From assembly GCA_029834535.1 (NCBI GenBank), contig JAQMWT010000357.1, positions 1 through 64,000 on the forward strand: 64,000 nucleotides of DNA, given 5' to 3'. A program made the translations under genes and the position numbers. Below the pieces are notes generated by a model. That model did no database searches. It was not told where the DNA came from and saw only the letters and a list, made by a program, of their open reading frames with translations. Positions 1-64,000 of the stretch are shown one piece after another; the first letter of the stretch is position 1, and every line of letters starts with the position of its first letter. This DNA comes from Chrysophaeum taylorii. Taxonomy: Eukaryota > Sar > Pelagophyceae > Pelagomonadales > Pelagomonadaceae.

Positions 1-3000
1 GCCGATCGCGCGACGACGAATACGACGGAGGCCGACACCAATATAATTTGAGTTTTTTGAGCGCAACGCTCGCATTTACGACCCCTTGCGGTCAACAGTT
101 ACCATTAGGAGTGACGGTGTACCCGAACACGGACACCCGCACCGACGACGCAGCCGACGCCCTTGCCGCGGCCGCATTCGAAGATCTTGCTCGCCCACCG
201 ATGGACGAGCCACCCAACGACGTGCTGACCAATCGTCGGTCTTTGGCACAGATTTATGAGCAGATGTCGAGCGATGAGCTCGAAGATTCGAGCGAGGAAC
301 TCGAAGCTCCACGATACTGGGAAGGCGATTCAGATTCGGAGGATGAAGAAACTACACTTTGTGAACCAGTGTCCGCGTTAACGTTATTTGACGAGTCGTC
401 CACGGACGACCCACCGTTTATTTTTGATGAGGAAGCCCTCGATGCCATCGCCTTATCTTTGGACCCTCCAGAGACGACCGCTGGCGACCGAACTGGCTGT
501 GAGCCAGACATGAATTTCTGCAGTGCTAGCTCGTGCGTGCATTCGACTGACGAGACGACGACCAGCGCGAGTATTACAGACGACGATTTTACGACAGAGT
601 TGACGTCGGGGACGACGCCATCTTTTCCTGCGGACCCCCCCGAAACGGTTTCGATTACTACGGATCGAGACACGGATACGCCGCCGGAAGAAAAGGATAG
701 ATTTATGAAGAAGATTAGCAGCGTTCTCAAGTGGGACGAAGACGAGCCGACGTGGAACCTGCAGGATTGGTGGACGAAAGCTCGGAATTTCTTGCTAAAG
801 AAGCCACCAGAACAACCGCGCAGCTGCAGACTCAAAGCCGCAGCTGACACGGAACCGATCGCCGATGCTGATGAGGATCAACAGGCGACGAATGAATTCA
901 CAGATGCATTCTGGAACGACGAAATGAATGATTTATGGGAGGGGTTGTTTGCTTCCAAGGATTACGAAGACCAGGATCCCCTACCAGCGTTTATTCCCTC
1001 GGAGATTGTCTTGGAGGAAGAGCGGAAGCCGCCAGATAAAGAGGCTGCCGCGAGCGTTATGGCGAGGACGCCAACAACAGATAATACGAAAGCTCAAGCC
1101 GCGGTATCGATGCCCAACCCCGGAGATGAGCGAATCAGAGCCCGATGTGCTCACACTTCGTTGACGCCGCGAGACGGCAAGACGATCGAAGATGATTTGA
1201 TTACCCTCAGTTGTTTAGATACGGGTACTCTAACGTTTATAGCCTGTCACATCTACAGGAATCGTGACGGACCGAAATTCTCGACGACCATCGGTGTCGA
1301 TGGAATGGCAGATGTTTCTTATATTTGCCGAGAAATGGTCAAAAAGTTGACCAAAGATCAGTTGATTTTCGATGAAGGCGAACTTCCGATTAAGCGCAAG
1401 CTGTATGGATCAGGGTTGAATACGACGACGATCCATCGTTGGATCGCCCTTCGGGTCGCTTTCGCCGACGACTTCGCTGCCCCCATTGTCGCTATTGTAG
1501 CCGATACGAATTATCTGTTCCTGTTGGGAGGGCGCGATATACGAGTTTTAGGGGCCATCGTGGATTTTCCCCATGATCGAATCTGTTTTTGTCGAACCCA
1601 AGTCGTCTACGGGCGCAAGAAGATTAAAGTTAAGGATGAACGAGTCGATGCACCAATCGTGACCTTTCGATCTATTTGCGATCGAAATCCGATAACCGTA
1701 CCGATTTACAATCATCAACACGATGCCCTTCGGCAGAGTCTCGACCTGGTCAAGACTCGAGTTTACGCTCGTTTGAGCACGATTAAAGATCTCCGAAGCC
1801 CGCCGCCGGAACGTAAGGTAGCCTTGGCTACGCGGGGACATGCTACGACCAAATTCTCCCCAGCTCCGGGAGAAGACGCGCGAGAAGTAGTAGCTTATGC
1901 TGCGCGCACGTTTCAAATCGAGCCCGGTAGAACGTACAATCTACCGGTTATTTTGTCGAAACCTATGGAAAGAGGACAGGTTTTCGTCGCTACGTTTGCT
2001 GAGAACGAGCAGTTGGGAGTTGTCGAAGGAATGTGTTCTTCTTGCGAAGAGCGCGACCGGTCCGCTGCTCGGGTGGCGGTTACTGCCACGGAAGAAGTGC
2101 CGACGGTCGTCACTCAAGGCGAGGTTCTCGCGATTGGTGATATCGTTAGGTACGAAGATGAGTTGAACGTCTCTACGATCAACGAACTGACGAAAGAATG
2201 TGAAGAAGGATACGACAAGGGGAGCCTTTCTTTCACCGTTTCTGTCGCTAGTCACTTGACGCGATGCGACGAATCTCCCCCGCCGATGCTGCTGAGCACG
2301 GTGCAGAAGGACGCTACGACCGCTATGACGGACAAGTCCACCCTCAAACGACCTGAAGGCAGCGACGATTTCGCTCGAAGGTCGGAAGAAGATGAAAAGA
2401 AATGCCGCGAGATCACCGAAGCGGAGATCCGCCGCCGATATGAAAAGGTTCAATGGCTTCCAATCACTTATCGCAAGGTGGTGATGCTGTTCAGTGGAGC
2501 CGGAGGCAGTACTTTAGGTCTCCAACGAGCCAACAAAACGTGTGGGACGTCGTTTCGAGTCGTGCTAGCACTCGATGCGTCGGACACCGCCAACCAGATC
2601 CACCACAAGAACTTTCCGAATATTCCTGTGGTGCAGCACACACTGTGTGGTCGCTATGTTACAACCTTACGGTTGATCGAATCTTATTTACCCTACGCGG
2701 AATGGTCGTCGTCGATGTGTGTCGCGTCGCCACCCTGCGTACACTCCGCTCTGTGCAACTTGACCTCCAGAGATGTTGGGAAAGGAGTTACCGCTACCCA
2801 CTGGACGATGAAATTATGCAAGATGGCTGGTTTCTTCATGTGGTTGATAGAGCAGGAGGCTTCGATTATTTCTTACGTTGCACGTTTGCACCCTTACGTG
2901 TACGTCGTCAATTTTTACGACATAACTCCCAGTTTGATGAGCTGTCGCGTGCGATTGTTGGTTTCCAGCCATCCGCTCCATTTGCGCGCAGTTCCAAAGA

Positions 3001-3245
3001 CTTGCAAGAATATGCAGCAAGTTCGCCGCAGCACTTGGCTACGCCGACGAACGACATTTACTTCAGATGAACAATTTAGGATCATCACGAGCCGCGACAG
3101 ACGCAGCTTATACTGTTACGCGTGTCCCGCTTCGCGTAGGACCGCACCGTTCCGATTACAGATCTCTGAATCTGAAATGACTTCGGAGTTGCTGACGATG
3201 CCCCTGATTTTGATTGGGCCGGCTTCTCCAGGACGACCTCGTTGA
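1..3245 (+). CDS. Retrotransposon Gag-protease-cytosine methyltransferase polyprotein, 5' partial
   Basis: The frame is open from the window edge; TTG at 48 is only the first alternative start, so the true start lies upstream. Numbering from 48, residues 1-330 are acidic and low in complexity, like a Gag or linker. Residues about 400-545 resemble a retropepsin: VDGMADVSYI aligns with the usual DTGADVSxI, and LLGGRDIRVLG aligns with the downstream ILGxDfL. The catalytic DTG/DSG is therefore DGM here. Residues about 805-960 are a C5-cytosine methyltransferase: motif I LFSGAGGSTLGL (about 2484-2519), catalytic motif IV ASPPC with the Cys codon at 2736, and a motif VIII-like SCRVRLLVSS. Motif VI (ENV) is not evident, and no clear motif X GN is visible before the stop. 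The MTase could be truncated, or continue in another frame. Confidence 0.8.
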   Translation, partial: RSRDDEYDGGRHQYNLSFLSATLAFTTPCGQQLPLGVTVYPNTDTRTDDAADALAAAAFEDLARPPMDEPPNDVLTNRRSLAQIYEQMSSDELEDSSEELEAPRYWEGDSDSEDEETTLCEPVSALTLFDESSTDDPPFIFDEEALDAIALSLDPPETTAGDRTGCEPDMNFCSASSCVHSTDETTTSASITDDDFTTELTSGTTPSFPADPPETVSITTDRDTDTPPEEKDRFMKKISSVLKWDEDEPTWNLQDWWTKARNFLLKKPPEQPRSCRLKAAADTEPIADADEDQQATNEFTDAFWNDEMNDLWEGLFASKDYEDQDPLPAFIPSEIVLEEERKPPDKEAAASVMARTPTTDNTKAQAAVSMPNPGDERIRARCAHTSLTPRDGKTIEDDLITLSCLDTGTLTFIACHIYRNRDGPKFSTTIGVDGMADVSYICREMVKKLTKDQLIFDEGELPIKRKLYGSGLNTTTIHRWIALRVAFADDFAAPIVAIVADTNYLFLLGGRDIRVLGAIVDFPHDRICFCRTQVVYGRKKIKVKDERVDAPIVTFRSICDRNPITVPIYNHQHDALRQSLDLVKTRVYARLSTIKDLRSPPPERKVALATRGHATTKFSPAPGEDAREVVAYAARTFQIEPGRTYNLPVILSKPMERGQVFVATFAENEQLGVVEGMCSSCEERDRSAARVAVTATEEVPTVVTQGEVLAIGDIVRYEDELNVSTINELTKECEEGYDKGSLSFTVSVASHLTRCDESPPPMLLSTVQKDATTAMTDKSTLKRPEGSDDFARRSEEDEKKCREITEAEIRRRYEKVQWLPITYRKVVMLFSGAGGSTLGLQRANKTCGTSFRVVLALDASDTANQIHHKNFPNIPVVQHTLCGRYVTTLRLIESYLPYAEWSSSMCVASPPCVHSALCNLTSRDVGKGVTATHWTMKLCKMAGFFMWLIEQEASIISYVARLHPYVYVVNFYDITPSLMSCRVRLLVSSHPLHLRAVPKTCKNMQQVRRSTWLRRRTTFTSDEQFRIITSRDRRSLYCYACPASRRTAPFRLQISESEMTSELLTMPLILIGPASPGRPR

Positions 3246-3589
3246 AACACTTGGCGTCCGTCGTGCCACCTGACACGATGGCCTTATTAATGCTCGATCT
3301 GCACAACTCTGTGACCAAGGAATTTCACCTGAGCGGCGAAGCTTTGCCGTCAGCGTTGAGTCCTGCAGACCGACCGTTTGATTATTATTTACAAATTGAT
3401 GAAACCACCCTTCGTCACGTACAAGTTCCGCTGTTAAACACGCGCACACGTGTCGTAAGATGGGTGTCGACTGATGATCTTCAAGATCGCACCAAATGGA
3501 AACCTCCAGAGGTACCGTTGATTCCGCCTGCAACAGATGAGCCGGGGACGTCTCATGCTTCTTCTGCTGCCCCCGACAACCAAATTTAG
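3242..3589 (+). pseudogene. Retrotransposon linker fragment in shifted frame
   Basis: This frame overlaps the end of the methyltransferase ORF by four bases and starts at a TTG, so it is not an independent gene. It encodes about 115 residues with no domain I recognise and ends at TAG 3587-3589. A further open stretch in another frame (about 3589-3710) leads into the RT ORF. The simplest reading is that this is polyprotein sequence between MTase and RT, broken by indels. A programmed frameshift at the GTTGA junction (3241-3245) is the alternative. No typical slippery heptamer was noticed. Confidence 0.5.
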
Positions 3590-3716
3590 ACGTTCCGCCA
3601 GATCCTGAGCGAGATCGGGAACCGAAGATTAAGAGCGAGCCGAGTGTTCGTGTCAAAGGCGAGAGGATCAACAAAAGCCACCCGGAAGTGAAACTAAAAT
3701 ACGAGAAAAGTTCGAT

Positions 3717-5441
3717 GTGCCATGGAAAGATGCGCCGCGCGATGCCGAGGGTGCACCACTGCCGCAGACTCCTGAGCATGTCAAGGACAACGAAGCAATG
3801 AAAGTTAAAATTCCTACGAAGGAAGAAGTTGACAAGGTTGTGCAGGAGCTGGGAATTCCTGACAATCCGCACTTAGATGACGAGGCGAAACTGATGCTCC
3901 GTCACTGTGTGCAATATTCTTGGGCCTTTTTCGACCCGATTATGAGACCTGTGGACTCGCCTCCTGTGTCTCTACGATTCAAAGACGCGAATCCGCGACC
4001 GATTAAGATGACGCCCTACCGATTGACGCCTGCGAAGCTCGATTGTCTCCGCAAGCAGATCAGCGAGTGGTGCCGGGATGGAGTCATTCGTCCGGCCAAC
4101 TCACCTTGGGGCTTTCCTGTGTTGATGCTTCCGAAGAAAGGAGCTGAGATTGGAACGTCAAACGCGTTCCGTGCTGCAGTTGACTTACGTCAGCTCAACG
4201 ATCAATTGGTCAATGACAGTTGGCCAAACATTCGACAAGATGATGCTTTAGCCTTTCTCGCGATGAGACGATGGCGGACATGCATTGATATTAGATGGGG
4301 ATACCACAACCTTCGTCTGGATCCGGCAGCGCAGGACGCTGTCACGATGGTTAGCCCACTTGGCGCTCATAGTTTCTTGCGATTACCTCTAGGTGTGAAG
4401 ACGGCCGGAGCTCTTTTCTGCAAGCAAATGGCGAGCGACCTTTCGAAATGGATGTATCAAGACTTGGTTGCGTTTGTTGACGATATTATGATGGGATCCG
4501 ACGATCTTCATCGACATTTACAAGTTTTGATCGAAGTGATGTGTCATTTGGCACAGAGAGGGTACAGCGGTCGAACCGCGAAGTTCCACCTTCTCAAGGA
4601 TGATATAGAATTTCTGGGACACATTTCTACCCCAGAAGGCTTGAAGCCGAATCCGAAGACGCTGGAAGCACTGCAGAAGATGCCGATTCCAGGTACTTTA
4701 CCGAATACTTCCCCGAAGACCCAGATACGCTCTTTCATCGGCATGAGTAATTACTGCCGGCGATATGTGAAGGGCTACTCGAAGATTGTGGAACCGTTGA
4801 GACGATTATGCCTCGAAGGTGTAAAGTTCGAGTGGACGCCCGAGTGTCAGAAAGCTTGGGATACGATTATTGAAGCTTTGGTTGATTCCCGTGGAGTCTA
4901 CCACGCCGATTATGATCTGCCTTTTCAGATCCGATCCGATGCTTCCAAGGATGGACTTGGAGCATATCTCTTCCAGATTGTCGAAGTCAAGGACGATGCC
5001 GGAAGAGTGACTCGAGAAGAACGAGTAATTGAATACTGGAGCCGAGCTGTGCCGAAGGAGATGCGGAATTATGAGCCCCGTCGGCTAGAGCTGCTGGCAG
5101 TTATACTTTCTCTAGAGCACTTTCGAGCCTACATCGAAGGGCACCGGACTGTTTTGGAGACCGATCACCGAAATTTGACGTTTTTACGTAAGGCGACGCA
5201 CTCGTCTGGGCAGCTTGCTCGTTGGGCGATGCGCCTCGCCAATTTTGACCCTGAACTTGGTTACAAGCCGGGAAAGTCACCGGGAATGAGTATCCCTGAC
5301 TGTCTCTCCCGCAACCCGATAGATCATGTCATCGAGACTGACGAGTTTGGAGAACCTTTGAACCACGCGTATTTAGTGTTCCAAGAGCTTCCCGACCTGT
5401 TGATGACCGAGGAGTTCCCGTCTCCGGCTGCCACTTCATAA
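3717..5441 (+). CDS. Retrotransposon reverse transcriptase-RNase H
   Basis: The protein copies element RNA into DNA and removes the RNA strand. RT motifs are visible in order: AVDLRQLN (about residue 155), LPLGVKTAGALFCKQM, and the catalytic FVDD box (Asp codons at 4479 and 4482), followed by the thumb motif IEFLGHIS. RNase H follows with Asp in IRSDASKDGLG, Glu in RRLELLAVI, Asp in ETDHRNLTFL and a final Asp in PDCLSR. The frame is open upstream of the listed GTG (from about 3700), so 3717 is only a nominal start. The stop TAA (5439-5441) overlaps the ATG of the integrase ORF as TAATG. All four RNase H acidic residues and both RT aspartates are intact. Confidence 0.92.
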   Translation: MPWKDAPRDAEGAPLPQTPEHVKDNEAMKVKIPTKEEVDKVVQELGIPDNPHLDDEAKLMLRHCVQYSWAFFDPIMRPVDSPPVSLRFKDANPRPIKMTPYRLTPAKLDCLRKQISEWCRDGVIRPANSPWGFPVLMLPKKGAEIGTSNAFRAAVDLRQLNDQLVNDSWPNIRQDDALAFLAMRRWRTCIDIRWGYHNLRLDPAAQDAVTMVSPLGAHSFLRLPLGVKTAGALFCKQMASDLSKWMYQDLVAFVDDIMMGSDDLHRHLQVLIEVMCHLAQRGYSGRTAKFHLLKDDIEFLGHISTPEGLKPNPKTLEALQKMPIPGTLPNTSPKTQIRSFIGMSNYCRRYVKGYSKIVEPLRRLCLEGVKFEWTPECQKAWDTIIEALVDSRGVYHADYDLPFQIRSDASKDGLGAYLFQIVEVKDDAGRVTREERVIEYWSRAVPKEMRNYEPRRLELLAVILSLEHFRAYIEGHRTVLETDHRNLTFLRKATHSSGQLARWAMRLANFDPELGYKPGKSPGMSIPDCLSRNPIDHVIETDEFGEPLNHAYLVFQELPDLLMTEEFPSPAATS

Positions 5442-6118
5442 TGTCGTTTATTACGACCGAACTGCCGGAAGACGAAGACGAAGACCCTGAAAAGGATCCG
5501 ATGAAATTGGCTACGTCTCACGCTACGAGACAACGTCGGAAGAACCGTGCGCGTGATGAGCCACAGATCTTCAAGGACGCAGCCGCTTACAAAGATTATA
5601 TCGATAAGATACCCGATAATATGACGCTCGCTGAGATCGCACGTGAGCAAGAATCTGATGCTACTTGCGAGGATATTCGCTACCGAATGGCCCAAGGTCA
5701 GACGCCGCGACGTTCCCGAGCGAACGAACGATTCGAAGTCGTTAAAGATGTTCTTTACCGCATTTCTGCTGATTCGCACCCGATGATTGTTGCACCTGCT
5801 ACGTTGCGCAAGCGCATTATTCGACTCTACCATGACACTCCGGTTAACGGTGGTCATATGGGACGTCACAGTACCGTCCAGGCTATCCAAGAACGATTTT
5901 GGTGGCCTCACATGTCGAACGAAGTTGGAGTCTTCATTGCTGAATGCTTAGTTTGCCAGAAAGCTCGTACGCCTGAGCCGAAACGAGCTGGACTCTTGCA
6001 GCAGCCCGTCTACGACGGTGATGGTGCTGTTCTTTGCATGGATTTATTTGGACCCTTGCCCAGCGCTGGTCCCGAGACGTATCTTCTAGTATTTTTGATC
6101 CGTTCTCGCATTTCTTGA
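5441..6118 (+). CDS. Retrotransposon integrase, N-terminal part (HHCC zinc finger and first catalytic Asp)
   Basis: The ATG overlaps the RT/RNase H stop codon. The HHCC zinc-binding module is seen as the two His in YHDTPVNGGHMG and the CLVC pair in AECLVCQKA, with the hallmark RFWWPHM between. The first catalytic Asp of the integrase core lies in LCMDLFGP. The frame then ends at TGA 6116-6118. Core homology continues in another frame from about 6100, so this is one integrase split by a frame change at a run of five T (about 6091-6095). Confidence 0.85.
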   Translation: MSFITTELPEDEDEDPEKDPMKLATSHATRQRRKNRARDEPQIFKDAAAYKDYIDKIPDNMTLAEIAREQESDATCEDIRYRMAQGQTPRRSRANERFEVVKDVLYRISADSHPMIVAPATLRKRIIRLYHDTPVNGGHMGRHSTVQAIQERFWWPHMSNEVGVFIAECLVCQKARTPEPKRAGLLQQPVYDGDGAVLCMDLFGPLPSAGPETYLLVFLIRSRIS

Positions 6119-7332
6119 TTCTGGATGTTTTGAACGATAAGACCGCTGAGTCTGTCCTCGAGTCTTTTGTCATTAACATTCTCCTCAAGGGCTACTTGCC
6201 CCAGATGATTCGTACCGACAACGGTAAAGAGTTCGTGAACAAGTTGATGCGCGAGTTTTGCCATCTCTTTAACACACGATACCAAACTACGATTCCTTAT
6301 CATGCCCAGTCGAACCCGGCTGAGCGTGTCAACCGATTTATCAAGGCCTTCCTCCGTGCTTGCCTTCAAGGCCGGAACATCACGGATTGGCCTGACTTTG
6401 CTCATTATATTGCGTTTTGCTACAACCGCAAGTTTATTCCAGGCACGCAGATTTCTCCCTTTATGCTGCGCCTGAACCGTCAGCCGATGCTGCCGACTGA
6501 CTACACGCTCATGGATTTTGATACACGATTATTGCCGAAGACTCGCTCTGATGCAGTCGCCGAGACTCGCGAACGATTGAAATATTATACAAAGATCGTC
6601 CGCGAGGCTCGTGATAAAGCTTTGAAGAAACAGCGATTGGCTTACAATGCTGATCATGTTGATGTTGAATACAAGGAAGGATCGCACGTTTTGCTCTACA
6701 TTCCTTTCCTTCAGAACAAACTTCGACCGGAATGGCGAGGGCCGTTTATTATCAAGGAACGCCTCTCCCCGGTCACCTATAGGATTGAGTCTCTCGACTC
6801 TCCGCCCGAAGAACGACGTGTTCATGTAAGTCAGATCACGCCTGTGATGGTACCTCCGATCGTTGATCAAACCATCCGCAAACCCGAAGAAACCTTCCGT
6901 GATGATTATCAGCACGGTAAGTTTGTTGTTTTCCGGATTCCTGACCGGAAGCGCTCTGATTGGCGCAAGAAGATTTATGTTGCCGAAGTTTACGAGCCTT
7001 ACGATTACCAAAATGATCGTGTTGCTCTACATTTCTATTCCGATTTGGGTCCGAACGATGATGTCGCTTATTTCAAGCCGACCTCTCACCTTTCGCACCG
7101 CAAGCTCAAGCCCGAATTCAAGGACGTTGAAGGTCGAAGTTTCACCGACAAGTCCCGAATTTCCTCCAACACAACTCCTTGTGTCACGGATTTCGCTCCA
7201 CACGAAACTGATGTGTTGATACCCAAGTTTACTTTACGCAGTGGTCGAGTTCCTGAACCGATCATCACCCGCGTTTACCAGAAGATTCGTTCACGAGATG
7301 CTCGTAAGGCGAAGCCGCGCTCCTCGCGCTAG
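6034..7332 (+). CDS. Retrotransposon integrase, catalytic core and C-terminal domain
   Basis: Homology in this frame begins at about 6097 with DPFSHFLILDVLNDK; the listed start at 6034 is only where the frame opens. The second catalytic Asp is in IRTDNGKEFVN and the Glu in SNPAERVNRFIK, giving with the upstream segment a full DDE triad. A C-terminal GPY/F-like module (KLRPEWRGPFIIKE followed by VTYRIE) and a VHVSQ motif match Ty3/Gypsy integrases. About 150 further residues follow; I recognise no chromodomain. The stop is TAG at 7330-7332. Confidence 0.88.
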   Translation: MHGFIWTLAQRWSRDVSSSIFDPFSHFLILDVLNDKTAESVLESFVINILLKGYLPQMIRTDNGKEFVNKLMREFCHLFNTRYQTTIPYHAQSNPAERVNRFIKAFLRACLQGRNITDWPDFAHYIAFCYNRKFIPGTQISPFMLRLNRQPMLPTDYTLMDFDTRLLPKTRSDAVAETRERLKYYTKIVREARDKALKKQRLAYNADHVDVEYKEGSHVLLYIPFLQNKLRPEWRGPFIIKERLSPVTYRIESLDSPPEERRVHVSQITPVMVPPIVDQTIRKPEETFRDDYQHGKFVVFRIPDRKRSDWRKKIYVAEVYEPYDYQNDRVALHFYSDLGPNDDVAYFKPTSHLSHRKLKPEFKDVEGRSFTDKSRISSNTTPCVTDFAPHETDVLIPKFTLRSGRVPEPIITRVYQKIRSRDARKAKPRSSR

Positions 7333-8000
7333 CACCTCGCTGGGGCAGCTCGAATTCTTACCAGGGGAGTCCTGTGGCGGCAACTCCCGCCTCCTAAGGC
7401 TTACCCCTCTTCTAGGGCCCCCCTTATCAGGGGCACCCTACTCCGTTCCGATGATGTCAGTGTTCTCTATGACATCATCTTCCTTTTCCGTGACATGCGT
7501 CACCCTGATTTCCGATTTTCGATATATCCTTGATCATAAAGCAACAGCCGATCCTCAAGTTGAGAGGACCAGGCGCAGGAGTTGTTTGTGGTCGCGTGGC
7601 GGGAGAACGGCCATCCTCGTCCAGTGATCCCTCCAAAGGCACGGACGCGATCGGCGAGCCAGGATTCGAAGGCACGCCAGGTAGCCCCTAAAATTCTCCT
7701 TACGCCACACGTGGGATTAGGGTCACTGGGCGACGAGACAGAGGGGGGGGGGGGGTGAAGACGAGTTGGTTTTGTCGTCCCGAAGAGGGAAATTCGAGAT
7801 AGGGTTAAGTCTTGCCATCTGGCAGAACCCCCAATGATTTATTTTGCTGCCCCAATTCCCATTCTCCATTCCCGCATCATTCCGTTAACGGGCTCGAGTG
7901 GTGAGCACTGTTCTTGGCGAAGTCTTTTAAGTTGTCGCGGACTTCTGCGAACGCGCCATACGCTGCGAGGGTGCCACGGTTTGAGTGAGCGCCGTTGCAG
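7333..8000 (+). other. Retrotransposon 3' non-coding region, possible 3' LTR, and leader of next gene
   Basis: No gene is seen here. The segment holds a perfect 10-bp inverted repeat, GATGATGTCA and TGACATCATC, with a 10-base loop (7450-7479). It also holds a purine/G run at about 7735-7755 that may be the polypurine tract. The last bases TTGCAG just before the ATG at 8001 could be a 3' splice site of an unseen leader intron. Confidence 0.4.
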
Positions 8001-10421
8001 ATGGAGGGGAGTGGGAGCAAGAACGGGGGTCCGCTCGCCCTCAAGTTCCACCAGCAACCTCCCGAGTTTCCGTTTCAGAATGTGTACTTCGAGCTCAAGG
8101 TATTTCTCCAGGAGCTCGACACGGGCGAGCCAAAATGCGGGGGCGACGTGCCCCTGGAGCTGCGGCTGTGGTTCGACGAGACGCCGAGGACGGAGGCGCC
8201 GCGGTGCATCGAGGTGGAGGGCGGGGAGGAACAGCTGTACATTCGCAAGGAGACGGGTTGCTGCGAGGTTCGAGCGCGCATAACAAAGTGCTCCATGGAC
8301 CTGGAGAATCGTGCGTTTGTTATCTGCGCGAGTGCCAAGCAGACCGGGGTCGTCGAAGATTTTTCGCGGTCGTTCAAGGTAATGCGGCATCGACTGGTGA
8401 TCGGGGATTCTCAGCCGTGGGAGGACCCGTGGTATAAGGACGAGGGCGGGCGCGAGAAGTGTATCGAGCTGCACGTCAAGCTCGTGGATTCCGAGTCCGA
8501 GGTGGTCGTGGACCGGAAGATGCCACTGCGCGTGCAGTTGCTTTACGCCGAGAAGCTGAACGCGGTAACGAACCAGGACATTCTGAAGGTGTTTGGTCCG
8601 GCCGAACAGCAGGGGGGTCACGCGACGGGCGAAGTCGTGCGATTGCCCGGCGACGCGGGAGTCGGCGGCGTCATGCTCGAGCACGGGAGCGCGGACGTCA
8701 AGCTACGGATCGAGGACGTGTCGAAGAACCACCAGGGCCAGAACTTTCGGATACGCGTCGCGCCCGACACGTTGAATTCCCCCACCGATTGCGACGTGAG
8801 CCACGACTTGAGTAGATCGGTGACGGTCCGGTCCAAGCGAAACAAGCGGCGAAACAACGCGAACAACAACCACGCTACAGCGGGGGGACCGCGGAGTTTG
8901 ACGGGAAGTAGCGACGTCCCGAGACCGATCTTGCCGCCCGACGGCCCCGCCCCCCGCTCGGCGTTGCCCGGCCAGATCATGAGGTCGATGCAAAGCGCGA
9001 ACGACCTCAAGCTTCTGGCTGCCGAGACGGCCAACGACCAGTGCAGGGTCGCGCTGGGAGCGGCGATGGACTGGATCAACACGGCGCTCGAGACGCTCAG
9101 GCACCTCGAGTGGCGGGTCGTGGGCTACGAACCCTATGCCGACGGCACGAACGCCGACCCCTCCAAGCCCCTCTACGTGATGACCAACCCCAACGACCGC
9201 ATCGCCCAGCTCATCCGCGCCTACGACGACAGCGTCGCGCCCCACGCGCATCCCAACGTCGTGATGGCAGCCCCCGACAGCCACGGCGTTACGAACGATG
9301 GCACCCCTTCTTCCAAACGCCCCCGAACCTCGGACGCGTCCGAAAGCCAGACCCATCGGCTGAGCCGCCCCGCGACCCGCCTAAGCAGCGCCCAACTACA
9401 GCAGCAGCAGCAGCAGCAGCGAGGAAGGCTTGCGGCGGCGTCGTCGTCGTCGGGGCCCTCCAGACCCAAGTTCGCCAACGGCCGCGTCCACGACGCGTCG
9501 GACGACGACGACGACGACGACGACGACATGATCGGCGGCGACGCGATGCCGACGTCGCTCGAGCGGCCGACGCTCTCCCGGGCGCGAACGAGCGTCAACG
9601 CGGTGCTCGACGCCATCCAGGGCACGACGCGTTCGACCGGAGCCGCGGCGGCGACGACGCCCGCGTTCCCCGACCGCATTCAGTCCAACATGTTCGACGA
9701 CGACAAGACTGCCGGCGTGGGGCTCCCGCCTCCCGTCCAGAACAACAACGTCAACAACAACGCGACGGCCTCGACGTCGGGCATGGCGACGTCGGCGGCC
9801 ACCCCCGGCGCGGCGACCAACGCGCTCGCGCCGCCCACGATGCTTCGCGGCGTGTCGTCGTTGTACGTCGGAGACAGCATCCCTTCCTCCGACCGCGCGC
9901 CTCCCGCGGCCGACGGCAACGACCTCGCGGGTATAGACCTCGCCGAGCAGGCAGTCCGCGTCGTCCTCGCCAAGCGCTTCAAACCGCCCCGCACCGGCGC
10001 CGCCGCGCTCGGTTTTCCCGCGTTCGACGCTGAGCACCGTCTCGTCGGCCTCTACCGCGAGATCCAGGCCTCCAACTCGACCCAGATCGTCTTCGTCCCG
10101 GCGAACAGCTCCGAGGCCGGCCTCCAGCCCGGGGACAGCGAGCTCGCGACCAAGGCCTACGAGAGGGAAGTCGCCAAAAAATCCGACTGTGTCCACGATC
10201 TCGCGCGCCACGGATCCCTCGAGCGCCTCAAGGAAAATGTGGCCATCTACCACTGGAGCAAGGAGGCGTTTGCGAACGATATCGACTCTTCAGACCTCCA
10301 GAAACCTTCCGACAAGAAAAAATCAACAGAGACGAACGGGAGGGGGGGGAGGGTCCCTGCCAAGGCGGACCACCACGCGCCCAAAACCATTGCCCAGCTC
10401 GCGAACGCTATCAAGCAGTGA
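8001..10421 (+). CDS. Large low-complexity protein with two N-terminal beta-rich repeats, function unknown
   Basis: The product is 806 aa from the ATG at 8001; the frame is open only two codons further up. I do not recognise a named family. Residues about 15-130 and 145-275 look like two related beta-rich modules of about 120 residues. Each opens with a strand such as VPLELRLWF or MPLRVQLLY, and each ends with FSRSFKVM or LSRSVTVR. The motif KLRIEDVSKNHQGQNFRIRV sits in the second. A basic patch RSKRNKRRNN follows and may be a nuclear signal. The middle is disordered, with poly-Gln (about 470), a run of Asp (about 505-512) and Asn/Ala-rich tracts. The C-terminal 150 residues are again ordered. 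A regulatory nuclear protein is possible but is inference. Confidence 0.75.
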   Translation: MEGSGSKNGGPLALKFHQQPPEFPFQNVYFELKVFLQELDTGEPKCGGDVPLELRLWFDETPRTEAPRCIEVEGGEEQLYIRKETGCCEVRARITKCSMDLENRAFVICASAKQTGVVEDFSRSFKVMRHRLVIGDSQPWEDPWYKDEGGREKCIELHVKLVDSESEVVVDRKMPLRVQLLYAEKLNAVTNQDILKVFGPAEQQGGHATGEVVRLPGDAGVGGVMLEHGSADVKLRIEDVSKNHQGQNFRIRVAPDTLNSPTDCDVSHDLSRSVTVRSKRNKRRNNANNNHATAGGPRSLTGSSDVPRPILPPDGPAPRSALPGQIMRSMQSANDLKLLAAETANDQCRVALGAAMDWINTALETLRHLEWRVVGYEPYADGTNADPSKPLYVMTNPNDRIAQLIRAYDDSVAPHAHPNVVMAAPDSHGVTNDGTPSSKRPRTSDASESQTHRLSRPATRLSSAQLQQQQQQQRGRLAAASSSSGPSRPKFANGRVHDASDDDDDDDDDMIGGDAMPTSLERPTLSRARTSVNAVLDAIQGTTRSTGAAAATTPAFPDRIQSNMFDDDKTAGVGLPPPVQNNNVNNNATASTSGMATSAATPGAATNALAPPTMLRGVSSLYVGDSIPSSDRAPPAADGNDLAGIDLAEQAVRVVLAKRFKPPRTGAAALGFPAFDAEHRLVGLYREIQASNSTQIVFVPANSSEAGLQPGDSELATKAYEREVAKKSDCVHDLARHGSLERLKENVAIYHWSKEAFANDIDSSDLQKPSDKKKSTETNGRGGRVPAKADHHAPKTIAQLANAIKQ

Positions 10422-10814
10422 CGTTTTCTTTTGATTGTACATGCTCTGTACGCTGAGCCGAGGACGGCGACGACGGCGCCACCTCTCTTTTGTTTCATCA
10501 CCTGGTTCTGCGCGGTCCCTTTTTGTGCCTCGGGCGCGCCTTCGCGCCTGTTGCTCGCGTGTCCCGCTCTAATAATATATTATGTCGCCGTCTTCCACCT
10601 TTGTTGTGCTGCTGCCCACCACAGAGGTCTCCGCCACCGCTGCTTTGAAGCGTCGCGCAGTCGGGTATGCACCCGGCGGTGTCGTGCCTATCTAATGGAG
10701 ATAGACGCACAAACAGACGGACAATCAAGCCCCGCTGTGTGTTCCCCCCCCCCGCACCGGCGCCGCCCGAAAAAGAAGAAGAGGAAGAAGAAGAAAATCA
10801 AGTCTGTGAAGACA
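10422..10814 (+). other. Intergenic region upstream of FMN reductase
   Basis: No coding signal is seen. It holds a short AT-rich patch (TAATAATATATTAT, about 10570-10583), which could lie in a promoter, and an A/G-rich run at about 10771-10800. Confidence 0.3.
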
Positions 10815-11575
10815 ATGATGACGTCGTCGCTTCGTGCCTTGAATCGCGTGCGGTGCATGTCGACGGCTGCTGCCAACTTGCGCGACCCCGTTATCGGCGT
10901 CATCTCGGGGTCGGCCCGCAGCGGGTCGTTCAACACGACGCTTGCCAAGGCGGCGGGAAAGATGGCGGAGGCCAAGGGTGCGACGACGATGCTCATCAAT
11001 CTCGGGTTTGACTACGCACTGCCGTTGTATTCGCAAGACCTCGAAGTGGACTTTCCGGCAGCGGCGGTCGAGCTCAAGGCAAAGCTGGCGTCGTGCGACG
11101 CTTGGATCATCGCTGGACCGGAGTACAACGGCTTCGCGACTCCGCTACTCGTCAACGCCATCACGTGGAGCTCGCGGGGCGACCCGCCGGGGGAGATGTA
11201 CGCGACGTTCAAGGTGCGGACGAATAACGCTTAGTAGGCGTACCGCGAGCGCAGGGTAAGACGGCCGCGGTCATCGCGACCTCGCCGGGCGGGCTCGGAG
11301 GCATGCGCGCTCTCAACTCGTACAAGGAACTTCTGATGAATCTCGGGACGACCTGCCTGCCGCTGAGCGTTGCGGTGGGGGGCGCGATGAAGGCCTTTAA
11401 GGAGGACGGCTCTCTGGCGGACAGTAAGATGGCGGGCATGCTGGACGGGCTCATCACGCAACTCGTGCACGTCGCGCGATCCGAGGCGAATCGCGAGGTC
11501 GCGTGCGAGATTCTCAGCACGCTCAAGAAGGCCGCGACTGCTGGTGAATACGGCGCCGTCACGGCGGCGACGTGA
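10815..11575 (+). CDS. NADPH-dependent FMN reductase family protein (two exons)
   Basis: Exons are 10815-11213 and 11255-11575, giving 239 aa. The intron 11214-11254 is 41 nt (GTGCGG to GCGCAG), and splicing restores the family sequence FK-GKTAAVIATSPGGLGG. The flavodoxin-like FMN-binding loop is seen as ISGSARSGSFNTTL, and AGPEYNGFATPLLVNAI is the conserved second FMN loop. This matches the NADPH:FMN/quinone reductases (ChrR/azoreductase-like) that reduce FMN, quinones or chromate. Residues 1-30 are rich in Arg and Ser and could target a mitochondrion or plastid. Two ATGs are adjacent (10815 and 10818); I chose the first. Confidence 0.88.
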
Positions 11576-11755
11576 GATGCTTCTCAATTCGCCTGCCAGC
11601 AGCGAGACTCTCGCCCGTGGTGTGTTGGCCGGCCGCGCGATCTCGACAATGATAAGAATGTCCGACGACGACGACGACGACGACGATTCGCGCTCGGGCC
11701 GGTCGGTCGGTCGGTCGGTCGGTCAAAAGCCTTACTACTACACCATCGATATTAC
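11576..11755. repeat. Simple repeats between convergent genes
   Basis: The gap between the reductase and MATE stop codons holds a GAC trinucleotide run (about 11663-11686) and a GGTC tetranucleotide run (about 11699-11723). Confidence 0.85.
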
Positions 11756-13288
11756 CTAGAAGATGGCTGACGAATTCGAAGACGGTGCGAGGAAGAATCC
11801 CTGCCAGGGGCCAGTGTTGGATGCTATCCGGGCGAGTCCGGCGACGCACTGGACGGAGAAGAGGGCGGCGAGGGAAACCCAGAGTCTCGCGAGGGTGGGT
11901 GGTTGGTCGCGCGTCGCGTAGAGCGTGGTCGCGCACGCAAATTGCGCGAGCCACATGGTCGCCGAGGCCGCCTTCCAGTCGAGGAAACCCATGAGCGCGC
12001 CGTTGATGGGGTAGGCCAGGCCTTTAAGCACTTGGCACGCCATGACCAGCGGGAAAATCGCGAGCGCTGCGGCACGGACGGCCGCGTCAGTCGTTAACCC
12101 GCCGACGACGGAGACGCGGTTGGCGTAGCTCACCGAGCTGAGGAGGAGCGAGGCTCCGAGGCCGACGAAGAGGCCTCGTTTGAAGACGTGGACCGTTGCG
12201 GCGCGGTCTTTGCGCTCGCGCGCGCACAGAGACTGCGTCGCGACGGCGGCCGACTCGCAGAGCTGGGTCGTCGCGACGCCGAGTTGAAAGCACAGGTTGT
12301 GTGCCGCCGCGCTCACCGCGCCGAGTCTCGAAGCCTCGCGCGCGCAGATCGAGTACGCAGCGATCTTGCCGAGGCTCCGGAGTACGACGAAGGCGCCGGC
12401 CGAGAGGTATTGCCCGAGCGCGGCGAAGACGCGGTCCTTCGACGAGGCCGTCAGCAAGCTGATAACCGAGGGCTTACGCTGCTTGACCGCGAGCCTCTTC
12501 AAGAGCGGATAGAGGGCGATGGTCTGCGCGACCGCCGTGCCCATGGCAGCGCCGGCGGCGCCCATCCCGAGCGGGAATATGAAAATAGGGTCGAGAACGG
12601 CGTTGAGGCCGCAGAAGAGGAGCGAAGCGGCGAGGGGCGAGGTCGTGTCCCCGAGGCCCCGGAAGATGCCGTTCGCAACAAGCCACAAGCTCGCCGTCGG
12701 GGCCCCGAGGGCGGCAACACACAGATAGCTGAGCGCGGGGCCGCGCATGACCGAGTCGGGTCCGACGAGGGCGACGCGCGTCAGGATGACCGGCGCGAGG
12801 CACAGCACGATCGTCATCTGCGCGAGGCCGACCGCGATCGCGAGCGCGAGCGCGGCGCTCGTGCTGGCCGTGTCTTGGTCGTCTCCCGCCGCCGCGACAA
12901 AGCTGATCGATGTCCGGAGCAGAGGATCGTTCGACAACTTGCTGAGAGCGTACGTCGTCGCGATTGCCGCGCCGGCGCCGCCCAAGGAGGCCGCGCCGAG
13001 CCGCCCGAGGTACGCGGTGTCGACGAGCCGCGCGATCGGCTCCGCCGAGAATTGGACAAAGGCGGGCACAGCGATGCGGGCGAAGGCGGTGTCGAGCTCG
13101 CGCCGTTTATGATGATGATGATGATGATTATTGCCTTTCGACGCGGCGCCACCCACCTTGTTGTCGGCGTCGCCGGGAATGCTCACCATTTCTCGTCGAA
13201 AAGCGGCCGCCCCGCGTCGCTGGTGGCGCACGGAGGACGACACGAGCCCGTCGACGACGACGACGACGAGCAGAAGAAAATGACGCAT
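11756..13288 (-). CDS. MATE family efflux transporter, probably plastid-targeted
   Basis: The product is 510 aa from ATG at 13288 to TAG at 11756. The frame stays open far upstream, but that region codes for the sugar kinase-epimerase in another frame, so the long extension is discarded. Family motifs include SAEPIARLVDTAYLGRLG near the first helix, NGIFRGLGDT and YPINGALMGFLDW. About twelve hydrophobic segments are spread over residues 60-500, as expected for MATE/DinF-like cation- or drug-coupled antiporters. The N-terminus MRHFLLLVVVVVDG looks like a signal peptide, followed by basic RHQRRGAAAF. That resembles the bipartite plastid-targeting leader of algae with secondary plastids (inference). 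The substrate is unknown. Confidence 0.87.
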   Translation of the reverse strand: MRHFLLLVVVVVDGLVSSSVRHQRRGAAAFRREMVSIPGDADNKVGGAASKGNNHHHHHHKRRELDTAFARIAVPAFVQFSAEPIARLVDTAYLGRLGAASLGGAGAAIATTYALSKLSNDPLLRTSISFVAAAGDDQDTASTSAALALAIAVGLAQMTIVLCLAPVILTRVALVGPDSVMRGPALSYLCVAALGAPTASLWLVANGIFRGLGDTTSPLAASLLFCGLNAVLDPIFIFPLGMGAAGAAMGTAVAQTIALYPLLKRLAVKQRKPSVISLLTASSKDRVFAALGQYLSAGAFVVLRSLGKIAAYSICAREASRLGAVSAAAHNLCFQLGVATTQLCESAAVATQSLCARERKDRAATVHVFKRGLFVGLGASLLLSSVSYANRVSVVGGLTTDAAVRAAALAIFPLVMACQVLKGLAYPINGALMGFLDWKAASATMWLAQFACATTLYATRDQPPTLARLWVSLAALFSVQCVAGLARIASNTGPWQGFFLAPSSNSSAIF

Positions 13289-13374
13289 AATGCTATCTAT
13301 CGATCGCCAGGTTGAAGAAGAGACGCGTCTACTTTCTGGACAATTCTCTCCACCTCCAAGTCCATCCCTCCTAC

Positions 13375-15669
13375 CTAGGCCGTGACGGCCGCGCGGAGTG
13401 CCGCGACCGCGGCGGCTATACGAGTGCGCCTCAAAGTCGGGAGCTCGACGTCGGGGGTCGCGGGGAAGACGTAGGATCCGGCGGCCAGGATGTCCGCGCC
13501 AGCCCGGTAGGCGGCTTGGCCCGTGTGGAGATTGATGCCACCGTCGACCATGATGCGCAAGGCGGGAAACCGTGCGCGGAGGGCGCGGATTTTGTCGAGG
13601 ACGTGGGGGCGAAAGGTCTGGCCGCCCCGGCCGGGGTCGACCGCGAGGAGGTCGACGAGGTCGACGAGGTCGGAGGAAACGAGGGGCTCGACGTCGGCGA
13701 TCGGCGTGTCGGGGGAAATGCAGACGCCGGCGTCGCAGCCAAAGGAGCGAATGTGGCGGGCGAGCATGTGGGCCGCCTTTTCGGAGGCGAGGGCCTCGCG
13801 CTGGAAGGTGATGCGGGAGGCGCCGGCGGTGGCGAGCGAGGCGACGTGGGCGGAGGGATCGGACGCGGCGAGATGGACGTCGATGACGGCGTCGGGGAGG
13901 GCCCGGCGGAGCGCACGGACCGAAGCGGGGCCGAGGCTCGAGAGGGCGCCGCAGGAAACCGAGGAGCCGTCGCAGACGTCGAGGTGCAGCCAGGCGCCGG
14001 CGTCGTGGGCGGCGGCGGCGTCGTCGCGGAGCGCGCCGGCGTCTGCCGCGAGGACCGAGGCGGAAATCGTGACGCCGCGCTTGGGCTCGAGGTCGGCGAG
14101 CGCTGGCGCGAGCCTCGCGTAGCGTTCGTAGACCTCGGCGTAGCGCGCGGCCGCGTCGGGATCGGGCGCGATCATTCGGGGCGAGCGTCGCGAGAGCTGC
14201 GCCGTCTCGGAAATCGAGGCGTTGGTCGCGCTTGCCGACGCGAGGATCGCGGCGCCCGCGAGGACGAGATTTGCGTTGTCGTCGTCGTAGGCGATCGAGA
14301 CGTTGGCCGCGTCGGCGTGCATCCGCAAAAATAGCGGCGACTTGGTCGCGCCTCCGCAGAATCGGACGGCGCGCGGCATCGAAATCACGTCGCGGAGCGC
14401 GGAGAGGCTCGCGCGAGTTCCGAGGCAGATCGCCTCGAGGAGCGCGCGCCAGACGTGGCCGCGCGCGTGCGCGAGCGAGAGCCCGACTACCGCGCCGCGG
14501 GCGCGGGGGTCGGTAACGGGCGTGCGCGCCCCCTGGAACGTCTCGAGGGCGCACGCCCCCTCGGCGCCGACGGGGACCTCGTTGGCCTCGGCATCGAGCT
14601 CGGCGAGCGACGCCGCGCCAAACAATCTTTGGGCCCACCGGAGCATTGAGCCCGTCGAGCTCTGGCCGCCTTCGGCCATCATCTGGTGCGCGAGCGGCGC
14701 GCCGCGATACGGACCCCAGCACCCGCGCGACGACGACTCGGAGGAATGCCGGAGGTCCTGGCTCGCGAGATGAAGGTGCGACGAGCCCGTCACGACGACG
14801 CCGCCGCCCTCGGGCGCCGCGGCGACCAGTGCCACGAAGGCGTCGGCGCCGCCCTGCACGACGACGCACTCGGCAGAAAGCCCGCCGAGATGGGCGCGCG
14901 CCTCCGGCGTCAGCCGGCCGACGGGCGCGCCCATCGCCACGCACGCGGGCGGCCACTTGGGACCGAGGTCCTCGAGGTCGACCGCGTGCAGCAGAGACCG
15001 CGGCCGGCCGCCGAAGACGCCGTCTTCGATCTTCTCGACCGCCGCGACGCCGTCGCAGTGCCACCGCGTCGCGACGTTGCACCCTCCGGCGACCCACCGC
15101 CCCGTGCACTTGAAATTGACCCAGTCCTGTGCCTCGCAGACCCGTTCCGCGGCCTCCCACACCCGAGGCTCGTACCGCTTGATCCAGAGCGCCTTGCACA
15201 GCATCCACTCGGCCGACACGGGTCCGCGCCCGCCGCAATTCACGCGGAGGGCCGGATCCCCGCCGCCGAGCCGCATCATGTCCTCGGCCTCGCGGACGGC
15301 GCGCGCGTCGCACCACATGATAGCCGGCCGCAGCGGCTCGCCGCGCCCGTCGCACGCTATTACCGTGCACGACGTGCACGCGAAGCACACGGCCTCGACG
15401 AGCGACGCGTCGATCCCCGCCACGATGCGCCGCATCGCCGCGCCGAGACCCTCCCACCAGTCCGCAGGATCCTGCTCCACCAGCCCCGCCGCGGGGTACT
15501 TCGTTTCGTGCGACTCCGAACTCGTCGCGACCACGCTCCCGTCCTCCGCGTCGACGAGCGACGCGCGAAGCGATTCGGTCCCAACGTCGATACCCACCAC
15601 ATACCGTTGCCGCCGACTCAAAGCGGCTGCTTGGAGAGCGCCACCCACGACCAGCCGCAACAACATCAT
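13375..15669 (-). CDS. FGGY carbohydrate kinase-ribulose-phosphate 3-epimerase fusion
   Basis: One uninterrupted 764-aa frame carries two enzymes. Residues about 20-500 are an FGGY-family sugar kinase: IDVGTESLRASLVD (phosphate-1-like), AIMWCDARAVREAE, AEWMLCKALW, the catalytic Asp in VQGGADAFVAL, GSSHLHL and CGGATKSPLFLRM. It most resembles the ribulokinase-like branch. Residues about 525-764 are a ribulose-phosphate 3-epimerase: metal and catalytic residues are seen in LHLDVCDG, IDVHLAAS, AVDPGRGGQ and MVDGGIN, although loops differ from the usual form. If the kinase acts on D-ribulose, the protein makes ribulose 5-phosphate and isomerises it to xylulose 5-phosphate. The start ATG-ATG at 15669 gives a short hydrophobic leader of uncertain role. 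Confidence 0.9.
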   Translation of the reverse strand: MMLLRLVVGGALQAAALSRRQRYVVGIDVGTESLRASLVDAEDGSVVATSSESHETKYPAAGLVEQDPADWWEGLGAAMRRIVAGIDASLVEAVCFACTSCTVIACDGRGEPLRPAIMWCDARAVREAEDMMRLGGGDPALRVNCGGRGPVSAEWMLCKALWIKRYEPRVWEAAERVCEAQDWVNFKCTGRWVAGGCNVATRWHCDGVAAVEKIEDGVFGGRPRSLLHAVDLEDLGPKWPPACVAMGAPVGRLTPEARAHLGGLSAECVVVQGGADAFVALVAAAPEGGGVVVTGSSHLHLASQDLRHSSESSSRGCWGPYRGAPLAHQMMAEGGQSSTGSMLRWAQRLFGAASLAELDAEANEVPVGAEGACALETFQGARTPVTDPRARGAVVGLSLAHARGHVWRALLEAICLGTRASLSALRDVISMPRAVRFCGGATKSPLFLRMHADAANVSIAYDDDNANLVLAGAAILASASATNASISETAQLSRRSPRMIAPDPDAAARYAEVYERYARLAPALADLEPKRGVTISASVLAADAGALRDDAAAAHDAGAWLHLDVCDGSSVSCGALSSLGPASVRALRRALPDAVIDVHLAASDPSAHVASLATAGASRITFQREALASEKAAHMLARHIRSFGCDAGVCISPDTPIADVEPLVSSDLVDLVDLLAVDPGRGGQTFRPHVLDKIRALRARFPALRIMVDGGINLHTGQAAYRAGADILAAGSYVFPATPDVELPTLRRTRIAAAVAALRAAVTA

Positions 15670-16249
15670 TATTTCTTACCACCACCGACAATGCGCCATC
15701 TTCTTCAACATCGACTTGACGCACTTTCGGCCCTTCTTTCCTAAACCCTATCGTGCGAAAATTAATTGCTACGACGGACTCGCGCTTTCCATTGGCTTCC
15801 AACGCCGACTCGTCGTGCGGGTCTGTCCCTGGATGCAGCAGCAGCAGCACGTTCTTTGTTCCATTATTCGTTCGTTCGTTCATTCTGCACCCGGGACAAG
15901 GTGGAAGCTGCTGCGCGGTGTCGGGCGAGAGATCTCGCACAACCCACGTCTTTGCATTGCATTGCATTGCATTGCATTGCATTGCGTTGCGTTGCGTAGC
16001 GTTGCTATAATAATATATCACACACATGGCCCGCCAGCGCCCTCTCGAAAGGAGAGGGCGGCATAATAGCGCCCAGCAGCAGCAACGGCGATCGCGCGGC
16101 CACAAACAGAGAGGTAACGCTACGCTTACGTTGTAGCGATTATTCGTCGTACCGCGAACGAGCGCACAAAACCACGCAGAAAGAGAGAGGGAGAAAGAAA
16201 GAGAAACCGACGACGCATTCAATAGCAGGTCGTCGGCCGGCACCTCGTG
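15670..16249. other. Intergenic region with TTGCA pentanucleotide repeat
   Basis: This lies upstream of the kinase-epimerase and downstream of the remodeller gene. It holds a tandem TTGCA run drifting into TTGCG (about 15951-16005), followed by an AT-rich patch (TATAATAATATATCA, about 16005-16020). No gene is supported. Confidence 0.6.
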
Positions 16250-17635
16250 CTACACCAAGGAATGTCTCGCCGACGGCGGCAGCGGCATTGTGCTAATGCG
16301 GGCCATAAACTCAGCTTGCTCTCGTTCGTAGCGAATTTTGTCGAGTTCTGAACGGCGATCCATTTCGGTGCGCTCCGCCTGTGTAACGACGTGTGGGCTC
16401 GCAGCAAAGAACCACGTACCGGCGACGCGCGCTCCCACATCTCGGTGAGGGTCGCTCTGAGCTGGGACTCGGTCGATTGAGGATTTTGATTACGTAGTTC
16501 ACGAACGTGATGCCGCATGAAACAGCGCAGCGCCGATCGCGGTTTCTTTGGCGGGGGACCGGCGGCGCTGAGCGTGGCGTCGTCAAACGCGGGCGACGAA
16601 GCCTGGCAAAAACAACATCAATAAGGCGACGTCAAGACTTCATATATTCTCACACGCGGTGCTTCTTCTTCTTTGTCATCGTCGGGTCGCGGGCGCTTCG
16701 TGCCGCTTGGCGCAGCCACAAGTTCTGGCCTTGTCCTCATTTGGACCATGTTGACTTCCGCCGGCGGACGCAGCAGCGGTTGCGGACGCGGCGGCGACGG
16801 AAAGAAACGTTGATGCGCCCCGTTGACGAGAGCGGGTGTAGCCACCGTTGCGGGGACTGACAAGGGCATCACAGGGCCCACGAGCTCATTACGCTGATGT
16901 TGTTGTTGTTCAGCACTCGGCACGGCACGCACGACGTGTGGTGCTTTGTTGGTAACAAGCGCGACGGCGGGCGGAGCGGGCACCGCGGGCGCGGTGGTTA
17001 CAGGTGGGCCGCCTGCCGGTGTCGCAGGTCTAGGTGCCGCCTGCGCCGCTGACTGCGGCGCGGCGGGCAAAATAACAGCAGGTGCCGCAGCGTGCTGGGA
17101 GGTTGCGATGACTGGGGGCGTGGCAGGCTGCGTTGGTTGTAAAGCGGGCGGCCCAGGTGCGACGGGCGGCGCGGGTTGTGGCTGGAGACCGAGCTGCGCC
17201 GGTTGCAAGGCGGACGGCCCAGGTACGACGGGCGGCGCGGGTTGTGGTTGGAGACCGAGCTGCGCCGGTTGTAAGGCGGACGGCCCAGGTGCGACGGGCG
17301 GCGCGGGTTGTGGCTGGAGACCGAGCTGCGCCGGTTGTAAGGCGGACGGCCCAGGTGCGACGGGCGGCGCGGGTTGTGGCTGGAGACCGAGCTGTGCCGG
17401 TTGCAAGGCGGACGGCCCAGGTGCGACGGGCGGCGCGGGTTGTGGCTGGAGACCGAGCTGCGCCGGTTGTAAGGCGGACGGCCCAGGTGCGACGGGCGGC
17501 GCGGGTTGTGGCTGGAGACCGACCGACGCAAGTGGGCGCAGAGGGTCCGCAGCAGTAGTAGTAGGTACAAGTGGCGGTGCTGCGGGCTCTGGAGGGGGCG
17601 GTGCCATCGAAGCAGCAGCAGCACTGCCCCCGTTG

Positions 17636-17667
<32 letters not shown>

Positions 17668-20600
17668 GGTGGTTGTTGTGGTGGCGGTGGCGGTATTATT
17701 GTAGTTGCTGCCGCCGCTACTGCTGCCGCCGCTGCCGCCGCCACCGCCGCCCTCGGTGGCCGCGGCCGAGGCCGAAGCGCCCGACAAGGCGGCCTGGAGC
17801 TTGGCGGCCTTGATCTCTGATCGGAGGTCGGCTTGTTTCTTGTGGTCGGTGCGCATTTTTTCGAACATGAGGGCGACGCGCTCGGGCTGCGAGTAGGGTC
17901 GTCCCGTCTTGGGGTTTTTCGGGACGCCAGCACGCGCGGCGGCGATCGCTTGCTCGGCGGCGAGGTAGGCCTGGTGCCTGCGCTCGAGCTCGGCGAGTTC
18001 TTTTTCTGCCGCGCGCATGAGTGCCTCGGCTCTCTTTTGGACGGCGTCGCAATCCAAGGAGCGGAGGAACCAGTCAAAACTGAGCTCGGGGGCTCGTTGG
18101 TAGTGCGAGCGGATGGTCCGCCAGTTGCCGTAGCCGTGCTCGACGAGGAGCGAGAGGAGGATCGCTTCCTCGTCGGGTCTGCTCGGGAGGCCCGGAAACT
18201 GGGGGATGCCCGCCGAGGTATTGGTGAATCGGAAGACGAGATTGCGTCGGGGGTTTGGCTTGAAGAGGTCGACGAAGCGCACGGTAGTCTTCATGAGCTG
18301 TTCCATCTCCTCGAGCTTTCGCTCTCCCTTCTCGACCGCGCGGCAGACGCGGTCCCACTCGGCCGAGCTGAGGAATTTTTGTCCGTTGGTCCAGAAGGCG
18401 GTCGCGTAGGCCTCGACGTCTTGCGGGGTGAACTTGAACAAGTCCTCCGAAATTTTTTCGTAGGCCTCGCGTCCGTGGCGCGCCGAGGCTTTGACGAAGG
18501 CTTGGTAGTAGTGCTTGGACCAGCGCGGGAAGCCTTGCGCGAACAACCGTCGCTTTTCGGCGAACTCGGCGTCGGTCAACAGCTGGAGGCTGTGGTATTT
18601 CCAGGGGTCTCGCAGGAGCTCGAGCTTCTTGTCGTGGTTGGATTGGAGTTCGTGCATCTTTTCGTCCTCCTTGGCTTGGAGCGCGAGGAGGCGGTCCTTG
18701 TGTTCGAAGAGTTGCCACTCCTCGAGCTTGGGGAGTCGGAGGTGGGGGGGGAGTTTGAGGGGCTTGTGGTAGGGATCGTCTTTCGCGTGCGCGCGGCCGT
18801 TGGCAGCGGCGGGCGCGTCGTCGTCGTCGTTGTTGCTGCTGTTGGTCTTGTCTTTCTTCTTCTTCTTGGAGGGCGGCCCGTCTCCCTTGGAGTCGTCCTT
18901 CTTTCCGCTGCCGCCGGCGCCGCCGCCCGAGGAAGAGGCCGCGTCGTCCTTGTCTGCGCCGCCGCCGGACTTGTTGTCGTCCTTGTGGTGTTTCTTGGAG
19001 GAGGAGGCGGGCGCGGTGCGTTCTTCGTAAATGGTCTGCGAGGTCTTCTTGCGTTCGCGCTTGCCCGTGTCCAAGACGAAGGGGGTCTGCGAGGGGTCGT
19101 CGGCGTTCTTGAGTTGTTGGCGAATGGCGAGGTCCGAGTAGTCGACGCCTTCCCACTGTTGCGTGTCCATGCCGCCGTCGAGCTTGAAATCCAGCATGTC
19201 GCCCTTGTCGGCCGAGGCGAGGCGCGCCTCGAGCTCGGCCGTCCGCTTCTGGCCTCGCGCGATGATCGCGTCCATGTCGTCGTCGGTGACTTCTTTTTCG
19301 GGGCGGAAGACCTTGTCGGCTCCGAAGCGCACGGCCGACAACAAAGTCTCCGTGGCGATTTTCCTTTCCTTGTCCTGGAGGCGGCCCTGTTGCACGACCA
19401 TCGCGTCGAGCTTGAGCTTTTGCTGCGCGCGCTCGACGACCTTTTCTTCGATCGAGTGCTCGGTGACGAGGCGGTAGACGTGGACGGGTTTCGTCTGGCC
19501 GATCCGGTGGCACCGATCCATCGCCTGGAGGTCGGCCTGGGGGTTCCAGTCGGAATCGTACAAGACGCAGGTGTCGGCCGTCTGGAGGTTGACGCCGAGG
19601 CCGCCCGCTCTCGTCGACAGCAGGAAGATAAACTTGGTCGAGCCGGGCGCGTTGTAGGCGTCGATCTGCGCCTCGCGCAGGTCGTGGGGAGTCTTTCCGT
19701 CGATGCGACAGTACTCGTATCTTCGCATCACCACGTAGTCTTCCAGGATGTCGAGCATGCGGGTCATTTGGGAGAAGACGAGCACGCGGTGGTCGCGGGC
19801 CCGAAGCCGGCTCATGAGCTTGTCGAGGAGGTGGAGTTTGCCGCAGTTGGTGACGAGGTGCTCGCCGAGGGGCGGGAGCGAGCGGTCCTCGACGTTTGGG
19901 AACAAGTAAGGATGGTTGCAGCATTTCCGGAGCTGCATGGCCAAGTTGAGGACGGCCGTGCGCTGGCCGCCCGCCTGGACGACGTCGATCTCGCGGAGGA
20001 GGCAATGCCTGTAGACCTCGCGTTGCGCGTCCGACATGGAACAGAACAAGATCGTCTCCGACTTTGGGGGGAGCGAGGTCTCGACGTCGTGCTTCAGGCG
20101 CCGCAACACGAAGGGTCGCAGGAGCTTGTGGAGCTGGGCGATGATGGCCTTCTTGGCGTCGGCGTCGACAATCTGGAGATCGAAGAGCTCGTCGAACCTT
20201 TCGGCCGACGCGAAGATGTCGGGCAGCAGGAAGTTGAGGAGCGCCCACAGTTCGTGGAGGTTGTTCTGGAGCGGGGTCCCCGTGATCAAAAGGCGGTTCT
20301 CCACCTTGAGCATGCGCACGGTCTTGGACAACTGGGCGTTTTCGTTCTTTATGCGATGGGCCTCGTCGACGACCAAAAACCGCCACGCGAGGCGCGATAA
20401 CGTCGTCTTCTCGAGATTCGCGACTTCGTACGTCGTCACGATCACGTCCCAACTCCGCTCTCGTTGTTGCTTCTTCTTGGTCGTCACGCCCTCCAGGATC
20501 GTCGACACCGTGAGGGCCCGTTCCTCCTTTGTGCCGTGGAACTTGACCACGCGGAGCGCCGGGAGCCATCGCGAGAACTCGTTGAGCCAGTTGGACAGCG

Positions 20601-21249
20601 TCGTTTTCGGGACCAACACGAGGTGGGGCCCGCTGACGTTTTTGTATTCGTGGAGGTACGCGAGCATCGAGATCGATTGGAGCGTCTTACCGAGGCCCAT
20701 CTCGTCGGCCAGAATCCCGTTCAGCCCGTTGTTTCGCAGCCGAATCATCCAGTTGAGACCCTCGAGTTGATACGAACGCATCGTCCCGCCGACCACGCAC
20801 GAAGGCTGATGGGTGAGGTAGTCGGGGGCGACGTCCTCCTCTTCCTCCTCTTTCGAGCTCGGACTTGTCCGGCCACTCCGACGCGACTCCTGGTGGGGTT
20901 TTGTTTGGGTCAGGACCACAAAAAAACAACGCGCCTGCTTGGTCGCCGGCGCCAGATCCGCCGCCGCCTGTCGTTCACGTTTAGCTCGGTCAGTATTTTC
21001 GCCGCGGCGAAATCATTACCTCGTCGCCAATCTCGAAGAGGCCGCCGCGGAAGAAGTCGAGCATCCCGCTCTGGCGCAGCAAGTACCGGAACCTGAAGGC
21101 AGTAGTCGCGCGTCTATTTCGTCGTCGTCGTCGTCGTCTCGAGAGAGAGAGAGCCGTCGCACGAATACAAAGCAGAGCTCCCCACAACACACAACGCACC
21201 GTCGCGCCGCCGCCTTTTGGTTGTTCCGCTTGAGCTCCTCGTGATCCAT
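16250..21249 (-). CDS. ISWI-type chromatin remodelling ATPase with C-terminal HMG box
   Basis: Proposed exons on the minus strand are 21249-21200, 21092-21020, 20967-16654, 16602-16420 and 16378-16250, giving 1582 aa. Introns are 107, 52, 51 (or 36, both keep frame) and 41 nt, all GT-AG. Splicing exon 1 to 2 yields RRFRYLLRQSGMLDFF, the ISWI N-terminal motif. The SNF2 ATPase shows DEMGLGKTLQ, VVDEAHRIKN and LRKCCNHPYLF. HAND-SANT-SLIDE-like sequence follows (RWSKHYYQAFVKASARHGRE, LLVEHGYGNWRTIRSHYQR). A Pro/Gln-rich linker has six copies of a 22-residue repeat. The last two exons encode an HMG box: PKKPRSALRCFM, LTEMWERAS, DKIRYEREQAEF. The enzyme would slide nucleosomes. The HMG extension is unusual for ISWI. 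Confidence 0.85.
17130..17530. repeat. 66-bp minisatellite in ISWI linker, about six copies
   Basis: A 66-bp unit repeats about six times in frame, each copy encoding a 22-residue Pro/Gln/Ala-rich unit on the minus strand. Copies differ by only a few bases, so the array has been recently homogenised or expanded. Confidence 0.95.
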
Positions 21250-21705
21250 GCTGCTGGGCCCGGCAAGTCCCGGATCACAGGTCCTCCGTCCCGACAAGAT
21301 GAGAGTTAAATCACAGTCGTCGTCGTCCTCGAACTCTTAGTGGTGGTCCCCGACCTTGGCACTTCAAGAGCCGAACAATTTGCTCGCGGCGGTGAAGGAA
21401 AGTCTTCCCCTCAACAGCAGGCCGTCAACTGGTCGATCGCATACTTCATCCAGAGGGCGACTTTATGTGTTCTATAGAACACATACTGTTTTTCATACAA
21501 ATTTCGTGGATGAATCGAGAGGGTTGCGCCTGGCGTACGCATACGCCGGGGAGATTTGTTGAGTTCAGAGCGAGGGGGGGTATTTTATTTTACGAGGTCG
21601 CCGACGAGGGTGTGGGGGGGACTACTGGAGACGTTGAGGGTAATAGTTATCCTTACCCTTAACCCCTCTTCAAGGAGGGGGGGTAGAAAAGTAAAGTACA
21701 GTAAA

Positions 21706-21744
<39 letters not shown>

Positions 21745-21749
21745 AGGGG
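21250..21749. promoter_or_regulatory. Divergent intergenic region between ISWI-HMG and TPR-headpiece genes
   Basis: The two genes point away from each other across 500 bp. No ORF is convincing. At its right end a run of CAA triplets (about 21709-21743) lies directly before the ATG of the TPR gene, and just upstream is a near-inverted CCCCTC/GAGGGG pair (about 21663-21685). Confidence 0.5.
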
Positions 21750-23485
21750 ATGGCCGACATCCACGCTGCGTCCCGCGACGCATTGATCGAGGCCGACGAA
21801 AAGTTCAAGGCTGGCGACCTCGCGGCGGCCGAGGAGTGCTACAACAAGGTCCACTTCGAAGAGTGCGATGACGCGGACGTGGTGTTCCAAGCGTACAACA
21901 ATCGCGGGGCGTTGCGGATCAAGCAGGGAAGCATGGCCTTGGCGATCGAGGACTTCGAGGCGGCGTTGAAGCTCAAGCCCGGGGAGGCCGACGTGTGGTA
22001 CAATCTAGGGGCGGCGCAGCGGAACGCGGGGCAGGTCGCCGAGGCGGTCGCGGCCTTCGATATGTGCCTCGCGGCGTCGCCCGATTTGTACGTGTGCGTC
22101 TGCAGCCGCGCGGAAGCTCTGAGCGCTTTAGGCCGGAACGACGACGCCGTCGAGGCGGCGAAAAGAGCCATCTCCCTGAATGCCAAGGAGGGGCGCGGCT
22201 ACGTCGCTCTGGGGTATGCTCACCTCAAGCGCTCGGCTCACGCGGACGCGGCGGCCGCCTTCGAGGAGGCCGTCGCGTGCGGCGACGACACCGCCGCCAC
22301 CAAGCAACTCGCCTCCCTCGCGGCATCCCTCGCGGCCGACGCCGAGGCGCGCGCGGGCCACTTCGACGCAGCGATCGGTCTCTACGGCAAGGCTCTCGAC
22401 CGCGCCGAGGACGGCTCGGCCTCGGCGACGACCACGCGCTACAACTACGCTCTGACGCTCATGAACGCGGGCAAGGCCGACGAGTCGCTCGCCCAGCTCA
22501 AGGAGGTTCTCGCCGCCGACAACGAGCATGCCGAGGCCCACAACGCCCTCGGCCTCGCCCTTCTCTCGAGGGGCGACCCCGCCGCCGCGCGAGACCACCT
22601 CGCCGTCGCCTCGCGCCTCGCTCCAGACGACGTCGAGCGCCTCTACAACCTCGGCGTCGCAAAGCTCAAGTTGAAGGAGCTCGGCGATGCGGCCGATATG
22701 TTCAAGCAAGTCCTCGACAAGGACCCTTCCCACGCCATGTCCAAGGAGGCCCTCGACGCGATCAACTCCGTCTCTGCCGCCGCGGCCTCCAAAAAACAAC
22801 CCGTCGTTGAGGGGAGTGCGCCCGCTACTGCCGAGAACACTATTAACAACAACGGGACGGGAGACCCGCCGCCGCCGCCGAAACAACAAGCGACGGCGAC
22901 AAAAAAGTCCTGGTCCCCCAAGCCCGCCGACGAGCCTGCCAAGCCGGCCAAAAAACCGTGGTCCCAAAAGCTCGCCGACGAGCCTGCCAAGCCGGCCAAA
23001 AAACCCTGGTCCCCTAAGCCCGCAGAGCCCAAGCCCGCCGACGAGCCGCCCAAGCCACTAAAAAAAACCTGGTCCCCCAAGCCCGCAGAGCCCAAACCTG
23101 CCGACGAGCCGCCCAAGCCAGCAGGAGCAGCCAAAAAGCCGTGGCCCCCCAAACCTGCCGAGGCAGCAGGGCCCGAGCCTGGAGCGGCGGCGGCAGAGCC
23201 CAAGCCGGCCGCGGCTCCGTTCAAAGGCGACAAAGAGTATGCGTTCCATCCCTACAGCGAGCTGCAGTCCCCCGGGCCGTGAGTACTAGACACTTCCTCT
23301 CTCCCTTTGAGATCGGAGACGACGACGACGATCGCAGGTATCCTGAGGACGTCTACATCCACGAGAGAGAGATGCACCTCTCCGACGAAGAATTCGTTCA
23401 GGTCATCGGCGTCACCAAGGACGTCTATGTCAAGTGGGCGAAATGGAAGAAGGACGGCAAGAAAAGGTCGACAAAGCTCTTCTAG
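21750..23485 (+). CDS. TPR protein with C-terminal villin headpiece (two exons)
   Basis: Exons are 21750-23278 and 23338-23485, giving 558 aa; the 59-nt intron starts GTGAGT and ends ATCGCAG. Residues about 1-330 are tetratricopeptide repeats, for example AYNNRGALRIKQGSMALAIE, VWYNLGAAQRNAGQ and AHNALGLALLSRGD. Residues about 345-500 are a Pro/Lys-rich linker with repeats of KKPWSPKPA. Exon 2 completes a villin headpiece: YPEDVY, then HLSDEEFVQVIGVTK, WAKWKKDGKKR and terminal LF. Headpieces bind F-actin in known proteins, and TPRs bind protein partners, so a cytoskeletal scaffold is likely (inference). Reading through the intron would stop at TGA right after the linker and lose the headpiece, so splicing decides actin binding. 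Confidence 0.87.
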
Positions 23486-23772
23486 CACGCCCGCGACGGG
23501 TCGCCCTCCCGGCGCAGTAAGGCGTCGGAGACCGCGCATGTCAGGAGTGACGACACACAACCACCGTCTCCTCGAGTGGGGTGTGTTTCTTTTTCTTCTC
23601 CCTCGTGTGTTCTTTCTTGTAACCCCGGCGGCCTCATAATTTTATGTATAGGATGGATTCTACCCGCCGCCTCGAAGTGTGGTGTTCTAGTGCCCGGCAC
23701 CTCCTCCCCCGGTGCGCGTCGTAATAATTAATTATTGTCGCTAGTCTAGTATAGTACAGGGGGTGCGCTCCC

Positions 23773-23809
<37 letters not shown>

Positions 23810-24070
23810 AAAAAGAGGGGCGTCCGTCGACTGCGACTAGAGAGCAGTGACGAATCCGGGGAATGATGATCGCATATGGCCCGCGCAATTGTTTGCGCCC
23901 AAGAGGAGGAGAAAAAAACAGGAAGACGGCCCCTTGAAGGCGGCGGCGGCGGCGGCGGCAGCGCTAGGAGAAGAGAAGTATATGACCGGAGAAGAGAGAA
24001 AGGTCGGCGGCCGTGTTGCCGCGCAACAAAAAAAAAAAAGAAAGAAAGACAGAAAGAAAGGTGGTCGTCG
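23486..24070. other. Convergent intergenic region with simple repeats
   Basis: It holds a GAC run (about 23774-23810), a GGC run (about 23940-23958) and an A-rich AAAG tract (about 24028-24060). No coding or RNA gene is supported. Confidence 0.6.
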
Positions 24071-25329
24071 TCAGATGTCACCGACCTCGCCGGTGCTGAT
24101 GACGAACCAGTCGTCGAGCTCGCGCTCGTCGCGGACGAGGTCCGCGAGGCGGGCGAGGGAGGCGTCCGCGCGGAGGGCGGCGGCCGAGATGTTTGGCATT
24201 CGGCGCTCGAGGGTGTCAGCGGCGTGGGCGACGTCGCAGCGCTGAGTGACGCAGATGTAGGCCGCAGCGACGAGAGGTGCGAGGCGGACGCCGTCGGGGC
24301 AGGCGACGAAGACGCGCTTGTGGGGTTCGGCGTCGACTCGGCGGCGCACGAAGGAAGTCGCGGCTCGAAGATCGTCGGAATGAACGCCGTCGCGCTCGTG
24401 AGCTTGGATCACCGCGTGTGAGTCGGGGCCGACGACCTTGGCGTAGGCCGCGAGGCACGCGGCGCCGGGGGGGTGGATTTCGAGGATTGATCCAACGCGA
24501 AACTTTGAGGCGAGCTCGAGGATGTCGTTCTCGTGGAGGGGCGCCGCGCCGACGGCGAGGCGAGCATCGACGATCGTCGCCTGGGGCTCGTGCATGCGCA
24601 CGCCGAACAGCCGCTGGAGTGTCACGGCCGCGAGGAGCTGCGGCGCGTACCAAGCCCCGACCTCGAAGCCGCGACGAACGTTTTCGAAAGGCGCGGCCGT
24701 CCGCGCCGACGACCCGACCGAGTCACCGAGCAGGGGCTCGACGAGTGCCGGCTCCGCGAGCTGGGACGCCGACCGGCTTTCCTCGGTCGGCGGTCGTCGC
24801 GGCGCGTAGAACACGACGAGGGGCGCGTACAGCACGAGCGGCCGCCACCGCTGCGGAAGCCCGAGCGCCCAAGCGACCGGAAGCGACGCGATGGCAACGC
24901 ACGAGCCCCACACGGCCGCGAGCCACGCGCCCTTGAGGCACGCCGACGCGAGCCTGCGGACACATCACGACGCCGAGGACTGATCTCACAGCGAAGGTCC
25001 GGCCTCGGTCCGCGCGACGCGCCCGACGCAGAACCCGACGAACGGACCGCTAACGGCAACTTCGACGAGCGCCGCCTGGCACGAGTCGACCTCCCAGACA
25101 ACGGTGCCGGACTCACCGCGAGCCGCGCCTTGCAGAACCTGATCCACGCTCTCAAGAACGGCCGCCACAGGATGATGGCCGAGATAGCCAGCACGGCCAC
25201 GGGCGTTATCACGACGACTGTCATGAGACCCCGAGAGGCGAACAGCGCATCCTCCTGCCGCACCACGTCGTTCCCGCCGCGCCGCCGACGCGCTGTGAGG
25301 GTGCGCGCCTCGGCTGCCTGGAGCTCCAT
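24071..25329 (-). CDS. Multi-pass membrane protein with degenerate dual-specificity phosphatase domain (three exons)
   Basis: Proposed exons are 25329-25117, 25075-24990 and 24953-24071 (393 aa), with introns of 41 and 36 nt. Frames join cleanly across both. Residues about 35-180 hold three or four hydrophobic segments (for example VVVITPVAVLAISAIILW and PLVLYAPLVVFYAP). Residues about 245-375 resemble the dual-specificity tyrosine phosphatase fold: VGSILEIHPPG, then RVFVACPDGVRLAPLVAAAYI where a HCxxGxxRS signature is expected. Cys is present, but the His before it and the Arg at the correct spacing are not, so catalysis is doubtful. It may be a pseudophosphatase that binds phospho-ligands at a membrane. 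The start was chosen as the only upstream ATG in frame. Confidence 0.7.
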
Positions 25330-25510
25330 CGAGCCACCTCACGCAATCAACCAAAGGAACAACACACTCTCTTGTAGAAGTGTCCGGAAGTAGGCCGGAA
25401 CAGCAGCTAACTGAAGTACACATTGAAGAACGACCCGAACTTAAAGGATTACCCCCGACGTGCGAACCCAACGGACATTTCGAACTAGTTCGTTCGATCG
25501 TTCGGGGCGG
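25300..25510. repeat. Diverged segmental duplication, copy A
   Basis: The 5' end of the phosphatase-like gene and its upstream flank match 28440-28650 in order and orientation. Shared landmarks are GCCTGGAGCTCCATCG, then GGCCGGAACA, TTGAAGAACGAC and CCAACGGA.ATTTCG. Many small differences show it is old. Confidence 0.65.
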
Positions 25511-25714
25511 CTTCAACTATGACGTCAGAATCATCTACGGAACGTTCGCCTCGCGATCCGAGAGATCAAACCCGAAAAGGCTGCGAAAGGTTCTGCTGTC
25601 GATGTCATCAGTCCGAAAGAACTCGATGATGTATTTTAACTATATATCAACGCGAAGGTAGGCTACGTCTCATTACGACGCCACGATCGCTTGATCGAAA
25701 ACCTGTTGAGGTTA

Positions 25715-26620
25715 TACTAACTAACTAACTAACTAACTTACTTCAGACCTCCCCCGAGCATGGGAGCCAGGCCGGACCGGTAGGAGCCGGTACGGAATCA
25801 CAGAGGAAAATCACGCAGTTGGGGCAGAGGCGAGGGACGAGGACGGACTTGTTGATGGTGGACCGCCACTGCGCGCGGTCTTCTGCGAGGTCGTGCAGAA
25901 GCGTCGCAGGCCGCGGACGTGTTGGTCCACGAACAATCGACCTGTCCGTCGCGTTCTGCCCAACCGAGCGAACCCCATCCCAGCGCGGACTTTCCGGGTG
26001 CTAACCGGCCAGCCCGGGAGGCGAGCAGGCACCGTCTCACTCCAGGACGGCCGGTTATACAACTTGTAGTAATACATTCTTTTGCTCCGCACCAAAGCTT
26101 AATTCAGGGCGCAAGCGTAAGCGGAAGGCGTCGGCGCAGTCGGGGCGCTATGGAGGCCAGCCCAGTGTGTGGAGCGCAGGCTAATCCCAGCGCCTTGGCG
26201 CGCGCGAAAAGAATCACGTAGCGTTCTGACGAGGGGGGGGGGCGGAGGTTTTAGGGCGAGTTGATGGTCTGTCACCAGTTCTCACGGTCATGAGCGAGGG
26301 AGTACCAGATTCTTCGTTGGCACGTGCAAAATCGCGGAGTGCCGTGTTGAGACCCCGGCCGCATGTGAACTGTTGGGACCCGCGGGGGCGTTCGAGGCGC
26401 ACCAGGAGGAGAAAATCTTCCGAGGGAGGCGGTTCCAGGGCATGCGGGCCACATGGCCTGCCATCGAGACAAGCGAACTGTCTACGTCGGTCCCATTCTC
26501 GTCATCCTCCTCCACGGCCGGGTCGCTGCGAGCCTTAAATCAGACATTGCTGGTCCGGTGCAACGGGCTGTGCACCGAATCCGCGGTATGTACGTTTTTC
26601 TAAGTTGGCAGCTAAAAGCC
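25715..26620 (-). mobile_element. Truncated, decayed non-LTR retrotransposon (LINE), 3' end
   Basis: On the minus strand, three frames between 26515 and 25740 carry pieces typical of the LINE C-terminus: GHVARMPWNRLPRKIFSSW (about 26470-26410), GRGLNTALRDFARANEE, and SLAHDRENW. These fit the usual RT C-terminal pattern GHV.R....RLP followed by W..LA.DR..W. Frame changes show it is dead. The low-coordinate end is a run of TTAG on the minus strand (about 25715-25740), fitting a microsatellite-type LINE 3' tail. About 290 bp at this end (25740-26020) are nearly identical to 46450-46735. Confidence 0.7.
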
Positions 26621-26939
26621 CGCGCGAAGGATCACCCATCGCCTTTGCTGCTGGCCCTGCTGCTCAAGGAGTGATTACATCGCCTAGATGATACAAGTAA
26701 AGTCAGAAAATTTACTACACGTCAAGACACATTGGCCGTTGTAAGTATATGCTCCAAGATAATAAAGGTTCTGACGTTACCCTGCTGGAAAGAATGCTGG
26801 GGTCCCAAAGTGCTGACGTCCCACTTTGACGTGACACCCATCTCGGCGGCATCGTCCGAAAAAGTTGTCACCGATCGGCTGCGAAGCAAAAACGAACTTT
26901 AAGGCTCACAAGAGAGACTGAGAACACATCAAGAAGGAA

Positions 26940-28223
26940 ATGGCCTCCAAGACAGTCGCGTTTGTTGTGCTGTTTGCGCGCACGATGGGCTACCGGCCAG
27001 GCGCGATGATGATGCGTTCTACGACGCGCATGTCGGCCATGTCAGCTGTGGACGGGATGTCTCGACTCGGCGTATCGGAGCGGCTGCAGATGGAGTGCCT
27101 CGACTCGCTTGGACGGCTCGCTGCGGCGTTCAGCCACGCCCAGATCGAGTCGATTAAGGAGGTTGCGGTGCTCGAGGTGCGCGAAACGGGTCTTGAGCTG
27201 CAAGTGTTGTCGTGCGACGAATCGAGCTGCGTGTCGCTACTCCTACCCGTGCCGTTCCCTACGCGGTGCTTCACCGACGACGACGGCTTTGAGCAGTGCG
27301 TGTTGGATAACATCCACTTGCTGGACGCGACCGTCGTCAACGATGCGATCGCAAAGCCCGCGGAAGCAGCGCCGGCGAGCGCGAAATATGTGACTCACTA
27401 CGAGAAGCCGGCGATGCCGTCGTGGTGGGTCGAGCCTATCGAGGCGGGTCTGAGCCAGGCGTGCGGCGACATCCGCGAGATCTTGAACGGTCCGGATATG
27501 CGCAAGGAGGTTTCGACAATCGCGCGATTGCTGACTCGGACTGACGTGAGCACTGTGTGGGTCGAAGCCGTCGGGCCCGCCGGCATGGTTTTAGCCGGGC
27601 CCCGCTGCGAAGCGCTGCATCTCAGATTCCGCCGCCGCGTCTGCGAGAGTGCCGACGACCTCCGCGAGGCCGTCCTCGCCGTAGTCGCCGGCGATCTGCT
27701 TGTTGATGAGGGAGCCGGGTCGCTACACGACGACGACGACGACGACGACGACGAGGTGGTCGCCGCGTTGGTCGGCACATATGACAGCCCGGAGACCCAC
27801 TATGGGCTCCACGACGATGCTGGCGTCTCTCCTGGCCTGCCGAAAGAGGCAGCTGATCTCACCAACATGGTCCTCGGCTTGAAAGACGAGGGCCCCGTGA
27901 CGATCGCTAGAGTCGAGGGCGGCCTTGAGCTTCGAGGTGGTGCGTCGGAGGGCGCCACGGTCGTGAATTTGCAGTTCGGCAACGTGACGGCGACGCCGGA
28001 CGGGAGCGGTCAACTCCGGGCCAAGCGCCTCCAGGAGGAGGACCACCATCACCGACACACAGTGGTTGTCGACGTCAAACTGCCCCCGAGCCAGGCCCAG
28101 CTCATGCCATGCACGGTGACGCTTACCAGCGAGGCCGACGCCCTCCTCTGCCACGTCTTTGCTGGCGGGACTGACGTCGTCGTGACCAAACGGTTCGCCC
28201 GTACCCACCCCTCGCACAGATAG
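26940..28223 (+). CDS. Hypothetical 427-aa protein, possibly three internal repeats
   Basis: The ATG at 26940 follows an A/G-rich leader, and the frame is uninterrupted with host-like codon use. I do not recognise the family. The N-terminus (about 1-35) is rich in Met, Arg and Ser and may be an organelle-targeting leader. Three segments of similar layout occur at about residues 55-115, 180-245 and 300-400. Each has a helix, a strand (AVLEVRETGLELQVLS, VWVEAVGPAGMVLAG, TIARVEGGLELRGG) and a strand with paired hydrophobics. An Asp run lies at about residues 261-268. The gene sits alone between repeat-rich flanks. Confidence 0.65.
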   Translation: MASKTVAFVVLFARTMGYRPGAMMMRSTTRMSAMSAVDGMSRLGVSERLQMECLDSLGRLAAAFSHAQIESIKEVAVLEVRETGLELQVLSCDESSCVSLLLPVPFPTRCFTDDDGFEQCVLDNIHLLDATVVNDAIAKPAEAAPASAKYVTHYEKPAMPSWWVEPIEAGLSQACGDIREILNGPDMRKEVSTIARLLTRTDVSTVWVEAVGPAGMVLAGPRCEALHLRFRRRVCESADDLREAVLAVVAGDLLVDEGAGSLHDDDDDDDDEVVAALVGTYDSPETHYGLHDDAGVSPGLPKEAADLTNMVLGLKDEGPVTIARVEGGLELRGGASEGATVVNLQFGNVTATPDGSGQLRAKRLQEEDHHHRHTVVVDVKLPPSQAQLMPCTVTLTSEADALLCHVFAGGTDVVVTKRFARTHPSHR

Positions 28224-28275
28224 AAGCTGAAGCGCATCCTTAACCTCAGAACCTCAACACGAAACGCAGCACGGC

Positions 28276-28369
28276 GCTTCTCTCCCTTTCTCCGTTGACC
28301 CTGCCCCTTTCCCTACCGATCCGCTTCTCTCCCTTTCTCCGTTGACCCTGCCCCTTTCCCTACCGATCC
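28276..28369. repeat. 47-bp perfect tandem duplication
   Basis: The unit starting GCTTCTCTCCCTTTCTCCGT at 28276 repeats exactly at 28323. Both copies are pyrimidine-rich on this strand. Confidence 0.97.
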
Positions 28370-28439
28370 TATTCACTTCCTCATTCGCGACTGACTCGAA
28401 CACCGCGTTAAACGCGCGCTCACTGACGCGCTGAAAGGG

Positions 28440-28650
28440 TTCGCGCCTCGGGTGCCTGGAGCTCCATCGGGCGACCTCACGGTACTCGACCGGAAGAACA
28501 CATTCTGGTGTTTGGTGTCTGGGAGCTGGCCACTGTCTGGCCGGAACACAGCATTCTGAAGTCCTCGTTGAAGAACGACGAGCCCTACCTAAATAATGAA
28601 AATCCAACGGATATTTCGGGATCATTTGCTCGAGCCATCGTGACGAACGA
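28440..28650. repeat. Diverged segmental duplication, copy B
   Basis: This is the partner of 25300-25510, in the same orientation. It includes a copy of the phosphatase-like gene start (GGAGCTCCAT) but no continuing frame, so a duplicated gene 5' end rather than a gene. Confidence 0.65.
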
Positions 28651-29470
28651 TTCCGCGGGGACGGAGGAGACGCAGGCCCACGTTGCCCTGATGCTAACGG
28701 CCGGCATCCTAAGAACGCGAAATGTCGTAGCGCTTCATCAATCGAGGCGAAGAACGCGAGCGGGCGAGTGTTGGTGAGCACTGTGCGGCAAGCGATGAGC
28801 GTGGGAGCTCCAAGAGGCGCGAAACGTTCGTCTGCGCCTTGAGGACCGGTGTCCGACGTGTTTTTGAGCGCATACGTCAATCTCGGCAGCGATTTCCAGG
28901 CCTCCCGAGACAAGGGTGAGGTCATTCGGACGTCGCGGCTCGGCTTTCTATGTCAAAGAATGGCATGCTCAATCACACTACCGAGGCGTTCGGGCAGACC
29001 TACTACTATTATACGGTATTTGCCAGACATGCGCGCTTTCGAGACGCGTGTGGACGAACGCTACGACGGCGGCTATCGACCGAGCGCACAGGACCGATCT
29101 CATGTTTCAAGATTAAAGCACAAAGGCGACGATTGGGCCGAACACGCATCGACATTGGTAGTATCTGTTGTGCTGTACGCTGCGAAACGAGCCCTATATC
29201 CTTGCGTCGCGTGCGGTTTTGGATCATTCGTCGTCTTTTCGTCAAAGTTGCGCTAGTCCGTCCTCGTCCGGTACCAACTCGACCCTGTTACCGACGTCCG
29301 AGACGACGGGCCCTCGCGACCGGCGTGGTTGTGTCAAGCGCATTGCGCCGGCAAGACAACTCGTCACCCAGACGTGCGTTGTAAATGCGAAGACGCATTT
29401 TATTTATGTCGGCTGGACTACTATCAACTGCGTGCCAATTGGATATCGATCGAAGAGGATGGCGTCTCCT

Positions 29471-32308
29471 CTACCCGTAGGTCCCCTGGAGTTGGGCAAG
29501 GTTCGCTGAATAATGAGCGTTCGTTGGGTTCGTGCGAAACGCCTGAATCAAATAGGCGATTCCCCCGAGGCGGTCGCCGAGGCGGGCGCGCGCGACGCCG
29601 GCGTTGGCCATGGCGTCACCGTGGTTGGGTGCGCATTCAATGGCCGCCTCGTAGTACGGGAGCGCTGCCGCGGGATGGTGGAGGTGGTCGTGGAGCACAC
29701 CCAGATTGTACCTCGCGACGGCGGCGTAGGTGGCGCCGCAGCCGTTGGCGTCGACGTACGCTTCCCACGCCTCGCGGGCCTCGGCGGCACGGCCCCGACG
29801 CCACAGTTCAAGCCCGTGCATGTAAAGGTCCGGCTCGACGACCACCACGCGGCGGTCCTCGCGCGCCCGGCGCCACGCCGCGACGACCGAACCGTACAGC
29901 GCCTTTCCGTCGCCCGCGTTGCCGTGGGTCACGCACGGTGTCGCCGCCGCCACCACCTCCGAGGTTTCTGGATCGTCGACGCGGAGCTGGCCGCAATCGT
30001 CGACCTGCGCCGCCGAGATTGATGGATGGATGGATCGATCGATCTCACGAGAGAGTGGTACAATTTTGGAACGCACCCAGAGGTGCCTTAGGTCTCGGTG
30101 CAGCGAGTGGAAGAGCAAGCCTTGCGAGTCGACTTTCATCGCGACCCCGGGCACGCCGCGGAGATAGACGCGGTGGAAGGCGCGCTGGTCGTCGGGCCCG
30201 CACGTCGCCACAGATCCGAGCGCGAGAGCGGCGCGAAATACGGCGAGGAGCGCGGCGGCCGTTCCCGCGATCGTGCCGCTGTTTACGAAAGGTCCTCTTC
30301 TCGATCGCGTCTCGGTCGCGGGTTTGTCGCCCTGGTAGTAAAACTCGGCGACTTCCAGGTCTGGGTAGCAGGTCGCGTCGCCGCCGAAGACGACGTCGGC
30401 GTCGAACGACTCGAAGCGTTCGCCGAAATCAAGGATTGCTGGCCACACCACGACGTCGTAGGCGTCGACCAGGAGCACGAGGGACCCCGGCGACAGTTTT
30501 GCCTCGGCGGCGAGCCAGTCGCGGTAGTACTTTAGTTTCGTCTCGTGGCCCGTATACGGCGCCCCAAGCCCGAGCACGACGAGCGACTGGTTTGCGGCAG
30601 CGACCGAGTCCCGCAGATTCTGGAGGGTCTTGGTGTCCTGGCTGGCGACCGTCACGATGGCAGAGAGCCTCGAGGCGGCGTCGAAAGCGCGCCTCCGCGG
30701 CGATGCTGCCAGGCGGTGGTTGAAGAGGGGCTCGAGCGCAGCCAAGGCGCCGCGAGCATCGCCGCGTTGCGAGCGCAGGGACGCGAGGGCGTACGCTCCT
30801 TGCTCGCGCCAGGCGGCGGTTGCCGTGGCCGTCGCGAGGGCGGCGTCGAGGTCGTTCCTGGCCGTCTCGTTGAGCCGCGCCGACTCGGGGGCTTCGCCGA
30901 GGAAAAGGCGGGCGAACTCTCGCCGCGGCGCACAGCACGGCGCGTCGGCGTCCGAGGCGGCGCGCAGCGCGGAAATTGCGGTCACAGGGGTGTCGCGCCA
31001 CGTCGCGAGTGCCTCCGCGACGCGTTCTTCCGTTTCCGGCGCGCAGACGTCGTCGACTATCTCCTCCGAGGACGACTTTATTATCATCGTCTCGAGGCGC
31101 CGACGGATCTCGTCGGACGGCCCACCGTCGCACTCGGTGTCAAAGCGGTCGACGGCACGGCGCGCTGCGGAGGCGAGGGTCGGAGCGATGATGATATCGA
31201 CGGAGGAGGCCCGGAGCGCAGCGAGGACGACGCGGAGGCCGTCGCACGCGTAGGCGCCCGGGTGGTGGTAGAAGGTGCGCGTAGGCACGGGCAAGGTGGT
31301 CGCGCGGAGCGCGGCCTCGAGCGCGGGAAGGTACTGGTGTCGCGAAAGCCTGAGGCGCGCCGCCTGGAGCGGGGCCTCGGCGCGCGCGGCGTCGTACCCC
31401 TCGGCACGAACGAGCACGGCTTCAGCGTCGTCTCTTCGGTCGAGGCGGGCGTACGCGTACGCTAACTGGAGCATCGCGACATACGTCATCTCGTCTCGCG
31501 CCGAGCCCGCGTAAACGTGACTCTCGGCGAGCGCGATGTGGCGCTCGAGGTGGTCGCGACCCCTGTCGAGAGCAGAAGAATTCCCCGGTCTGGCGAGGGC
31601 GACGTAGTCGACGCCGAGGTAGTAGTGAAGCCGGGGGTCGGCGGGGTCGTCGCGGAGATCGCGCTCGAGGAGGTCGATTTCAAAGGCATATCTCGCGGCG
31701 CTCGCCGCGTGACCGTGGGCCTTGGCGTGGTAGCTCTTCTGGTCGGCACCGGCGACCTCCTCGACGTCCCAGGGAATCGCTCGCGGGACGTATTTAGAAG
31801 GCACGACGAGGACCTCGTGCCAGCGATACTTAAAAACGACGTCTGGGCTCAGGCGGAAGCACCAGTCTAAGAGCCGTTCGGTGTTGCGGTTGCGGTCGAA
31901 GATCCGAAAAACAAAGACTGTGCACGCGTCGCACGATTGGACGGCTTCCTCGAGCGAGGCGAGCGAGGTAAAAACCGGCCGCCAGTCGGGATCCACGAAG
32001 AGGGCGTGGGTCGCCTCGGGAAAATGCGCGCAGGCCTCGCCAATCAGGAGGGTCCGCGCCGAACCGAGCCCCGAAAAGGCGTAATAGTACAAAAAGCGGC
32101 GCTGCGGCGCCGCTTCGAGGAATGCGAGACCTGATTTGTCGGTCGATCGCTCGTCGACCGCACCCACTGCGCACCACGCCATCCCAACCCACAGCGGGAG
32201 GTGCTCCCTGACCAACTTCTCCTCGTCGCGCATCAGCATTAGGAGCGCCAGCCGCACCTCGGCGGCGGCGGCCGCCGCCGCCGCGAAGCAGAAGAAAAAA
32301 CAACGCAT
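29471..32308 (-). CDS. Bi-domain glycosyltransferase (GT2-like and PLOD-type) with TPR repeats
   Basis: The product is 945 aa from ATG at 32308; the frame is open further upstream but that part is antisense to the neighbouring transporter. A signal peptide MRCFFFCFAAAAAAAA leads. Residues about 18-240 are GT2-like: LMLMRDEEKLVREHLPLW and DERSTDKS match the usual KNEE...DxGSTD layout. Helical repeats follow. Residues about 570-760 match the collagen-lysine glucosyltransferase (PLOD GT) fold: LLVDAYDVVVW, VFGGDATCYPD, PFVNSGTIAG, DDQRAFHRVYL, MKVDSQGLLFHSL. TPRs close the protein (ARYNLGVLHDHLHHPAAALPYY). It probably glycosylates secretory-pathway proteins; the acceptor is unknown. Confidence 0.82.
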   Translation of the reverse strand: MRCFFFCFAAAAAAAAEVRLALLMLMRDEEKLVREHLPLWVGMAWCAVGAVDERSTDKSGLAFLEAAPQRRFLYYYAFSGLGSARTLLIGEACAHFPEATHALFVDPDWRPVFTSLASLEEAVQSCDACTVFVFRIFDRNRNTERLLDWCFRLSPDVVFKYRWHEVLVVPSKYVPRAIPWDVEEVAGADQKSYHAKAHGHAASAARYAFEIDLLERDLRDDPADPRLHYYLGVDYVALARPGNSSALDRGRDHLERHIALAESHVYAGSARDEMTYVAMLQLAYAYARLDRRDDAEAVLVRAEGYDAARAEAPLQAARLRLSRHQYLPALEAALRATTLPVPTRTFYHHPGAYACDGLRVVLAALRASSVDIIIAPTLASAARRAVDRFDTECDGGPSDEIRRRLETMIIKSSSEEIVDDVCAPETEERVAEALATWRDTPVTAISALRAASDADAPCCAPRREFARLFLGEAPESARLNETARNDLDAALATATATAAWREQGAYALASLRSQRGDARGALAALEPLFNHRLAASPRRRAFDAASRLSAIVTVASQDTKTLQNLRDSVAAANQSLVVLGLGAPYTGHETKLKYYRDWLAAEAKLSPGSLVLLVDAYDVVVWPAILDFGERFESFDADVVFGGDATCYPDLEVAEFYYQGDKPATETRSRRGPFVNSGTIAGTAAALLAVFRAALALGSVATCGPDDQRAFHRVYLRGVPGVAMKVDSQGLLFHSLHRDLRHLWVRSKIVPLSREIDRSIHPSISAAQVDDCGQLRVDDPETSEVVAAATPCVTHGNAGDGKALYGSVVAAWRRAREDRRVVVVEPDLYMHGLELWRRGRAAEAREAWEAYVDANGCGATYAAVARYNLGVLHDHLHHPAAALPYYEAAIECAPNHGDAMANAGVARARLGDRLGGIAYLIQAFRTNPTNAHYSANLAQLQGTYG

Positions 32309-32393
32309 GAATGAGAGAGTTCGTGTCCGTTCGAAAGTTGAAGGCGTCTCGTCTTTTATGACGTGGCGGTGAGTGGCTTTTGTGAGTTTTGCG
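32309..32393. promoter_or_regulatory. Short divergent promoter region
   Basis: The glycosyltransferase ATG (32308, minus) and the transporter ATG (32394, plus) are only 85 bp apart, so both start regions must share this segment. Confidence 0.55.
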
Positions 32394-33485
32394 ATGGAGC
32401 GGGTCAGGCTGGGCTTGACCCTGGGGCTGTACGGGTGCCTCTCCATCTCGCTGACCCTCGCCTTCAAGCGCGCCTTCAAGGTGGTCAAGTACCCCGTGTC
32501 CCTGATGGCGCTGCTGCTGTTGATCGAGGCGTTCGCCATCAACGCCGTACTCCGCGTGTCAGAGTTGGTGTTCCCCCGAAAGATGACGGCGAAACCGTCC
32601 GAGTCAGAGTCGGAGTCCGAGTCTTCATCTCGGGGGTTGGTGGGCTTGATCGGGTTGTGCGTCGCGGGCGAGATCGCGCTGTCGAACCTCGGGCTCCTAC
32701 GGATGACGGTCGCCTCGCACACGATGATAAAGGCGTGCACGCCCATGTTCGTGCTGTTCGCCTCGCTCGCTCTCGGGCTCGACGCGCCGAGCGCGCGGCT
32801 TTTTTTGATTGTGGGGCTAATCACGGTCGGGACGACGCTCTGCTCGCTCGGCCGAGGTCGCCACCCGTCGTCGGCGTCGCTCTCGTCCTCCTCCCACAGC
32901 CCCGTCGGTCGCGCCGCGAGTCCGGTCGCGCAGTGGGTGGGCATCGCGCTGACGGTCGCCGCGGGCGCCGTCGGCGGTGCGAGATGGGGTCTCACGCAGC
33001 TCCTTACGCAGCGTCGCGGCGCGCGGCCGCGCGACCTCGTCGCGAAAACTCTCCCCGTGGCCGCCGCCGGACTCGCGCTCTTTGCGCTCGTCTTCGAGGC
33101 GCCCGCGATCTCCGCCGATCATCACCTCGACGCCCCGACCGTTCTCGCCGACGCCGCTCTCCTCGCCTCGATGGGCCTCGCGCTCATGTGGACCGAGGTC
33201 GAGCTCGTCGCGTCGACCTCCTCGCTCTCGCTTGCTGTCCTCGCGACGGCCAAGGAGCTCGGATTGGTTGTCGTCTCGGTCCTCGGCCTCAAAGAGACCG
33301 TCAGCCTCCAGAGCCTCGCCGGTTTCGCCGTTACGACGGTCGGCATCGTCGGCTACAACGTCCACAACGCGACGACGCAGCCCGACGTCGGGCTTCCGGT
33401 GGCGCGTCCGACGCCCGGTTACCGCCCCCTCAGCACTACCGACGCCGAACTCACCGCCGATCCGGCGGCTTCTTCCCAAAACGAC

Positions 33486-33516
<31 letters not shown>

Positions 33517-33695
33517 TGTCTTCTCCGGCCGCACGGTCGGAGCCTCCGCCGCCAGGTCCCAACAACGACCCCGTCCCGCCGGACGCCGTCCATGTCTTCT
33601 TCGACGGTGAGCCCGCACGCAGGGGTCTACCGGCGGAGGAGGAGGAGGAGGAGGAGGAGGAGGACGACGTTAGGGTGACCGCATCGTCCAACTAG
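32394..33695 (+). CDS. SLC35C2-like nucleotide-sugar/triose-phosphate-type transporter (DMT superfamily)
   Basis: The product is 433 aa from ATG at 32394; seven further open codons upstream begin with GTG. About ten hydrophobic segments cover residues 5-320. Family-like stretches are MTVASHTMIKACTPMFVLFA and GGARWGLTQLLTQ, which match SLC35C2/TPT-domain Golgi transporters. The cytosolic tail (about 330-433) is disordered, with an Asp run and a Glu run encoded by GAC and GAG repeats. It is head-to-head with a secretory glycosyltransferase, which fits a Golgi role (inference). Its stop is 30 bp before the next ATG. Confidence 0.82.
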
Positions 33696-33725
33696 GGTTT
33701 TGTTAGTTAGTTTGAGGGTACAAAG

Positions 33726-34565
33726 ATGATTGAGCGCGGACGCGGGCGCGGTGATCGCGGTCGCGGTGAGCGCGGTCGTGGCAGAGAACAGGGGCGCGGT
33801 CGGCAGCGCGGGTCGAGCGGCGAGCAGCGATCTGTCGTGGCCGCGTCGAATCGCGCGGTGGAGAGCGCCAAGGCGCCGAGCGGCGGGGGGTGGACGACGG
33901 TGGAGGCTGAGATGCCTGCGGGGTTCGTGCCGCGGGGAGGGGCGTCGGCGGCGCCGTCGACGGTCGAGGAGGTCGTCGATGACCCCTACGACCCGTCGGT
34001 GCCGAACGACTACGTCGCGATCCAAAAGGAGCGGGAGGTGAAGCGCGCGCAAGAGCGGCGCGAGCGCCAAAGGCAGATTCACCTCGAGCGCATCGAGCGC
34101 GAGCAAGAGCGCCTCGCCGAGGAGCGACGAGAGCTCGCGAGACGAGACATGGAGCCGCCGGTAGGCCGTGGGCGCGGCGTCTCAAACTTGCCGGCATGGA
34201 TGAAGACGAGGCCGCCCGCGGCCGCTCCGGCTCCAGTCGAGGAGCGACGCGACGAGGCGCCGCCGCCGAAGAAGGCGAGGCGACCCACGTGCGTCCTCGT
34301 CCTCAAAAATATGGTCGGTCCCGGCGCCCTTGACCCCGACCTGCTCAAGGAGACGAGGGCCGAGTGCGAGAAGCACGGCCCCGTCGAAGCCTGCGACCTC
34401 AGGGAGATTCCCGACGCCCCCGACCACGAAGCCGTCAGAATATTTGTCACATTCAAGCACAAAAACGACGCGCTCAAGGCCTTCGTCAAATTCGAAGGCC
34501 GCTTCTTTGCGGGCCGCAAGGTGACCTGCGAATTCGTCGACGATCCTTCAACTTCATCCTCTTAG
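33726..34565 (+). CDS. SPF45/RBM17-like splicing factor with C-terminal UHM/RRM
   Basis: The product is 279 aa. An Arg-Gly-rich N-terminus (residues 1-30) precedes DDPYDPSVPNDYVAIQKERE, a motif like that of SPF45. A Glu/Arg coiled coil follows (about 95-145), then NLPAWMK. The C-terminal domain (about 185-272) is an RRM of the U2AF-homology type: VLVLKNMVGPG, VRIFVTFKHKNDALKAFVKFEGRFFAGRKV, with the RxF-type loop seen as GRFFAGR. Such domains bind ULM peptides of SF3b155 and U2AF in 3' splice-site choice. The G-patch of animal SPF45 is not visible. A role in handling this genome's very short introns is speculation. Confidence 0.82.
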   Translation: MIERGRGRGDRGRGERGRGREQGRGRQRGSSGEQRSVVAASNRAVESAKAPSGGGWTTVEAEMPAGFVPRGGASAAPSTVEEVVDDPYDPSVPNDYVAIQKEREVKRAQERRERQRQIHLERIEREQERLAEERRELARRDMEPPVGRGRGVSNLPAWMKTRPPAAAPAPVEERRDEAPPPKKARRPTCVLVLKNMVGPGALDPDLLKETRAECEKHGPVEACDLREIPDAPDHEAVRIFVTFKHKNDALKAFVKFEGRFFAGRKVTCEFVDDPSTSSS

Positions 34566-34739
34566 TAATATAGACTACTTGAAAGAAAAAAATAAACAAT
34601 CTTGCGCTCGAGGACGACCCGCATCTTAAGAGTGTGGTGGATTTGGAACCACCCGGAAGTTTGGCCGTTGTTCGACGCGGCGGGATCATACCTGCGATAT
34701 ATGCACAGCTCCGAGAGAGATACAGAAGGTGACGACCAT

Positions 34740-36515
34740 TTATTGTTTTTGAGCTGCTGCTCGGAGAGGGCGGACGGCGTCGACGTTGAGGCGGGACTTG
34801 GCACGGGCCACTTCGAGAGGGTCGAGGTCGGAGGTGAAGACGGCCTCGAACTTGGCGTAGTCGACCGAGCCCCAGCCCGTGACGGGGTCCCAGCCCGTGG
34901 CCGCGTCGAAGCCCTGGTCGCAGCAGAACTCGTCCTCGGCGACGCAGTTGTTTGAGCCGCTGGTGATGTCGTTGGTGAAGGAACCGTTTTGCGCGTAAAT
35001 AGAAGGGAGCACGTAACCAAGACCAGAGGCGCCGGCCTCGACGCGGACGGCGTTGACGAGAGAGGCCATCGCGGCGACGGTCGGCGAGGAGCACGAGGTG
35101 CCAGAGACGTAGTACTCGGCGCCGCCTATAACTACGAGGTAATCGTAGCCCGAGAGCGCGAGGTCGGGGTAGGCACGACCCGAGGCGTTGTAGCCAGAAA
35201 CGGGCGCGACTTGGTCAAAGTAATCCGAAATCGCGGCGAGCGTGAAATTCGGCTGGGCGTAGTATGTCGAGAAGCCGCCGCCCGAAGTAATAATCGCGTC
35301 GTCGACGTCAGACTCGCAGACGACCTCGCCGACGCCCGGGTCGTCGTAGCTGCTCGCGTAGGTCGCCCCGACGGCGACGACGTAGGGCGAGGTTGCCGGG
35401 TAGGACGGCACGTAGCCGCAGTCGGCCTTGGAGTACGCGGCGAAATTCGCGACGCCGTCGTCGCCGCTCGAGACGAAGAACGTGGAGCCCGCGAGCGTCG
35501 CCTTGACGAGCTCGACGTCGAAGGCCTCGAGGACCTCGTCGGTCATCTCCGACTCGATCGATCCCCAGCTGATCGATCCGACGAAGGGCTGGGTGTCGAG
35601 ATCGGCAGCGTAGAGAGCAAACGCGACGAAGGGTGACGACGCGTCGGTGTAGTAGTAGGTCATCGGCGTCAGCTGCGAGACGGCCATCATGTACTGGACG
35701 TCGAGGTTTCCCTCGTCGCACTCGTCGGCGTCGATTTCGCACTCGATATCGCTCTCGTGGCCGCCGTAGTCTGTGTCGACCTTGTCGCTCGGAAGATCGA
35801 AGAGGCTCTGAAAGTCGCTCAGGTCGCTCCCCGAGAAGTCCATGCCGGAGGTCTCGAACACCCCCTGATAGACTTTCGACGACCCCGCGTTCGAGCTGAT
35901 CTCGTAGAACGAGTTGATGACCGACGGGGTCACGATGTTGTCGAGGGTTTTGTTGGTTTTGTCTCGGCGCCGCGGGCCGCCCCACACCCGGGGCGGAAGG
36001 TCCGAGACGCCAAAGACAGCTTCCGCGGGCGCGCCGCTTTCGATCGAGTAATCCCCGTCGCACCGCAGGACTGTTTTCTTCTCTTCGTGATGATGCCACG
36101 CGTAGAACTCGCACGCGAACACACCCTCCCACGCGGCGACGGGCGCGATTGCGCGCACGTATTCGCCGTGCTTTGTCGCTTTGGTCCGCGCGCCGACGCC
36201 CAACTTTAGCCACCGCTCGGTTGCCCCGAGCTCCGATGCGCCGCCGACGCGCTTCACTTCTTCGGTGCTCATCCACTCCCGGAATCGCGCGGATCCGGGA
36301 ATGGACCGCTCCAGGAGGAGCGCCTCGAGCTCGCCGCGGCTCGCCAGCGGCACCGCGCGCACGATCACCTCGTGCAACGCCCCAGCCGGCGCGCGCGCCC
36401 CCTTCTTCCAGTACTCCAGCGGCTTGTGCGACCCGACATGCCGCTCCAGCGTCATCGCCGTCACGGTCTCCGCAATCGCCGCCGCCACGGTGAGGCTGAG
36501 GAGCATCATCATCAT
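34740..36515 (-). CDS. Tripeptidyl-peptidase I-like serine-carboxyl protease (sedolisin, S53)
   Basis: The product is 591 aa from a run of four ATGs (36515-36504), which places a hydrophobic signal peptide (LLSLTVAAAIAETVTA) at the N-terminus. A pro-domain (about 25-190) contains HKPLEYWKKG and STEEVKRVG, typical of TPP1 propeptides. In the mature part the catalytic Glu and Asp are in EGNLDVQY (about residues 265-270), the oxyanion Asp in SSGDDGV and the nucleophile in SGTSCSSP (about 475). The Ca-binding end NDITSG and TGWDPVTGWGS is present. All active-site residues are intact. It should remove tripeptides from protein N-termini in an acidic lysosome-like vacuole or outside the cell. Confidence 0.93.
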   Translation of the reverse strand: MMMMLLSLTVAAAIAETVTAMTLERHVGSHKPLEYWKKGARAPAGALHEVIVRAVPLASRGELEALLLERSIPGSARFREWMSTEEVKRVGGASELGATERWLKLGVGARTKATKHGEYVRAIAPVAAWEGVFACEFYAWHHHEEKKTVLRCDGDYSIESGAPAEAVFGVSDLPPRVWGGPRRRDKTNKTLDNIVTPSVINSFYEISSNAGSSKVYQGVFETSGMDFSGSDLSDFQSLFDLPSDKVDTDYGGHESDIECEIDADECDEGNLDVQYMMAVSQLTPMTYYYTDASSPFVAFALYAADLDTQPFVGSISWGSIESEMTDEVLEAFDVELVKATLAGSTFFVSSGDDGVANFAAYSKADCGYVPSYPATSPYVVAVGATYASSYDDPGVGEVVCESDVDDAIITSGGGFSTYYAQPNFTLAAISDYFDQVAPVSGYNASGRAYPDLALSGYDYLVVIGGAEYYVSGTSCSSPTVAAMASLVNAVRVEAGASGLGYVLPSIYAQNGSFTNDITSGSNNCVAEDEFCCDQGFDAATGWDPVTGWGSVDYAKFEAVFTSDLDPLEVARAKSRLNVDAVRPLRAAAQKQ

Positions 36516-36582
36516 CTGATTGGTCGCCGCCGCAGGCGCTTTCGGGTCTGTCCTTCCGTTGAGGTCCTGGTGCAAAGAAGCG
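36516..36582. promoter_or_regulatory. Very short divergent start region
   Basis: Only 67 bp separate the protease ATG (minus) from the ATG chosen for the coiled-coil gene (plus), so control elements must be shared or lie inside the genes. Confidence 0.5.
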
Positions 36583-37341
36583 ATGTGCGAACGGTCGTGG
36601 TCGGAAGGCGGGGGTGACCTCGACAAGCTCCCCCCTCATATCCGCGATGCGCTCGACCGCGCGGCCAAGGTGGAAGATAAGACCTCGCCGGAAAAGGAGG
36701 GGACCACCCCCATGGACCTGATCGGCGAGACGCGACAGGAGCCGTCGACGTCGTCGACCCACGAGGCGTCGTCGCTCAAGGCCGAGGTCGAAAAGCTGCG
36801 CGAGCGGTGTTCGTTGCTCGAGCGGCGAGAGGCCTCTCTCACGGCGCTAGTCAAGGAAAAGACCCGCGAAGCCGAAGATCTGCGATGTTACGTCCACGAC
36901 GCGCTCAGGCTCCACGAGCGCGAACACGCCTACCTCCGCGCGACCCACCTCGACCCCGCCATAGGCCTCGAAATCGAGCTGTTGAAGGAGCAGCTTGCGA
37001 GGTATCAGGCTGCCGACGATCCGGCAAAGCGTGAGTTATTGCGTGCGGACGATAATTCTTGTTCGCTTACCGCGCCCCCGCCGTCAGGCCCGGACGACCT
37101 CGTCTCCGAGAACGCCGAGCTCGAGAGAAAAAACAACGCTCTCGTCGCCCAGAACGACGAGCTTGCTGCGGCGGCCGCCGCGGCCGAGTGCGAGCGGAAT
37201 CACCTCCGCCTCCGTTTACAAGAACTCAGGGAGGAGCTCAACGTAGCGCGAGAGTGGAACGACCAGCTCGAGGAAGAGCGCGAGGAACTCTACGGCATGT
37301 TGCACCAACCTGTCGACCCCTCCTCGGCAAAACCCACCTGA
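36583..37341 (+). CDS. Coiled-coil protein, function unknown
   Basis: The product is 252 aa from ATG at 36583; the frame opens 21 codons earlier at a TTG, overlapping the divergent start. Residues about 70-150 and 185-240 are strong coiled coil, with heptad-like Leu/Ala and many charged residues (SLKAEVEKLRERCSLLERRE; ELREELNVAREWNDQLEEER). Pro/Ser-rich linkers separate them. No catalytic motif is visible. It may be a structural or vesicle-tethering protein, but nothing decides this. Confidence 0.7.
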   Translation: MCERSWSEGGGDLDKLPPHIRDALDRAAKVEDKTSPEKEGTTPMDLIGETRQEPSTSSTHEASSLKAEVEKLRERCSLLERREASLTALVKEKTREAEDLRCYVHDALRLHEREHAYLRATHLDPAIGLEIELLKEQLARYQAADDPAKRELLRADDNSCSLTAPPPSGPDDLVSENAELERKNNALVAQNDELAAAAAAAECERNHLRLRLQELREELNVAREWNDQLEEEREELYGMLHQPVDPSSAKPT

Positions 37342-37426
37342 CGCCGGCGGCGGCGGAATGTTGTTTTTACACAAAAACTACATCATCATCATCTTCATCT
37401 ACTTCTTCTTCTTCTTCTTCTTCTTC

Positions 37427-38728
37427 TTAAGAGAGGAGGGCGAGCCCCCACGCGGGCCACCGCCACGTAGATGTCGGAGGAGGCGCTTCTTGTTGTGGTG
37501 GTCCGCCACCACAAATCAAGGGCGACGTCGCGTCGACGACGGTGCCTGGGAGTGGCATCTTGGTGGTGGTGTCGTCTTCGACCGTGCTGCTCGCAGTGAT
37601 GAGGTCGGCGACGGAGAGCAGGAGCATCGAGTACACAGGCCACATGAGGATAGAACACGCGAGGAGACCGATGAGGGTGCCGCGGCTCGGAAATAATATT
37701 AACTGCGGCTCCGATATTATTATTGGGCGATGTAGGAGTTGTTGTTTGGAACGAAAGCCTGCGGCGACGGAAGCGAGGTCTATAGGGTCGCGAAACGAGG
37801 CGACGGCGGCGCGGCCCAGGAGATCGTGGAGAAACTGATTCGGGTGGAAGAGGTCGGGCCGCCAGGCTTTAATAGCCCAGGACGCGTAATTTCCCGGGTG
37901 AGCGGCAAACGCGTCGTCGAGGGCTTGAATCTCGTCGAAAAAGACGATGTCGGTGCGCGTCTGCGCGAGCGCCGTTGCTAGTCGTTCGCGGAGGGAAAGC
38001 GAAAGCGCCGTCGCGAAGCTCGGCGCGAGGACCGGCAGGAAGCAGGTAGCGATGACGCAGTTGAGCGGGACCGCGAGCGAGAAGGGCGGAGATGCGGCGA
38101 CGACAAAGCGGCGGCCTCCGAGACGCTGTCGCACGAGATTCACTTTCGCGCACACGCGTTGAGCGATCACCTCGCTCAGCGAATCGCACATTTCCCCCCC
38201 AAAAATCTCGTGGCGAGCGAACGACAGCATGTCCGCGCAGAGCACGTGCGGCGTGCGCGCAAATGTCGACAAAGCGTCGTTCCCGCCGCAATGGAATATT
38301 ATAACCGTGTTTTCGGTCACCACAAGCTCCCGCGCCCTGAGCTCCTTGCCGACGCGCGACACCTGCGCGTCGACGTGTGCCAGTTCCGCGCCGCACACGC
38401 CAGCGTTGACGTAGCTCCACCCGAATTCCTCGCACATTGTCATCGGCCACGTCTTCAAGCCGCACCACGTTCCATCAACCCACGAATCTCCCAACAGCAC
38501 GGCGTCCACCTTCTTTTTGCTCGTCCCGCGAGGCCGGCAATAGGTCAGGTAGTTCGTGCGCGAATACAAAAATTGGTCTACCTCGTACTGCAAATCCAGG
38601 GGCGTTTCGTACGACTGACCATCCTTCTTCTTATCCACCGTGCGCGCTGATCGAATGCCTTGTTGACCCCACGACACTGAGTACCCGTTGCCGCTGCCAA
38701 CCAGGAGCCCACAAACGAACATCATCAT
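37427..38728 (-). CDS. SGNH/GDSL-type hydrolase with signal peptide and C-terminal membrane segment
   Basis: The product is 433 aa from the first of three ATGs at 38728. A short hydrophobic leader (MMMFVCGLLVG) suggests entry to the secretory pathway. SGNH blocks are seen in order: Ser in LLGDSWVDGT (about residue 80), Gly in the VNAGVCGAELAHV region, Asn in HCGGNDALS, and Asp-His in PDLFHPNQFLHDLL. These make a plausible esterase, lipase or O-deacetylase triad. After the domain, TLIGLLACSILMWPVYSMLL is a likely membrane anchor, followed by a Pro-rich tail. The substrate cannot be told. Confidence 0.82.
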   Translation of the reverse strand: MMMFVCGLLVGSGNGYSVSWGQQGIRSARTVDKKKDGQSYETPLDLQYEVDQFLYSRTNYLTYCRPRGTSKKKVDAVLLGDSWVDGTWCGLKTWPMTMCEEFGWSYVNAGVCGAELAHVDAQVSRVGKELRARELVVTENTVIIFHCGGNDALSTFARTPHVLCADMLSFARHEIFGGEMCDSLSEVIAQRVCAKVNLVRQRLGGRRFVVAASPPFSLAVPLNCVIATCFLPVLAPSFATALSLSLRERLATALAQTRTDIVFFDEIQALDDAFAAHPGNYASWAIKAWRPDLFHPNQFLHDLLGRAAVASFRDPIDLASVAAGFRSKQQLLHRPIIISEPQLILFPSRGTLIGLLACSILMWPVYSMLLLSVADLITASSTVEDDTTTKMPLPGTVVDATSPLICGGGPPQQEAPPPTSTWRWPAWGLALLS

Positions 38729-39586
38729 GGTTTTTCGTCAGTCGACTCTCGCGGAACATGCCCGGAAAACTGAAACGCGCGAGTTTCGATTTTGAAAAAG
38801 GGTGAGGAAAAAAAGGAGAGGCCACCTCAACTGCAATGCTGCCCTCCGCCCCTATATTGTCGGTGGGGCATTGACTAGGAGGCCTTTGACGGGTGCACCG
38901 ATAGCGCGTGTCACGCGTTGCTGAGATGACCGTATGCGCGACAATGGTGACCTCCGCAACTCGCGCTGGGGTATGCACATTTTGTTGGAAGTTCTCGCGC
39001 GTAGAGCCGACCACGGCAGGCTCTACATAATGGCACCACGGCGAGATCAACGTCAGAGACATACCTACTCATTCTACGGTAAGTCCCCAGGCAGCCTGCT
39101 TAAAACGTTACCAAATAACACTAGTGTGATGGCGCGTTTCCCTCGCTAGACCTCCACACTCCTGTTATCACCCCCCTCCACCTCTCTCAAACGAGGAGAT
39201 TTTTTCTCGGAGGGGACCAAGGCCCATCAAACTATAACACCAATCAAGCGTTCGTCGGTATGGCCAGATGCTGCAAGCATGCGGAGTCGAAAGGACGATC
39301 GGCGAGCGAGCCCGAGCCCGAGCCCGAGCCCGAGCGAGCGAGAATTCATTCTGTCTCACAGCAGGCATCGTCATCGCCATCAAAGTGGTAATTCGCAGGT
39401 ATATCCTTCGACGACGAGGACGACGAGTAGCCGCCGACGTTGCAATGATGAAAGTGGAGGCTCCTCTTCTCAAGGTGGACGTCGCCGTCAAGAAGAAGAA
39501 GAAGAAGAAGAAGATGAAGATGAAGAAGCAAGAGCACACCACCGTCTGTTGTTGATGATGATGCCGGGAGCAGACATCGATCGGCG
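38729..39586. other. Intergenic region with hexanucleotide and GAA-type repeats
   Basis: It is flanked by a gene start (SGNH) and a gene stop (ATIC). It holds GAGCCC/CCGAGC hexanucleotide repeats (about 39300-39345) and an AAG-rich run (about 39490-39530). No gene is supported. Confidence 0.55.
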
Positions 39587-41443
39587 TCAATGGTGGAAGA
39601 GGCGGAGGCCGGTCATGGCCATGACGATGCCGAGCTGGTCGCAGGCTTGGATGACAGTGGCGTCTTGGACGGAGCCACCGGCTTGGGCAACGTAGTGGAC
39701 GCCAAACTTGGCGGCGACGTCGATGTTGTCGCGGAAGGGGAAGAATGCGTCCGAGGCAAGGCAGACCCCCTCGAGCGTCTGCATGTGGGCTTGTTTGTCC
39801 TTGAGCGGCATATCAAGCACGGGGTTTGCGAAGAAGGCGTCGAAGGCCTGGCGTTCGTGGGGAGGCATGGCGTCGAGGTCGCCTTCGATATAGCGGACGC
39901 GAGCGTTGACGCGGTCCTGGCGCTTGAGACCGTCCTTGAAGGGGAGCGCGGCAACGGTGGGCGCCTGGCGGAGCCACCAGGTCTGGACCTTGCGCGCCGC
40001 GAGCTTGACGCAGTCGACACGAGACTGTTGGCCGGCGCCGACGCCGACGAGCTGGCCGTCGACTGCGAACGCGACCGAGTTCGACTGCGTGTACTTACAC
40101 GCGATAGACGCGAGGAGGAGGTCGCGTTTTTTGTCATCAGGAATGGTTTTTGTCTGCGTGACAATGTTTTCGAGGTCGGCGAGCGAGAGGTGGCGGTCGT
40201 TGCGGCGCTGGGCGAAGCCGACGCCGTAGACTTCGCGATACTCGACCGTCGACGGCTCGTAGCGCGGGTCCATCTCGACGCAGACAAACTTGCCGCCCTT
40301 TTTGGCGGCGAGGACTTGGAGGGCGTCGGCGTCAAAGCCGGGAGCGATCACGCCGTCCGAAACCTCCTTCTGGAGGACGCGCGCAGTGGCGAGGTCGACG
40401 ACGTCGGAGAGCGCGACGAAGTCGCCAAAGCTGCAGAGAGGGTCTGCCTGTCGCGCGCGGATGTAGGCCGTCGCGAGGGGGGTCAGGTTGTCTGCGTGGA
40501 TGCGTGCCTCGTAGGCATCCATCTCGGCCTCGCTTAGCGGCACGCCGAGCGCCGCGCCCGCGGGGCTGACGTGCTTGAAGGAGGCGGCGGCCGGCAGGCC
40601 GCAAGCTTCGCGCAGCTCGGCGACGAGCTGGTACGCGTTGAGCGCGTCGAGCATGTTGATGTAACCGGGGGCGCCGTTTCGCACCGTGAAGGGGGAGGCA
40701 CTGCCGAGGGGCGCATACAGCGCCGCAGGGAGCTGGTAGGGGTTGCACCCGTACTTGAGGCCGAGCGCCTTGGCTCCGGCGCGGACGATCGCCGAATCGT
40801 CGTAGTCGCCAACCTCGCGGGAGAACCACGAGGCGATCGCGGCGTCGTAGCGCGCCGAGTGGGCGAAGGCCGCCGCAGCGTACTTCTTGCGGAGCGCGTA
40901 GGGCGTGCCGCCCCCGTTTGCCGCGAGCGCGGCCTCGAGCTCTCCGTACTGCTTTGGCGACGTGACGATCGCGACGTGGGCGTGGTTCTTCGCCGATGAC
41001 CGGAGCATGCTCGGCCCGCCAATATCAACGTTTTCCACGCACGTCTCGAACGAAGCTCCCGAGGACACCGTCGCCTCGAAGGCGTAGAGGTTCAATACGA
41101 CCAAATCGATGCCGACGATCCCTGCCGCGGCGACGGCCTTTTCGTGCTCTTCGTTCCCCCGCACGTACATGATTCCGCCGTGGACTTTGGGGTGGAGCGT
41201 CTTCACGCGCCCGTCCAGCATCTCGGGAAACCCCGTCACCTCGGAGACTTCCTTGACCGGGATCCCTGCCCCTCGGATCGCGCGCGCCGTTCCCCCCGTC
41301 GACACCAACTCGACCCCGTACGTCGTGTGCAACGTGCCCGCGAGCTCGACGATCCCCGTCTTGTCCGAGACGCTTATGACGGCGCGACGGATCGGGATAA
41401 CGTCCCTCGACAACCCGCTCGTCACGGCGGCGATTGTCTGCAT
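39587..41443 (-). CDS. ATIC: Bifunctional AICAR formyltransferase/IMP cyclohydrolase
   Basis: The product is 618 aa and performs the last two steps of purine synthesis. The N-terminal IMP cyclohydrolase (about 1-200) shows SVSDKTGIVELA, STGGTARAI, DGRVKTLHPKVHGG and NLYAFE. The C-terminal transformylase (about 215-618) shows LKYGCNPYQ, the catalytic Lys-His in SFKHVSPAGAA, CKYTQSNSVAFA and SDAFFPFRDNID. All key motifs are intact and the length fits. There is no evident targeting leader, so it is probably cytosolic. It lies 58 bp downstream of the cyclophilin gene on the same strand. Confidence 0.97.
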   Translation of the reverse strand: MQTIAAVTSGLSRDVIPIRRAVISVSDKTGIVELAGTLHTTYGVELVSTGGTARAIRGAGIPVKEVSEVTGFPEMLDGRVKTLHPKVHGGIMYVRGNEEHEKAVAAAGIVGIDLVVLNLYAFEATVSSGASFETCVENVDIGGPSMLRSSAKNHAHVAIVTSPKQYGELEAALAANGGGTPYALRKKYAAAAFAHSARYDAAIASWFSREVGDYDDSAIVRAGAKALGLKYGCNPYQLPAALYAPLGSASPFTVRNGAPGYINMLDALNAYQLVAELREACGLPAAASFKHVSPAGAALGVPLSEAEMDAYEARIHADNLTPLATAYIRARQADPLCSFGDFVALSDVVDLATARVLQKEVSDGVIAPGFDADALQVLAAKKGGKFVCVEMDPRYEPSTVEYREVYGVGFAQRRNDRHLSLADLENIVTQTKTIPDDKKRDLLLASIACKYTQSNSVAFAVDGQLVGVGAGQQSRVDCVKLAARKVQTWWLRQAPTVAALPFKDGLKRQDRVNARVRYIEGDLDAMPPHERQAFDAFFANPVLDMPLKDKQAHMQTLEGVCLASDAFFPFRDNIDVAAKFGVHYVAQAGGSVQDATVIQACDQLGIVMAMTGLRLFHH

Positions 41444-41501
41444 CGCTGCTGCAATGCAACTTGCGAAGAAGCACCCACTACTACACTACCGAACAGTAGA
41501 C

Positions 41502-42053
41502 CTAAAGCTCCCCGCACTGCGAAATGAGGACGGGGAGCTTGGGTTTGCTGTCTGCCTCTGTCGGGACGTGCTCGATTTTGTGGACCACCATCATCGACGT
41601 CGCGTCGAGGACTTTGCCAAAGACGACGTGCTTGCCGTCGAGCCACCGCGTCTCGGCGAGGGTGATAAAAAACTGGGAGCCGTTCGAGTCGGGCCCCGAG
41701 TTGGCCATCGACAGGAAGCCCGGCCCCGAGTGTCGCAGCGTGAAGTTTTCGTCTTCAAAGGATTCGCCGTAAATCGAAATGCATCCCGTGCCGTCGCCCT
41801 TGATGATATCCCCCCCCTGGATCATGAACTCCTTGATCACCCGGTGAAACGGCGTTTTCAGATAGCCCGCGGGTTGCGAACCTCGCGTGAACTCGCCCGT
41901 GCACATCTGCCGGAAATTCTCCGCCGTCTTGGGTGCCACGTCGGCGAAGAGTTCGAACCGGATGCGACCGGAGGGGACACCACCGATCGTGATGTCGAAA
42001 AACACGACGGGGTTCCCCCGCGCAATCGCCTCGGTCACAACGCTATCCTGCAT
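41502..42053 (-). CDS. PPIH: Cyclophilin-type peptidyl-prolyl isomerase, cyclophilin H-like
   Basis: The product is 183 aa, a single cyclophilin domain. It shows [12 protein letters not shown], the catalytic Arg in [31 protein letters not shown] and the cyclosporin-contact Trp in [13 protein letters not shown]. The N-terminal extension and overall wording are closest to cyclophilin H, a U4/U6 snRNP component, but a cytosolic cyclophilin A role cannot be excluded. No signal peptide is present. Confidence 0.93.
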
Positions 42054-42068
42054 ATGTACCGGTTATTA

Positions 42069-44990
42069 ATACAGCGTTGGGAATTCACTTCTGCAAGTGA
42101 ACGCGAACCACTTCACCAGCCACGCAATATTGGTGAAGTGATTTGAAGTGAACACGTCACCCTACGTGGCCATCGTGAACCTTTGTGAAGTGAACGCCAC
42201 TTCTTTTTTTTTTTTTTAACACCAGCCCCGATCCCTGCCGTGCCCCTTCTTTTCCGCCCCCCCCGCGCGCTATTGCCTAGGTCTGGTGCTCTTAGATTCA
42301 TTCGCGTTTCGGGACGAAGGAGGAGTTACCGTGGATGGGGTTCAGTGTTTCCTACTTTAGGCGATGTGAACGACCTCGGTATCCTCGTCTGGTTCTTCCT
42401 CATCAACCTCCATCACCAAAGAGCCTCGGGGATGGTGCTCTCGGCGTTTTTGAAAAACTCGGTCTCGTGTCCGAGGTCGCTGTACTTAATCCGGGCCGCC
42501 GCAATGAAATTCTTCTTCATGCGCAGTAGGGCAACTTTGTCCGTCTCGTCCGCGCCGAGCATCGTGTTTCCCTCGGTCAGGACAAGTCTTCCAATGCCCA
42601 GGCAGCGCTCACAGTAGCTCTGCGCGCCATGTGTACCAATTGAACCCCTGGAGGCTCTCGCCATGTCCGGAAGGAACCCGTACTGCTACTTGGTGAGCGG
42701 CCGATACAGCTTTCCAACGTCGAGCACAGCCAGATCTGTGAAGCCGACTTCATCCTTCTTCTCAAGTTCAGGATAATGCTCTTTCCAGTTGAGCGATCTC
42801 GAGAGCCTGATCCATTGAGTGAAGCCCTGTTCAAACTCCACATTGAAATCGGGCATCTGGTTCTCAGGCATAGCAAAAGAAGGCACGTCGCGACTAATGT
42901 CGTCGTCCCAAGCGTTGGGTGCGCCGAGTGCCGCCAAGAGGCTGCGGACGGGCGCAGGTTCGGAGGGCGGCGCAGACTCGGACGAAGTCTTTGCGTTTTC
43001 GTGGTGGAATGCAGTCCGTGCGTAAATCATATTTAATTCCTTGAGCAACTTCTTGGCCCGAGCTTTCTGATTGGACGACAGGTGCCTGCAGCAGTTGATA
43101 GTCCGAAAGTCAAGAAGGAAGGCAATCAACACGCGATCGTTGAATTCGTAGTTGAAGTGACGCACGTAGTTTTCATTATTCCCACAACACTGACGCTCAC
43201 ATTCGAGTGTAGCCCGCTCAAGACAGGTTTTTGCCGGTCTCGCTGAGATCGTCAACATCGAGACAGTCTTACGTGGCATGGATTTCGCAGTTATGTTTGG
43301 GAGATCAATGAATTCTAGCGTCCCAGCTCGCAGAGACTCGATCATGTTGTGCCTGATCAATGCGGCACACGCCCCCAGGTGTAAGTGTTCATGTTGCACG
43401 AAAACAACGGGGTCATCCGTTATAGCAAAAATCGCCTCGAATTTAGCCAACGCCACCCATTGCTCATCACTGATTGTCCAGGGGAGTCCAATGTTGGTAG
43501 CCGTGTACAGTTAAAGCACGTGGTGCATACGCAGCAAGGAACGAACAAGTTGCTATCGCGCCCGGAACCTCGTCTTATTGAGGTCGAGCTTGAGCTTCGG
43601 CGATTTATTTCCCCGGCTATCATAGCAAAAGCGCATGCAGATCCTTCAAACGTGTGCCGTAAGAAAAGCACTTGGCTCCATCGTGGGCACTGTTCAGCAG
43701 CTCCTGGCGAGCTGGGAATAGATTGATCACCTGCTTGCGTCTGGATCGTGTCAAGTCGCCACATGCCGCAGCCGAGATTTTTGAGATATCATGCATGTCA
43801 CACACGCTTCGACCTCAACAAAATTTCTTCGGCGACGCCGATTGCAGCCCGGTCTTGAACAATGGTTGCGGCCGCCAAATCGATATCGATTCTCGGGAGC
43901 TTCGCGACCACAGAACGGAGCAGAGAAGCCGTGCCGGAATCGGTTTCGTCGTCAGCTGGAACAAGGCCCACGCACACCGTCTCAACGCCACTCCAATCGG
44001 GCCAGATGAAGGATAGGCCAATGACCTGTCGCTTGAACTTATCCTTGAGTGTCCCGCCGTCGTGCAGCACCTGGGCGAATGGATTGCCGAAAGCCGCCGC
44101 TTCATAACACTCCGTAACGACGTGCTTCAAGATTCGAACAACAAAACAACGATATTCAGCGTCCACCCATTCAAACGGCGCCTTTCGAGTCATGAACGGG
44201 CACTTGCCTTTCCCGCCACCACCGCGGTAATACGCCTCAATTAGGTTGCGATGATTGTCGTCGTCAACTGTGCGCTTGGAAAAAATCCGCTGCGACGTGT
44301 ACACGTAGTGCCGAGCCGAGAACGCCATCTGGGAAGAGTGCTTTCCCTGGCTGGGCATGGCCATGAAGTATCTCGCAATATCCGATTTACCCTTCGAGGC
44401 TGCCACAACGCCCACGGCCGTCATAACGCCCTCCTTTTCTTGGCTGTCTTCTGTTTCTTGGTGAGCTGTTGACGCCCCAGCTCGTCGAATCCTCCTCCGG
44501 ATGCGCAGCCTTGAAGTGGGCCCCAAGAGGGCTTGGTCGTCTGCCTCGTGCCTTTCTTGAAGTCTCTCGTCACCTTCAGGCGCTCCCAGCACCGGATACA
44601 CACGTGCGTCGCCTTCCCACTGACGCGGCCAGGATGATTTTCCTTCAGTCGACGCACGCAGTCCCACATCTTGGAAAAACCTGGTTGATCGTCCACTTTT
44701 GCCGGGTGTGCTCCACGTCACAACATCGACGTCGCAATCGGCTCGTTCTTGTGAACTTCCTCCTTCTGTTCCGCGTTTAAATTCTTCCTCATCATCAACT
44801 TTATCCTCCACCTCCAGGTAGCGCGGCTCGACTTCGCTCATCAGACTTGGCCGTCGTCAGCCAAAGTGAATGAACGTGAAGTGAACATTGGACTTCGGAC
44901 GAAAATTTTCGGTGAAGTGAATTGAATTGAAGTGAACAAAATTCAGTGAACCTAGTGTGGAGTGACCCCATTGAATTAATTCCAAACGCT
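42069..44990 (-). mobile_element. Decayed hAT-family DNA transposon
   Basis: The ends carry inverted repeats: AGCGTTGGGAATT from 42073 and its near-complement AATTCCAAACGCT ending at 44990. Both junctions show the 8-bp direct repeat GGTTATTA (42061-42068 and 44991-44998), the target-duplication size of hAT elements; the exact ends are uncertain by a few bases. Subterminal GTGAAGTGAAC-like repeats crowd both ends (42080-42200, 44865-44960). The interior is transposase on the minus strand, broken over several frames: BED finger near 44690-44450, middle parts at 44450-43798 and 43456-42686, and a hAT dimerisation domain near 42620-42500. Confidence 0.82.
42413..44841 (-). pseudogene. hAT transposase, frameshifted
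   Basis: Pieces in different frames line up as one transposase. MSEVEPRYLEVEDK (from 44841) is a possible start. A BED zinc finger lies in a second frame (MWDCVRRLKENHP, then HVCIRCWERLK, 44680-44540). The main frame resumes as KGKSDIARYFMAM down to TGA/TAG near 43798. A further 256-codon frame covers 43456-42686. The hAT dimerisation motif CERCLGIGRLVLTEGNTMLG (about 42610-42550) closes it. Several frame changes are needed; I saw no convincing introns, so it is probably dead. Confidence 0.75.
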
Positions 44991-45497
44991 GGTTATTATT
45001 AGGGATCCGTCAAGTTTGGTCAAAAAGTTTGGTGAATTTCTTTCATGTTTGCTCGATTTTGATGTATGATTAAGGAAAAACTCACATGTGTGGTCACTTT
45101 CCATAGAAGTTAGGTCAGTTAAGTTTGGTCACTTCGAAGTTGCATTAAGTTTGATCAATCAACCTTTCAAGTTTGATTAATTTCCTTGTAAGTTTGGTCA
45201 ACAAGTTTGATCACTACTCCTCAAACTTCCACAGTATTGACCAAACTTCGGCTTTTTAAATCAAACTTAAGGAGGCTTTTTAAGGGGGCGCGTGAGCGCT
45301 TTTGGTGCGAACATGCTTTAAAAACGAGAGCTAGGTGCTGCAGCTACGCAGAATCTACCGTGGCGTTACACGCGCGGCATGGACACCCCCCCATGACCGC
45401 CTTAGAAGGAGGTCCGTCCTAAGACAGCACGGCGATACGCAAGGAGAGCGGGCAGCGACACGCGGCCCCGAGAGCAGATTCCCACGGCTTGGCGTAC

Positions 45498-45886
45498 TTA
45501 AGCTGGGCCCATTCTCATACCTTCCATCGTTCGTAGAAGCCACCCAAACCGCGACTCACCACGGTGGTGTTGCCGTGGTTGTGCGTCATTCTTCAACAAC
45601 AAGCGGACATAGGACACCAGACTTACACGGTCTGCGTGAGACGGATCACCCCATTCTGCATCCCAAAACTCGAGAGGGAGCGCGTCTTTGATAATCGACT
45701 CGGGGTTGAGAACGCGAAACTCGACGACCTCGAGAAACTGCGCGAGCAACGCCCCTCGAGCACCCAAAGATTGTAGTCCCACACTTGTGCGGGACCGTAC
45801 AGGACCACGTTCAGGAGTTCCTCACCGTCGCGTACCCGACCCGGAGTTAGCTGTCCAGCTTGATCATGGGACGGCAACGCGAGCAC
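45498..45886 (-). pseudogene. Unrecognised broken reading frames inside the AT-rich-ended element
   Basis: Two overlapping minus-strand frames look protein-like (ELLNVVLYGPAQVWDYNLW, then VLNPESIIKDALPLEFWDAE) but are joined by a frame change near 45720. The LPLEFW stretch faintly recalls Copia integrases; that is too weak to name. Confidence 0.3.
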
Positions 45887-46443
45887 GTGCCGTTACGCCA
45901 GCATAAACAACTCGCACGACCGTAAGAGAACACCTCCTTATCCTCCTCCTCCTCGCGCATCTCGACAACCCCGCCCTGCCGCAAGATCTCCCCGGAGCTG
46001 CTGCTGCACCGTCGAGCACTGTACGAGAAAGTCGGCAAATACAAGCTGCGGCGCGAAGGGATGTCAAGACGTCGACAGCCTCGTTCCGGAAGATCGCCGA
46101 CACCACCCCTGTAATTCTAACCCTGTCATCCAGTACGAGTCTAAAATATGACAAGTTTGATGTGATTGTTCGAAATTTGATCACACCAAATTGAATGCCT
46201 CCAAGTTTGACCATACACACGCATCAACATGCGAACACTCGCAGAACAACATATACAAACAAGGCCTGCGCAAGACAACGCTGATACCACGCTGTTTCGT
46301 CGCCCAAGATTATTCGGATGCGCCTTATTAGTTCGATGTTTATGACAGACTACAGCGAACGATCCCGGTTCGTCATCTCGTGCCTTTAGCGGATGACATT
46401 GTTGCAGATGTCTATCAAACGCATATGCCGAGAAGAGCCGCCT

Positions 46444-46735
46444 GACTGACTAACTAACTAACTTCAGACCTCTCCCGAGCATGGGAGCCAGGCCGGACCG
46501 GCAGGAGCCGGTACGGAATCACGGAGGAAAATCACGCAGTTGGGGCAGAGGCGAGGGACGAGGACGGACTTGTTGATGGCGGACCGCCACTGCGCCGTCT
46601 TGTGCGAGGTCGTGCAAAAGCGTCGCAGGCCGCGGACGTGTTGGTCCACGAACAATCGACCTGTCCGTCGCGCTCTGCCCAACCGAGCGAACCCCATCCC
46701 AACACGGACTTTCCGGGTGCTAACCGGCCAGCGAG
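46444..46735 (-). mobile_element. 5'-truncated LINE fragment, second copy
   Basis: About 290 bp are nearly identical to 25740-26020 in the same orientation. It too ends in a TTAG run on the minus strand (about 46444-46463), and breaks off abruptly near 46735, as 5'-truncated LINE insertions do. Confidence 0.7.
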
Positions 46736-47917
46736 CCGCCTGACTTGCCCTCCATAGAGCCCTTGATGAGGACCGACACGGCCTCGCAGAAGTGCTTCGC
46801 GCGATAGCTGGATCTTTGTCGGCAAGAAGGTTCGGAGCAGGTGTGCCTTTTAGCACACGCGACGGTATTTTCTACTTGCACATCACAACGAGCAGCACGC
46901 ACATAAACGCTGCATCTTGCATATAGCACTTGAACGACAGCGCTGTCGCGCTGTAGACCATGTTGTACACGCCGTCAACTTGCCGCCCGTGTGGAACATC
47001 ATCTGCTGCAAGTCGGCCTCGAGAACACACCTGCTGAACTTGGCATCTTGGTCAGATCGAGTAAAGTGGAGCCTCGTATTTGCGCGCTCTGAGCTGCGAC
47101 AGCGTACTCGGCGATCTCTCGTAGTCGTTTACCTTCGTCTGGGCACGCGACTTCTTGTTTTCTTTCTCGGCGTCGTGGTCAACCGACGTCGGCGTGTTAC
47201 CACCACGCTCCCGCTCGACCTGAGCGAAGCCCGCATCGATACCGTGTTCGTTTCGAAGTCGAAGGACGATCCGGAGTCACAGCGCGACGTGCAGAACCGC
47301 TGAAAGCTTGATCACGGCGGGCCTTGTTTTGTCATCGAACCGTATGTTTGCTCTCTGAGAGTACAAGTTTAGTCAACCAAGAGACGGATTGACCAAACTT
47401 AAGTGACCAAACTTGTTGAAGGTTTACGGTGACCAAACTTATATGGTGGTTGGAAACTTGACTTTTCCCTTATTATTATACAAGAAGGCACGAATTTCTG
47501 GAACGGGTGCAACGGAACTTGAGTTGCCTTCTGTCGGGTCTTTCTTTACCTCACCAGCACGATGGCTTCGGGTCTGGTAAATTAGTATCTCATTCGTCAT
47601 CACAGTTCTTCTTGTGTTGCAGATATTACCTCGACGACGATGGCATTTAAGGATGCGCCGCGTGGGAGTCGCGAATCCCTGAAAAAAGCACACGCGGCAG
47701 GTGCGGACCATCCCACCTGTTGGCGATAGATAGATATTGTTTCGGACTGTGCCCCAGTCGGTGGTGCAGCAACAACATCCTGCAGGTGCCGCAAGGGACC
47801 AGCCTAGCCTGGAGGCCGTCGAGTCGTCGTCGCAGCGGATAGGCCACGGGCATAAACGAACAGCGTTGTTGGTGTTTGTCCTCCTCCTCTGATCATCGTA
47901 CGGGGGGGATGACTCAG
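46736..47917. other. Region with no supported gene
   Basis: It covers the right part of the AT-rich-ended element and about 450 bp before the sugar transporter. Frames of up to 176 codons exist but show no recognisable protein. An upstream exon of the transporter should lie in its right part but could not be placed. Confidence 0.4.
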
Positions 47918-49051
47918 GCCTCTCGAGAAGAAGCTGGAGCCCGCGCCGCGGTCGAAGAACGTACGTCAAAAGGTTGCGCGCCGTGATCCTCCTGTTCGCA
48001 GGCTGGCGTCTCGACGACGACCAAGACGCTGCTGCTGCTGGCGCTCGTGTTCCAGAACGCGACGCTCAACATCGCGGCTCGACGGTCGCGCGTCGCCGCC
48101 GCCGAAGAAGAAGAAAGATCCGGTTGTGGCCTCCGAAACACGACGGTCGTCGTCACGATCGAATCTGTTAAGATCTTGATGGCGTTCCTGCTGTTCGCGC
48201 TCGAGCGCAAGCACGAGCACGGTGTGTTTGGAGGATAATCCACGACTTTTTGAAAACCTCCAGGCCTGAGCGTATTCGGGACGATACGCGCCGTCGCGCG
48301 GATCACGAGCCAACACCGTTTCGAGAGCGCGAAGATTCTCGTGCCGGCGTGCCTGTACGTGTGCCAGAACAACCTCCTGCTCGTCGCGGCCGACAACCTC
48401 GAGGGACCGGTTCTCGCGCTCTTCGGCCAGATAAAGATCCTGGCGACCGCGCTATTCAGCGTCGTGCTCCTCCGACGTACCCTCGGGTGCCGTCGCTGGG
48501 TCTCCCTCTTCGTTTTGACGGGCTCGATCGCGACCGTCCAGCTCTCTCAGATGCGGCAGACGTCTGGCGACGAGGGCTCGAAGAATCTCGTCCTCGGACT
48601 CTGCGTTACCGCCATCATCTCCACCATCTCTGGATTCTCGGGCGTCTACTTTGAGCTCGTCCTCAAGGCCTCCCCTATCTCTGTCTGGGTTCGGAACATT
48701 CACCTCGCGACGATCTCGACGTTGATCGCGCTCGCCGCTGTCTACTCCAACGACCTCGCCGCCGTCAAAGAGTGCGGCTTCTTCGCGGGCTACAACAACG
48801 TCGTCGCCGCCTACGTCGCCGTCCAAGCGGGGGGCGGCCTCCTCATCGCCGCGGTCATCAAGTACGCCGACAACATCCTAAAAGCCTTTGCGACCTCCGT
48901 CGCCATCATCGTCGTCTCCGCGGTCTCTGCCCTTTTCTACTCGTTCCATCTCACTCGACTCTTCTTCGTTGGCACCTTCGGCGTCATCTACGCCGTCTTC
49001 CTCTATGGCGACCTACTCAAGGATCTCCCGCTCTGCAGGCGACTCCCGTGA
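47918..49051 (+). CDS. Nucleotide-sugar transporter, SLC35A-like, first exon not located
   Basis: Supported exons are 47918-47960, 48002-48221 and 48264-49051, with introns of 41 nt (47961-48001, GTACGT to TTCGCAG) and 42 nt (48222-48263). Splicing gives KLEPAPRSKN-AGVSTTTKTLLLLA and then FALERKHEH-GLSVFGTIRA in frame. CMP-sialate/UDP-galactose transporter motifs follow: VCQNNLLLVAADNLEGPV, QIKILATALFSV, GFSGVYFELVLK and YADNILKAFATSVAII. About ten hydrophobic segments are present. No ATG fits the first exon's frame; the ATG at 47909 is in another frame, so an upstream exon is needed. A GTGAGT overlaps the stop and a TGTGCAG lies at about 49109, so an alternative C-terminus is possible. Confidence 0.82.
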
Positions 49052-49701
49052 GTTTCTTCCTCTGTTGTTCCGGAAATATATCATTGCTTCCTTCCTTCCT
49101 TCCTTCCTGTGCAGGTCATGCATTGGAGGTGCGCGCGCCCGCTTTTTCTTTTGTCTCTCTTCTCGTTGTCTGCTGTGTTGTCGTCGTCGTCGTCGTCGTC
49201 GTCGAGAAAAGGAGGAATGAATAATCAGCGGCGGCGGCGGCGGCTGTACATCCATCCACCCATCCAGCCACCTTCTCTGCAGGCCTCGCATAACACGTCC
49301 GCACGCCTATCAGGTGCGTCGCCAACAGGGCCCCCGCCTCGTTTTTTTTTTGTCGAACGAGCGGCGCTTCGCTTCGCTTCGCTTCGCTTCGCTTCCTGTG
49401 CTTTATCGTCATCATCATTTCCTAGACGTAGTATGTCGTCGTCGCCTCCGATCCGACCCCCTCCTCGCAGGTCGCGGCGGCAAGAGCAGTGTCTAGGAAG
49501 GAGTATCGACCAATCAGCCGGGTAATTATCTCGCCTTCTCACTCAAGTGCGACGGAGGGCTCCGTCCACCTTGCGTCTTTCTTCTTCGACATCTCAGTAG
49601 TGTGTCCCCCCTCCACGCGGGTTGCGGAAAGAAGAAGATCGCGGTGCGATTCAATTTGGCGTTGTTGTTGTCGGTCGAGAGAAGCTTAAATTGATTGCGA
49701 G
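49052..49701. other. Intergenic region with simple repeats
   Basis: It holds a CCTT run followed by TGTGCAG (about 49087-49115), a GTC run (about 49182-49204), GGC repeats and a GCTTC pentanucleotide run (about 49366-49393). No gene is supported. Confidence 0.55.
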
Positions 49702-50816
49702 ATGCGGTGTCGCGTGGGGTTGTCGTTGTTGTTGTTGGCGTCGGCGGAGGCATTGAAGAAGGGTCGGGCCGCGGCCAAGGGCCCGCCGCCGCCGCCACTC
49801 GGGAGCGGTGCCGTCGCGACCGCACCGCGTGGCGGTGTCGACGTTGCGCTCCTCGCGTACTTTTTTTTCTGGTACCTCGGGAATTACTACTACAACATCA
49901 CGAACAAGCTCGCTCTCAAGGCCGCGGGGGGGTCCAAGGGGTTTCCGATGACGATCGCGTCGCTCCAGCTCGGAGTTGGCGTCGTGTACGCGCTCTTCGC
50001 GTGGGTCGCCCCCGACCTGCGCACGCCCCCGAGCCTCTCGCTCGACGACGTGATCAAGATGTTCCCGGTGTCCTTTTGCTCGATGATGGCGCACTGCGCG
50101 AGCGTCTTTGCGTTGAGCGCGGGGGCCGTCAGCTTTGGCCAGATCGTTAAAGCGGCCGAGCCGGCGTTTGCGGCGGTGCTGTCGACGTTCATCTACGGCC
50201 GGCCCATATCGACCGCAAAGTGGCTCTGCCTGATCCCCGTGATCGGTGGCGTCATCATCGCCTCGGTCAAAGAGCTCGACTTTGCCGTCTCGGCGCTCGT
50301 TAGCGCGTCGGCCGCCAACCTCTTCGCCGCGTTCAAGGGCAACGAGAACAAGAAACTGATGACTACCCCCGGCCTTAAGGAGCGCCTCGGCACGGTCGGG
50401 AACCAGTTTGCGATTACCACCATCCTTTCCTTTGTGATGTCGATCCCCCTCATGATCTTTACCGAGGGGAAGAAATTTGGCGACTTTGTCGAAGTCCTCA
50501 AGACAACGCCCGCCGTCCTCAACAACCTAATCCTCTCAGGTCGGCGTGCTTGTGTTTTTATTTTCGTGTCACAACGCTCCTTCCTTCCTTCCTTCCAGGG
50601 TTGTATTTCTATGGCTACAACGAGCTCGCGACCATGACGATCAAGAAGACCAACGCGATCACCCAGTCGGTCGCCAACACCGCCAAGAGGGTCATCATCA
50701 TCATTGGCGTCGCGTTGGTCTTGGGCGAGAGCCTCCCCATGGCCAAGCTCGTCGGCTCCGCCATCTGCATCGGCGGCGTTTTCCTCTACTCCGTCATCGA
50801 CCAACTCCTCGCCTAA
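49702..50816 (+). CDS. Plastid-type triose-phosphate/phosphate translocator (two exons)
   Basis: Exons are 49702-50539 and 50599-50816 (351 aa); the 59-nt intron ends in CCTT repeats and TTCCAG. The N-terminus MRCRVGLSLLLLASAEALKK is signal-peptide-like, and about 25 Pro/Gly/Arg-rich residues follow, as in leaders to secondary plastids. Translocator motifs are FWYLGNYYYNITNKLAL, AVSFGQIVKAAEPAFAAVLS, IPVIGGVIIASVKELDF, YGYNELATMTIKKTNAITQSVANTAKRV and ALVLGESL. The Lys-Arg pair in NTAKRV is the phosphate-binding pair of plant translocators. It probably exchanges triose or other sugar phosphates for phosphate across a plastid membrane; the precise substrate is not clear. Confidence 0.9.
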
Positions 50817-51093
50817 CCGGGTCCTTCTTCTTCTTCTTCTTCTTCTTCTTCTTTTATCGTCGCGCCACTCTCTCCTCCTCGGGATGTGACTGATGACTCG
50901 GACAGAAGAAGAAGGTCGGTCGGTCGGTCTGTCTGTCTCCTCCGTACGTGGAACGATAATAAACAACAAACGGAGGTCGGAGACCTGCCCGGTCTCATAA
51001 TCTGGACCGAGTCGTCAAATCAAGTAGCAGGTCGGAAAGCAAGCAAGCACGCGAGAAAGGAGGGCCCATCATTAATTAATAAGTTTTTTGCCA

Positions 51094-54000
51094 TCAAGGA
51101 CGGCGGCAGGGGACTGTTTCGGCGACGATCTCGTGGAGGACGGGGTTGGTCGAGCGCGGGGGGTGCCACGAAAGAGCGTGATGAGTCTTTTTCGTAGCGC
51201 GGTGGTTTGTCGTCTGCGTCCGCGACGAGAGGGAGTCGACGCGCACGACGGCTCCCGCCTGGCCGAGCGTGGCGAGGAGGCGGGCAAATATGGAGGATTG
51301 GTTCGCGAGGACCTCGGCACACCCGACGAGCACGAGCTTTCGCTTTGCCCTCGAGAGGGCGACGTTGATACGTCGCGCGTCGTTTAGGAGCGGGCAGCGC
51401 GTAGCGTCGGTGCGCTTGGAGAAGGAAAGGATGACGCAGGGCGCGTCGCGGCCCTGGAAGCGATCGACGGTCGAGGTCTCGACGGAGGTATCGTCGCCGA
51501 GCTCGTCCTCGATCGCCTTGAGCTGGGCGCGGAAGGGGGTCAGGACGGCGAGGTCCGAGGGCTTTGCGCCGAGACGGATGAGCTCGGCGACGCAGGCGCC
51601 GACGACGCGGGCCTCGGCGTCGTTGCGCGTCGTGCCACCAGTCGGAGCCTCCTCGGCGGACGACGACGCGGGGACGTCGAGAAAGACGACGGGCAATTTC
51701 ACGGCGGCGCGGAGCCAGGTAGCGCTAGCGTCGTCGTCGTCGTCGTCGAGGCCGAGGGTCGCCGTCGCGACCGTTTCCGAGCCGCAGGCGAGGCGGCGGA
51801 CCCCCATTTCGGCGTCGGCGGCGAGGGAGGCGTTGCAGAGGTCCATGATTGGCTTGTTCATGCGGTACTGGAGCGAGAGCACGGCGACGGCATCCGGCTG
51901 GGCGTCGGCGAGGCGCTCGAACAAGGAGACCGAGGCTCCCAAAGAGCGGGCGAGGGCGCTCGTCGAGAGGGGCGCGAGCTGGTGGGGGTCGCCGACGAGG
52001 ACGAAGGTCCGCGCCTCGAAGAGCGGGGCGAGGACGACGGGCTGCGAGATCTGGCCTGCCTCGTCGACGATGGCGACGTCGAACTCGGGGATCCGCGCGA
52101 GGAGCGGGTCGGCAGCGGCCGAGAGGCAGGTGCACCCGACGACGCGCGCCCGGCCGAGGCGCGACCGCAGGATGCCGAGGCGATTCGGCTGTTGCTGCGT
52201 CGCGAGACCGTCGTCGACGACGCGCGAGGCGAGGCGCGGATCGACCTTGTCGCGCGAGGCGCCGGCTGCCAAGCGCGCGACGTACCGCGGCGACATCCCG
52301 TTTTCCAGGAGTTTGAGGAGGACGTTATCGACGGCCGAGTGCGTGTACGAGGAGACGAGGACGCGCTTTCCGAGGGCGACGAGGCAGCGCGCGACGAATT
52401 CTATCGTCGACGTTTTTCCCGTCCCCGGCATCCCGAGGACGAGCGCGTAGTCCTCGGCCGCGAGCACGCGTTCGGCCGCGCGCCGCTGTTCGTCGTTCAG
52501 CCGACCCCACGCCGCTTCGAGGGCTTCGCGGCCGCACCCGTCTCCTCCCCATCGCGCGCGCCGCGAGTCGCCCGAGAATACGCCGACGTCGAGGGCGGTC
52601 CTCGCCTTATTCTCGTCGAAGCGCGGCCTCGCGCCGTCGACGATAAAGGCGCGGAGAGATCGTCTTCGCGCCGCGCGCGCCGTTTTCCGGTCCGCCAACG
52701 GCTTGGGCGGCCCTTCGGTGCCTTTTTTGTCGTCGTCGTTGTCGTCGCGCGCGTTGTCGTTTACGTCGACGAACAGCGACGCGAGGTTGTTCCGCGCCTT
52801 GGCGATGCACGACGTCGTCTCGTCCTTGTCGACGCGCACCGACGCGTCCCGAGGAAGGTCGACGGGCGCGTGGCTCGCGAGTTCCATCGACAAGCGGCCG
52901 CCGCTCGAGTCGAGCCTCGAAATCACTCCCCTTCCCACTAGCGAAACTCGCCGCCTCGCCCCCGTCCCGCGCTCGACGCTCACCAACGCGAAGTCCCCCG
53001 CCGTCAAACTCGTTGCAGCCTCCTCCTCTTCTTCATAAAGATGATGATGATGATCGCGCTCCAACGATACCACGAACTGCGGGTCCCCGCCGAAAGAATG
53101 ATCTTTTCGTACCACAGACGTGGTCCCGCGGAGGTTGGCGACGCACGGCTCGCCCGCTCGTTCGCGGTCGGCTCCGGCCCGCGAGAGCACGAGCCGCGCC
53201 GCCGGCGTCGACATTGCGGCCTCGAGGTCCAGCAGCGTCATCCACGACTTGTAGTAGGCGCGGTCCGCCTCGGTCAACAACAACGCGGGGGAAGCGGCGC
53301 CGGCGGCGGCGGAAGGCCCCGACAACGCGCGCTCCCAGACGTCGTCTCCGCACCCAAAGCTGGCAGCGTCTCCGTTCTCTGCCGCAAAGTGGTGCAACGC
53401 GCACGTCGCCAGCGAGAAGCACCGCTTGCATTCGTTGCGATTCTGGATCGGTCCCGGGAGCACCGTGGTCGTCGGCATCGTCGCGGCCGTTTTTTTATCG
53501 CGCCGGCGATGGTCCTCTTCGGCCGCGCGAGCGCGCCTTTCCGAGCGGTGCAACGCGTCGGCGACGCGGTTCCTGGCCGCCAGGATGCTCCTGGTCTCGG
53601 CGGCCGAGACGTTGACGTGGCGCATCCGCGTCCGCTCCGAGTCTTTTTCGGCGGCGGCAATTTTGTGCTTCTTCTTCGAGGCGCCGTCGAACGAGCTCGA
53701 GGCGGCGGCGGCGTACAAGAGCAAGCCGCCGAGGGCGCGTCGCGTCGCGTCGGGCGCGGCCGCGCGCCGTCGTAGCAGCTGGTTCGCGCGCTCGACGCCG
53801 ACGTAGAGCGCGACCTGCGCCCCGTGCGCGACGTGTTCTCTTCCGGACTTGAGCTCGAGCGGCGTGCGCACGCCTTTATTCTCGCTACCGTTCGCCGACT
53901 CCTCCTCGAGGTCGTCGACCTCGACGGTGACGTCCACGTGCCCGGAGACCCCCAAGACCGGCGACCAGACGCCGTTCTCGATGGCGACGACGTCGCGGAT

Positions 54001-55491
54001 GGCGAGGGTCCGAGCGCCGTCGAGGTCGCCGGCCGAGGCGGGCAAAACAAGGTCCCCTCGAAACCCCGGGTCGGCGGCCACAAACTTGGGGGCCCAGTCC
54101 TCGAGGACGCCGTCGACGAACTCGCGGCAGTCGCGCTCAATCTGCGCGGGACTGTCGACGCCCAGGCCGTAGAGCTGCGGGGTACCGGCGCCCACGACCT
54201 CCTTGATCAGGACGTCGCGCGCGCTCGGCGAGGCCGCGAACTTTGAGACGTTCTGGATGACCGCGCCAAAGAGCTCGTGTTTCAGGCTGCCGAGTACGAG
54301 CGCCTTGCCGCGCGATCGCGCGCTCCCGAGAATGTGGCCAAGGAGCGCCTTGCGTTCGCAGGACGTCGCGTCGGACACGCGCGTCGGCGACACAAAGAGC
54401 TCGGGATGCGCAATCACCACGTATGGCGAGCTGCTGTCGACGACGCCGTCTCGAGAGAGCTCGGCGAACGCGTCGTCGTCTCTCGACTTCTCTCCGACGA
54501 GGGGCGCGAGGGCGACCGCGTGCACGACGTCGCCCGGCTGCAGTGCGGGCTCGGCCCACTCCTGGCGGAGTTCGAGCTCGCAAGATCGCGGTGCCCGCGC
54601 CGCCGTCTCCCGAACCGCGAGTCTCTGGTGGCGCGCGTCCGCGCTCGAAACCGATACGACCTCGAGCCGCGTCATCGACGGGTACCGCGCGAGCGGCGCG
54701 AACAGGCACGCGTCGTCGTCGTCGTCGTCGTCGTCTTCGGGCTCTTTTTCTTCTTTCGGGGGCGCGTCGAGGCTCGAGACGAGGGCTTCGTTGTCCCAGT
54801 CGATGTCTCCGCCGTAGGGGTCGGCGAAGGTACTACTCGAGCTGGCGAGCAATCCGCTCGGCGTCGACGGCGCGTCGTCGTCGTCGTTCTCGATCTTATT
54901 GAACATGTCCTCGATTTCGGCGAGCGCGTCATCCCCGAACTCGGTGTCCCCGAACTCGTCGTCATCGTCGACCGCGTCGGTACGATCCGCAACGCGCGGA
55001 AGAACCCTCGCGGAGAGGTCGTTGTCGTCGAGCGGCCTAAGAGCGTTGCGGCGCCGCGGAGGCTTGGGCTCGAGACGAGGCAGCGTCGGGCACGTCTCCT
55101 CGGCGGCAAACGAGAGCCGGTTCCCGAACGCCGGCGCGGGCGAGCCGACGGGCGACGACTCGAGCCAGGCCTGGCGATTTCTTTGGTTTTCCTTGGCCAT
55201 TCTCTTAGAGAACGAGACGACGCCGCGCGGCGCCGACGTGGGTGGCACCATGTCCTCCTGCACGGTCGTCCAGAGTCGTGAGAGGTCGGCGTCCTCCTTG
55301 GGCACCGTCGTCTCGTTGTGGTCCTTCCACACGACGATCTCCTTGGACCGCGCCGAACTCGAGCTGCTGTTCGTCGCCAGCCCCGTCTTCAGGCTCTTCG
55401 TCACGCGCCCGCGCCCCGGCGTCCGGGCGACGGCCGGCAGCGGCGACCCGAACGACAAATCAAACTCCTCCTCCTCATTCCCGCGCTTCAT
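51094..55491 (-). CDS. DNA2: DNA replication ATP-dependent nuclease-helicase Dna2
   Basis: The product is 1465 aa from ATG at 55491; the open extension to 55539 has only GTG. Residues 1-290 are acidic and disordered. The RecB-like nuclease shows CERKALLGHILGS (first Fe-S Cys, about 377), GHVDVTVE and TPLELKSG (catalytic Asp and ExK, about 510-550), and the Cys cluster NECKRCFSLATC (about 685). The superfamily-1 helicase shows GMPGTGKTS (about 1020), DEAGQISQP, GDPHQLAPL, QYRMNKPI, VDRFQGRD and NVALSRAK. Both active sites are intact. Dna2 trims Okazaki flaps and resects DNA ends. No intron is needed over 4.4 kb. Confidence 0.95.
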   Translation of the reverse strand: MKRGNEEEEFDLSFGSPLPAVARTPGRGRVTKSLKTGLATNSSSSSARSKEIVVWKDHNETTVPKEDADLSRLWTTVQEDMVPPTSAPRGVVSFSKRMAKENQRNRQAWLESSPVGSPAPAFGNRLSFAAEETCPTLPRLEPKPPRRRNALRPLDDNDLSARVLPRVADRTDAVDDDDEFGDTEFGDDALAEIEDMFNKIENDDDDAPSTPSGLLASSSSTFADPYGGDIDWDNEALVSSLDAPPKEEKEPEDDDDDDDDACLFAPLARYPSMTRLEVVSVSSADARHQRLAVRETAARAPRSCELELRQEWAEPALQPGDVVHAVALAPLVGEKSRDDDAFAELSRDGVVDSSSPYVVIAHPELFVSPTRVSDATSCERKALLGHILGSARSRGKALVLGSLKHELFGAVIQNVSKFAASPSARDVLIKEVVGAGTPQLYGLGVDSPAQIERDCREFVDGVLEDWAPKFVAADPGFRGDLVLPASAGDLDGARTLAIRDVVAIENGVWSPVLGVSGHVDVTVEVDDLEEESANGSENKGVRTPLELKSGREHVAHGAQVALYVGVERANQLLRRRAAAPDATRRALGGLLLYAAAASSSFDGASKKKHKIAAAEKDSERTRMRHVNVSAAETRSILAARNRVADALHRSERRARAAEEDHRRRDKKTAATMPTTTVLPGPIQNRNECKRCFSLATCALHHFAAENGDAASFGCGDDVWERALSGPSAAAGAASPALLLTEADRAYYKSWMTLLDLEAAMSTPAARLVLSRAGADRERAGEPCVANLRGTTSVVRKDHSFGGDPQFVVSLERDHHHHLYEEEEEAATSLTAGDFALVSVERGTGARRRVSLVGRGVISRLDSSGGRLSMELASHAPVDLPRDASVRVDKDETTSCIAKARNNLASLFVDVNDNARDDNDDDKKGTEGPPKPLADRKTARAARRRSLRAFIVDGARPRFDENKARTALDVGVFSGDSRRARWGGDGCGREALEAAWGRLNDEQRRAAERVLAAEDYALVLGMPGTGKTSTIEFVARCLVALGKRVLVSSYTHSAVDNVLLKLLENGMSPRYVARLAAGASRDKVDPRLASRVVDDGLATQQQPNRLGILRSRLGRARVVGCTCLSAAADPLLARIPEFDVAIVDEAGQISQPVVLAPLFEARTFVLVGDPHQLAPLSTSALARSLGASVSLFERLADAQPDAVAVLSLQYRMNKPIMDLCNASLAADAEMGVRRLACGSETVATATLGLDDDDDDASATWLRAAVKLPVVFLDVPASSSAEEAPTGGTTRNDAEARVVGACVAELIRLGAKPSDLAVLTPFRAQLKAIEDELGDDTSVETSTVDRFQGRDAPCVILSFSKRTDATRCPLLNDARRINVALSRAKRKLVLVGCAEVLANQSSIFARLLATLGQAGAVVRVDSLSSRTQTTNHRATKKTHHALSWHPPRSTNPVLHEIVAETVPCRRP

Positions 55492-55798
55492 TGTTTCGAG
55501 GCGAGACGAGACGAGACTAATAACCGGGCGGCGTCGCACTCGGAGTAGTCAGGAGTCGAGACCAACAACGAAACTCAACCACCAACGAATTTCCAGGTTC
55601 AAAGTCGTCGTCAGGATACGGGGTTTAGGAGTAAACTCATCACAAAAACGCTTAGATATTGGCGGGGCGGAGAGAAGAAGTTGGGTGAGAGGAAGGACGT
55701 CGACGCAAGAAGCCGATAGATAGCAGGGCACGGCCAATCGCCGCGAGCCTAATAACCGTCACGTGACGGTGGTTCAGAATGTGATATGTTAATGAATA
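55492..55798. other. Intergenic region upstream of DNA2
   Basis: A 307-bp gap of ordinary mixed sequence between two minus-strand genes. No feature is seen beyond a palindromic CGTCACGTGACG near 55757, a possible E-box/G-box-like site. Confidence 0.35.
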
Positions 55799-57487
55799 TT
55801 AGCGGACCCAGAAGCTGCCCACGCCGACGCGGTCCAAGGCGCCCTGGACGAGGCCGTTGGCACGGACAGTTGCGAGGTACTGGGGCTCGTCGTCGCGGAC
55901 CGGGAGAACGCGTTTAGTGTTGGTCGCGTCGGCGCCGAGGACGCCCTTGGCGGCGAGGACGTTGGCCGCTTGATAGCCGGAGACGAGGGCGCGCTCCTGG
56001 CAGAGACCTTTGGCGCCGTGCTCGTAATCCTTGCCCATGCGGACCCAGTCGCCGGCGCAGACGAGATTGTCGACGGTGGTGACGAGGGGGGGGCGGTTTT
56101 GAAAGGAGCCCGGGGAGAACCAGGAGACGGCCCGGGGGAAACGCTTGACGTGGAAGTCGCGGAGGCGCGCGTTCGCAAAGGCGGGGTAGGCGCGGGGAAG
56201 GAGGTCCTCGAGGAGAATCCTTGAAATCTCGTCGTCCGAGAGCGAGAGGAGGGCGCCGGCGTTGTAGAAGTCGCACGAGAGCACGGAGCCCCGCGGGCCG
56301 TCCTGCCCGGCCCAGGAGTCCGCGAGGGTGTCCGGGTCGAGGAGCTGGTCGAGCATAAAGAAGGTCCCGCCCGCGCCGCGGAGCGCAGGGAATTTTGAGA
56401 AGACGCCGACGGGGGTGTCGGTGTCGACGACTTTGTCGAGCCAGAGGCGGACGGCGATGACGTCGATGGCGTTGAGAGACGCGGCGCGCGAGAGCTCGGG
56501 ACAGCGTTTGGCGACGGCGGGGGACCCAGCCACGACGGAACGCATGCCGTTTGCCCCCAGGGCGAGGACGACGGCGTCGCAGGCCATCGACTCGACCTGG
56601 CCGGTCGCGCGATCCTTGAACGCGACGCTCGCGATCTTGTCGCGGCGCGCGTCGTACTCGAGCGACTGGACGTAGCAGTTTCCGCGAAGCGTGACGTTGC
56701 CCTCGTCCACAAGTTTTTTGGCCAGGGGCGCAAAGAAGGTCGATTGGACGGTGCCGCGCTTGAGCCACCTCACATCAAAGGAAGTTTGGTGCGCGAGGGC
56801 GTAGTAGTAGAGGAGTTCCATCGTGACGGCCGCCGAAAGCTCCTCGGGAGGTTTGAAAAGCCCGACGAGGAGCGTCGGCTTGAGAAAGTCATCGACGAGC
56901 CTCTTTGTGACGCCGACCCGCAGAAATAACTCGTGCGCGGTCATGCGGTCGTAGGCTTCGAAGATTTCGGGCGAGCGATTCAGGTCGGCCATCGCCCCGA
57001 AGAGACCCAAAATAGACATCCGGTCGACGATCGGCAGTCTCTTGAAGCGGTCGAACGAGGCAGCGACCTGGCCGAGAGGCGACGGCAGCTCGGGCGACCC
57101 CGAGAAGACGGGCGCCGAGCATTCGAGGCCGTAGGGACCGAAGAACGAACTCTCCGTGAACGGCGAGTAGACGTCGCCGAGTTCGAGCTCGTCGCCCAGC
57201 GCGTTGATGTTCGGGTAGTCCTTCCAGAACCCCCGCATCCCCGGCTCGAACGGCTTCCCCGTCGGGGTTCGCATCTCCTCGACGGGGTTCCCGGCGTCAA
57301 CCAGCGTCACATCGCACCCGTTCTCGGAGAGGGCCTTCGCCGCGCCAAAGCCCCCCCATCCCGCGCCGACGACCACCACCCGAGCCTTTGATGATGAGGC
57401 ATCGACGCCGGCGGTCGACATGCTCGTGGGTGCGCGGAGCGCGCTGCTGCACGGCATGGTGACGAGGTGGATCCACATCATCATCAT
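55799..57487 (-). CDS. Carotenoid-desaturase-like FAD-dependent oxidoreductase
   Basis: The product is 562 aa from the first of four ATGs at 57487. A dinucleotide-binding motif VVVGAGWGGFGAAKALSE begins at about residue 37. RTPTGKPFEPGMRGFWKDYP matches the CrtU/CruE-type desaturases rather than phytoene desaturase proper. The FAD-binding C-terminal motif is seen as NLVCAGDWVRMG, followed by KGLCQERALVSGYQAA. The N-terminus MMMMWIHLVTMPCSSALRAP resembles a signal peptide with a transit-like cleavage site, so plastid location is likely. Substrate is uncertain: relatives desaturate, isomerise or aromatise carotenoid rings, and plant homologues are uncharacterised oxidoreductases. Confidence 0.82.
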   Translation of the reverse strand: MMMMWIHLVTMPCSSALRAPTSMSTAGVDASSSKARVVVVGAGWGGFGAAKALSENGCDVTLVDAGNPVEEMRTPTGKPFEPGMRGFWKDYPNINALGDELELGDVYSPFTESSFFGPYGLECSAPVFSGSPELPSPLGQVAASFDRFKRLPIVDRMSILGLFGAMADLNRSPEIFEAYDRMTAHELFLRVGVTKRLVDDFLKPTLLVGLFKPPEELSAAVTMELLYYYALAHQTSFDVRWLKRGTVQSTFFAPLAKKLVDEGNVTLRGNCYVQSLEYDARRDKIASVAFKDRATGQVESMACDAVVLALGANGMRSVVAGSPAVAKRCPELSRAASLNAIDVIAVRLWLDKVVDTDTPVGVFSKFPALRGAGGTFFMLDQLLDPDTLADSWAGQDGPRGSVLSCDFYNAGALLSLSDDEISRILLEDLLPRAYPAFANARLRDFHVKRFPRAVSWFSPGSFQNRPPLVTTVDNLVCAGDWVRMGKDYEHGAKGLCQERALVSGYQAANVLAAKGVLGADATNTKRVLPVRDDEPQYLATVRANGLVQGALDRVGVGSFWVR

Positions 57488-57582
57488 CTTCTGCCAGCTC
57501 ACCACGCTGATGACTCAGACGTGACATCATCATGATTTTGTGAATAACAACAACATTAACCCTAATAATCATTCAAAACGAG
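57488..57582. promoter_or_regulatory. Divergent start region between desaturase-like gene and RMI1
   Basis: 95 bp separate the two ATGs. It contains ACAACAACATTAACCCTAATAATC just upstream of the RMI1 start, an A-rich leader. Confidence 0.45.
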
Positions 57583-58677
57583 ATGCGCGCCGCCCTGGCC
57601 GCGCGCGGCATGGATGTCGACGAGGTGTGGGTCCAGAGCATGGTGCGGGCGTGCCGCGAGGAGGGTGGTCACAAGAGCGACGAGGACCTCGAGCTGGAGG
57701 TCTACTTCCAGTACCTTTACTGCGACCTGCGAACGGCGGCAAAGGCGACCGCGCGGTTGCCCGCAGGTATCGACGCCTGGGAGGACCGCGTGCTCCAAGG
57801 CAAGTTCGTACTTCAGATCGAGGCCCTCGAGCAAATTGGCGACGAGACGGCCATCAAAGACCTCCGGACGCTCAAGCTGTTGCTAACGGACGGCGCGCGC
57901 GACGTCGCCGCCTTCGAGCTGTCGCGCGTCGTCGACCTCGAGCCCTCCACGCCCCTCGGCGCAAAGCTCTTCCTCCAGGACCCCCGCGTACGCCGCGGCG
58001 TCCTACTTCTCGCCCCCGACTGCGCCAAGTTCCTCGGCGGCATGGTGTGTCGGGCGAAAGAAACCGAAAAAAGCGATCTACTTCAGCTCGCGGAGAAAAA
58101 CGAAACCGACCCCCCGCCGGACGCCACCTCTCGCATCCGGCTTAGATACGAGGAGGAGGAGGAGGAGGACGAAAGCGACGACGCGCCGGCGAGTCGACGA
58201 AAGCTCGAGACTTACGCGCTGTTGTGGGACTTTGGGTCGACGCCGGCGCCGGTTACGGCGCGCGTCTGGGCCTACGTCTCGGCCGTAAAGAAGTACTTTT
58301 GGAGCTCCAAGCGCCATCGGTACATTTTGGTTGTCACCTTGATGGACTCCTCGGCCACGCTCGACGCGGTGTTTTCCGAGGAACTACTCGCCCACCTCCT
58401 CGGCACGTCCTCGTCCTCCGAAGTCCACCACTTGGACGAAGCGCGGCAGGCGGCGGCCCGAGAACGCGTCCAGGCCCGTCTCGAGAGCTTCGAGGGGATG
58501 ATGGAGCTCTGCAAGGCCGTACCGCCAGCCACGAGCTCGCCCACCAACGCGAAACTCGACGCCCTCCCCCACATCCTTGCCTGCCACGAAGCGCCCGCCG
58601 CCGACGTTCCGGCGATCCAGAGCATGCTCGAGGAGGCCGCCGCCGGGAAAAAACGAGGAGACCACCACAACGTCTGA
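57583..58677 (+). CDS. RMI1: RecQ-mediated genome instability protein 1-like
   Basis: The product is 364 aa. After a helical N-terminus (VYFQYLYCDLRTAAK), the RMI1 OB-fold is seen: GKFVLQIEALEQIGD, RTLKLLLTDGARDVAAFE, TPLGAKLFLQDPRVRRGVLLLAPDCAKFLGG (about residues 85-155). The phrase LTDG....AFE with the LGG ending is characteristic of RMI1. A second ordered part (about 200-290) may be a further OB-like domain. RMI1 supports topoisomerase III and RecQ helicase in dissolving double Holliday junctions. Its stop is 5 bp from the stop of the convergent aldo-keto reductase gene. Confidence 0.85.
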   Translation: MRAALAARGMDVDEVWVQSMVRACREEGGHKSDEDLELEVYFQYLYCDLRTAAKATARLPAGIDAWEDRVLQGKFVLQIEALEQIGDETAIKDLRTLKLLLTDGARDVAAFELSRVVDLEPSTPLGAKLFLQDPRVRRGVLLLAPDCAKFLGGMVCRAKETEKSDLLQLAEKNETDPPPDATSRIRLRYEEEEEEDESDDAPASRRKLETYALLWDFGSTPAPVTARVWAYVSAVKKYFWSSKRHRYILVVTLMDSSATLDAVFSEELLAHLLGTSSSSEVHHLDEARQAAARERVQARLESFEGMMELCKAVPPATSSPTNAKLDALPHILACHEAPAADVPAIQSMLEEAAAGKKRGDHHNV

Positions 58678-58682
58678 TGTAA

Positions 58683-59888
58683 TTATAGTTCGGCGGCGGT
58701 TTTCCTCGTTATGTCGAATAATAATATGTGGTTGTGCGTCGTCGTCGTCGTGATGCGGAAGCGCCCGACTTCTTTTTGGCCGCGTACCCTCGCCACGAAC
58801 TCGTGGCCTTCGTAGGTCCGCAACGTCGCTGCATCCCCCGCGGGAAGGTCGGCGGCGACCTCTTCGTCGCCGGCGTGGACCCAAAACAATCCCACGGTCT
58901 CGTCCAACCGGTTCACAAAGGTCGCTTCTACTTGAAGAAAGTCATTGCCCGTCATGAGGGCGCGCATGGCTTCGTCGATCCGATCTCTCGTAGGCGCGTC
59001 GAGCGGCGGGACGGCGGCGACGGCCGCGGGGGAATTCTCGGCGAGGTGCGTTACCGTCGAGGCGCGGGGAACGACGGCAACGCCCCGTTGCGCCAGCGCC
59101 GCGAGCACGAGAGTCCCCACCGCCGTCGTCGTTCCGAGACGCTCGAGGTCGGCGTAGGCGCGGGGCGCGTACCGGCGCCGCGCGACGACGCCGTTCATCG
59201 CGTTGTACGCCTGAATCGCGACCTCGTTTTTCTCGAGGAGCTCGACGAGTTCCGGATCGAACAGATACGTCCAGAGGTTGATTTGGGCAAGGTGCGGGAC
59301 GACCCTTGCGAAGCCCAGGAGATCGCGCGTGTCGCGGACGTCGAAGTTCGAGACGCCGATCGCGGCGACGAGCCCGGCGTCGTAGGCGTCTTCCAACGCG
59401 CGCCAGCTCCCGCGCCACGCCGTCTCGGGGTCCGGCGGCGGCCCCGCGCGCTTCACGCGCTCCTCGAGCTCGGCCTCCTCCTCATCGCACCGCATCCACG
59501 GAATATCCTCGCGACACCGGGGCCAGTGGATCAGGACGACGAGACGAGATCCCTCCGAGAACCCGGCAACCGCGTCAGCCACGGCGAGCCGCGTCCGATT
59601 GTACCCGAGGTGCGTGTACCAGACCTTGGTCACCACCAAAACCTCGTCTCGGCCCTCGATGATCGCGCCGGCGATCAGGTGCTCGTTCCGCGACGCCATG
59701 GCGGTGTCGATCACGCGGACCCCGAGCTCGCGCACGCCATGCCCAACCACCCATCGAATCCTGTCGTGCGCGAGGTTCCCCACGCCGAGCCCGACGAGCG
59801 GGAGCCTTTGCCCGCTCTTCAGCACGACCTCGAGCTGCTGCTGCGCCTGGGTTGTTGTGGCGAGCAGTGATAATAAGAAGAAGAACAT
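58683..59888 (-). CDS. Secreted/ER aldo-keto reductase-like protein with VHL-beta-like domain
   Basis: The product is 401 aa from ATG at 59888, with signal peptide MFFFLLSLLATTTQA. Residues about 18-310 follow the aldo-keto reductase barrel: LPLVGLGVGN, RVIDTAMASRNEHLI, LVVTKVWY (Lys), VVLIHWPR (His), AAIGVSNFDVRD, VAIQAYNAMNG and VAVVPRAS. The catalytic Tyr, expected where DTAxxY occurs, is Ser (DTAMAS, about residue 60), so normal reductase chemistry is doubtful. Residues about 325-375 resemble the beta domain of the von Hippel-Lindau protein: FVNRLDETVGLFWVHAGDE, then LPAGDAATLRTYEGHEF. The longer upstream frame is antisense to the permease and was rejected. Confidence 0.8.
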   Translation of the reverse strand: MFFFLLSLLATTTQAQQQLEVVLKSGQRLPLVGLGVGNLAHDRIRWVVGHGVRELGVRVIDTAMASRNEHLIAGAIIEGRDEVLVVTKVWYTHLGYNRTRLAVADAVAGFSEGSRLVVLIHWPRCREDIPWMRCDEEEAELEERVKRAGPPPDPETAWRGSWRALEDAYDAGLVAAIGVSNFDVRDTRDLLGFARVVPHLAQINLWTYLFDPELVELLEKNEVAIQAYNAMNGVVARRRYAPRAYADLERLGTTTAVGTLVLAALAQRGVAVVPRASTVTHLAENSPAAVAAVPPLDAPTRDRIDEAMRALMTGNDFLQVEATFVNRLDETVGLFWVHAGDEEVAADLPAGDAATLRTYEGHEFVARVRGQKEVGRFRITTTTTHNHILLFDITRKTAAEL

Positions 59889-59976
59889 GTTTTTTGAGGC
59901 CGAAAACGTGACGTCACCTGCGGACGTACGCTTGATTTTTGGGATACCGAATTCTTGTTCCACCGGATCGATCGTC
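59889..59976. promoter_or_regulatory. Divergent start region
   Basis: 88 bp between the reductase ATG (minus) and the permease ATG (plus). It contains ACGTGACGTCACCTG at about 59907-59921, an embedded TGACGTCA (CRE/bZIP-like palindrome). Confidence 0.5.
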
Positions 59977-61588
59977 ATGGAGGTCGAGTCCAAGGAGGAT
60001 GGCAAGGTCCGAGCGGCGTGCGTCCCAATCCTGGAGGAGGAGGACGACACGGACTTTCTCCGCAAGCGCGAGTCCCGAAAGTACGTAATTTGTCGGAAAA
60101 AAAAAATCTTCTTCTTCTTTTCCAACCAACAAGACAAGGCATCATACATTTTAGATTGGGCCTGCGCGAGGCGCTCGGACTGAACTTCCTGAACATGTTC
60201 GGGACGGGCCCTCTGATCACGCTCCCGCTGCTGCTGCGCGCGACGCGGCCCCACGGACCTCACGCACTCATCGGGTACGCGTGCGCGGGCTTCGTCGCGA
60301 CGTGCGACAGCCTGGTGTGGGCGGAGCTCGGGGCACGATTTCCCATCTCCGGTGGATCGCAGACCTATTTGAAGGAGACCCTCGGCCCCCTCGCGGCCTT
60401 TGTCTTCGTGTGGCAATTCATTCTTGCGGGACCCCTCGAGGTTGCCTCGGGCTTCGCGGCGATGGCCAACTACGTCTCGTACGTCGTCCATCTCGAGCGC
60501 GTCGAGACCGGGGTCCTCGCCTGCATCGCCTGCGCGCTGGCGGCCCTCCTCGCGCACCGCGAGCTCGCGCGCACGACCCTCGTCGCCTCGGCGATATCGC
60601 TTCTCGCCATCGCGTTCATCCTCGTCTCGGGATTTGCTAATTTTCGCCATTTCGAATCCGCGAACGGATGGACTGGAAGGGGATCCTCCTTTTCCACCGA
60701 TCGCCTCTTCGCCCCCACGGGCCTCCTCTTTTCCCTCGGCCGCACCATGCGCATCGGCATTTACGTGAGTCCCCCCCATCATCCTCCTCTCCGAGGGTCT
60801 CGCAGGACTACACGGGCTACTTCGACGTTAACTTTGTCGGCGACCAGCTCGAAAATCCTCGCCGCACGATCCCCGTCGCGTGCATTGGGTCCTGCGTCGC
60901 CACGGGCATAGTCTACTTCCTCGTCTACGTTGCCATCGTCGGCGTCCTCCCGTGGGACGGCGACGACGGCTTCGTGAAACGCTGCTCGGATCGCGACCAG
61001 TGCTACGTCGCCGCGCTCTTCGCCGAGCGAATCGTCGGACAAAACTTCGCGCGGGCCTTCGCGCTCGTCGTCTCCTTGACGATCTTTGGGTCCTGCTTTG
61101 CCCTCCTCGTCGGCTACGCGACGGTCCCCTACGCCGCGAGCCGCGACTCTCTCTTCTTCTCCTGGTTCTCTGCCAACGCGACGACCGACCGCTCCCTCTG
61201 TGTCGTGGGGACCATCGCATGCGCTCTCTGCTTCGTCGACCTCGATGTCCTCGTCGAAGCCGTCGCGACCACCCGCCTCGTCGCCCAGTTCGCCGCCCAG
61301 GCCTTTGGCCTCTGGCTCTTGAAATCGAGACCCGAGACCCGCCCGTCCTCCTCGTTTAACCTCCCGCTCCATCCAATCCCCCAACTCGTCGTGATTCTCG
61401 CCTTCGCTTTCGTCTTCGCCACCTCGCCCAACTACATCTTCCATCGCCGCGTTCCCCTCCTCGAAGCCTCTCTCGTCGTCCTCCTTACCGGCGTCGCCGC
61501 CTACTACGCCACCGCCCGCTGGCATGCCAACTTGTCCGCCGGCAAAAACACAACCAACCTCCGGGTCGTCGACCACCACCAAGTTTAA
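59977..61588 (+). CDS. APC-superfamily amino-acid/polyamine permease (three exons)
   Basis: Exons are 59977-60080, 60155-60764 and 60806-61588 (498 aa). Introns are 74 nt (GTACGT to TTTTAG) and 41 nt (GTGAGT to TCGCAG). The short cytosolic N-terminus is acidic. Transport core motifs are GLNFLNMFGTGPLITLP in helix 1, AELGARFPISGGSQTYLKE in helix 2-3, and DYTGYFDVNFVGDQLENPRRTIP across the second intron, which matches the helix 6 region of plant PUT/LAT-type permeases. About twelve helices are present. It likely moves amino acids or polyamines; the substrate is not decided by the sequence. Confidence 0.88.
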
Positions 61589-61669
61589 TAACTCAATAGT
61601 TAGCCACACGGAATTTTATTGTTCAGAAGAAGAAGAAGAAGAACGAAGCCCTGGGTGCTCTTTTAAATG

Positions 61670-64000
61670 TCATCTAGTTTCGATGCCTCCTTCTTCGTCG
61701 TCGTCGTCGTCGTCCTCCGAGATGGTGGTGGTGGTGGTGGTGGTGGGCAAGTTCGAAGCCCACGCGCAGACGTGCTTCCAGACCGCGTCGTAGTCGTCCG
61801 CGCGTCCCGCGCCCATGGTACCGACCGCGTGGAGCTTCCAGCAAGCCGTGGGAGTCGGGCGTCGGAGCGCACACATGAAGACGCACGTGTGGTCGCCCGT
61901 GTCGACGCCCTCGAAGCTGTATTGGCAGAGTTCCCGCCCGGGCCCGTTATCGTCGCCGTCGTCGTCGTCGTCGTCGTCGAAGCCCGCGGCCGAATCAAGC
62001 AGATGGATCGAGGGCGCGCCATAGCTCACCATGGTGCCGAGGCTCGTGGTCCAGGCCGATATCGTAAAGCAGAGCGCGTGGACGTCGCGGGGTAGCGCGG
62101 TGAGATCGACTTGGATCGTGTGATCACCCGCGCTATTTTCCGGATCGAGCTGATCGCCCGAGTGACGGAGCCCGCGGGCGCTTTCGTGCTTGTAGTCGAC
62201 GAGGCGGTATCCGAGCGGCCGACAGTCAAAGCCGAGGACGAGGCACGACGCGTCGAGATATTCGATCGCTGGCCCGTAGTACCATCTCTCCACGAGCCGG
62301 ACGCGGGTCTGGAGGGGTGGTAGTCCGTACGCCTCGCCCGCCCGGAGCACGCGCGTCGGCACGACGCCGTAGAGGGTGCGGAGCAAAGATGGTGTCACCA
62401 GCACCGTCTGGATGGCTCGTCCCGCGCACGCGGCCACGCACAGGTTTTTCGCGTCGAGGAACGACAAAACGCCGACGAGTTCTTCCCGACCGAGCGCGCA
62501 CGAGGACGTCGTCGATTCTCCGCGCCGCTTCTCGCCGCCTCCGCCGCTTTCCTCGTTTCTGGTCACAACGTCGTCGGTCCAGCGCAGCAGCACGTCCTTT
62601 CGGGCGGCCGCGCGCGCTCTTTTCTTAATCCTGGCGCGACGGTGCGCGTCGCGCGTCGTCGTCGTCCTCGTCGCGTTGGCAAGCCATGCCGCGCGGCTCG
62701 AGACGTCGGCGGAAAAGGCGTCGGACCTCGCGCGCAGGGCGGCGAGCAGCGCTTGGAACTTTGAGAGATCGGGGCGCTTCTTCGCGATGCGGAAGTAGAC
62801 GAGCGGCAGCCCGGCCTCGCGAAGAGCCGCCGCGAGCGGGCCGTCGCCGCCCTTCTCCCGGAACGCGACGAGCGCGATGCGGACATGGCGGTTGATTTCA
62901 TCGCGATACCGTCGCGCGAGATCGACAAAGCCGCAGTACTCGTCGCCAACACGCGCGGGACAGTTCTCTTCTTCGTCGGTGACGAGGACGATCCATTCGA
63001 CGCGGTGCCGCGCGGCGTAGATCGGCGCCAGCGCCGCAGCCGGGGCCGTCGCTCCCATGGCCGCGACGGCTTTGGCAAACGCGAGGACCGACGGTACGTC
63101 GCGCGGCCGCGACGCGACCATCGGTACGGGCCGGTAGTTGAAGAGCCGCAGCTGGACATCGTCGGCAATGTTGCCGAGGAGCGCGGCGACGATCGTCGAG
63201 ACGCGAATAGCGACGTCCATCGACGCAGACGCGTCGCCGGCCACGACGACCGGCGTCTCGACGATCGAGGCGGCGCCCGACGAGCCACCCCCGAACTTTC
63301 GGAGCGCCTTTGCCGCCACCGGGCTCAACGCCTCCACGAGGGTTCGCGCCGTCTCGACGCTTATGCCCTCGACGGCGTCCGCGCCGTCGGCGACGCGGTC
63401 GTAGAACATGAGCCGCTGCAGCACAGCGCCGAGGCCGAGCGTAGGTGTCTCGCGGCGGTCGAGAAGCTCGAGGATGCGAGCGGTCGTGCGGGGCGACCTC
63501 AGCTCCTCGTGCCACCACAACAGCGTGTCGAGCGACGCGCGCGCAACGAACGCGTCGCGAACTTCCTCGGTCGCCTCCTTGCCGACGCCCTTGAGCGTGC
63601 GGCAGACGTCCCACGACGCGCCCGCCTCGGCGAGCGCCGCGCATCGCTCGACTCCGAGCGGCTCCGTCTCGCGCCGCGCGGTCACCACCAGGTTCACGAC
63701 CTCCGGCATCGCCGCCGACCGCCGCCCGAACTGCAACGCCAGAAACCACCCCCCGGCGAAGTCGGCCTCCTTGGGGTGGGTCAGGTCGACGATCTCGCGC
63801 CACGCCTTGCTCTCCGACACGAGCAAAGCTTCCTTCACCCAAAAGCTCTCGGGCCGCGAGCGGATGTACTCCTTCACTAGAGCACACGTTCGCGACGGCA
63901 GCGACACCGCGCAATCATCCTCGACGAGTCTCTTCGCCGCGTTCTGTTGCGCGTTTGCCCGGCGCCACGCCTTACCCTTCGTCTTCTTTGCCGCAGCCAG
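61670..64000 (-). CDS. vWA, F-box-like and TerD domain protein, 5' partial
   Basis: The frame is open to the right edge; GTG at 63907 is not a credible start, so the N-terminus lies beyond the window. From that point the product is 745 aa. A helical region (about 1-210) precedes a von Willebrand A domain with MIDAS residues in VAGDASASM, Thr in MGATAP and Asp in LVTDEEENC, recalling TROVE/Ro-type or DUF2828-type proteins. An F-box-like helix set follows (LGREELVGVLSFLDAKNLC, about 480). The C-terminus is TerD-like: IQVDLTALPRDVHALCFTISAW, ELCQYSFEG, CWKLHAVGTMG. Bacterial TerD domains bind Ca2+ in stress-response complexes with vWA proteins. Here both are in one chain. Confidence 0.82.
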   Translation of the reverse strand: MAAAKKTKGKAWRRANAQQNAAKRLVEDDCAVSLPSRTCALVKEYIRSRPESFWVKEALLVSESKAWREIVDLTHPKEADFAGGWFLALQFGRRSAAMPEVVNLVVTARRETEPLGVERCAALAEAGASWDVCRTLKGVGKEATEEVRDAFVARASLDTLLWWHEELRSPRTTARILELLDRRETPTLGLGAVLQRLMFYDRVADGADAVEGISVETARTLVEALSPVAAKALRKFGGGSSGAASIVETPVVVAGDASASMDVAIRVSTIVAALLGNIADDVQLRLFNYRPVPMVASRPRDVPSVLAFAKAVAAMGATAPAAALAPIYAARHRVEWIVLVTDEEENCPARVGDEYCGFVDLARRYRDEINRHVRIALVAFREKGGDGPLAAALREAGLPLVYFRIAKKRPDLSKFQALLAALRARSDAFSADVSSRAAWLANATRTTTTRDAHRRARIKKRARAAARKDVLLRWTDDVVTRNEESGGGGEKRRGESTTSSCALGREELVGVLSFLDAKNLCVAACAGRAIQTVLVTPSLLRTLYGVVPTRVLRAGEAYGLPPLQTRVRLVERWYYGPAIEYLDASCLVLGFDCRPLGYRLVDYKHESARGLRHSGDQLDPENSAGDHTIQVDLTALPRDVHALCFTISAWTTSLGTMVSYGAPSIHLLDSAAGFDDDDDDDGDDNGPGRELCQYSFEGVDTGDHTCVFMCALRRPTPTACWKLHAVGTMGAGRADDYDAVWKHVCAWASNLPTTTTTTTISEDDDDDDEEGGIETR

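Follow-up and report, generated by a model that had tools for sequence, protein, structure and literature searches.

The contig end analyzed here raises the question of whether a retrotransposon of Chrysophaeum taylorii carries a cytosine methyltransferase (MTase) of its own and, if so, where the enzyme came from and what it may do for the element. The window comprises bases 1 to 64,000 of contig JAQMWT010000357.1, from an assembly of 70.8 Mb in 697 contigs. Positions 1 to 7709 belong to a Ty3/Gypsy long terminal repeat (LTR) retrotransposon of which only the 3′ three quarters are present, about 2.57 kb of the 5′ end being absent because the contig begins at window base 1. The first-pass annotation described a Ty3/Gypsy element with a C5-cytosine MTase domain, and this description is borne out by Pfam matches for the element's domains and by profile, motif, and fold evidence for the MTase.

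Layout of the element and its sister copies

All features of the window copy lie on the plus strand. The list of open reading frames (ORFs) opens with a stop-free frame of 1,080 codons (3 to 3245) that is open toward the contig end. The gag/protease region (1 to 2462), truncated 5′ at the contig end, lies in this frame. The protease has no Pfam match and is named only from motifs recognized by eye, namely, TTIGVDGMADVSYI (1284 to 1325) and GGRDIRVLGAIVDF (1527 to 1568). The gag/protease DNA shares 95.6 to 98.7% identity with six subfamily 1 copies over the aligned parts, and its similarity to subfamily 2 is far lower, with protein identities of 29 to 68%.

Motifs I to VIII of the C5-cytosine MTase, assigned by profile, motif, and fold, occupy positions 2463 to 3023. 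The two motifs originally reported, motif I (LFSGAGG, 2487 to 2507) and motif IV with the catalytic Cys (ASPPC, 2724 to 2738), were recovered, together with motif VI with its Glu (WLIEQ, 2841 to 2855) and the RxR-containing motif VIII (SCRVR, 2940 to 2954). The first-pass annotation had gag and protease running unbroken into the MTase, which is correct for motifs I to VIII within ORF 3 to 3245; the MTase frame is lost near 3024, and therefore the last ~70 codons of that ORF are out of frame. Similarly, the span first given to the domain (about 2440 to 3000) covers the core, but the MTase reaches from about 2463 to 3300. The remainder beyond the frame break (3024 to 3300), with a short target-recognition part, is seen by comparison with sister copies and includes motif X (KHLASVVPP, 3245 to 3271), which aligns with those of the relatives P0012 (GNMVPP) and P0004 (CNMVPP). 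In the window copy, this C-terminal part is in the frame of ORF 3176 to 3589.

The MTase lies ahead of the reverse transcriptase (RT), as first proposed, with the RT-RNase H ORF downstream at 3633 to 5441. This ORF contains the RT (4131 to 4625; PF00078, E value of 9e-13) and RNase H (4833 to 5246; Pfam), and the region from 4131 to 5246 also matches PF17919 (E value of 1.8e-22) and PF17917 (E value of 4.2e-26). The integrase is spread over two ORFs (5342 to 6118 and 6022 to 7332), in which Pfam identifies the H2C2 zinc-binding domain (5795 to 5971), the rve core (6091 to 6303), and a C-terminal p58-like part (6739 to 6831). A purine-rich stretch recognized by eye (cAGGGGAGt, 7361 to 7372), probably the polypurine tract, directly precedes the 337-bp 3′ LTR (TGTGGC...CCACA, 7373 to 7709). 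The order protease, RT, RNase H, and integrase, the Gypsy-type RT/RNase H, and the integrase with H2C2 and rve domains are the characters by which Ty3/Gypsy elements are recognized.

Two sister copies show what the complete element looks like. L025 (with L026, on contig C5) spans 10,280 bp between LTRs of 341 and 340 bp that are 98.2% identical, and its gag, protease region, MTase, RT, RNase H, and integrase form a single frame of 3,063 codons. L027 is a shortened copy with LTRs of 337 and 336 bp that are 99.7% identical. These LTR identities date both copies as recent. Both have direct LTRs with TG...CA ends and a TGG 2 bases past the 5′ LTR, where a tRNA primer-binding site would be expected, and neither contains a direct repeat of at least 50 bp besides its one LTR pair. 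Of these two copies, L027 is flanked by a 5-bp target duplication (GCACA), and none is readable in L025. The 3′ LTR in the window pairs with the 5′ LTR of L025 at 96.2% identity and with that of L027 at 97.1%, and over 7.7 kb the window copy shares 98.7% identity with L025. The window copy has about five frame changes, the one near 3024 cutting the MTase, and some of them could be sequencing errors.

The MTase segment is present at at least 150 places in the genome (the best 150 of 861 candidates), with identities of 83 to 100%; by eye count, 137 of these 150 matches have no internal stop, and 22 lie within frames of at least 1,500 codons. Among 1,385 RT candidates, 86 matches were scored, and 51 of them have an MTase match 1.18 to 1.56 kb upstream. 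Copies without the MTase were sought among the 35 unpaired RT matches, seven of which were inspected as 801-base pieces. The whole MTase core is present in more than one frame at three of the seven loci and a partial core beside an inverted or missing piece at two; one locus retains the last part of the MTase only, and one is occupied by another copy. A clean protease-RT junction lacking the MTase was found at none of these seven. The position of the window copy at a contig end and its frame changes could point to a host gene fragment lying by chance beside an element or to misassembly. The recurrence of the segment at so many places, its constant spacing from the RT in 51 pairs, the single frame of L025, and homologues in other organisms already refute this explanation, which we regard as having practically no chance of being correct.

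Class, catalytic residues, and selection on the methyltransferase

A profile search had been suggested as a check, and its outcome differs among copies: against PF00145 (cutoff, 22 bits), the window copy and L033 score 17.8 and 18.9 bits, both below the cutoff, whereas the sister copies L025 (23.6 bits) and L032 (26.1 bits) pass it. L032 also matches DNA MTase families of PHROG (E values of 7.5e-8 and 2e-7). With hhalign, the MTase clade aligns with six canonical C5 MTases (local probability, 95.7, and E value, 9.8e-9; global E value, 2.1e-13), pairing PPC with PCQ and EQ with ENV. An AlphaFold model built from five sequences (pLDDT, 73.1; pTM, 0.72) retrieved C5 MTases as 46 of its 50 best Foldseek matches in the PDB; DNMT1, DNMT2, DNMT3, and HhaI are all close, and the fold does not separate DNMT1, -2, and -3. 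A single-sequence model (pLDDT, 29.8) was set aside. The 50 rows of VIA-align hold no DNMT2, DNMT5, or DNMT6 and bear on no class assignment. When the PDB was searched by sequence, the C5 MTase matches were to DNMT2 only, weak and confined to motifs I to III (E values of 0.08 to 1.4), and Dnmt3 gave no match; GGA1 chains among the matches were discarded as noise. The profile, motif, and fold evidence together exclude the reading that the segment is not a methyltransferase.

Of the 205 columns of alignment A4, 16 are invariant, and these include G30, D56, C110, E148, R180, and R182. The canonical ENV of motif VI and GN(A/S)V of motif X are missing from the window family, which has EQ and AS instead; P0012 keeps both ENV and GN, and P0008 has lost the GG of motif I. 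The MTase tree (six rows) has long branches. As judged from its motifs and predicted fold, the domain is a complete C5-cytosine MTase (motifs I to X) of an unplaced, "orphan" class.

Selection was assessed as dN/dS with a Nei-Gojobori script, comparing L025-like with L032-like subfamilies and using in-frame copies or stretches only. The ratios were 0.027 for the RT (3 pairs), 0.052 to 0.073 for the MTase core (18 between-subfamily pairs; dS, 1.39 to 1.92), 0.081 to 0.084 for the N-terminal part of the integrase (2 pairs), 0.108 to 0.160 for gag-protease (8 pairs), and 0.185 to 0.250 for the C-terminal part of the MTase (6 pairs). Strong purifying selection acts on the MTase core, which on these values is the most constrained part measured after the RT.

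These data bear on whether catalysis has been lost and the domain kept as a nucleic acid-binding or structural part of the polyprotein. The EQ of motif VI, the lost GN of motif X in the window family, the altered motif I of P0008, and the low Pfam scores would be expected of such a remnant. However, the catalytic Cys, the motif VI Glu, and the RxR are invariant in relatives of 20 to 29% identity, and it is the catalytic part that shows the low dN/dS, compared with the C-terminal part, so that we consider lost catalysis improbable.

A second alternative is that the MTase targets RNA, be it the RNA genome of the element or the primer tRNA in the particle, with effects on RNA stability, sensing, or priming. 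DNMT2, a tRNA MTase, provides the only C5 MTase sequence matches in the PDB, and the DNMT2-like L001 is the better BLASTP match of the two host enzymes (E value of 8e-4). The resemblance is weak, however, and lies mainly in the S-adenosylmethionine-binding part; by fold, DNMT1, -2, -3, and HhaI are equally listed as close; and a CFT-type motif, which is a DNMT2 feature, was not seen in the Gypsy MTase. The CpG data also speak for this alternative and weigh against methylation of the element's own cDNA. A clear CpG-deamination signature was not found in the Gypsy copies, either with a matched control, in which C/T differences at CpG are fewer than at CpT and more than at CpA and CpC, or in CpG observed/expected (O/E) ratios. 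The latter are 1.26 to 1.31 in subfamily 1, inside the range of host blocks (1.25 to 1.47), and are lower in subfamily 2 (1.12) and the window LTR (0.90). An earlier measure (transitions at CpG versus all other sites; ratio, 2.2 to 3.2) was dropped, as it confounds base composition. Self-methylation of the element is thus unproven, and the CpG data would fit methylation outside CpG, RNA as the substrate, or infrequent deamination. RNA methylation was also suggested for SymbioLINE by de Mendoza et al. (PMC5890265). On balance, an RNA target is a possibility to be taken seriously, though we think it unlikely.

Inheritance in a Gypsy clade and a second capture in Copia

In a tree of RT-RNase H sequences (49 rows), the 12 rows around the element form one clade with support of 100/99, although several joins within it are without resolution, and 37 rows fall outside. 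The MTase is present in seven of the 12 clade rows, in one of them as the C-terminal part alone; the deposited proteins of the remaining five begin too close to the RT (202 residues or fewer ahead of it) to show whether it is there. The family HMM found no match in the 37 outside rows, 20 of which have fewer than 400 residues before the RT. Within the clade, P0005, P0006, and P0012, from metagenome or genome archives, and P0008, from MMETSP, have a homologous MTase in the same place. P0004, the element's closest named relative, is a transcript of the pelagophyte (ochrophyte) Chrysocystis (MMETSP1165), in which the homologous MTase is seen only as its C-terminal part. The MTases of these five relatives are 20 to 29% identical to the window family. 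Protein relatives surfaced only through the RT-integrase part; MTase-only searches of 5.8 billion proteins gave 514 candidates for the Gypsy MTase and 7,676 for the Copia MTase described below, none with an E value of ≤0.01. No relatives were found in the viral contigs searched, and the phages searched gave no match to P0002. Because its known carriers share one strongly supported RT clade, the pelagophyte transcript included, the MTase is taken to be an old domain inherited through this Gypsy clade, which occurs in other marine microbes as well.

Two Gypsy arrangements outside the clade differ from it. P0048, on a long branch, has an N-terminal canonical DNA methyltransferase (DNMT) matching PF00145 (108.6 bits with the canonical HMM), and in P0042 a DNMT-like segment separates RNase H from the integrase (Pfam, 13.3 bits, below the cutoff). 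Since both lie outside the clade, they look like separate captures. P0042 is annotated as a DNA-cytosine methylase in a source record.

A PF00145 search of the genome, in which 123 of 474 candidates were scored, gave two host genes as the best matches, followed by Ty1/Copia elements at the 13 places checked out of 55. The host genes found so far, among the matches checked, are a DNMT2 (L001; 1g55, E value of 3.9e-39) and a DNMT5 (L002; 7r76, deposited as "Rad8," E value of 2.4e-132); we take 7r76 to be the Cryptococcus Dnmt5. A gene for a chlorophyll-binding protein (52.3 bits) adjoins the DNMT2 gene and marks the host as photosynthetic. None of 57 PF00145 matches overlaps the 150 Gypsy MTase places.

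The Copia family (L035 to L044) is identified by RVT_2 (E value of 1.6e-38) and matches PF00145 at 32.1 bits. L044 has LTR-like repeats of ~200 bp that are 96% identical. Like the Gypsy family, these are LTR elements with a C5 MTase after the protease and before the next enzyme, under purifying selection; unlike it, they have the integrase before the RT and the MTase motifs PCQ and ENV. The Copia MTase is flanked by protease and integrase, in frames that reach 1,952 codons, and aligns with canonical C5 MTases over motifs I to VIII (hhalign probability, 92.6; E value, 4.7e-7). Its dN/dS is 0.103 to 0.214 in motifs I to VIII (six pairs) and 0.096 to 0.337 in the following part (six pairs, one with stops). 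In copies from 5 of the 10 loci, the dinucleotide comparison gives 0.0783 for CpG, 0.0700 for CpT, 0.0536 for CpC, and 0.0521 for CpA, and CpG O/E is 1.02 to 1.04 (4 loci), a slight depletion. There is no detectable relation between the Gypsy and Copia MTases (hhalign probabilities, 0.4 and 0.1), and the Copia family appears from sequence comparison to be a second, unrelated C5 MTase capture in the same genome.

Two element families with C5 MTases in one genome would also be compatible with the general proposal of Morozov et al. (PMC6338049) that such an enzyme works for the host, as its weapon or its shield against DNA viruses, for instance. Selection within the element suffices to explain the data, though, and the MTases looked at all lie within mobile, high-copy-number elements, with no domesticated copy seen among them, which makes a host role very unlikely.

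Known systems and a possible role

DNMT-bearing retrotransposons, one Gypsy element included, are already known: KnitGypsy-Dnmt3 of Klebsormidium nitens and SymbioLINE and SymbioDIRS of Symbiodinium are on record (PMC5890265). KnitGypsy-Dnmt3 shares Gypsy-type domains, a DNMT in the Pol polyprotein frame, and purifying selection with the element described here, but its DNMT is a Dnmt3 and its repeats have a DIRS-like arrangement (PMC5890265), whereas the present element, compared by description only, has an unplaced class of MTase between protease and RT, an EQ motif VI, and simple direct LTRs. SymbioDIRS-Dnmt3 and SymbioLINE-Dnmt are likewise high-copy-number retroelements with conserved DNMTs, those of SymbioLINE also being "orphans" (PMC5890265); they are DIRS and LINE rather than LTR/Gypsy elements, and their hosts are dinoflagellates. 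The Gypsy MTase is likely, though not proven, to be a separate capture. No description of a DNMT-bearing Gypsy element in stramenopiles was found in the open PMC literature. Within the literature searched, the unplaced-class DNMT between protease and RT in a simple-LTR Gypsy element, the age of the MTase as a clade marker with its pelagophyte link, and the parallel, unrelated Copia capture in the same genome appear to be new. Copia as a carrier is perhaps not new in print, because a 2025 paper mentions DNMT3 in "LTR Copia" elements (PMC12344493), citing the 2018 paper, in which the Klebsormidium element is a Gypsy (PMC5890265).

When expressed in yeast, the DNMTs of SymbioDIRS carry out de novo CG methylation, and cDNA methylation was proposed as their role; those of SymbioLINE and KnitGypsy were inactive in yeast, which was judged inconclusive there (PMC5890265). 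In our preferred explanation, the orphan MTase would be released, or carried within the virus-like particle alongside RT and integrase, and would methylate the cDNA of its own element at cytosines, at about the time of reverse transcription or integration. New copies would then land already marked, and the host DNMT5 would copy the mark. The gain might be escape from a response to foreign DNA or a low-harm, quietly inherited state. In Cryptococcus, DNMT5 maintains methylation and de novo activity is absent (PMC10538959); therefore, a DNMT5 host could perpetuate marks seeded by an element. The domain, its fold class and catalytic residues, its inheritance in the clade, and purifying selection are shown by the data, and the activity, DNA substrate, and timing of the enzyme are presumed. 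We give the explanation as a whole an even chance. The broader proposal that de novo methylation comes from the Gypsy and Copia MTases acting on their own cDNA, with DNMT5 perpetuating a methylome laid down by parasites, is in our view improbable.

The inherited MTase of the Gypsy clade, the unrelated Copia capture, and the two metagenome Gypsy arrangements (P0042 and P0048) suggest that retrotransposons have captured DNMTs earlier and more often than the two lineages reported in 2018 would imply. If these enzymes work on DNA, a parasite would be writing the mark that is usually thought to silence parasites, and in a genome where, besides DNMT2, only DNMT5 has been found so far, this would speak to the origin of de novo methylation.

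Methyltransferases of other elements and of the host

The C. taylorii genome also contains a Ty1/Copia family whose C5 methyltransferase, carrying PCQ and ENV motifs, lies between the protease and the integrase and is unrelated to that of the Gypsy element. Its ten loci (L035 to L044) lie, in order, on contigs C4, C120, C64, C582, C328, C96, C314, C523, C4, and C315 of assembly G000. The methyltransferase is under purifying selection, and the CpG observed/expected ratio is 1.02 to 1.04 at four loci, whereas the window's host portion gives 1.36. DNMTs also occur in two other Gypsy polyproteins, both from metagenomes, but at positions different from that in the window element: P0048 has a canonical DNMT at its N-terminal end, and P0042 has a DNMT-like stretch flanked by RNase H and integrase. 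Host genes encode DNMT2 (L001:1498-2577) and DNMT5 (L002:1423-2694); the 15 PF00145 places inspected, out of 57 from the genome search, included no further DNMT of host type.

Rearranged copies and a low-GC block

Gypsy-family pieces are nested and inverted at methyltransferase junctions (L045, L047, L048, and contig C591 around locus L050), with C591 carrying two copies on opposite strands. In the window, GC content falls to 0.53 to 0.54 at 42000-48000, compared with 0.63 over 8 to 64 kb. Two long minus-strand frames in this block (42686-43510 and 43798-44856) have no Pfam match, and the block is possibly another mobile element.

A conserved stretch downstream of the integrase

A conserved stretch at window positions 6903-7140, GKFVVFRIPDR...HFYSD, forms an unnamed domain that, by eye, is shared with the proteins P0004 (from the pelagophyte Chrysocystis), P0005, and P0006, and it perhaps plays a role in targeting.
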